Positions 1 through 36,798 of a stretch of DNA of 36,798 nucleotides are shown here, piece by piece. Numbering within the stretch: the stretch's first letter is position 1; each line of letters opens with the position of its first letter. The notes below the pieces were generated by a model. That model searched no databases and was not told the origin of the DNA. It saw nothing but the letters and a program-made list of their open reading frames with translations. A program made the translations under genes and the position numbers. The stretch is taken from NCBI GenBank assembly GCA_022511005.1, contig JAFLSJ010000009.1:1-36798 (forward strand), given 5' to 3'. This DNA is from Ruminococcus sp. Lineage in GTDB: Bacteria; Bacillota; Clostridia; Oscillospirales; Acutalibacteraceae.

Positions 1-58
1 ATTCGAACCCCAACAAACAGAGTCAGAGTCTGTCGTGCTACCGTTACACTATTCCTCA
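1..58 (-). tRNA. tRNA-Gln (anticodon CTG), partial at left window edge
   Basis: Reverse complement TGAGGAATAGTGTAACGGTAGCACGACAGACTCTGACTCTGTTTGTTGGGGTTCGAAT has a D-arm, anticodon stem ACAGA/TCTGT with loop CTCTGAC (CTG), and the start of a GGTTCGAAT T-loop; the 3' acceptor is outside the window. Confidence 0.9.
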
Positions 59-133
59 TTGTATGCACATTGTGTGCAACGTTATTTATTATATAATATT
101 TTCCAAAAAAGTCAATAGCAAAAAGCAATTTTT

Positions 134-1138
134 TTAAAAGTTTTTCTTATTTCTGTCAATTGTTCTGACATCTCTGCCGAGAAAATCAAGTCTTATGGCA
201 CAGCCTACAAGCCTTGAAAGAAATCTTTGCGAGTAATTGCTTTCTATTTCCTTTAAGGTAAGATTGGTATTTATTATAACCGGTTTTCCCTGTAATAATC
301 TTGAATTGAATATATTATAAATTTCTGTAACAGAAAAATTATTCACAAATTCTGTTCCTAAATCGTCTATAATCAGCAAATCACACTCTAAAAGTGCATT
401 GAGTGTTTCTTCTTCGCTGTTATAATCGTTTGAAAAATGCTGTTTTTCAAGCTTTGACAAAATGGTAGGCGCTGAAACATAAATTACGCTATACCCTTTA
501 TTTATAACTTCATTAGCAATTGCAAGGCTTAAATGAGTTTTACCAAGTCCTGTTGCACCTCTTAGCAAAAGGCTTTTTGAATTAGCATTAAATCCATTTG
601 CATACTGAATACAGAAATTAAGAATTTTACTCATAATTTCATAGGGTGAGGAAGAATTTTCGCTAACATCCATATCATAATTTGACAGTGAGAAGCTTTC
701 AAATGTACAAAGTGAAAGAGGTGAGCTTGCGTTAATCTCATCACAGGTGCATTTAATCAAAGCATTTTTAAGGCAATCACAGACAACGGTTTTATTGTCC
801 TTTTCATAATATCCTGTATCATTACATTTTGTACAGGTATATTGCGGTTCTAAGGCATTTACGGGATATCCTTTTGAAATAAGTCTGCCTTTAAGCTCGT
901 CCTGCAAAGCAAGATTCTTCATTTTCAGCTTTCCCATTTCCTCATTTACGTCTTTTCCGTAAAAAACTGCTCTTGCCGCAGCTATTCCCGACGCTGATAT
1001 TTCCTTATTTATTCTTTCAATTTCAGGGTCGGCTTTATAAATTTCAGTCTGCTTTATTTCAGCGTCCTTTTCAGCATTTAATCTTCTGCTGTTTATTAAA
1101 TCCATTGCCTGAGTATATATTTGTTTACTGTAACTCAT
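134..1138 (-). CDS. dnaC: DnaC/DnaI-like helicase loader, AAA+ ATP-binding protein
   Basis: Walker A GATGLGKTHLS, Walker B LLIIDDLG, N-terminal CxxC zinc-binding cluster (CTKCNDTGYY...CDC) typical of DnaI-type loaders; adjacent to DnaD-like gene. Confidence 0.88.
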   Translation of the reverse strand: MSYSKQIYTQAMDLINSRRLNAEKDAEIKQTEIYKADPEIERINKEISASGIAAARAVFYGKDVNEEMGKLKMKNLALQDELKGRLISKGYPVNALEPQYTCTKCNDTGYYEKDNKTVVCDCLKNALIKCTCDEINASSPLSLCTFESFSLSNYDMDVSENSSSPYEIMSKILNFCIQYANGFNANSKSLLLRGATGLGKTHLSLAIANEVINKGYSVIYVSAPTILSKLEKQHFSNDYNSEEETLNALLECDLLIIDDLGTEFVNNFSVTEIYNIFNSRLLQGKPVIINTNLTLKEIESNYSQRFLSRLVGCAIRLDFLGRDVRTIDRNKKNF

Positions 1139-1150
1139 ATAGCACCTCTA

Positions 1151-2227
1151 TCAGTTTTCATCAAAAAAGCTCATATTTTCAAGTTCGTTAATATCGTAAG
1201 ACGGCTTTTGCTCAAGCCGTGAAGCCTTTGGCTGTGATTTATTTTGAGAAGAAGTTTTAAACTGTTTAGGTTTATTTTCTATACCTGAAATACTCTTTAT
1301 GCCTTCATTATACCAGCGTTTTAAAATTCCGTCTATGTAAGAAAACTTCATCTCGCCTTTTGTATCAAGACATCTTTCGTATGCCTCTCTGAGCATTTCA
1401 TCGGAAAAATTCCATTCCGATACCCACTTTTTAGCATAAGCAAGCTGTTTTGTTGACGGAGTGCCTGCATTATGAATTCCAAATACAGATGAAACCTTTG
1501 AAAAATCAAGACTTGACTGACGAGCTTCGGTAATTTTATTTTCTGCGTCAAGCACCGTTTCTACGCCCTCATCTGCCCACTGAATTCCTATTCTTTCAAT
1601 TGTACGCAAGTTAGGTTTATTTATTGTTATGCAATACTGAACAAGCATCATTATTACAGGTGCTGACATTCCGCAGGTATCATATAAATATACTATGGTT
1701 GCCGTATCTGAATTTGATAAGGTTTTTCCTAATGACATTTGAATTTCATTGAGCAAGTCTACAAGTGTTTTATCTCTTGAAACAAGCTGAGCAATTAATG
1801 CATGGCTTGGCTTTTGAGCACGGGGCATTACGGTTTTTACAGGTTTTGTGGATATTACATTATTTGCGTTATTTGAATTATTTACGTTGCTTATATTATC
1901 ATCCTGATTTTCATTTCGGGAAACAGCAACCTCCGCTTTGCTTTCCGATAGCTTTTTATTTGAGGGTGAATATTCGTTATTATCAAATGATAAAATTCCT
2001 TCCTCTACCCAATACTTGAGATCGTCATTAACATCTTCTTTATGCATAGAAAGCGCCTGTCCGATTTCTTCATTTGTTAAATTTATATTATTATGAGCAA
2101 GCACATATAACAGCACTCTAAGCTGAGAAGCACTGCTAAGCTTAAGCTTTTCTTCCGCTACCTTTGTGGGGACGGGAAATATTGAACTCCAATTACCCAA
2201 ATTTATTTTAAACGACATTAAAATCAT
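1151..2227 (-). CDS. DnaD domain protein (replication initiation/primosome)
   Basis: C-terminal DnaD-like region (YAKKWVSEWNFSDEMLREAYERCLDTKGEMKFSYIDGILKRWYNEGI) and N-terminal winged-helix-like region; operon with dnaC-like gene. Confidence 0.88.
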   Translation of the reverse strand: MILMSFKINLGNWSSIFPVPTKVAEEKLKLSSASQLRVLLYVLAHNNINLTNEEIGQALSMHKEDVNDDLKYWVEEGILSFDNNEYSPSNKKLSESKAEVAVSRNENQDDNISNVNNSNNANNVISTKPVKTVMPRAQKPSHALIAQLVSRDKTLVDLLNEIQMSLGKTLSNSDTATIVYLYDTCGMSAPVIMMLVQYCITINKPNLRTIERIGIQWADEGVETVLDAENKITEARQSSLDFSKVSSVFGIHNAGTPSTKQLAYAKKWVSEWNFSDEMLREAYERCLDTKGEMKFSYIDGILKRWYNEGIKSISGIENKPKQFKTSSQNKSQPKASRLEQKPSYDINELENMSFFDEN

Positions 2228-2428
2228 CCTATCTTTTATTAATCTCAGTTTAGAGATTGAAAAGATTCATACTGAGGTTAGTAATAAATTATATATACAA
2301 TATAATATAACATAAACTTTCAAAAAACAACATAACATAAAAGAAAATTAAAATTTTTTTAGGACTTTATTTTATATGAATTATATGGTAATATACTAAT
2401 AAAGTTATTGAAAGGAAAGGTGATTGTT

Positions 2429-2680
2429 TTGACATATACATATATACCCCGCGGAGTATGTGCAAGAGAAATTCAGGTTGAAATTGAAGACGGTATTATT
2501 AAAAGTGCTGAATTTGCAGGAGGCTGCAACGGAAACACCCAGGGTATTTGCAAGCTTGTAGTGGGAATGGATGCAGAGGACGCTATTGAAAGACTTGAAG
2601 GCATTGATTGCAGAGGAAGAGGTACATCTTGTCCCGATCAGTTGGCAAATGCACTAAAGGAAGCATTAGAATTGGAATAA
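2429..2680 (+). CDS. TSCPD domain-containing protein (TIGR03905-like)
   Basis: MTYTYIPRGVCAREIQVEIEDG...GGCNGNTQGICKLVVG...CRGRGTSCPDQLA; contains the TSCPD motif. TTG at 2429 preferred over the ORF-track start at 2408 because GGAAAGG lies just upstream. Confidence 0.8.
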   Translation: MTYTYIPRGVCAREIQVEIEDGIIKSAEFAGGCNGNTQGICKLVVGMDAEDAIERLEGIDCRGRGTSCPDQLANALKEALELE

Positions 2681-2695
2681 TTCATTTCATGTTTA

Positions 2696-2853
2696 ATACT
2701 AAACACTGATAAAAAGTGGATTGTATTTTCGAGAAGATTTTGTGTTGTACGCGAACTGTACCGCAGCAAGGCTGTCGCCTTGCGATGATACAGGACAAAG
2801 TACAATGCAAAATATTCCGAAAAGACTGTCTGTTTTTTATTAGTGTTTAGTAT
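2696..2853. repeat. MITE-like long imperfect palindrome (element 1), TIR ATACTAAACACT(g/a)ATAAAAA
   Basis: Left ATACTAAACACTGATAAAAA and right TTTTTATTAGTGTTTAGTAT are inverted repeats; the interior also pairs, with central GCAAGGCtgtcGCCTTGC. Interior sequence resembles 33104-33258 on the opposite strand. Confidence 0.75.
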
Positions 2854-2860
2854 AAGTAAC

Positions 2861-2892
2861 AAAGCGGCATTGGTTTACAATGCCGCTTTTAT
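2861..2892. terminator. Bidirectional rho-independent terminator
   Basis: AAAGCGGCATTG-gttta-CAATGCCGCTTTT, perfect 12-bp stem with A/T flanks; lies between the + TSCPD gene and the - small ORF. Confidence 0.8.
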
Positions 2893-3041
2893 TTTGTTCT
2901 TCCTATAACTATGTGTTTTTGTAAAAATGTCTTTATTTTTGAATACGTAAAAACTACTAATTTTTTGGAAATAAAATAAATCAGTATTCCTGCTATTGTT
3001 AGAAAAAATGCTATAATTACAACAAAAATAAATTCGTTCAA
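2889..3041 (-). CDS. Putative 50-aa single-pass membrane protein (TTG start)
   Basis: Reverse strand TTTAGGAGGATTATT-TTG gives MNEFIFVVIIAFFLTIAGILIYFISKKLVVFTYSKIKTFLQKHIVIGRTK*; strong AGGAGG RBS, one hydrophobic helix, basic tail. Not in the supplied ORF track. Confidence 0.55.
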   Translation of the reverse strand: MNEFIFVVIIAFFLTIAGILIYFISKKLVVFTYSKIKTFLQKHIVIGRTK

Positions 3042-3133
3042 AATAATCCTCCTAAAAATATGTTATACCATATTATATTAAAAGGATTTTAATTATATTG
3101 CTAAAATATGTCTTATTTATGCAAAAGAATAAA

Positions 3134-4345
3134 TCACTTTGAAAGGAAATAATCCATCATTGTAAAGCCTTTTTCAATGTAGTTACCTGTTGCTTTTGCC
3201 GTATCTTCGTTAAAGCTTTCTACTTTGCTGTCAAGCTCATCTTTACTGTTATAAATTAAATACGGTACGGGGGTTGATGTATGGGTTTGAATATTTAAAG
3301 GCGTTGGGTGGTCAGGGCATACAAGAACTGCAAAGTCATCATATGATTTCAAAAATTCAACTACAGGACCTAAAATTGTTTTATCAATAAGCTCAATCGC
3401 CTTGATTTTATTCTCTGCTTCTCCCCTGTGTCCACATTCATCGGGAGCTTCTACATGAACATATACAAAGTCCTGTCCCGATTTAAATTCTTCAATTGCA
3501 GCTTTGCATTTACCCTCAAAATTTGTATCAATATAACCTGTTGCATTTTCTACATCTACGCTTTTCATTTCTGCACAAATTGCAATACCTTTTAACAGGT
3601 CAACTGCCGAAATCATACTGCCTTTTTTGCCGAATTTACCCTCAAAGCTGTCAAGAAGAGGTTTTGTACCCTCTCCCCAAAACCAACAGGAATTTGCAGG
3701 ACGTTTACCCTCTGCAATTCTCTTTTGGTTTACAGGATGGTCTTTCAGCAAATCATAGCTTTTTTTCATTAAATCATAAAGCTCTGATGTATAATCGCCT
3801 GTGGGAACATACTCTTTTATCACTCTTCCGGGAATATCGTGAGGCGGAGTTAATGTACCGGGATGCGGGTTGCCCTTATCCCACACAAGACAATGACGGT
3901 ATGATACTCCGGGATAAAAGCGGAATGTATCATTACCTAACTTTTCCTGAACATAGTTTATAAGCTCTCTTGCTTCTTCTGTTGATATATCGCCGCCGCA
4001 ATAATCTACCATTTTTTTATCTTCATAGTTTTCTTCATCGGAAAGTGTTACAAGATTACATCTTAAAGTAACATCAGTATCCTTTAAATCAATTCCTATA
4101 CTTGCGGCCTCTAACGGTGAACGTCCGCTGTAATATTTAGCAGGCTCATAGCCTAATACGGAAAGGTTTGCAACATCACTTCCGGGCTTTAAGCCCTCTG
4201 CAACTGTCTTTACAATTCCTACCTCTGCTTTTGAGGCAAGCATATCCATATTCGGCTTATAGGCAAGCATCATCGGTGTTTTGCCACCTAACTTTTCTGA
4301 CGGTTCATCAGCCATACCGTCACATAACATAACAAAATATTTCAT
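3134..4345 (-). CDS. Cofactor-independent phosphoglycerate mutase family protein (archaeal-type ApgM; possible homoserine kinase subfamily)
   Basis: MKYFVMLCDGMADEP...GSDVANLSVLGYEP...VHVEAPDECGHRGE...CPDHPTP; alkaline-phosphatase superfamily metal ligands. Confidence 0.85.
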   Translation of the reverse strand: MKYFVMLCDGMADEPSEKLGGKTPMMLAYKPNMDMLASKAEVGIVKTVAEGLKPGSDVANLSVLGYEPAKYYSGRSPLEAASIGIDLKDTDVTLRCNLVTLSDEENYEDKKMVDYCGGDISTEEARELINYVQEKLGNDTFRFYPGVSYRHCLVWDKGNPHPGTLTPPHDIPGRVIKEYVPTGDYTSELYDLMKKSYDLLKDHPVNQKRIAEGKRPANSCWFWGEGTKPLLDSFEGKFGKKGSMISAVDLLKGIAICAEMKSVDVENATGYIDTNFEGKCKAAIEEFKSGQDFVYVHVEAPDECGHRGEAENKIKAIELIDKTILGPVVEFLKSYDDFAVLVCPDHPTPLNIQTHTSTPVPYLIYNSKDELDSKVESFNEDTAKATGNYIEKGFTMMDYFLSK

Positions 4346-4370
4346 TCTATCAAGTCCTTATCATAATATA

Positions 4371-5492
4371 TTAGTTGCTCTCAATAGCACCTTGACTTGC
4401 TGCCTTTAAATATGCATTTATAAAGCCGTCAAGGTCGCCGTCCATTACTGCGTTAATGTTTCCTGATTCAAAGTTCGTTCTATGGTCTTTTACAAGAGTA
4501 TAGGGCATAAATACATAGCTTCTTATCTGACTGCCCCATGTAATTTCCTTTTGTACGCCTTTTATATCTTCTATTTTCTCAAGATGCTCACGCTCTTTGA
4601 TTTCCATAAGCTTTGACATAAGCATTTTCATAGCTACGTCACGGTTTTGGTACTGGCTTCTTTCAACCTGACTTGCTACTACGATTCCTGTGGGAATATG
4701 AGTAAGTCTTACGGCAGATGAGGTTTTATTTACCTTTTGTCCGCCTGCACCGCTTGCACGGTAAACATCCATTTTAATATCGTCAGGGTTAATATCTATT
4801 TTAATATTATCATCAATTTCCGGCATTACTTCCAGTGAAGAAAAGCTTGTATGACGTCTGCCTGCGCTGTCAAAGGGAGATACTCTAACAAGACGGTGTA
4901 CCCCTGCTTCGCTTTTTAGGTAGCCGTATGCATTTTCACCTTCAACCAGTAAAACTGCTGATTTGAGTCCTGCCTCGTCGCCGTCAAGATAATCTATCTC
5001 TTTCACCTTAAAGTTATGTGCTGTCGCCCACCTTGTATACATTCTGTAAAGCATTTCTGCCCAGTCCTGAGCTTCTGTTCCGCCTGAACCTGCGTGGAAT
5101 GTAAGAATAGCGTTATTTTTATCGTATTCGCCTGTGAGCAATGTCTGAAGTCTTTGCTTTGCAAGCTCTGTTTCTACATTTGTTACTTCTGTTTCAGCTT
5201 CCTCTAAAAGAGTTAAGTCCTCTTCTTCATTTGCCAGTTCAATTAATGCCTGTGCGTCTTCATAAGCTTCAACTAATTTATTATATGACTCAACCTTTTC
5301 TTTAAGTGAACCTGTCTTTTGGAGAATCTTTTGTGAATTTTCTACATTATCCCAAAATCCCGGTTCAGTTGCTTTTAACTCAAGCTGTTCTATCTCTGAC
5401 ATCATTGCTTTAAGACCCAAAGCATCGGCAAGGTCGTCAATATCAGGCTTTGACCCTTGAAGTCTTAAAAGTAATTCTTCGAATTGAACCAT
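4371..5492 (-). CDS. prfB: Peptide chain release factor 2
   Basis: RF2 discriminator SPF (VRVSPFDSAGRRHTSF), GGQ motif (ASGAGGQKVNKTSSAVRLTH), GSQIRSYVF C-terminal block; uninterrupted frame. Confidence 0.95.
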   Translation of the reverse strand: MVQFEELLLRLQGSKPDIDDLADALGLKAMMSEIEQLELKATEPGFWDNVENSQKILQKTGSLKEKVESYNKLVEAYEDAQALIELANEEEDLTLLEEAETEVTNVETELAKQRLQTLLTGEYDKNNAILTFHAGSGGTEAQDWAEMLYRMYTRWATAHNFKVKEIDYLDGDEAGLKSAVLLVEGENAYGYLKSEAGVHRLVRVSPFDSAGRRHTSFSSLEVMPEIDDNIKIDINPDDIKMDVYRASGAGGQKVNKTSSAVRLTHIPTGIVVASQVERSQYQNRDVAMKMLMSKLMEIKEREHLEKIEDIKGVQKEITWGSQIRSYVFMPYTLVKDHRTNFESGNINAVMDGDLDGFINAYLKAASQGAIESN

Positions 5493-5706
5493 AAATTTCT
5501 CTCCTGTTTCTGAATATATTCTATATGAATTAAAAATCTAAATTTTATTATATCAAATCAGTAAAAAAATGTAAACTGTTTTTTGGCTTATACGCCTTAT
5601 TTTAAGTTTGATAATTACTTTTTAAATACAATAATTCTTCTATGTAATTATAAAAAGTGTAAATTTATCTTTTTAACACATATTAAATTTGTATTTTTAT
5701 ATCTGA

Positions 5707-5735
5707 TTGATTTTTTTGCTATATCTTGTTATAAT
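5707..5735 (+). promoter_or_regulatory. Sigma-A-type promoter upstream of the RING-finger gene
   Basis: TTGATT - 17 nt - TATAAT, followed by TTAAGGAG RBS and ATG at 5767. Confidence 0.6.
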
Positions 5736-5766
5736 AGTAAAAATATATTATTTTAAGGAGTATTTT

Positions 5767-6780
5767 ATGGAATTCAACGGTTTAAAATGCCCTGCCTGCA
5801 ACACACCTCTTGAAAGTGATGATGATATTGTTGTTTGTCCTATTTGCGGTGCTCCTCATCACAGAGAGTGTTATGAGGAATCGGGTCATTGCTATTTTGA
5901 AGGCAAACATAAAGAAAACTTCGACTACGATGAATATATAAAAGAAAAAGAGGCTCAGAATCAATCTGCTCAGGAGTACGAAAACAGTTATGCTCAATCA
6001 AGTAAATGTCAAAAATGCGGAACTGTTAATCCACCGGCCGCTTTTTATTGCAACAAATGCGGTGCTCCTCTTAATTTTCAGCAGACAAGCTCGACTTATC
6101 AAAATCAAGGGGGTGCATCACCCTTTGGAATGGGTATCAGCTTTGACCCTATGGCAGGAATGAATCCCAAGGAAGAAATCGACGACGGCGTTACTGCCGG
6201 TGAAGCGGCAAAATATATTCAGACTAATACACCTTACTTTTTAAGAATATTTGCAAATATCAGAGATAACAACAAATCACGCTTTAATTTTTCAGCATTT
6301 TTATTTACAGGCGGTTATATGCTCTACCGCAAAATGTATAAATTAGGAACAATTTTTACAATTATTGTGGGAGGTCTTATTTTAGCCGCCCTTATAATTC
6401 AGACATTGCCTGTATTCGGTTGGTATGAAATTCTTGAAAGTGCATCAAAAAATATTGAAACTAACAGTATTATGGAATCTTCCAGACAGATTGTTGACAA
6501 TATTTCTCTGCTCCCATTTGAAAAACAAATAATTTTCTATTTACCGTTGATATTATCTTCATTAAGATTTCCGTTTATGATTATTGCAGGATGTATTACA
6601 AATAAAGCATACTTTAAAGATTGTATTAATAAAATTAAAAAAATAAAAACCGAAACTGAACTTAGTGAACAGGAAATAAATAAGAAAATTAAAGAAAAAG
6701 GCGGTTTGAATTTTAAAATTGCCGTTGTTGTATTTATTTGTTATATGTTTATCAATTATATTCCATACTTCTTTATTTAA
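5767..6780 (+). CDS. RING-finger-like plus zinc-ribbon multi-pass membrane protein (Prok-RING_1 / DUF2628-like)
   Basis: CPAC...CPICGAPHHRECYEESGHC (RING-like cross-brace), CQKCGTVNPPAAFYCNKCGAP zinc ribbon, then several hydrophobic helices. ATG at 5767 after TTAAGGAG. Confidence 0.8.
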   Translation: MEFNGLKCPACNTPLESDDDIVVCPICGAPHHRECYEESGHCYFEGKHKENFDYDEYIKEKEAQNQSAQEYENSYAQSSKCQKCGTVNPPAAFYCNKCGAPLNFQQTSSTYQNQGGASPFGMGISFDPMAGMNPKEEIDDGVTAGEAAKYIQTNTPYFLRIFANIRDNNKSRFNFSAFLFTGGYMLYRKMYKLGTIFTIIVGGLILAALIIQTLPVFGWYEILESASKNIETNSIMESSRQIVDNISLLPFEKQIIFYLPLILSSLRFPFMIIAGCITNKAYFKDCINKIKKIKTETELSEQEINKKIKEKGGLNFKIAVVVFICYMFINYIPYFFI

Positions 6781-6808
6781 TATAAAAATCTAAACAGGAG
6801 GAAAGTAA

Positions 6809-7681
6809 ATGAAAATTACCAAAGCAGTTATCCCTGCGGCTGGCTTCGGAACAAGAGTCTTGCCTGCTACAAAGGCTATGCCTAAGGAAATGTTCCCCGT
6901 TATTGACAAACCGACAATTCAATATATTGTAGAAGAAGCCGTTAATGCTGGAATTACAGATATTCTGATTATTACAAACAGAGGAAAAGGCATAATGGAG
7001 GATCATTTTGACCGTTCTCCAGAGCTTGAAGAAATACTCAAAAAAGGCAATAAAACAGATGCATTGGAAGATGTAAAAAATATAGCCGATATGGCCAATA
7101 TTACCTTTATAAGACAAAAGGAAATGAAAGGTCTGGGACATGCCGTATTAAGAGCGAAATCCTTTGTAGGCAACGAGCCCTTTGCAGTTATGTACGGAGA
7201 CGGAATTATCCACAGCAAAACTCCTGCTATAAAACAGCTTATTGACGTTTACGGTGAATTCGGCGAGGGTGTTTTAGGAGTTAAAAAAGTTGCTGAAAGT
7301 GAAATTCACAAGTACGGTTCTCTCAAAGTTGAGAACTTACACGACAATGTTTTTAAATGTACTGATATGATTGAAAAGCCTCAGACTAAGGAAGCAGTAT
7401 TATCCCTTTACTCCATTCTGGACAGATGTGTTCTCCCCCCTGAAATTTTTGAAATTCTGGAACGCACAAAACCGGGCATCGGCGGAGAAATCCAGCTTAC
7501 CGACGCAATGCGTGAGATTGCTGTTACAAAGGGTATGACAGCAGTTGAATTTGAGGGTAAAAGATACGATATGGGCAATAAGTTCGGTATTCTTCAAGCA
7601 TGCATTGAAATAGGTCTTGAACACCCTGAAACAAAAGAAAATTTGAAAGATTATATAAAGGAACTTGCAAAATTAATTTAA
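6809..7681 (+). CDS. galU: UTP--glucose-1-phosphate uridylyltransferase
   Basis: KAVIPAAGFGTRVLPATKAMPKEMFPVIDKPTIQYIVEEAV nucleotidyltransferase signature; AGGAGG RBS. Confidence 0.95.
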   Translation: MKITKAVIPAAGFGTRVLPATKAMPKEMFPVIDKPTIQYIVEEAVNAGITDILIITNRGKGIMEDHFDRSPELEEILKKGNKTDALEDVKNIADMANITFIRQKEMKGLGHAVLRAKSFVGNEPFAVMYGDGIIHSKTPAIKQLIDVYGEFGEGVLGVKKVAESEIHKYGSLKVENLHDNVFKCTDMIEKPQTKEAVLSLYSILDRCVLPPEIFEILERTKPGIGGEIQLTDAMREIAVTKGMTAVEFEGKRYDMGNKFGILQACIEIGLEHPETKENLKDYIKELAKLI

Positions 7682-7699
7682 CAGATGTATAATGCTTTT

Positions 7700-7740
7700 G
7701 GCAGAGAGGCTCGGATACGGCTTCTCTGCCTTTTTTGTTT
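7700..7740 (+). terminator. Rho-independent terminator after galU
   Basis: GGCAGAGA...TCTCTGCC followed by TTTTTTGTTTTT. Confidence 0.8.
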
Positions 7741-7809
7741 TTCTGACTGTATAAATAATTATTATGCAAGATAATCTATCTTATTTTAATATCAGAAACT
7801 TTTAGAATA

Positions 7810-7895
7810 CAGTGTAGGGACAACCCTTGCGGTTGTCCGAAAATACAATTATACATTTTTTATTAGCGGACGACCGCAAGGGTCGCCCCTACTGT
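7810..7895. repeat. Imperfect inverted-repeat element (CAGTgtAGGGaCaACCCTTGCGGTtGTCCG / CGGACGACCGCAAGGGTCGCCCCTACTG)
   Basis: ~28-bp arms in opposite orientation separated by an AT-rich ~27-nt spacer in an intergenic region. Confidence 0.75.
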
Positions 7896-8080
7896 CTTCA
7901 AAAAATTTTAATATAACCTCTTAAGAAAGGTTGTTTTTATCAACATAATTATATTTATCAATAATTTTAACTTAAATTTTTTGTTCTTTTTTATGTTAGA
8001 TTTTACTTTACTTTGCAAATTAATTGAATTATAATAATACTAAGTATTTTTTACATTATTATGGATAAATAGGAGGATTT

Positions 8081-8350
8081 ATGAAAGCAGTTATTACAGT
8101 TATAGGTAAGGACAGTGTGGGAATTCTTGCTAAGGTTTCAAGTGCCTGTGCTGAAGTTGGAGTAAATGTTGTTGAGGTTACTCAGAGTGTACTTCAGGAT
8201 ATGTTTGCTATGATTATGCTGGTGGAGATTGAAAAATCTAATGTCAGCTTTGAACAGCTTAAAAACAATCTTAATCAAGTTGGTGAACAAACCAACACCA
8301 AAGTTCATATTATGCATGAAGATATTTTTAACAGTATGCATAAAATTTGA
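8081..8350 (+). CDS. ACT domain-containing protein (UPF0237-type)
   Basis: 89 aa MKAVITVIGKDSVGILAKVSSACAEVGVNVVEVTQSVLQDMFAMIMLVEI; classic ACT fold pattern; AGGAGG RBS; adjacent to UPF0210 gene. Confidence 0.9.
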   Translation: MKAVITVIGKDSVGILAKVSSACAEVGVNVVEVTQSVLQDMFAMIMLVEIEKSNVSFEQLKNNLNQVGEQTNTKVHIMHEDIFNSMHKI

Positions 8351-8390
8351 TTATTGTTAAATTATAGCGAATTGAAAGGATTTTGATTTA

Positions 8391-9752
8391 ATGTTAGAAA
8401 CAAAAGACATTCTTGAAACTATCAATATGATTGACAATGAAAACCTTGATGTGCGTACTGTTACTATGGGAATTTCACTACTTGATTGTCTTGATGAAGA
8501 TATTGATAAGTCTGCAAATAAGGTATACGATAAAATTTGCAGATATGCAAAGGATTTAGTTAAAACAGGAGAAGATATTGAAAAGGAATACGGTATTCCG
8601 ATTATTAACAAGAGAATTTCCGTTACCCCTATCGGTATGGTTGCCGCTCCATGCCAGAGCAAAAATGTTGTTAAATTTGCAAAGGCTCTTGACAAGGCCG
8701 CCGATACTTTAGGTGTAAACTTTATAGGCGGTTATTCTGCTTTGGTTCAAAAGGGCTTTGCCGCAGGCGATTATGCTTTAATTGAAAGTATCCCTGAGGC
8801 GCTGAGCGTTACGGAAAAGGTTTGCTCTTCCGTAAACGTTGGCTCTACTAAAGCAGGTATAAATATGGATGCAGTTAAAATGATGGGTAAAATAGTTAAA
8901 GATACCGCTGTTAAAACTGCTGACAGAGACTGCATAGGTGCTGCAAAGCTTGTTGTTTTTTGCAACGCTCCCGAGGATAACCCTTTTATGGCAGGTGCTT
9001 TTCACGGTGTAGGTGAAGCTGACTGCGTAATAAATGTAGGTGTATCCGGTCCGGGTGTTGTAAGAGCCGCTCTTGCAAAGGACGGTCACGGCAAGGACAT
9101 TGCCGAAATGGCAGAAATGATTAAGAAAACTGCCTTTAAAATTACAAGAATGGGACAATTGGTTGCAAGAGAAGCCTCCAAAAGACTTTGTGTTCCATTT
9201 GGTATTGTTGATTTATCCTTAGCACCTACTCCTGCCGTTGGCGACAGTGTTGCATATATTTTAGAAGAAATGGGACTTGAAAGCTGTGGCTGTCACGGTA
9301 CTACCGCTGCTCTTGCCCTTTTAAATGACGCAGTAAAAAAAGGCGGCGTTATGGCGTCTTCTCATGTAGGAGGACTGAGCGGTGCATTTATCCCCGTTTC
9401 TGAGGACGCAGGTATGATTGCCGCCGCAGAAAAAGGCACTCTTGATATTACAAAGCTGGAAGCTATGACCTCTGTTTGCTCTGTGGGACTTGATATGATA
9501 GCAGTACCGGGCGATATTACCCCTGAAACTATTTCTGCTATTATTGCCGACGAAGCCGCAATTGGAATGGTAAACACAAAAACAACTGCCGTAAGGCTTA
9601 TTCCTGCTATCGGTAAAAAAGCAGGCGAAACTCTTGAATTCGGCGGTTTATTAGGAACTGCTCCAATAATGCCTATCAGAGAGGGTTCTCCTAAAGAGTT
9701 TATTCAAAGAGGCGGAAGACTGCCTTCTCCTTTACAAGCACTAAAGAATTGA
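8391..9752 (+). CDS. UPF0210 / PFL family protein
   Basis: [37 protein letters not shown]...[16 protein letters not shown]...[12 protein letters not shown]; conserved partner of the ACT-domain gene. Confidence 0.9.
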
Positions 9753-9813
9753 TTTTCTGATATATTTTATTGTATTTTTCATATTTATCTTTATCTTATT
9801 TGGAGGTGTTTTT

Positions 9814-10122
9814 GTGGAAGATATGATTAAAAAAGTTGTGGAAATGGACGAAAAGGCCAGAGAACTTGAAGCACAAACACAACAGGAAAAAATAAACATT
9901 AAGGAAGAAATTGAGGCTCAAAGACAAAAAGTCTATAATGATTACATTGAAAAAGCAAGAATAAGAGCAAAGAAAAATGACGAGCTTGCAAGGCAAAAGG
10001 CTGATGAAAATCTTGCAAAGGCTACTGAAAAGCACAAGGAAATGATGTTAAAACTCAAAGAGCAATTTGACTCAAACTGTGATAAATGGGTTCAGGAGCT
10101 TTTTGAACGAGTAACAGAATAA
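9814..10122 (+). CDS. V-type ATPase peripheral-stalk subunit (G/H-like coiled coil)
   Basis: GTG start after GGAGGTG; charged coiled-coil protein of 102 aa, first gene of the V-ATPase operon. Confidence 0.7.
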   Translation: MEDMIKKVVEMDEKARELEAQTQQEKINIKEEIEAQRQKVYNDYIEKARIRAKKNDELARQKADENLAKATEKHKEMMLKLKEQFDSNCDKWVQELFERVTE

Positions 10123-10159
10123 ATATACACAAACCAAAATAATATGGGAGGTGTGTGTA

Positions 10160-11200
10160 ATGGCTAACAGCACATCAAATGCAGTAATGGCTAAAGCAAG
10201 AGCCAAATACGGAAAAAGGCTCAAAGCAAAAGATTATAAAAATCTTTTAGGGTGCAAATCTGTTGCTGAGGTTATGTCTTATTTAAAAAGCTATACACAC
10301 TATGGAACTGCTCTTAAAGAAGTTAACGAACATGATGTGCATAGAGGTATGCTTGAAAAGCTTTTACAGCAAAAGCTTTTCTATGAATTTTCTTCCCTTT
10401 GCAGTTATGAAACAAGCATCGGTGCAACTTTTTCTACTTATATTACAAGAAGAATTGAAGTTAAGCTGTTAATGGATTATCTTACACTTATCAACTCCAA
10501 TTCGGCAGAAGAATTTATTTTTACTATTCCTGCTTATTTTGAAAAGCACGCAAGTTTAAATCTTACGCTTCTTGCAAAAGCTAAAGATTATGATGATATT
10601 TTAGGTGTACTTGAAAAATCTCCTTATTATTCTATTCTTTCTAAGTACAGACCTGACGAAGTGGGCAGACTTCCCCTTGCTGAAATTGAAAATGAGCTTT
10701 ACACCTTTGTTTTCAAAGGACTTTACAACGGAATTGAAAAAAACTGCCCTAAAAATGAAAAAAACGAGCTTTTATCTTTTTTCAACACAATTCTTGATTA
10801 TCAGAATTTTATCAGAATAATAAGACTTAAAAAATATTATAATATGTCTCCCGGAGAAATAAAGGACAATCTTCTCCCCTTCGGCTCCCTTAAAAAACAT
10901 CAAATTGACGAGCTGTGCAATGCTGAAGATTCAAGGACTGCTTTTTCTATAATGAGTTCCTTTAAGCAGGGAGTATATATTAAAAAGACAAGCTACTTTT
11001 ACACAGGAAGTCTTGTTGAAAAGGTTAAATACAAAAATGCGGTTAAAAATATTTATTATTCAAGCAGTCCTGCGGCTGTTATGATAGCTTATATGTTTGC
11101 AACCGAAACTGAGCTTGCCAACATTACCTGTCTTATCGAGGGAACCAGATATAATGTTGACAGTAAAAAAATAGAATCTCTGCTGATTTATCAGAACTGA
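10160..11200 (+). CDS. ntpC: V-type ATP synthase subunit C (AC39/d-like)
   Basis: MANSTSNAVMAKARAKYGKRLKAKDYKNLLGCKSVAEVMSYLKSYTHYG..., position in V-ATPase operon; ATG at 10160 after GGGAGGTG. Confidence 0.88.
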   Translation: MANSTSNAVMAKARAKYGKRLKAKDYKNLLGCKSVAEVMSYLKSYTHYGTALKEVNEHDVHRGMLEKLLQQKLFYEFSSLCSYETSIGATFSTYITRRIEVKLLMDYLTLINSNSAEEFIFTIPAYFEKHASLNLTLLAKAKDYDDILGVLEKSPYYSILSKYRPDEVGRLPLAEIENELYTFVFKGLYNGIEKNCPKNEKNELLSFFNTILDYQNFIRIIRLKKYYNMSPGEIKDNLLPFGSLKKHQIDELCNAEDSRTAFSIMSSFKQGVYIKKTSYFYTGSLVEKVKYKNAVKNIYYSSSPAAVMIAYMFATETELANITCLIEGTRYNVDSKKIESLLIYQN

Positions 11201-11239
11201 TACAGAGATTTATGATATTATTAAAAAGGGGTGATTTAT

Positions 11240-13183
11240 ATGGCTGTTGCTGATATTAAACTTATAAGCATAGTAGGTCTTACAAAATACCTCAATAATG
11301 TAGTTGATATTTTAGGGAAATCCAAGGTTTTTCATCCTGACGAGGTTGCAGAATTTTATTCTGACACAAAAAACTTTCAGCATATACCAAACAAAAACAA
11401 CTATGCCGAAATCTTAGGCGAATTAAAGGCTTCTCTTGAAGCCGCCAAATTCCCTTTAAGCTATGTTGATGTAGATGATTTTAATCCTACTGATGATGTT
11501 TTGAAGGTTTATGTTAATAAGGTTTCTCAAGAAATCGGTGCATTGATTGACGATGTGGCACATGCCAGAATGAAGGTTAATGAGTGTAAACAGAATATCC
11601 TTCAATCCGAACATTTTATAGGGCTTGATGTTAAAATAGAATCTCTGCTGACCTGTAAATATGTTAAGGCTTATTTCGGAAGGCTTCCAAAATCAAGTTA
11701 TAACAAGCTTTCCAACTATGAAAATAATCCTTTTGTCAATTTCTTTGTTTGCTCTGAAGAAGCAAATTATCTCTGGGGTGTTTATATTACTCCTCTTAAT
11801 AAAGAAAAGGACATTAACAGGATTTTCTCCGGTCTTTATTTTGAACAGTGTGATATTACAGGGCTTGAAGATACGCCCGAGAATTTTCATCAGAAGTTAA
11901 TATACGACCTGCCTTCTTATGAAAGCAAATTAAAAATTGCCGAAGGTAGACTTGAAAAATACAAGGCTGATAATAAAGAGAGTATATTAAAATATTATAC
12001 TAAACTTGAAGAACTCAACCTTTTCTCTGTAATTAAGGGAAAGGCTTTACAGCATAAAAAGCAAGGCTTTTGTATTGTAGGCTGGGTGCCCGACAAAGAT
12101 GTTGAAGGATTGGTAAAAAACCTTAACGGCATAGAAAGCATTGAAGTTGAACTTTCAAACGGAAAAGAGGAGTTAAGACATTCCCCTCCCGTTAAGTTAA
12201 AAAACAACTTCCTTACAAAACCATTTGAGTTTTACACCGAAATGTTCGGCACTCCCAGATACAACGAAATCGATCCTACCCCCTTTGTTGCATTAACTTA
12301 TGTTGTTCTTTTCGGAATAATGTTTGCTGATTTAGGTCATGGAATTGTGTTGAGTATTGCAGGCTTTTTAATGTGGAAGCTTAAAAAAATGGCTATCGGT
12401 AAAATTCTTGTCCCCTGCGGTATAACATCAGCATTGTTCGGATGCGTATTCGGAAGTGTTTTCGGATATGAACATCTGCTTGACCCAATATATAACGCTT
12501 TATTTGGATTAGAGGAAAAACCTATTGAAGTTATGGAACCCTCTATGACAAACACGATCATTTATTCAGCTGTAGGAATCGGTATTACTCTTTTGATTGT
12601 TGCAATGATACTTGGAGTTTACTCTTCCTTTAAGCAGAAAAATATAGGAGAAGCTATTTTCGGTGTAAACGGAATATGCGGTATAGTTTTTTACGGTGCT
12701 TTAGTTGCAGGCATTGTATGTCAGTTGCTTTTAGGTATTCCTGTTCTTACTTTACCATATGTATTATTATTGATTATTTTACCCCTTTTACTGCTTTATT
12801 TAAGAGAACCTCTTATTAAACTTGCAAACGGAAACAAAAACTGGAAGCCTGAAAAATGGGGCGAATTTTTAGTTGATAATTTCTTTGAACTTTTTGAAGT
12901 TCTTTTAAGCTATGTTACTAACACAATGAGCTTTCTGAGAGTTGGCGCTTTCGTTCTTGTTCACGCAGGTATGATGCAGGTTGTGTTTGTACTTGCAGAA
13001 ATGTGCGGAGGACCTGCATATTGGGTCATTGTTGTACTTGGTAACTTCTTTGTATTGGGACTTGAAGCACTTCTTGTTGCAATTCAGGTATTGAGACTTG
13101 AATATTATGAAATGTTCAGCCGTTTTTATATCGGCGACGGCAGACCCTATGAGCCAATCAGACTTCAAAATAAAAACTCGTAA
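11240..13183 (+). CDS. ntpI: V-type ATP synthase subunit I (a-like)
   Basis: Large soluble N-terminal region plus C-terminal multi-pass membrane domain with RVGAFVLVHAGMMQV...LGLEALLVAIQVLRLEYYEMFSRFYIGDGRPYEPI. Confidence 0.92.
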   Translation: MAVADIKLISIVGLTKYLNNVVDILGKSKVFHPDEVAEFYSDTKNFQHIPNKNNYAEILGELKASLEAAKFPLSYVDVDDFNPTDDVLKVYVNKVSQEIGALIDDVAHARMKVNECKQNILQSEHFIGLDVKIESLLTCKYVKAYFGRLPKSSYNKLSNYENNPFVNFFVCSEEANYLWGVYITPLNKEKDINRIFSGLYFEQCDITGLEDTPENFHQKLIYDLPSYESKLKIAEGRLEKYKADNKESILKYYTKLEELNLFSVIKGKALQHKKQGFCIVGWVPDKDVEGLVKNLNGIESIEVELSNGKEELRHSPPVKLKNNFLTKPFEFYTEMFGTPRYNEIDPTPFVALTYVVLFGIMFADLGHGIVLSIAGFLMWKLKKMAIGKILVPCGITSALFGCVFGSVFGYEHLLDPIYNALFGLEEKPIEVMEPSMTNTIIYSAVGIGITLLIVAMILGVYSSFKQKNIGEAIFGVNGICGIVFYGALVAGIVCQLLLGIPVLTLPYVLLLIILPLLLLYLREPLIKLANGNKNWKPEKWGEFLVDNFFELFEVLLSYVTNTMSFLRVGAFVLVHAGMMQVVFVLAEMCGGPAYWVIVVLGNFFVLGLEALLVAIQVLRLEYYEMFSRFYIGDGRPYEPIRLQNKNS

Positions 13184-13195
13184 TCTATATAATTT

Positions 13196-13217
13196 ATATT
13201 AAATATTAATTTAATAT
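13196..13217. promoter_or_regulatory. AU-only hairpin in the I-K intercistronic leader
   Basis: ATATTAAAT-atta-ATTTAATAT, perfect 9-bp inverted repeat ~35 nt upstream of the K-subunit RBS. Confidence 0.4.
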
Positions 13218-13262
13218 GTTCTTATAAAAAAGTTAAAAATATTTTTATTGGAGGAATTTATT

Positions 13263-13685
13263 ATGACTATTTTTGATTTTTTATTGTTAGCTTTACCTGT
13301 AGTATTTCTTGTTCTTTCTGTTGTTATTGCAACAAAGGCATTCCAAAAAGGTAAAAGCCCTAAAAAAACCGTATATATGCAGCTTGCTTCTTTCTGCGCT
13401 GTATTTGCTCTTTGCTTCATCTTCCCTATCTTTGCAAACGCTGCTGAAACAACGGCTTCAACAGGCGGAGATTTAGGCTTCGGTTTAATCGGTGCAGGTA
13501 TTGCAACAGGTCTTTCCTGTATCGGCGGCGGTATTGCCGTTGGCGGTGCTGCTCCTGCGGCTATCGGCGCTACAAGTGAAGATCCTAAAAACTTCGGTAA
13601 ATCTATGATTTTCGTTGCTCTTGGCGAAGGCTGTGCGCTTTACGGTTTGCTTATCTCTATTATGATTCTTTCACAATTAGGCTAA
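13263..13685 (+). CDS. ntpK: V-type ATP synthase subunit K (membrane rotor c-like), 141 aa
   Basis: Four hydrophobic helices; C-terminal hairpin GLIGAGIATGLSCIGGGIAVGGAAPAAIGATSEDPKNFGKSMIFVALGEGCALYGLLISIMIL; ATG at 13263 after GGAGG. Confidence 0.9.
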   Translation: MTIFDFLLLALPVVFLVLSVVIATKAFQKGKSPKKTVYMQLASFCAVFALCFIFPIFANAAETTASTGGDLGFGLIGAGIATGLSCIGGGIAVGGAAPAAIGATSEDPKNFGKSMIFVALGEGCALYGLLISIMILSQLG

Positions 13686-13718
13686 TTACATTAAAACAAT
13701 CTGTAAGGATATGTTAAT

Positions 13719-14030
13719 ATGAAATTTTATCTTATCAGTGACAATGTTGATACATTGATGGGTATGCGCCTTGCAGGAATTGAAGGCGTTGTTGTCCATA
13801 AAGATGAAGAAGTTAGAGCTGAGCTTCAAAAGGCTATGGATATGCCTGATGTTGCAGTTATACTTATGACAGAAACGCTTGTAACTCTTTGTCCGGAACT
13901 TATTTACGATTTAAAGCTTAACAGAAAACAACCGCTTATTGTTGAAATTCCTGACAGACACGGCAACGGCAGAACTAAAGACAGTATTACCAAGTATGTT
14001 CAGGATGCTATCGGAGTTAATCTCGATTAA
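13719..14030 (+). CDS. V-type ATP synthase subunit F
   Basis: 103 aa MKFYLISDNVDTLMGMRLAGIEGVVVHKDEEV...PDVAVILMTETL...PLIVEIPDRHG typical of V-ATPase F. Confidence 0.92.
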   Translation: MKFYLISDNVDTLMGMRLAGIEGVVVHKDEEVRAELQKAMDMPDVAVILMTETLVTLCPELIYDLKLNRKQPLIVEIPDRHGNGRTKDSITKYVQDAIGVNLD

Positions 14031-14067
14031 AAAATATTGCATAAACTAAGATTAAGAGGGTATTTAT

Positions 14068-14658
14068 ATGAATGATGCCAAAACAAATAACTTTTTAAAT
14101 GCCATTCAAAAATATGCTGATAAGCAAAAGCAGGATATGCAGCAGGAAATTGAAACCTTTAAGGCTGAAGAAATGAAAAAAGCCGAGGATGAAGGTCTTA
14201 AAGCAGCTTACGATATTATCCACAAAGAAATGGAAAACAATAAAACAGTTATTACAAGAGAGTTTGCTAAAAAAGAAAAGGAAAGTCAGGACGAACTTTT
14301 TCTTGAAAGAGCAAAAATGATGCAGACTGTTTTTGATAAAACTACTGAGAAGCTTATTGCTTATACTTCTACTGAGGAATATAAAAACAAGCTTACCCTA
14401 CAGGCACAAAATATCGCAAAGCTTTTTGGCAATAAAAGTTGTATTATATACATTAACGAAAAAGACAGAAATTTTGCAAATCAGCTTCAGGATTGTTTCG
14501 GCGGAGAAACTCAGGTTAAAGCAACTCCTGAAATTAAAATCGGCGGAATTAAGGTTTACTGTGAGGAAATGAATATTATTGCTGACGAAACCTTAGACAG
14601 CAAGCTTCAGGATCAAAGACAATGGTTTACCGAAAACTCCGGTTTAAAGGTAGTCTAA
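14068..14658 (+). CDS. ntpE: V-type ATP synthase subunit E (peripheral stalk)
   Basis: N-terminal charged helix followed by a globular domain (GGIKVYCEEMNIIADETLDSKLQDQ); operon position. Confidence 0.85.
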   Translation: MNDAKTNNFLNAIQKYADKQKQDMQQEIETFKAEEMKKAEDEGLKAAYDIIHKEMENNKTVITREFAKKEKESQDELFLERAKMMQTVFDKTTEKLIAYTSTEEYKNKLTLQAQNIAKLFGNKSCIIYINEKDRNFANQLQDCFGGETQVKATPEIKIGGIKVYCEEMNIIADETLDSKLQDQRQWFTENSGLKVV

Positions 14659-14694
14659 TTAACTTTAATTGCAGAAAAAGAGATGGTTTTACAT

Positions 14695-16449
14695 ATGAAT
14701 AACTATAAAATTTTTGGTATCAACGGTCCGGTTGTTACAGTAAAAGGTCCTACTGAGTTTCAGATGATGGAAATGGTTTATGTGGGAAAAGAAAAGCTTG
14801 TAGGCGAAATCATCGGAATTACTGACGAAGCCACTACAATTCAGGTTTACGAAGAAACAACAGGCTTAAAACCCGGAGACCCTGTTGAGGGTACCGGCGC
14901 ACCTATGAATGTTCTTTTAGGACCGGGAATCATTGATAATATTTTTGATGGTATTGAAAGACCTCTTGCGGCTATTGAAGAGCAGGCAGGAGCATTTATC
15001 AGCAGAGGTTCAGCTGTATCTGCTCTTGACGATGAAAAGCTATGGGATGTTACCTTAAAAATAAAAGTTGGTGATGAATTAAAAGGCGGAGATATTTACG
15101 CTACCCTGCCTGAAACTCCTATTATTGAACACAGGCTTATGGTACATCCTGATTTAAATGGTGTTGTTACTAAGGTTATGCCAAACGGCAAATACAAACT
15201 TTTTGATACAATTGCCGTAATTAAAGATGATTTAGGCGCTCTACACAACCTTACTCTTTGTCAGAAATGGCCTATTAGAACCTCAAGACCTGTTAAAGAA
15301 AGACTTTCTCCTACTGTTCCCCTTATTACGGGACAGAGAGTTATTGATACCCTGTTTCCTATTGCAAAAGGCGGTGCGGCGGCAATTCCGGGCGGATTCG
15401 GCACAGGTAAAACTATGACCCAGCATCAGCTTGCAAAATGGTGTGACGCTGATATTATCATTTATGTAGGCTGCGGTGAACGCGGTAATGAAATGAGTCA
15501 GGTTCTTGACGAATTTTCAGAGCTTATTGACCCTAAATCTCAAAGACCTATGACCGACAGAACCGTTCTTATTGCCAATACTTCAAATATGCCTGTTGCC
15601 GCTCGTGAAGCTTCAATTTATACAGGCATTACTCTTGCTGAATATTACAGGGATATGGGCTATCATGTTGCTATGATGGCTGACTCTACCTCCCGTTGGG
15701 CGGAGGCTTTAAGAGAAATTTCAGGACGACTTGAAGAAATGCCTGCGGAGGAAGGTTTCCCTGCTTATCTTCCCTCTCGACTTGCTGAATTTTACGAAAG
15801 AGCAGGAAGAATTACATCTCTATGCGAATCTGAGGGTTCTGTAACACTTATTGGTGCAGTATCTCCCCAAGGTTCTGACTTCTCCGAGCCTGTTACTCAA
15901 AACACCAAGCGTTTCACAAGATGCTTCTGGGCACTTGATAAATCTCTTGCTTATGCCCGTCATTATCCTGCAATTAACTGGATTGACAGCTACAGTGAAT
16001 ATTTTAATGACCTTGACCCTTGGTTTGAAGAAAATCAGGGTGAGGATTTTGTAAAATACCGTACAAAAATTGCAGCATTGCTTCAGGAAGAAAATCAGCT
16101 TATGGAAATTGTTAAGCTTATCGGCTCAGATGTATTGCCTGACGATCAAAAGCTTGTAATTGAAACTGCAAGAGTTATTCGTGTTGGATTTTTACAGCAA
16201 AACGCTTTTCACGCTGATGATACCTATGTTCCCCTTGAAAAACAAAGACTGATGATGAAAACCATACTTCATATGCATAAAAAATCTAAAAAGATTATTT
16301 CTGCGGAAATTCCTATTTCTAAAATTCTGCAACTTGGATTGTTTGATAAACTTACAAAAATGAAATATGATATTCCAAACACCAAGCCTGAAATGTTTGA
16401 CGAATACATTGCAGATATCGACAAACAGCTTGACTCAATAATGCAATAA
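14695..16449 (+). CDS. ntpA: V-type ATP synthase subunit A (catalytic)
   Basis: P-loop [56 protein letters not shown] extends to 14683; ATG at 14695 aligns better with [14 protein letters not shown]. Confidence 0.96.
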
Positions 16450-16462
16450 GGAGGGAAACGCA

Positions 16463-17854
16463 ATGATTATAGAATATGTAGGCGTTAAGGAAATTAACGG
16501 CTCTCTGATTGTTATTGACGGTGTAAAGGGCGTTTCCTATGAGGAAATTGTTGACATTAAGCTTGAAAACGGAACTACAAGACAAGGCCGTGTTGTTCAG
16601 ATTGAGGGTGAGCGAATTGTTGTTCAGGTATTTGAAGGCACAAGACAAATAAGCCTTAAAAATGCTCAAACAAGACTTACCGGCCATCCTATGGAAATGC
16701 CTTTGTCCCCTGAAATTATGGGTAGAGTTTTAGACGGTGCAGGCAGACCTATTGACGGTTTGGGAGATATCTTCCCTGTTAAAAAGGCGGATATTAACGG
16801 TACGCCAATTAATCCTGTTTCCCGTGTTTATCCTAAAAACTACATTAATACGGGTATTTCATCTATTGATACTCTTATGACTCTTATCAGAGGTCAAAAG
16901 CTCCCAATCTTTTCAGGCTCAGGTATGAAACACAACGATTTAGCTGTTCAGATTGTAAGACAGGCTAAAATTACAGGTGCTGACAGCAGTAACTTCGGCG
17001 TTGTATTTGCGGCTATGGGCGTTCAGAAAGACGTTGCAGACTATTTCAGAAAATCCTTTGAAGAAAGCGGAGTACTTTCTCATGTAGTAATGCTTTTAAA
17101 TCTTTCTAACGATCCTATTATTGAAAGAACGCTTACTCCAAGATGTGCTTTGACTATTGCTGAATACCTCGCTTTTGAGCTTGATATGCACATTCTTGTT
17201 ATTATGACAGATATGACTTCTTATGCCGAGGCACTTCGAGAATTTAGTTCATCTAAAGGTGAAATTCCCGGCAGAAAGGGATATCCCGGTTACTTATATT
17301 CCGACCTTGCTTCTCTTTATGAGCGTGCAGGTATGATTAAAAACCATTCGGGTTCTGTTACTCAGATTCCAATTTTAACAATGCCTAACGATGATATTAC
17401 TCATCCTATCCCCGACCTTACGGGATATATTACTGAGGGTCAGATTGTTCTTGACCGTAACATACAAGGACAGGGACTTTATCCGCCTGTTAATGTATTG
17501 CCCTCTCTTTCCCGTTTGATGAAAGACGGTATCGGTGACGGCTACACAAGAGCAGACCACTCTCCCCTTGCAAACCAGCTTTTCGCTTCTTATGCAAAGG
17601 TTATTGACGCCCGTTCACTTGCTTCTGTTATCGGTGAGGAGGAGCTTTCTCCTAACGATAAAAAGTATATTGAATTCGGCAGACTGTTTGAGGAGAGATT
17701 TATTAATCAGGGCTTTAATGAAAACAGAACTATTGAACAAAGCCTTGATTTGGGCTGGGAATTGCTCGGTCACTTGCCTAAGGCTGAGCTTGACCGTGTT
17801 GACGACGCTATACTTGATAAGTATTATGTTGACAGAACTGATGAAAATAATTAA
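16463..17854 (+). CDS. ntpB: V-type ATP synthase subunit B
   Basis: [88 protein letters not shown]. Confidence 0.96.
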
Positions 17855-17892
17855 TTTATCATATACTAAACACCGAAAGGGTGAATACTTTA

Positions 17893-18531
17893 ATGGCTGT
17901 TCAGGCAGTACCTACAAAAGGTAATTTAATGAACACAAAAAAATCCTTATCCTTGGCAAGAGTCGGATATGAGCTGATGGACAAAAAGCGTAATATTTTA
18001 ATAAGAGAAATGATGAATCTTATTGATAAAGCTAATGAAATTCAGGATAAAATCGACTCTGCCTATGAAGAGGCATATATTGCACTGCAAACTGCAAACA
18101 TCACCCATGGCTTTTGCGATGAAATTTCAAGAGCTACTCCTGTTGAAAACAGCTTAAAGCTTGACTACAGAAGCGTTATGGGAGTTGAAATTCCCATTTT
18201 AACAATTAAACCCGTAACAAAGCATCATCTTACCTACGGTCTTTATTCTACCGATACGGCTCTTGATAATGCATATCAGAAGTTCAGCGAGGTTAAACGC
18301 CTTACAGTTGAGCTTGCTGAAATTGAAAACAGCGTTTATAGGCTTGCTGTTTCAATTAAGAAAACTCAAAAGCGTGCGAATGCTCTTAAAAATATTATGA
18401 TTCCACGCTTTGAAGAAACAGTTAAATTTATAACTGACGCTTTAGATGAAAAGGACAGAGAGGAATTCTCTCGCCTTAAGGTTATTAAAAAGAAAAAGCA
18501 AAGAGAAAAACTCGTCCAAGAACAAAAGTAA
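17893..18531 (+). CDS. ntpD: V-type ATP synthase subunit D (central stalk)
   Basis: VPTKGNLMNTKKSLSLARVGYELMDKKRNILIREMM...KKTQKRANALKNIMIPRFEETVKFI. Confidence 0.95.
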   Translation: MAVQAVPTKGNLMNTKKSLSLARVGYELMDKKRNILIREMMNLIDKANEIQDKIDSAYEEAYIALQTANITHGFCDEISRATPVENSLKLDYRSVMGVEIPILTIKPVTKHHLTYGLYSTDTALDNAYQKFSEVKRLTVELAEIENSVYRLAVSIKKTQKRANALKNIMIPRFEETVKFITDALDEKDREEFSRLKVIKKKKQREKLVQEQK

Positions 18532-18553
18532 AATGGAAATATCGCTTAAATTC

Positions 18554-18583
18554 ACAGCATCCAAAAGGGTGCTGTTTTATTTT
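18554..18583 (+). terminator. Rho-independent terminator of the V-ATPase operon
   Basis: CAGCATCC-aaaa-GGGTGCTG followed by TTTTATTTTT. Confidence 0.75.
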
Positions 18584-18630
18584 TGAGTAAACCTGTAATT
18601 TTTTTAAGGTTTTGAGCAAGATAAGTAAAA

Positions 18631-18709
18631 ATTTTTTCGTCGCTTTTTTCAAAAACGACCGAGGTCCAAAGGGCGAGCAGCCCTTTGTTGCGGTCACTGA
18701 CCTCGAAAC
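18631..18709 (-). repeat. Interspersed palindromic repeat, family R3, copy A
   Basis: Reverse complement gtttcgaggtcagtgaccgcaacaaagggctgctcgccctttggacctcggtcgtttttgaaaaaagcgacg aligns closely to 21060-21146. Confidence 0.8.
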
Positions 18710-18813
18710 CCTATTCTACTAAAATATAACTTTTATAAGATAGATTTTATTTCTTTATTGTGATATACTTTAACTAATGATAAATTTTTACAATGAAAAA
18801 AGGAGTTATTAAA

Positions 18814-19734
18814 ATGAAAAACATACCTTTAGGAAAAACAGATTTAGAAGTACCTCCTATTGCCGTGGGCTGTATGAGACTAAATTCTCTTAATTTAAAT
18901 GAAGCAGAAAACTTTATAAAATCTGCACTGGAGTTGGGACTTAACTTCTTTGACCATGCCGATATTTACGGAAACGGTGAATGTGAGGAGCTTTTTGCAA
19001 ATGCAGTACAGATGAATTCAAGTATCAGAGAAAAAATGATTATACAGTCTAAATGCGGAATAGTTCCCGGTGTTATGTATGATTTTTCAAAAGAACATAT
19101 TATAAACTCTGTAGACGGAATTTTAAAAAGATTACATACAGATTATCTTGACGGTTTATTACTCCACAGACCTGACGCTTTAGTCGAGCCTGATGAGGTT
19201 GCAGACGCTTTTGATAAGCTTGAAAAATCAGGTAAAGTAAGATATTTCGGTGTATCTAATCAAAAACCTATGCAAATTGAACTGCTGAAAAAATATGTTA
19301 AGCAGAATATAACTGCAAATCAGCTTCAGCTTAGTATTACCAATTCTCAAATGATACGAAACGGACTTGAGGTTAATATGTTTACCGAAGGTTCTCTTGA
19401 CAGAGACGGAAGTGTGCTTGATTATTGCAGATTAAATGATATTACAATTCAGGCGTGGTCACCTTTTCAGTACGGATTTTTTGAGGGTGTATTTTTAAAT
19501 AATGATAAATTTGAAAACTTAAACAACACAATAAACAACCTTTGTGAAAAATACAACTGCTCAAATACAACAATTGCCGCCGCATGGATTTTAAGACATC
19601 CTGCAAAAATTCAGCTTATTTCCGGCACAACCAACATCAACAGACTGAAAGATATATACTCAGCAACAAATATAGAGCTTACAAGAGAAGAATGGTACAG
19701 AATATATTTAAGTGCAGGAAATATGTTGCCGTAA
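18814..19734 (+). CDS. Aldo/keto reductase
   Basis: GKTDLEVPPIAVGCMRL, FFDHADIYGNGECEELF, DYLDGLLLHRPD, RYFGVSNQKPMQIELL, QAWSPFQYG; ATG at 18814 after AAAGGAG. Confidence 0.9.
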   Translation: MKNIPLGKTDLEVPPIAVGCMRLNSLNLNEAENFIKSALELGLNFFDHADIYGNGECEELFANAVQMNSSIREKMIIQSKCGIVPGVMYDFSKEHIINSVDGILKRLHTDYLDGLLLHRPDALVEPDEVADAFDKLEKSGKVRYFGVSNQKPMQIELLKKYVKQNITANQLQLSITNSQMIRNGLEVNMFTEGSLDRDGSVLDYCRLNDITIQAWSPFQYGFFEGVFLNNDKFENLNNTINNLCEKYNCSNTTIAAAWILRHPAKIQLISGTTNINRLKDIYSATNIELTREEWYRIYLSAGNMLP

Positions 19735-19783
19735 ATTAAAATTATTAGTATTGTTTTATTTTACATTTTAAAGTGTTGAATTA

Positions 19784-19812
19784 TTGACAATAATAATAAA
19801 CAGTGGTAAAAT
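19784..19812 (+). promoter_or_regulatory. Sigma-A-type promoter upstream of ilvE
   Basis: TTGACA - 17 nt - TAAAAT. Confidence 0.7.
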
Positions 19813-19880
19813 TTTTATGTAGAATTCTTAATTTAGACGCCTTTATGCGCCTGAAAATCGGCTTATGAAAGGAAGTATAT

Positions 19881-20906
19881 ATGATGAGTAAAAATATCGA
19901 CTGGCAAAATCTCGGTTTCGGCTACATTCAGACCGACAAAAGATTTGTTGCCAACTACAAAAACGGTGAATGGGACAACGGCAGTCTTACAGACGACGCT
20001 AATATTGTTATGAATGAATGTGCATGCGTTTTACAGTATGCTCAGACTTGTTTTGAGGGGTTAAAAGCATATACAACCAAAGACGGTCACATTGTTACTT
20101 TCAGACCTGATTTAAACGCTGACCGTTTAATCAGCTCCTGTGAAAGACTTGAAATGCCTGTATTTCCTAAGGATAAATTTATTGACGCTGTTACTCAGGT
20201 TGTTGCGGCAAATGCCGACTATGTTCCTCCCTACGGTTCAGGGGCTACACTTTATCTTCGTCCTTATATGTTTGGTATTAACTCTGTAATCGGAGTTAAG
20301 CCTGCTGACGAATATCAATTCAGACTTTTTGCTACACCTGTTGGACCTTACTTTAAAGGCGGTGTAAAACCTCTTACAATTAAGGTTTCTGATTTTGACA
20401 GAGCCGCTCCTCACGGTACAGGCAACATTAAAGCAGGCGCTAACTATGCAATGAGCTTACACGCTATTGTTACCGCTCATCACGAGGGTTATGACGAAAA
20501 TATGTACCTTGACCCTGCAACAAGAACAAAGGTTGAGGAAACAGGCGGAGCTAACTTCTTATTTATTACTAAAGACAACAAAGTAGTCACTCCTAAGTCA
20601 GACAGTATCCTGCCATCAATTACAAGACGTTCCTTAATGGTTGTTGCTAAGGATTATCTTGGTCTTGAAGTTGAAGAAAGAGAAGTTCTCCTTGAAGAAA
20701 TTAAAGATTTTGCAGAATGCGGTTTATGCGGTACTGCCGCTGTAATTTCACCTGTAGGCAAAATCGTTGACCACGGTAAAGAAATTTGTCTGCCAAGCGG
20801 TATGAACGATATGGGTCCTGTTACAAAGAAATTATACGAAACATTAACAGGTATTCAAATGGGAGAAATTGAAGCTCCCCATGGTTGGATACATAGAATT
20901 AAATAA
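19881..20906 (+). CDS. ilvE: Branched-chain amino acid aminotransferase
   Basis: GFGYIQTDKRFVANYKNGEW, ALQYAQTCFEGLKAYTTKDG-type region, GNIKAGANYAMSLHA, EETGGANFLFI; class IV PLP aminotransferase. Confidence 0.95.
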   Translation: MMSKNIDWQNLGFGYIQTDKRFVANYKNGEWDNGSLTDDANIVMNECACVLQYAQTCFEGLKAYTTKDGHIVTFRPDLNADRLISSCERLEMPVFPKDKFIDAVTQVVAANADYVPPYGSGATLYLRPYMFGINSVIGVKPADEYQFRLFATPVGPYFKGGVKPLTIKVSDFDRAAPHGTGNIKAGANYAMSLHAIVTAHHEGYDENMYLDPATRTKVEETGGANFLFITKDNKVVTPKSDSILPSITRRSLMVVAKDYLGLEVEEREVLLEEIKDFAECGLCGTAAVISPVGKIVDHGKEICLPSGMNDMGPVTKKLYETLTGIQMGEIEAPHGWIHRIK

Positions 20907-20922
20907 TTTATTAAGGTATAAA

Positions 20923-20960
20923 AAATGGTATGCAATTTTTAGTTGCATACCATTTTTTTA
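20923..20960 (+). terminator. Rho-independent terminator after ilvE
   Basis: ATGGTATGCAA-ttttta-gTTGCATACCAT followed by T run. Confidence 0.85.
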
Positions 20961-20980
20961 TTTATTTAATTTTGAGGAGG

Positions 20981-21037
20981 GATTTTGCCGTTACTGATAG
21001 CGACAAGGGGTTGTTCTGTCTTTTTTGAAAGGTTTTT
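20981..21037 (+). repeat. Degenerate copy C of repeat family R3
   Basis: attttgccgttactgatagcgacaaggggttgttctg...tcttttttgaaa resembles the 5' part of 21060-21146 with a deletion. Confidence 0.5.
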
Positions 21038-21059
21038 ATATTTATTATTTAATTAGAGA

Positions 21060-21146
21060 GTTTCGCCGTCACAGACCGCGACAAAGGGCTACTCTCCCCT
21101 TGACCCTCGGTCGCTTTTTGAAAAAAGCGACGTAAAAGCTTTTTTG
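21060..21146 (+). repeat. Interspersed palindromic repeat, family R3, copy B
   Basis: gtttcgccgtcacagaccgcgacaaagggctactctccccttgaccctcggtcgctttttgaaaaaagcgacg; matches the reverse complement of 18631-18709; contains perfect stem GTCGCTTTTT-ga-AAAAAGCGAC. Confidence 0.8.
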
Positions 21147-21153
21147 TATTTGA

Positions 21154-21199
21154 ACCCCTCAGTCAGCTATCGCTGACAGCTCCCCTGGCAGGGGAGCCG
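21154..21199. repeat. Double-hairpin repeat (family R4)
   Basis: AACCCCTCAGTCAGCtatcGCTGACAGCTCCCCTggcAGGGGAGCC: two adjacent perfect mini-hairpins. Confidence 0.7.
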
Positions 21200-21237
21200 T
21201 TATCTGATTTCTACAAAACCTTTATTATAAAATCAAA

Positions 21238-23244
21238 TTAGTTTACAGAATACGTCTTACCGTCTTCCATAAGAAGTCCCTCTGCATTTGCTCCCGGATA
21301 CTGGTTTGTTCCGTCATTAAATATGATTTTAGGTGTTATCCAATCATATTCAGAGGTATAGCTGTATACGCCGTCTCCCTCATCTGTCATAGGAACTCCA
21401 GGCCATGAGGTTTCTTCTCCGTCGCTGTCTGAATAAACATAGGCATTGATTTCATTTCCCCAGCTGTCAGGTTTTTCAAAATAAACCTTTGCTCCCTTAT
21501 CTACACTTGTTTCTACTTTAGCGCCTGTGCGTGTAAAAAATACCTGTCTGTATGTTTCAACTCCCAGTGAGTTGCTTGCTTTAAGGGTTAAAACTGCTGT
21601 TTCGCCCTGTCCTTGATTAATAGTTACTGTTTCGCCGTCTTTAAATTCTGCGTTGGCAACAGTATCTCCTGCTTCAAGCTTAAACTCTGCATTGTCTGTA
21701 TTTTCACAATGAAGTGTAACTTCTAAAGTATCAGAATCGTAATAAAACTCTGTATCTTCATCAACTGAAACAACCGCAGGGGCTGCATAGTTTACATAGC
21801 CTTCGTTATAAAGTACAACTGTAGTGTTTTCAGGAATCGGATTTTCTGATGTTAATTTTCCCCCTGATACTGTATAAACTGTTTCTTTATCTACACGGTC
21901 TTGATAGCTTCCGTCAGGAAGATTTATTTCAAAGCCTGTTTCAAGCTCGCCTGAGGTGTTTATTATTACTGCGCCTTTTTCTCCTCTTTCGATAACAACA
22001 GCCGTTGAATCGTCGTTAGGGGTTACCATCTCTTCATCTTCTCCGGTCATTGCAATTCTGAAAAAGTTTACTGCTCTGACAATATCGGACTTAAACATAT
22101 CGCTACCTGCCGCACCGATTCTGTTCATACCCCACTGGTTTTCCGGTGAAGCGTGATACGGTCTGTCAAAGAACAACGGTGTTCCATCTTTACGGGAAGC
22201 TATAATAGAATATGCAAGCAATACCTGCTCTTCTGTCATTTGCGCCCAGTTGCCGTCGTTAATATAGTTATCGTGTGATTCGACCCATGTTACAATTTTA
22301 TCAGTGTTTTCTTCATTGATGAAATAATCCTTAATCATAGAAGAATCTAAATTATTTTGGGTAACTGCACTTCTGATTCTGTCTCCGTATGTACTTGCAG
22401 TCGTTCTGCCTATGGCATCAATATAATCATTTATACGATCATTATTGCCCTGTAATACCTCTCCGTAATTGAAGATTTTATCGGCATTATGAATTTCTGT
22501 TGTTACTCTCTCCCAGAAATTGTTTTCATAACCGTCGTCTTCCTTAGGATCGTCAGGCAAACCTATATGCTTTGCGGTATCATAACGGAAACCGTCTACA
22601 CCTAAATCTATACATTCATTTACAAAATTTAAATAGTAATTCTGAAAATCCGGGTTTTCCGTATTTACATCAGGAAGTCCGCCCATTTTATATGTTGTGC
22701 AGGCAAGTCTGTTTCCGTAATCTCTTAAATCATACTGTGAATTTTCATGATACAGCTTATCCATTCCTCCAACTGCGTCAATTAAATTCTGATTAACTTC
22801 AGAGGTTGCAGGAGTTGTATGGTTAGGTAGTACGTCAACTATAACCTTTATTCCGTATTTATCTGCTTCTTCACACATTGCCTTAAATTCTTCTTTTGTG
22901 CCTAACTGGTAGTTTCCAATCGTCCAGTCTGTGGGCTGGTAATGATAATACCACTTACCGTTTCCGTACAATTGCATACCTGCACCTTCGCCTTCAAGAC
23001 ATTCATTTATCGGTGATGTCTGTATAGAGGTGAAGCCTGATGCGGCTATATCTGCCATTGAATTTTTGATTGTATTGAAATCCCATGAAAAACAATGAAG
23101 AATTGAACCGTCCTGAATATTTTCCGCTAATTTATAATCTGCAGTTTCAGGCGTATCTGCCGCATTATTATCACATCCAGTGAAAATTACTGCAAAGCTG
23201 CCTACCATTGTTACTGCAAGCAGTACTGATATTATTTTTTTCAA
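21238..23244 (-). CDS. GH13 alpha-amylase-family lipoprotein with C-terminal starch-binding (CBM26-like) module
   Basis: Signal peptide with lipobox-like FTGC; VIVDVLPNHT, DGFRYDTAKHI (nucleophile region), NYGEVLQG (acid/base), WVESHDNYI; C-terminal VYFEKPDSWGNEINAYVYSDSDGEETSWPGVPM...IIFNDGTNQYPG. Confidence 0.92.
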   Translation of the reverse strand: MKKIISVLLAVTMVGSFAVIFTGCDNNAADTPETADYKLAENIQDGSILHCFSWDFNTIKNSMADIAASGFTSIQTSPINECLEGEGAGMQLYGNGKWYYHYQPTDWTIGNYQLGTKEEFKAMCEEADKYGIKVIVDVLPNHTTPATSEVNQNLIDAVGGMDKLYHENSQYDLRDYGNRLACTTYKMGGLPDVNTENPDFQNYYLNFVNECIDLGVDGFRYDTAKHIGLPDDPKEDDGYENNFWERVTTEIHNADKIFNYGEVLQGNNDRINDYIDAIGRTTASTYGDRIRSAVTQNNLDSSMIKDYFINEENTDKIVTWVESHDNYINDGNWAQMTEEQVLLAYSIIASRKDGTPLFFDRPYHASPENQWGMNRIGAAGSDMFKSDIVRAVNFFRIAMTGEDEEMVTPNDDSTAVVIERGEKGAVIINTSGELETGFEINLPDGSYQDRVDKETVYTVSGGKLTSENPIPENTTVVLYNEGYVNYAAPAVVSVDEDTEFYYDSDTLEVTLHCENTDNAEFKLEAGDTVANAEFKDGETVTINQGQGETAVLTLKASNSLGVETYRQVFFTRTGAKVETSVDKGAKVYFEKPDSWGNEINAYVYSDSDGEETSWPGVPMTDEGDGVYSYTSEYDWITPKIIFNDGTNQYPGANAEGLLMEDGKTYSVN

Positions 23245-23385
23245 CTTAAAATTCCTCCTGTCTGAATTATTAATTACAGTATAACATACTGATAATATAA
23301 ATGTCTAATATTATATTATAATTTTATCAACTTTTTCAGGCAAAAAAATATATGTTTCTGAAAATTTTTCTTTAATATGATTTTA

Positions 23386-23414
23386 TTGACAATACTTCGC
23401 CTTACTTGTATAAT
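23386..23414 (+). promoter_or_regulatory. Consensus sigma-A promoter for the degV-like gene
   Basis: TTGACA - 17 nt (atacttcgccttacttg) - TATAAT, perfect consensus hexamers. Confidence 0.8.
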
Positions 23415-23452
23415 TTTAGTGATATAAATTAATTATGAAACGAGGAAAATAA

Positions 23453-24307
23453 GTGGATAAGATTGCAATAACCACTGATACAAACAGCAGTATTTCTCCT
23501 GAAGAAGCCGAAAAATTAGGTATTCATATGTTGCCTATGCCCTTTTCTGTTGATAACAAGGAATATTTTGAGGGCGTAAACTGCACTTATGAGGAGTTTT
23601 TTGAAATGCTTGCTAAAGGATGTCAGGTTTCTACTTCTCAGCCTGCTCCTGAAGCTATTATTTCTTTCTGGAATGAAATATTAAAGGACTATGATTATAT
23701 CGTACATATTCCGATGTCTGCAAGCCTGAGCAGTTCTTTAGCTACTGCAAAAGCACTTTCCGTAGATTACAGCGGAAAAGTATTTGTGGCTGATAACAAG
23801 AGAATTTCCGTTTCTCAAAGACAATCTGTTATTGACGCTTTACATCTTGTCCGAAAAGGGTTAAGTGCTGAGGAAATTTGCAAAACCCTTGAGGAACATT
23901 CGTATAATGCAAGTATTTATCTTGCCGTTAATACACTTGAACTTTTGAAAAAAAGCGGAAGAGTAACAGCGGCAGGCGCTGCAATTGCTTCGATTTTGAA
24001 TATTAAGCCTGTTTTGCAAATTCAAGGCGAGAAATTAGACGCCTATGCCAAAGCAAGAGGTATGAAAAATGCGGAAGATATAATGATTAATGTTTTGCAC
24101 AAGGATGTTGAAGAAAGATTTGCAGGAAAACCTATAAAGGTTGAAACTGCATATTCAGGCGATTTAGCTGCTGCTATGGAGTGGAGAAATAAGGTTCAGG
24201 AAAGCTTCCCTGATTATCAGGTTAATCTTCATAAGCTTCCAATTAGTATCAGTTGTCATGTTGGTGCAGGAGTTAAAGCATTGGGCTGTATTCAATATAT
24301 TGAATAA
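23453..24307 (+). CDS. DegV family (fatty-acid-binding) protein
   Basis: GTG start; IAITTDTNSSISPEEAEKLGIHMLPMPFSVDNKEYFEG, VSTSQPAPE, IPMSASLSSSLATAKAL. Confidence 0.93.
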   Translation: MDKIAITTDTNSSISPEEAEKLGIHMLPMPFSVDNKEYFEGVNCTYEEFFEMLAKGCQVSTSQPAPEAIISFWNEILKDYDYIVHIPMSASLSSSLATAKALSVDYSGKVFVADNKRISVSQRQSVIDALHLVRKGLSAEEICKTLEEHSYNASIYLAVNTLELLKKSGRVTAAGAAIASILNIKPVLQIQGEKLDAYAKARGMKNAEDIMINVLHKDVEERFAGKPIKVETAYSGDLAAAMEWRNKVQESFPDYQVNLHKLPISISCHVGAGVKALGCIQYIE

Positions 24308-24331
24308 TTTTAAAGAATAATTATTACTATT

Positions 24332-24362
24332 TAAACCTCCTGCTCCCTTATGCAGGAGGTTT
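24332..24362 (+). terminator. Rho-independent terminator after degV-like gene
   Basis: AAACCTCCTGC-tcccttat-GCAGGAGGTTT. Confidence 0.75.
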
Positions 24363-24377
24363 GATATTAAGATTTAA

Positions 24378-24480
24378 AGTGATATTATATTTGCAAATAA
24401 AAACTGTGCGAAGCACAAAATCACTTATCTTAGCTAAACATCACTGTGCAACAATATAACTTGCGAAAGCAAATATAACT
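24378..24480. repeat. Hairpin-cluster / MITE-like repeat (family R5)
   Basis: AGTGATATTATATTTGC ... GCAAATATAACT ends are inverted repeats; interior mini-palindromes GTGCgaaGCAC, TTAGCTAA, TTGCgaaaGCAA. Confidence 0.6.
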
Positions 24481-24482
24481 GA

Positions 24483-24514
24483 AAAAACCAATGCCTTTGG
24501 CATTGGTTTTTTTC
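24483..24514. terminator. Hairpin terminator
   Basis: AAAAAACCAATGCC-ttt-GGCATTGGTTTTTTT between repeat and tRNA-Gly; may terminate the minus-strand tRNA transcript. Confidence 0.75.
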
Positions 24515-24588
24515 TGGAGCGGATGATGAGAATCGAACTCACACGATCAGCTTGGAAGGCTGAAGTTCTACCACTAAACTACATCCGC
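24515..24588 (-). tRNA. tRNA-Gly (anticodon TCC)
   Basis: Reverse complement GCGGATGTAGTTTAGTGGTAGAACTTCAGCCTTCCAAGCTGATCGTGTGAGTTCGATTCTCATCATCCGCTCCA; acceptor GCGGATG/CATCCGC, encoded CCA. Confidence 0.97.
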
Positions 24589-24693
24589 ATATACTGTTTT
24601 GTTTTCAGCGTTATTTAGTATATCATAACAACTATATTTTGTCAAGAATTTATTTAAAAGTTTTTATAATTTTCGTCTGTCAAATTAACAGCT

Positions 24694-24734
24694 AAACCGA
24701 CTTAATATCATTTTTTCACATTAAGTCGGTTTTA
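24694..24734. terminator. Rho-independent terminator downstream of the clp gene
   Basis: AAACCGACTTAAT...ATTAAGTCGGTTTT, 11-13-bp stem. Confidence 0.75.
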
Positions 24735-24747
24735 ATTTTTAATATAT

Positions 24748-27099
24748 CTATATTGTTTTGATTGAGATTTTATTGTCCTCAACAGAAAGATAAATCCCCG
24801 ATAATGCTGCATCTTTAGATTCTATCATTGACTGGGCAATTTTATCCTCTGCTTCTCTTCTGATAAGATTTCTTAAATCTCTTGCGCCGCTATTGCCGCC
24901 AAAGGCTTTTTCTGCAAGCAAATTACAAACTTCTTCATCATAAGTAAAAGTAATATGCTTTTCTTTAAGTACAGGTACATACTCCTCGAGCATAAGTTCT
25001 GCAATTCTCTTGAAGTTATCTATTGTTAATTCTTTAAAGACGATAATTTCGTCGACTCTTGCAATAAATTCAGGACGCAAAAACTCATTTAAGGCTTTCA
25101 TTACCTTTTCTTTATTTGCATCGTCCTGAGTTTTTCCAAAGCCCAATGCATTTTCTTTTTTTGCTGAGCCTGCATTTGATGTCATTACAATTACCGTATT
25201 TTCAAAGTTTACTGCTCTGCCGTGAGCATCGGTAACCTTTCCTTCATCAAGAATTTGCAAAAGAATGTTTAGAACATCGGGATGTGCTTTTTCAATTTCA
25301 TCAAACAGTAAAACCGAATACGGTCTTCTTCTTACCTTTTCAGTTACCTGACCTGCTTCATCATAACCTACATAGCCCGGAGGCGAACCGATAATTTTTG
25401 ATACTGAATGTTTTTCCATAAACTCTGACATATCAAGTCTGATAAGAGTTTCGGGAGTATCAAAAAGCTGTTGAGATAGCACCTTAACTAACTCTGTTTT
25501 ACCAACGCCGGTTGGACCTACAAAGATAAATGACGCAGGTTTTCTTCTGGGTGAAATCTGAACCCTGCTTCTTTTAATTGCCGCAGCAAGAACATTTACC
25601 GCTTCATCCTGACCGATTATCTTTTTCTTTAACTCATTTTCCAAATCAGCAAGCTTTGCAAGCTCGTTTTCTTTAATTCTTGATGCAGGAATACCTGTCC
25701 AAAGCTCGATAACCTTAGCAATATCCTCTTCTGTTACAGTGGATTTTATTGACTCAGGATCTATTGATGCGATTTCCTTATCAATTTTTGCAAGGTGACT
25801 CTTTACATCTGCAAGCTGTTCATAGTCAACTTCCTCGGCAGATGAAAGCTCATCACATTTTAAAACATAGTTTTGTTTATCTTCGTTAAGCTTATCAAAA
25901 CGCTCCATTTCTTTATTTCTAAGAGCCGCACAGGCACAGCTTTCATCAAGCAAATCTATTGCTTTATCAGGCAAAAATCTGTCTGTAATATAGCGTTCTG
26001 ACAATACTACGACTTTTCTTACTACGTCATCATTTACTGTCACTCTATGATGATTTTCATAGTAATCTTTAATGCCGTCAATAATTTTTACGGAATCCTC
26101 AATAGCAGGCTCCGAAACCTTAACAGGCTGAAAACGTCTTTCCAAGGCACTGTCTTTTTCAATATATTTTCTGTATTCGTTAAAGGTGGTAGCTCCGATA
26201 ACCTGAATTTCTCCTCTTGAAAGAGCCGGCTTTAAAATATTTGCGGCATTCATTGTACCTTCGCTGTCACCTGTTCCTACTAAGTTATGAACCTCATCAA
26301 TAAACAGAATAATATTGCCTGCTTCTTTAATTTCCTGAGTTAATCCCTTAATACGGCTTTCAAACTGACCTCTGAACTGTGTACCTGCTACAAGAGAGGT
26401 TAAATCAAGAAGTTCAATTTCTTTATCCTTTAATCTTTGAGGAACGTTTCCTGATGCGATTCTGAGAGCCAAACCTTCAGCAATAGCTGTTTTACCTACA
26501 CCAGGCTCACCTATTAAACAGGGATTATTTTTTGTTCTTCTGGAAAGAATTTGTATAACTCTCTCAATTTCAAAATCTCTGCCGATAATTCTGTCTATAT
26601 TGCCTTCAAGAGCCTTTCTTGTAAGATTTTCACAATACAAGTTAAGATGTTTTCTGTTTTTTTCTTTTCTTTCCTTTTTCTTACCTTTAGTATTATTATT
26701 TACATTCTGATTATTTTCTTTTTTCTGATTTCCTGAACCGAAAATGCTGTTGAAAAATGCAGGAAATGCAGGCGCTCCGCCCGGAGTGAAGTCGTCGTCA
26801 TCAGCACTTTCTTCATCCTGATTACTCATTTCTTCCATAAGGCTGTTCACATCAACATTTTCCATTAATTTTGAAATGTCTCCGCCTTCACTTAAATTTG
26901 TCATAATACTGTTCATCTGATCCTGAACTGTATCTAAATCATCATCTGTAATTCCCATTTTATTAATCAAGTCTTCAACAGGCTTAATTCCAAGTTCTTT
27001 TGCACAAGTTAAACAGTAGCCTTGCGTTGGGGCTTCTGTTGCACTTTGGGATGAAACAAAGACAACTGCTTGTCTTTTTCCGCATCTACTACAAAGCAT
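24748..27099 (-). CDS. ClpE-like AAA+ unfoldase (ATP-dependent Clp protease ATP-binding subunit) with N-terminal zinc finger
   Basis: N-terminal CSRC...CLTC zinc finger, two Walker A motifs (GEPGVGKTAIAEG, GPTGVGKTELVKV), LGF loop (ENALGFGKT) consistent with ClpP docking; no Clp_N repeat. Confidence 0.88.
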   Translation of the reverse strand: MLCSRCGKRQAVVFVSSQSATEAPTQGYCLTCAKELGIKPVEDLINKMGITDDDLDTVQDQMNSIMTNLSEGGDISKLMENVDVNSLMEEMSNQDEESADDDDFTPGGAPAFPAFFNSIFGSGNQKKENNQNVNNNTKGKKKERKEKNRKHLNLYCENLTRKALEGNIDRIIGRDFEIERVIQILSRRTKNNPCLIGEPGVGKTAIAEGLALRIASGNVPQRLKDKEIELLDLTSLVAGTQFRGQFESRIKGLTQEIKEAGNIILFIDEVHNLVGTGDSEGTMNAANILKPALSRGEIQVIGATTFNEYRKYIEKDSALERRFQPVKVSEPAIEDSVKIIDGIKDYYENHHRVTVNDDVVRKVVVLSERYITDRFLPDKAIDLLDESCACAALRNKEMERFDKLNEDKQNYVLKCDELSSAEEVDYEQLADVKSHLAKIDKEIASIDPESIKSTVTEEDIAKVIELWTGIPASRIKENELAKLADLENELKKKIIGQDEAVNVLAAAIKRSRVQISPRRKPASFIFVGPTGVGKTELVKVLSQQLFDTPETLIRLDMSEFMEKHSVSKIIGSPPGYVGYDEAGQVTEKVRRRPYSVLLFDEIEKAHPDVLNILLQILDEGKVTDAHGRAVNFENTVIVMTSNAGSAKKENALGFGKTQDDANKEKVMKALNEFLRPEFIARVDEIIVFKELTIDNFKRIAELMLEEYVPVLKEKHITFTYDEEVCNLLAEKAFGGNSGARDLRNLIRREAEDKIAQSMIESKDAALSGIYLSVEDNKISIKTI

Positions 27100-27188
27100 A
27101 TTAATCTCCTTCTATTAAAAATCATTAATCTATTAAACATTATAATCTATTTATTCAGTAAACATTATATAATATATTCTTTATTTTT

Positions 27189-27773
27189 TCAATTCCCTTT
27201 TTGTTCCTTTATCAGTTGCAGGTATATTAAATAGTATTGAACAAGGGCATAAATCATTACAACTGCCGTAACGGAAAGAAGTATCAGTGATAAAACTGCA
27301 TTTTCATATCCAAACATTGCCTTTAAAAACACAATTAAAATAACAGAAAAATAAAATAATATGGTTCCGATTTTTCCATACCATTTTGCCGCAGGCGGTG
27401 TAAGACCTTTTTTTAGAAGTCTTGTGCCGCCCATAAGCATTACAACATCTTTTAAAACAAGAATTGTCATTACAGGAAGTACAACGGGGGTAAAAATTGT
27501 AATACAAACCATAACAGAAAGTAAAGTAAGTTTATCAGCAACAGGATCAAGTAATTTGCCTAAATCTGTTATCTGATTAAATTTTCTTGCGATAAATCCG
27601 TCGCAGCAATCTGAAAGTGCCGAAATACCGATTAAAATCATTGCCATTATATATTTGTGATTAAGAAAACATATAACAAATGGTATTATTATGATTATTC
27701 GCAAATATGTTAATAAATTCGGTATAGTAAAAAAATCCGAAACTTTTATTACTTTCTTTTCCATTTTTTCCAT
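27189..27773 (-). CDS. pgsA: CDP-diacylglycerol--glycerol-3-phosphate 3-phosphatidyltransferase
   Basis: FTIPNLLTYLRIIIIIPFV, SDCCDGFIARKFNQITDLGKLLDPVADKL CDP-alcohol phosphotransferase signature. Confidence 0.93.
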   Translation of the reverse strand: MEKMEKKVIKVSDFFTIPNLLTYLRIIIIIPFVICFLNHKYIMAMILIGISALSDCCDGFIARKFNQITDLGKLLDPVADKLTLLSVMVCITIFTPVVLPVMTILVLKDVVMLMGGTRLLKKGLTPPAAKWYGKIGTILFYFSVILIVFLKAMFGYENAVLSLILLSVTAVVMIYALVQYYLIYLQLIKEQKGN

Positions 27774-27779
27774 TTCCTC

Positions 27780-28514
27780 TTAATTCTTTAAAGTTAATTC
27801 TGCGGCTTTTTCGGAAGTTGCCGTAATACTACTAAAAATATTTATATCATACAATGTTTTAAAAATTATGCTTTCATCTATCATTAGCTGAGTTATAAAG
27901 AAATCTTCTCCCGTAAAGGGTAAAATAATTTTTACAAGCACAACAAGCAAATAAACAAATGCCACACCCTCAATAGCACCCAAAACTCCACCCAGCACTT
28001 TATTGAAGAAATGAAGCACCGGAAGCTCAAACAAACTGTTGATAAGCTTAATTAAAAACTTAAATAACACAAGCAATAGTATAAATAATATTATAATTAA
28101 AAAGAAGCTGATTATTGAAGTTAAAATCGGACTTATTATCCCTTCCACTGCATTTGATATACTGCTTTGAGCAGAGCTGACTGTTCCTTCCGTCTGAGAT
28201 AGCAAAGAATCCTTTGTAACTCCGAAAGCGGATAGTGCATTAAATACAAAGTCGGGAATTGAATCAATTGCATTTTCTACTGTATAAGCCGTACCCGTTT
28301 GGCTAAGGGTATTATTTATTCCCTGAGTAATTCCGTTTTTAAAACAGACATCATATATCCACTGTGCTATACCTGAGCCTAATACAGAGGACAAAAACAC
28401 AGCCAACCATACACTTACTAAATTTAAAAGTGTTTTTATTGCACCTCGTTTAATGCCTATTAAAACAAAAATTACAAACAGTAAAATTATTATTAAATCA
28501 AGCAAAACAGTCAC
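27780..28514 (-). CDS. CvpA family membrane protein
   Basis: LLDLIIILLFVIFVLIGIKRGAIKTLLNLVSVWLAVFLSSVLG; four hydrophobic segments. Confidence 0.8.
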   Translation of the reverse strand: MTVLLDLIIILLFVIFVLIGIKRGAIKTLLNLVSVWLAVFLSSVLGSGIAQWIYDVCFKNGITQGINNTLSQTGTAYTVENAIDSIPDFVFNALSAFGVTKDSLLSQTEGTVSSAQSSISNAVEGIISPILTSIISFFLIIILFILLLVLFKFLIKLINSLFELPVLHFFNKVLGGVLGAIEGVAFVYLLVVLVKIILPFTGEDFFITQLMIDESIIFKTLYDINIFSSITATSEKAAELTLKN

Positions 28515-28526
28515 CTTACATTTAGA

Positions 28527-29783
28527 TTAATTTAGTTCAGCTTTTCTTATTTCATTTACACCTATAACAAATACAGTTCCGTCGGATGATACTTTGATTT
28601 GTTTTGCACCTGAGCCTGCATCTCCGGAGCTTTTTTCATTACCGCTGTAATCATAGCAATGAACAGTATTGTTTTCTAAAATATAAATATTTCCTTTTTG
28701 TAGGGTTAAAGCTGATATTTTATAATCTGTTTCAATTTCCGAGACTGTATCTCCTGTTGAATTAAATGTTTTAACCGTACAGGAGTGTCCGTCGCCTGTT
28801 CTTGAAAGAGAAATTGAATAATTGCCTGTATTTTCATTTACTTCATAAGCTGTTAACAGCATTTGGTTATTTGAATTTTCATTTAAGCTGCCGTCTGAGA
28901 CATTAAGCAGATACGAGGCTGTATCGCCAATTAAGCAAACTTCGTTTGAGGACAAATATTCCGACCTATAAATTACATTTTCGTTTATTTCATAAGTGCC
29001 CAGCGGTTCTTCCTGTTTAAAATCAATCACATATACCATTCCCGAAAAGCTGCCCTCTTTTGCAGATATACCGCAGGCTACACATTGTGTTCCGCTTGGA
29101 TTGATTGACAAAGAAGTTATATAATAATCAGCAAAGGAATAAGCGTAAATCTGTTTATTTTCTTTATTGAAAATATAAAGCTTTGAAAGATATCCGCTTG
29201 TCTGGGTTACAATTCCGTAAACGCCTGAGCCTGAAATATCGCCTGTAAAAATATTATCTTCCGTTTTTCCTGTATATTTAATTTCATTGGTTGTACCCAC
29301 ATTATAATCATTTCCGCCTAAGCTGTATACAAGCAGATTATTTCCGTCGTTTGATACAACGGGAGCTGCGTAGCTTAACTGAAAGTTCTGAACTTCACTG
29401 GCGTTTGAGCTGAGAGTTACAAATGATGTATCCGACGCATAAGATAATGTATTACCCACGGTTATCATATTATTTGCGTCCACATTCGTACCTACAATAT
29501 TTACGGGATATCCCTTACCCTCTCCCTGTCCTAAAACATCATATTTAAACCAGTTTGAAATATTTTCAGGCGTTAGATTACCTCTGTTTGCAAAAGCAAA
29601 TACTATAAGTCCCAATATTAAAAGTACAATTACTATTTTTACGATTTTTTTTGCATCTACAGTCGATACTCTTGTGGTTTCTTTTTCATAATCATCAAGC
29701 GGCACTTCTTCATAGCTGATTACATCGCGGTTTAATTTTTTTGCTTTTTGATCTGAATATCTGCGACGATTTCTATTAAACAT
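28527..29783 (-). CDS. DUF5711-like membrane-anchored beta-propeller-like protein
   Basis: One N-terminal TM helix (KKIVKIVIVLLILGLIVFAFA) then repetitive beta-rich extracytoplasmic region (LLVYSLGGNDYNVGT..., SLSINPSGTQCVACG...). Confidence 0.65.
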   Translation of the reverse strand: MFNRNRRRYSDQKAKKLNRDVISYEEVPLDDYEKETTRVSTVDAKKIVKIVIVLLILGLIVFAFANRGNLTPENISNWFKYDVLGQGEGKGYPVNIVGTNVDANNMITVGNTLSYASDTSFVTLSSNASEVQNFQLSYAAPVVSNDGNNLLVYSLGGNDYNVGTTNEIKYTGKTEDNIFTGDISGSGVYGIVTQTSGYLSKLYIFNKENKQIYAYSFADYYITSLSINPSGTQCVACGISAKEGSFSGMVYVIDFKQEEPLGTYEINENVIYRSEYLSSNEVCLIGDTASYLLNVSDGSLNENSNNQMLLTAYEVNENTGNYSISLSRTGDGHSCTVKTFNSTGDTVSEIETDYKISALTLQKGNIYILENNTVHCYDYSGNEKSSGDAGSGAKQIKVSSDGTVFVIGVNEIRKAELN

Positions 29784-29796
29784 TCTTATGCCCCTT

Positions 29797-30570
29797 TCAA
29801 TAATTTACCTTATTAAGATAAAGTCCCTGTGCAGGTGCTGTAGGTCCTGCAAACTTTCTGTCTTTTTGTTCAATTATATACGGTATTTCATCAGGTTTGA
29901 TTTTACCCTGCTGAACTCTTAAAAGCGTTCCTACCATAATCCTTACCATATTATATAAAAAGCCGTCTGCCTCTACCTTCATAGTTATAAGCTTATCATT
30001 TCTTTCAACGGAAAACAGCTTTACATTTCTTGTAAAGTCCCCCTTTTCCCTTTTATCTATTGTGCAAAAGGAAGTGAAATCGTGCTTTCCTACATAAGCT
30101 TGAGAAGCCTCATTTAACAGCTTTTCATCTAAATAATATCTGTAATGAAGTGCATAACCCTCTAAAAAAGGATTTCTTACCTCATCATTCCAGATTTTAT
30201 AAATATACTGCTTGCTTTTACAGCTATACCGAGCGTGAAAATCCATAGGTACTTCTTTACAGTCAAGCACTGCTATTGATTTAGGAAGATAACGGTTAAG
30301 TGCCGCTTTAAGCCTTACAGGCGGAATAGGATGGTTAGTTTTCATACTTATGCAGTACATATTGGCGTGAACACCTGAATCTGTTCTGCTACAGCCTTTA
30401 ATATCAGGAGTTTGTGCAATAATTTTATAAAGTGCTTCCTGAAAAACCTGCTGGACTGTTACTGCATTTTGCTGAATCTGCCAGCCGTGAAAACGGCTCC
30501 CGTCATATGAAATTGTTAAAAGCAAATTTCTCATACCGCTGTCTATACTGTTTATATTATCATTGCTCAT
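29797..30570 (-). CDS. truA: tRNA pseudouridine synthase A
   Basis: MRNLLLTISYDGSRFHGWQIQ..., GCSRTDSGVHA catalytic motif; ATG at 30570 overlaps the ecfT stop (ATGA), so the longer ORF-track N-terminus is unlikely. Confidence 0.93.
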   Translation of the reverse strand: MSNDNINSIDSGMRNLLLTISYDGSRFHGWQIQQNAVTVQQVFQEALYKIIAQTPDIKGCSRTDSGVHANMYCISMKTNHPIPPVRLKAALNRYLPKSIAVLDCKEVPMDFHARYSCKSKQYIYKIWNDEVRNPFLEGYALHYRYYLDEKLLNEASQAYVGKHDFTSFCTIDKREKGDFTRNVKLFSVERNDKLITMKVEADGFLYNMVRIMVGTLLRVQQGKIKPDEIPYIIEQKDRKFAGPTAPAQGLYLNKVNY

Positions 30571-31379
30571 ACTATTGCCCAAAAGAATATGTTGCATAAA
30601 ATTACTCCTGCCAGAACTACTGCCGTTAAAGCAATCATAATGTAGTCGATTTTTGCCATATGCAGTACTTTCATTTTTGTTCTGCCTCCTCCGCCTTGAT
30701 AACAACGACATTCCATAGCCATTGCAAGCTCATAGGCTCTTCTGAAGGAAGATACAAAAAGTGGAATTAAAACGGGTATCAGAGCTTTAATTCTTTGAAT
30801 TATATTTCCTGACTCCATATCTGCTCCTCTTGCTTTTTGTGCCTGCATAATTTTATCTGTTTCTTCAAGGAGAGTAGGAATAAATCTTAATGCAATTGTC
30901 ATCATCATTGCTATTTCATGAACTTTTATATGAAAAACCTTTAAAGGCTTCATCAGTCTTTCTATAGCGTCTGTTAAATCTGTGGGTGATGTGGTAAAGG
31001 TTAAGGCCGAGGTAGCAAGAATTAAGCAAATAATTCTTATGGTTACAAATATCGCTCTGCTTATTCCCGACCAGGTTATCTTTAAAATCCACCACTGCCA
31101 AAGAGGATCGCCTGTTCCGTAAAACAGATTAAGTATTGAGGTTATAACAACGATTACAATAATTACCTTTAAGCTTTTTAGATACATTTTTATAGGAATA
31201 CCGCTTGATATGACAATTAAAATTGTTACTACAGCTGTTAAAGCTAAAGATACAAAATTGAAAGCACAGAAAATCAGTACAATAAATGAAATCAGCAAAA
31301 CGATTTTTGCCCTTGCATCCATTCTGTGAATAAGGCTTTTTCCGGGCAGGTACTGCCCTAAGGTTACATCTCTTACCAT
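30567..31379 (-). CDS. ecfT: Energy-coupling factor transporter transmembrane protein EcfT
   Basis: LIHRMDARAKIVLLISFIVLIF, AQKARGADMESGN (ARG coupling motif), downstream of two EcfA ATPases. Confidence 0.93.
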   Translation of the reverse strand: MVRDVTLGQYLPGKSLIHRMDARAKIVLLISFIVLIFCAFNFVSLALTAVVTILIVISSGIPIKMYLKSLKVIIVIVVITSILNLFYGTGDPLWQWWILKITWSGISRAIFVTIRIICLILATSALTFTTSPTDLTDAIERLMKPLKVFHIKVHEIAMMMTIALRFIPTLLEETDKIMQAQKARGADMESGNIIQRIKALIPVLIPLFVSSFRRAYELAMAMECRCYQGGGGRTKMKVLHMAKIDYIMIALTAVVLAGVILCNIFFWAIV

Positions 31380-32239
31380 ACCTTTCCCTCCTTATTCAAT
31401 TTTGTTAGAATTTCTACAAAGGCTTGTTCCACAGTTAAAATCCCCTCTGAAAAATCATAGCCTTTTTCTTTTAAGGAGGCCATAATTTTTGTTATCTGCG
31501 GAACACGAAGTCCGATTTCTTCAAGGCGTTTATTTTGTGAGAAAACATTTTTTGTATTATCAAACATTTCAAGGTTAGATTTATTCATAACCATAATTCT
31601 GTCCGATACTCTTGCAATGTCCTCCATACTGTGTGATACAAGCAAAACTGTATTTTTTCTTTCCTTATGATACTGACAAATCTGACTTAAAAGTACATCT
31701 CTGCCCATTGGATCAAGCCCTGCGGTGGGCTCGTCCAGAATAAGCACTTCGGGATCCATTGCAAGTACTCCTGCAATAGCCGCACGGCGTTTTTCACCGC
31801 CTGACAAATCAAAGGGTGATTTATCAAGAAGTTCGTCGCTTAAATCTACAAATCTTGCCGCATCTCTTACCTTTTTATCTATTTCTGAATCGGTTAGTCC
31901 CATATTTTTAGGGCCGAATGAAATGTCCTTATATACAGTTTCTTCAAAAAGCTGATATTCGGGATATTGAAAAACCATTCCTACCTGAAATCTTACTTTT
32001 CTGATTTCCTTTGGCTTTTCCCAAATATCCTTTCCGTTTAAAAGAACTTGTCCCGAGGTTGGTTTAATTAAACCGTTAAGCATTTGAACAAAGGTAGATT
32101 TACCTGAGCCTGTATGACCCATTATACCGATAAATTCACCTTTTTCTATTTTTATATTAACATTGTTTACGGCTCTTTTTTCAAATGGGGTATCTATACC
32201 GTAAACAAAAGATAAATCACTTGTTTCTATTATACTCAT
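31373..32239 (-). CDS. ecfA2: Energy-coupling factor transporter ATPase (EcfA2)
   Basis: [59 protein letters not shown] at 32239 overlaps the preceding stop. Confidence 0.93.
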
Positions 32240-33087
32240 TTTAAAATACCCTCCAGCATTTCCACACATTCCTCGTCTGTGAGAGGCATTTTATCTATTT
32301 TAACACCGCTGCATTTCAGCTTATATGCAAGCTCGGTTGCCTGCGGTACATCAAGACGGTGCTTTTTAAGAAGATGAACCTGAGAGAAAACTTCTCTTGG
32401 AACACCTTGTGTTAAAATTTTGCCCTTATCCATAACTATAACTCTGTCTGCCAAAACGGCTTCGTCCATATAATGAGTTATAAGAATTATAGTTATGTTA
32501 TTTTCTTTATTGAGTTTTTGTATAGCCTTTAAAACTTCATCTCTACCCTTTGGGTCAAGCATTGCGGTTGGTTCGTCAAGTACAATACAATCAGGCTCCA
32601 TTGCAATTATGCCTGCAATGGCAATACGCTGTTTTTGTCCGCCACTTAATTTATAAGGGGCATGTTTTCTGTATTCGTACATATCTACCGCTTTAAGAGC
32701 ATTATCTACTCTTTCTCTGATTTCCTGAGGAGGAACTCCTAAATTTTCAGGACCGAAAGCTACATCTTCTTCTACAATACTTGCAACAAGCTGATTATCG
32801 GGATTTTGCAGAACAAGCCCAACTTGCTTTCTTATATCAAAGGTTTTTTCCTCTGTTTTAGTGTCTATACCGTCAACATAAATGTTGCCTCCCTGAGGCA
32901 AAAGCATTGCATTAAAATGCTTAGCCATAGTAGATTTACCACAGCCGTTATGACCTAAAAGTGCTACAAATTCACCCTTTTTAACTTCAAGAGAAACATC
33001 GTCTATTGCATTTTTAATTATTAAATTTTGCTGTTCATCATCATTTTCATAGTAGAAAATGACATTTTCAGCAGTAATAAACTCCAT
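32236..33087 (-). CDS. ecfA1: Energy-coupling factor transporter ATPase (EcfA1)
   Basis: [63 protein letters not shown] before ATG at 33087. Confidence 0.93.
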
Positions 33088-33103
33088 ATTAATCTCCAAA
33101 ATT

Positions 33104-33258
33104 ATACTAATCTTCGATAGAATATTCGACTTTTCAGCATATTTTCCGCTGTACTGCGTCCCTCTCCTTGACTGGCGTCAGCCAAACTTCGTCGTCGTTC
33201 TTGTCCAGCACAAAATCTGTTCGAAAATCTTTTCACCTATTCTATCGGCGATTAGTAT
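33104..33258. repeat. MITE-like element (element 2), TIR ATACTAATC(tt/gc)CGATAGAATA
   Basis: Left ATACTAATCTTCGATAGAATA vs right TATTCTATCGGCGATTAGTAT; interior matches element 1 (TTTTCGA..AGATTTTGTG(c/t)TG... and ...AGTACA..G.AAAATAT.C.GAAAAG on the minus strand). Confidence 0.8.
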
Positions 33259-34121
33259 TTACTTTCCCAAATTGCTGTTGAACCGCAGGGCAAAACAAGA
33301 CCTGTATCTGTTACAGGCAAGCCGATTTCATCTGATGAAACCTTTCCGCCGAATTTTGATTTCAACAAAACTCCAAGCAAATATTCCATTACCGCAGGTG
33401 ACAACCCTGTTGTATAGGAATTAAGAATAAAAAACAGCGGATTGTCAGACATTACCTGACGGCATAATTCCACAAGAGAATAAAGCTGTTCTTCAAGCTT
33501 CCATACTTCTCCGTTTGGTCCTCTTCCGTATGATGGAGGGTCCATAATGATACCGTCATATTTATTGCCTCGGCGGATTTCACGCTGAACAAATTTAATG
33601 CAGTCATCTACAAGCCATCTTACAGGTCTATCAGCAATTTTACTGGACACTGCATTTTCCTTTGCCCACTGCACCATTCCTTTTGAGGCATCAACGTGAC
33701 AAACCTCTGCCCCTGCATTCATACAGGAAAGCGTTGCACAGCCTGTATATCCGAAAAGATTTAATACCTTGACTTTACTATTTTCATTTTTAATTTTTTC
33801 GCTTACAAAATCCCAGTTTACTGCCTGCTCAGGAAAAACACCTGTATGCTTAAAACCCATAGGTTTAATATTAAACACAAGATTATTATAATTTATGCTC
33901 CATTGGTCAGGGAGTTTTTTATAAACTTGCCAGTTTCCGCCGCCTTTATTGCTTCTGTGGTATCTTGCGTGGGCGTTTTTCCAAAGGGGATTTTTCTTAT
34001 CTGTTGACCAAATTATCTGCGGGTCGGGTCTTATGAGTATGATATCCTTCCAGCGTTCAAGCCTTTCTCCGTCTGATGCGTCTATCAGCTCATAATCTTT
34101 CCAGTTTTCTGCTATTCTCAT
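33252..34121 (-). CDS. Class I SAM-dependent methyltransferase (RlmI-like rRNA methyltransferase)
   Basis: VLNLFGYTGCATLSCMNAGAEVCHVDASKGMVQWAKENA, DDCIKFVQREIRRGNKYDGIIMDPPSYGRGPNGEVWKLE. Confidence 0.88.
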   Translation of the reverse strand: MRIAENWKDYELIDASDGERLERWKDIILIRPDPQIIWSTDKKNPLWKNAHARYHRSNKGGGNWQVYKKLPDQWSINYNNLVFNIKPMGFKHTGVFPEQAVNWDFVSEKIKNENSKVKVLNLFGYTGCATLSCMNAGAEVCHVDASKGMVQWAKENAVSSKIADRPVRWLVDDCIKFVQREIRRGNKYDGIIMDPPSYGRGPNGEVWKLEEQLYSLVELCRQVMSDNPLFFILNSYTTGLSPAVMEYLLGVLLKSKFGGKVSSDEIGLPVTDTGLVLPCGSTAIWESKY

Positions 34122-35470
34122 TATGAAAGTCTTTCCCTTATAAGTGATGCTGTTTCGTTTGCAAGATTTGAAATCTGTTCAAGGTTTTCTCCCTCAAGCA
34201 TTACTCTTACAAGCGGTTCCGTACCTGATACACGCACAAGAATTCTGCCTGTGTCGCCTAAGATATCCGATACTCTGTTAATTTCTGATTTTATTTCTTT
34301 ATCTACATAGAAGTCAAGCTTGCCCTCATTTGAAACCTTTACATTTACAAGAACCTGAGGATATCTTTCCATAAGTGTTGCTATTGATGAAAGCTTTGCA
34401 TTTCTTCTGTTAATTAGGCTTAGCAAAGTTGCGCCTGTAAGCTGACCGTCGCCTGTTGTACAGTAGTCAAGCAAAATAACGTGACCTGACTGCTCTCCGC
34501 CGATATTGTAGCCTTCTTGCAACATTGACTCCAATACATATCTGTCACCTACTTTTGTAGAAACAAAATGAATTCCGTTTTCCTTACAGAATTTATTAAA
34601 GCCCATATTTGTCATTACTGTTCCTACAACCGTATCTTTTTTGAGAACTCCTCTGCTTTTCATATCCGCCGCTAAAATTGCAATAATATAGTCGCCGTCA
34701 ACAAGCTGTCCCTTGTCATCTACTGCAAGACATCTATCGGCATCTCCGTCAAAGGCAAGTCCTGCGTCAAGCTTATTATCTAATACATATCTTTTCAGTG
34801 TTTCAAGATGAGTTGAACCGCAGTCTTTATTTATATTTATTCCGTCGGGATTATCAAAAAGCATATGGCATTTTGCCCCTAATTTTTCAAACAGCTTCTG
34901 TGCTGTTCTTGAAGATGAACCGTTTGAACAGTCAAGGGCAATTTCCATACCTGTTAAATCTGTATCAATTGCAGAAACAATATGCTCTATATAATCTTCT
35001 GCGGCATTATCAAAAACTTCTACTGAGCCGATTTCATTTTCTTTTGCAGCCTTATATGGCTCTATATTATCAAGAACTATAGCTTCAATCTGCTCTTCCA
35101 AATCGTCGGGCAGCTTATAGCCTTCATAACTGAAAATCTTAATTCCGTTAAATTCAAATGGGTTATGTGACGCTGAAATCATAATACCTGCATCTGCTTT
35201 ATATTTTGTGATTAAGTATGCTACTGCCGGAGTTGGTACTACACCTAACAGCTTAACATTTGCTCCAACTGAACAAAGTCCAGCAATTAATGCACCTTCA
35301 AGCATATCTCCCGATAATCTGGTATCTTTACCGATAAGTATTGTAGGATTTTTAACCTCATCGTTTATTAAAACCATTGCCGCCGCTCTACCTATATTCA
35401 TAGCAAGCTCGGGAGTAAGCTGTTCGTTTGCAATTCCTCTTGCTCCGTCTGTTCCAAATAATCTTCCCAT
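34121..35470 (-). CDS. glmM: Phosphoglucosamine mutase
   Basis: GRLFGTDGARGIANEQLTPELAMNIGRAAA, GIMISASHNPFEFNGIKIF, DGDADRCLAVD, RVSGTEPLVRVM. Confidence 0.96.
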   Translation of the reverse strand: MGRLFGTDGARGIANEQLTPELAMNIGRAAAMVLINDEVKNPTILIGKDTRLSGDMLEGALIAGLCSVGANVKLLGVVPTPAVAYLITKYKADAGIMISASHNPFEFNGIKIFSYEGYKLPDDLEEQIEAIVLDNIEPYKAAKENEIGSVEVFDNAAEDYIEHIVSAIDTDLTGMEIALDCSNGSSSRTAQKLFEKLGAKCHMLFDNPDGININKDCGSTHLETLKRYVLDNKLDAGLAFDGDADRCLAVDDKGQLVDGDYIIAILAADMKSRGVLKKDTVVGTVMTNMGFNKFCKENGIHFVSTKVGDRYVLESMLQEGYNIGGEQSGHVILLDYCTTGDGQLTGATLLSLINRRNAKLSSIATLMERYPQVLVNVKVSNEGKLDFYVDKEIKSEINRVSDILGDTGRILVRVSGTEPLVRVMLEGENLEQISNLANETASLIRERLS

Positions 35471-35495
35471 AATTTCTTTCTCCTAATACATAATT

Positions 35496-36560
35496 TTAAT
35501 CAAATAATGTTGGATGAGAGCCTATTTTGCCCGCCTGTATATCATAGCCTAAATGCCTGCAAGCTTCTGCTGTTACACATCTTCCTCTTGGTGTTCTTGA
35601 AAGAAAACCTATCTGCATTAAATAAGGCTCGTAAACATCTTCAATGGTAACGGCTTCTTCTCCGATTGCCGCTGCAAGAGTTTCAACTCCTACAGGACCT
35701 CCGTTATAGAATTTTATGATAGCTTCTAACATTCGTCGGTCATTCTGGTCTAAACCAAGTTCGTCAATTTCAAGCTTATCAAGGGCAATTCTTGCAGTAT
35801 CGCAAGTAATAACGCCGTCTGAAATTACCTGAGCAAAATCACGCACTCTCTTTAAAAGTCTGTTTGCAATTCGGGGTGTCCCTCTTGAACGGGAGGCTAT
35901 TTCCAAAGCCCCGTCGTGTTCTATATCAATATTTAATATTCCTGCACTTCTTTCTATAATTTGTGCAAGCTCTTCGGGGGTGTAAAGTTCAAGCCTTAAA
36001 ACAACTCCAAATCTGTCTCGTAACGGAGCTGTAAGCTGACCTGCTCTTGTTGTTGCACCAACCAAGGTAAAATGCGGTAGAGGTAAATGATAAGACGCTG
36101 CCATCTGACCTTTACCTGTTATAATATCAATTGCGAAGTCTTCCATTGATGGGTACAAAACCTCTTCTACAGCACGGCTTAAACGGTGAATTTCGTCTAT
36201 GAAAAGTACATCGCCGGAATTAAGATTAGTAAGAAGTGACGCTAAATCTCCCGGCTTTTCAATGGCAGGGCCTGAGGTAATTCTTATTGAAACGCCCATT
36301 TCTCTTGCAATAATTGCAGAAAGCGTGGTTTTGCCAAGTCCGGGAGGTCCGTAAAGCAAAACATGGTCTAAGGTTTCTCCCCTTTTTTTAGCGGCTTCTA
36401 TAAAAATCTTCAGGTTTTCCTTTACCTTTTCCTGACCGATATATTCATCAAGAGTTTTCGGTCTGAGAGGATTATCACCCTCTGCCGTATCTTCGGGAAT
36501 TTCCGAGGTATCCATTATTCTGTTTTCAAAATCAAATTCTTCTGAAAATTCAAAACTCAT
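35496..36560 (-). CDS. ruvB: Holliday junction branch migration DNA helicase RuvB
   Basis: [74 protein letters not shown]. Confidence 0.97.
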
Positions 36561-36573
36561 AACTTATTTCCTT

Positions 36574-36798
36574 TTAATTTCTTCCAAGTTGTTTTAGGGT
36601 TTCTCCGATTAGCTTTTCAACAGGTAATGAAGAATCCATTTTTGCAAGATATGGAGTTACCTCTGCAGGAGTATAACCGAGAACCGTTAAAGCTTCTACC
36701 GCTTTATTAATATTACCTGTTGTGAATGCTTCTATATTCACATCTGTTACGCCACTTTCCTTTGATGCAACTGATTTCAGCTTATCTTTAAGATCCAA
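36574..36798 (-). CDS. ruvA: Holliday junction branch migration protein RuvA, C-terminal part (gene continues beyond window)
   Basis: NKAVEALTVLGYTPAEVTPYLAKMDSSLPVEKLIGETLKQLGRN, RuvA domain III-like, immediately upstream of ruvB; the start lies outside the window. Confidence 0.85.
   Translation of the reverse strand: MDLKDKLKSVASKESGVTDVNIEAFTTGNINKAVEALTVLGYTPAEVTPYLAKMDSSLPVEKLIGETLKQLGRN

Follow-up and report, generated by a model that had tools for sequence, protein, structure and literature searches.

The 156-bp sequence downstream of a TSCPD-domain gene in the window, i.e., the whole stretch of 36,798 nucleotides that was analysed, is best explained as a non-autonomous, almost fully palindromic MITE that is mobilised in trans by an IS630-family transposase, a reading to which a probability of about 0.9 is assigned. 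Its identity as a MITE, proposed before in a preliminary description of this DNA, is supported by the presence of many copies with intact ends, by an empty site and by autonomous elements with the same ends in related genomes. This kind of MITE is already known (RUP with IS630-Spn1; PMC3049150). The unusual part is the target-site duplication, which is TNA and is common to a wider IS630 subgroup. The features in the window, with the evidence for each in brackets, are:

2429 to 2680, plus strand: TSCPD-domain gene, upstream of the element and syntenic anchor for the empty site (comparison with relatives)
2694 to 2696, no strand: left target-site duplication TAA (sequence; single TAA at the empty site)
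2697 to 2852, plus strand: palindromic MITE (non-autonomous element), 156 bp (fold, BLAST matches, ends common to dozens of copies)
2697 to 2716, plus strand: left terminal inverted repeat TACTAAACACTGATAAAAAG (18/20 identity to the end of a congeneric IS630 element)
2766 to 2783, plus strand: central hairpin GCAAGGC-tgtc-GCCTTGC (sequence; alignment of copies)
2833 to 2852, minus strand: right terminal inverted repeat TACTAAACACTAATAAAAAA (18/20 identity to the same congeneric IS630 end)
2853 to 2855, no strand: right target-site duplication TAA (sequence; flank comparison)
2861 to 2890, plus strand: terminator-like hairpin (AAAGCGGCATTG...CAATGCCGCTTT), downstream of the TSCPD gene (kept in the empty-site relative)
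33105 to 33257, minus strand: second, diverged family member (TACTAATC subfamily) with the flanks TTA and TTT (end-pattern match, alignment)

Both the terminal inverted repeats and the hairpin at the centre that were recorded in the preliminary description are present in the sequence. The palindrome described there also stands, and only its size of 158 bp has to be reduced to 156 bp: the earlier coordinates took in one extra base at either end, an A and a T that are part of the TAA duplications. Folded as single-stranded DNA the element reaches −42.1 kcal/mol compared to −17.0 ± 2.9 kcal/mol for shuffled sequences (z = −8.8), none of the 200 shuffles folds as well, and most of the element's length takes part in the fold. 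In most other copies the central hairpin shows the compensatory variant GAAAGGC/GCCTTTC. The terminal 20-mer occurs twice in the window compared to 0.07 occurrences expected by chance. The element is without any coding gene inside, in agreement with the earlier view that it has no coding potential; the minus-strand ORF at 2638–2862 merely spans it and is without support as a gene. An Rfam search of the window returned tRNAs only.

Only two copies had been known from the preliminary description. The host MAG (1.62 Mb, 117 contigs, 89% complete) holds 22 BLAST matches to the element, and the terminal 19-base pattern matches 86 times with at most two mismatches, 43 of these exact, compared to 17 for the backward control. 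Many copies are interrupted by a contig end inside the hairpin, and shorter derivatives of 47–70 bp with intact ends are found alongside the copies of about 156 bp. Ruminococcus sp. HAN026 contains a copy that is about 94% identical to the window copy at a different locus, which speaks for recent movement. Strict end matches with TNA outside are present in 32 of 100 congeners (controls: 0), and the richest congeners contain about 50 to 92 strict end matches per genome. In a scan of GTDB contigs the matches fall mostly into Oscillospirales and related Clostridia, next to scattered single matches elsewhere that are chance-like in appearance. Families in other genera have TACTAAWC-type ends in common and differ in their interiors (100, 147, 156, 182, and 256 bp), and those examined with both ends are each strong hairpins with z-values of −5.9 to −10.3. 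Phage and plasmid records gave no DNA match to the MITE.

Several variants of the element were observed. At L029:1401-1590 the central hairpin module (GGACGCCGCAAGGCTGGCGCCTTGCAAGGACGAA) is doubled in tandem resulting in a 190-bp element, and copies of 200–350 bp in other congeners may have the same tandem-module origin. Larger elements at loci of G106 and G105, e.g., L122:350-388, carry a nested 39-bp inverted pair (TACTAATCCTTGATAAAAAGATTTAATCAGATATTAGTG) in one arm, as if the ends were duplicated internally. In G120, a stretch of 2477 bp bounded by two ends was considered as a candidate, but it consists of ordinary genes between two unrelated remnants. The pair L072 and L279, which resembled a full element and its deletion derivative at one site, proved on alignment to occupy different sites. 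The window also contains other repeats. A second palindromic repeat family, unrelated to the TACTAA family, has GTAGGGRC...YCCCTAC ends, a length of about 70–110 bp and arms of varying sequence, with copies at 7814–7892 of the window and at L068:3274-3354, L015:298-367 and L061:79-148. Finally, a 69-nt inverted repeat (18644–18712 and 21057–21125 of the window; 80% complementary) flanks an aldo/keto-reductase-like and a branched-chain-aminotransferase-like gene and is probably another intergenic repeat family.

The insertion separates the TSCPD gene from its terminator-like hairpin. The closest relative at the locus is G008, whose TSCPD protein is 88% identical, and here the site (L318) is empty: the gene is succeeded by the spacer, a single TAA and the terminator-like hairpin with no element in between, and the flanks align through the single TAA. 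The element is found at the TSCPD locus in none of the 29 relatives inspected, G008 included, the inspected stretch in the 28 others being the 240 bp downstream of the TSCPD gene. A second likely empty-site case exists for another copy (L119 versus L040). The preliminary description had raised the possibility that the sequence is single-copy or conserved without empty sites; this was examined, and the outcome favours the MITE. The copy between the TSCPD gene and the terminator-like hairpin is regarded as a tolerated insertion without sign of host function.

The target-site duplication is a 3-bp TNA located outside TACTAA...TTAGTA. In intact insertions the left three bases equal the right three in 60 of 94 distinct cases, compared to a mean of 22.7 and a maximum of 34 upon random re-pairing, this set being partly fetched with a pattern including TNA at one end. 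In the subset fetched without use of the flanks, 17 of 29 are identical, with a maximum of 16 in 10,000 shuffles. For the 74 copies with TNA on both sides, the N is identical in 59 (expected: 23), and the commonest duplications are TTA or TAA. The duplication of TA that had been suggested earlier is not supported by these data. A MITE of the IS630/Tc1 type that duplicates TA, with the ends read as TA/CTAA...TTAG/TA, would account for the TA that nearly all copies have at each end, and it would follow the general rule stated for the IS630-Tc1-mariner group (PMC8533490), to which fungal Fot with TAA and Sailor with TATA are exceptions (PMC8533490, PMC7386202). However, it is improbable here: a conserved A precedes the TA and a conserved T follows it, and most copies have one and the same second outer base on both sides, also among those with C or G there (13 of 23). 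The TA model offers no reason for this. In alignment with the empty site, a single TAA scores slightly higher (482) than the longer junction of the TA model (478), a difference that is weak alone. No report of a TNA or other 3-bp duplication in bacterial IS630 elements was found in a search of papers rather than of ISfinder.

In an alignment of 24 homologous MITE copies (A1; window 2697–2852 included), compensatory change is seen at 25 of 49 pairs, corresponding to 96 cells compared to 28 in shuffles, and sliding the pairing partner abolishes this signal. It may be due either to selection for the hairpin or to an origin by arm-on-arm fold-back and repair. A hairpin that is so strongly conserved, together with the plus strand being the better RNA folder in 24 of 24 copies, would also suit a host-retained regulatory RNA or 3′ structure that is not a transposon. 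This is nevertheless very improbable in view of the varied genomic sites, the target duplications and the empty site. Moreover, the neighbouring genes show no orientation preference, as 11 of the 17 copies located between co-directional genes are antisense and six are sense, and on the symmetric pair set the excess of G.U pairs shrinks to 13 pairs with G.U versus five with A.C. An RNA role deduced from the G.U excess was rejected, the argument being partly circular and unmatched by gene orientation. As a separate observation, the plus-strand fold of the alignment contains 94 cells with G.U pairs versus eight with A.C mismatches, and the pairs common to both strand folds 19 versus six cells, which amounts to a strand asymmetry.

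Concerning the mobiliser, the first lead came from three fragments near contig ends, in which the C-terminus of a transposase runs into the end sequence of the family. Using the protein from these C-terminal fragments as query led to complete elements:

L288, 1104 bp, in the order: TACTA ends, duplication TTA
L289, 1116 bp, in the order: TACTA ends, duplication TTA
L290, 1117 bp, in the order: TACTA ends, duplication TAA
L361, 1111 bp, in the host genus: TACTA ends, duplication TAA

In the complete elements a winged-HTH ORF overlaps a DDE ORF, and the two are presumably joined by a frameshift. Compared with Pfam and NCBIfam, the ORFs of L290 match IS630, and the transposase scores 86.6 bits for DDE_3 (cut-off 28.6) and 147.9 bits for IS630 NF033545 (cut-off 100). 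These elements support the mobiliser of the IS630/Tc1-mariner type named in the preliminary description, and the full-length transposase element with the same terminal repeats that it advised to look for was found in relatives. In the host MAG, which is 89% complete, the transposase gave no match, and a copy was presumably lost from the host or is missing from its assembly. Searching with the recovered transposase identified it or its fragments in 19 of 161 congeners, mostly as short C-terminal pieces at contig ends. A search for PF13358 (DDE_3) in 40 congeners gave no match, and the distribution of the transposase is therefore patchy; this null result at first pointed away from IS630, which was reversed by the wider search. 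The IS end that matches best, TACTAAACACTAATTAAAAGTAGAC in the congener G529, has 18 of 20 positions in common with either end of the window MITE. No recognisable left end was found for this IS, and the copy is either 5′-truncated or an assembly chimera. In the same genome (L362:901-2085) the IS630 DDE ORF lies in one frame with an adenylation-domain-like ORF, representing a 5′-truncated IS joined to a gene or an assembly chimera. Beyond the ends, the interiors of MITE and IS show no evident homology. That the mobiliser belongs instead to the IS5 group (ISL2/IS1031/IS427) or to the PIF/Harbinger type, which usually account for TNA/TWA duplications and in this respect fit the TNA observed, can practically be dismissed, since in 60 congeners PF13359 gave a single weak match below the cut-off, paired TACTAA ends are absent at loci with PF01609 or PF13586, and IS630 elements with the right ends exist. 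In the congener searches no DDE_Tnp_1, DDE_Tnp_1_2 or DDE_Tnp_4 transposase with these ends was found.

For mobilisation by IS630, the 1.1-kb elements with TACTAAWC...GWTTAGTA ends would supply the transposase in trans. The enzyme would recognise the terminal repeats of the MITE and excise the element, which would then be joined into a TNA target with duplication of 3 bp. The transposase of the relatives probably acts on this MITE, and the chemistry is presumably cut-and-paste.

The properties of the duplication extend to more distant elements. Seven plasmid-borne IS630 relatives from three other phyla start with TAC and have a 3-bp TNA duplication:

Trichormus: both flanks TAA
Nostoc: both flanks TCA
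Deinococcus: both flanks TCA
Lichenicola: both flanks TAA
Rhodovastum: both flanks TGA
Azospirillum: both flanks TCA
Roseomonas: both flanks TAA

For the relatives from Paraburkholderia and Acidithiobacillus, TAC ends and a TNA duplication were not clearly seen. The spacing from the last catalytic D to the E amounts to 31 residues in nine of the ten transposases measured and to 32 in one. DDE_3/Tc1 types typically have 34 residues at this position, a spacing from which the measured transposases depart. With about even odds, there is a broad bacterial IS630 clade covering Oscillospirales, cyanobacteria, Deinococcus and alphaproteobacteria, which combines TAC...GTA ends with 31 residues between D and E, duplicates TNA and not TA, and in Oscillospirales repeatedly spawned MITEs with unrelated but mostly palindromic interiors.

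Among known systems, RUP of S. pneumoniae with IS630-Spn1 (about 107 bp) is likewise AT-rich, highly base-paired, gene-free and present in high copy with IS630-like ends (PMC3049150). However, its ends and its host are different, the duplication here is a 3-bp TNA, and the transposase here was found in relatives and not in the host assembly. As far as described in papers citing it, the Nezha MITE of cyanobacteria is also a hairpin MITE, whose presumed driver is an IS acting in trans, i.e., ISNpu3-like elements (PMC3049150, PMC10969869). TAC ends with TNA duplications also occur in the cyanobacterial IS630 elements related to the present transposase. Fungal Fot elements (pogo superfamily; PMC7386202) belong to the same wider IS630-Tc1-mariner group and have a 3-bp duplication, TAA, whereas they represent a eukaryotic pogo clade and the present elements a bacterial IS630 lineage that accepts any N in TNA. 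Sailor (DD82E; PMC8533490), also of the IS630-Tc1-mariner group, similarly departs from TA by using TATA, but catalytic spacing (78–111 in Sailor) and target both differ.

As a summary, a high-copy repeat that has had no name so far and occurs in Oscillospirales of gut and rumen is tied to its likely enzyme. Many of the contig breaks in these MAGs are explained by the repeat, as a large proportion of its copies lie at contig ends. Moreover, a bacterial IS630 lineage departs from the TA rule that is used in the annotation of the group, and software expecting TA would therefore misplace the ends of these elements.
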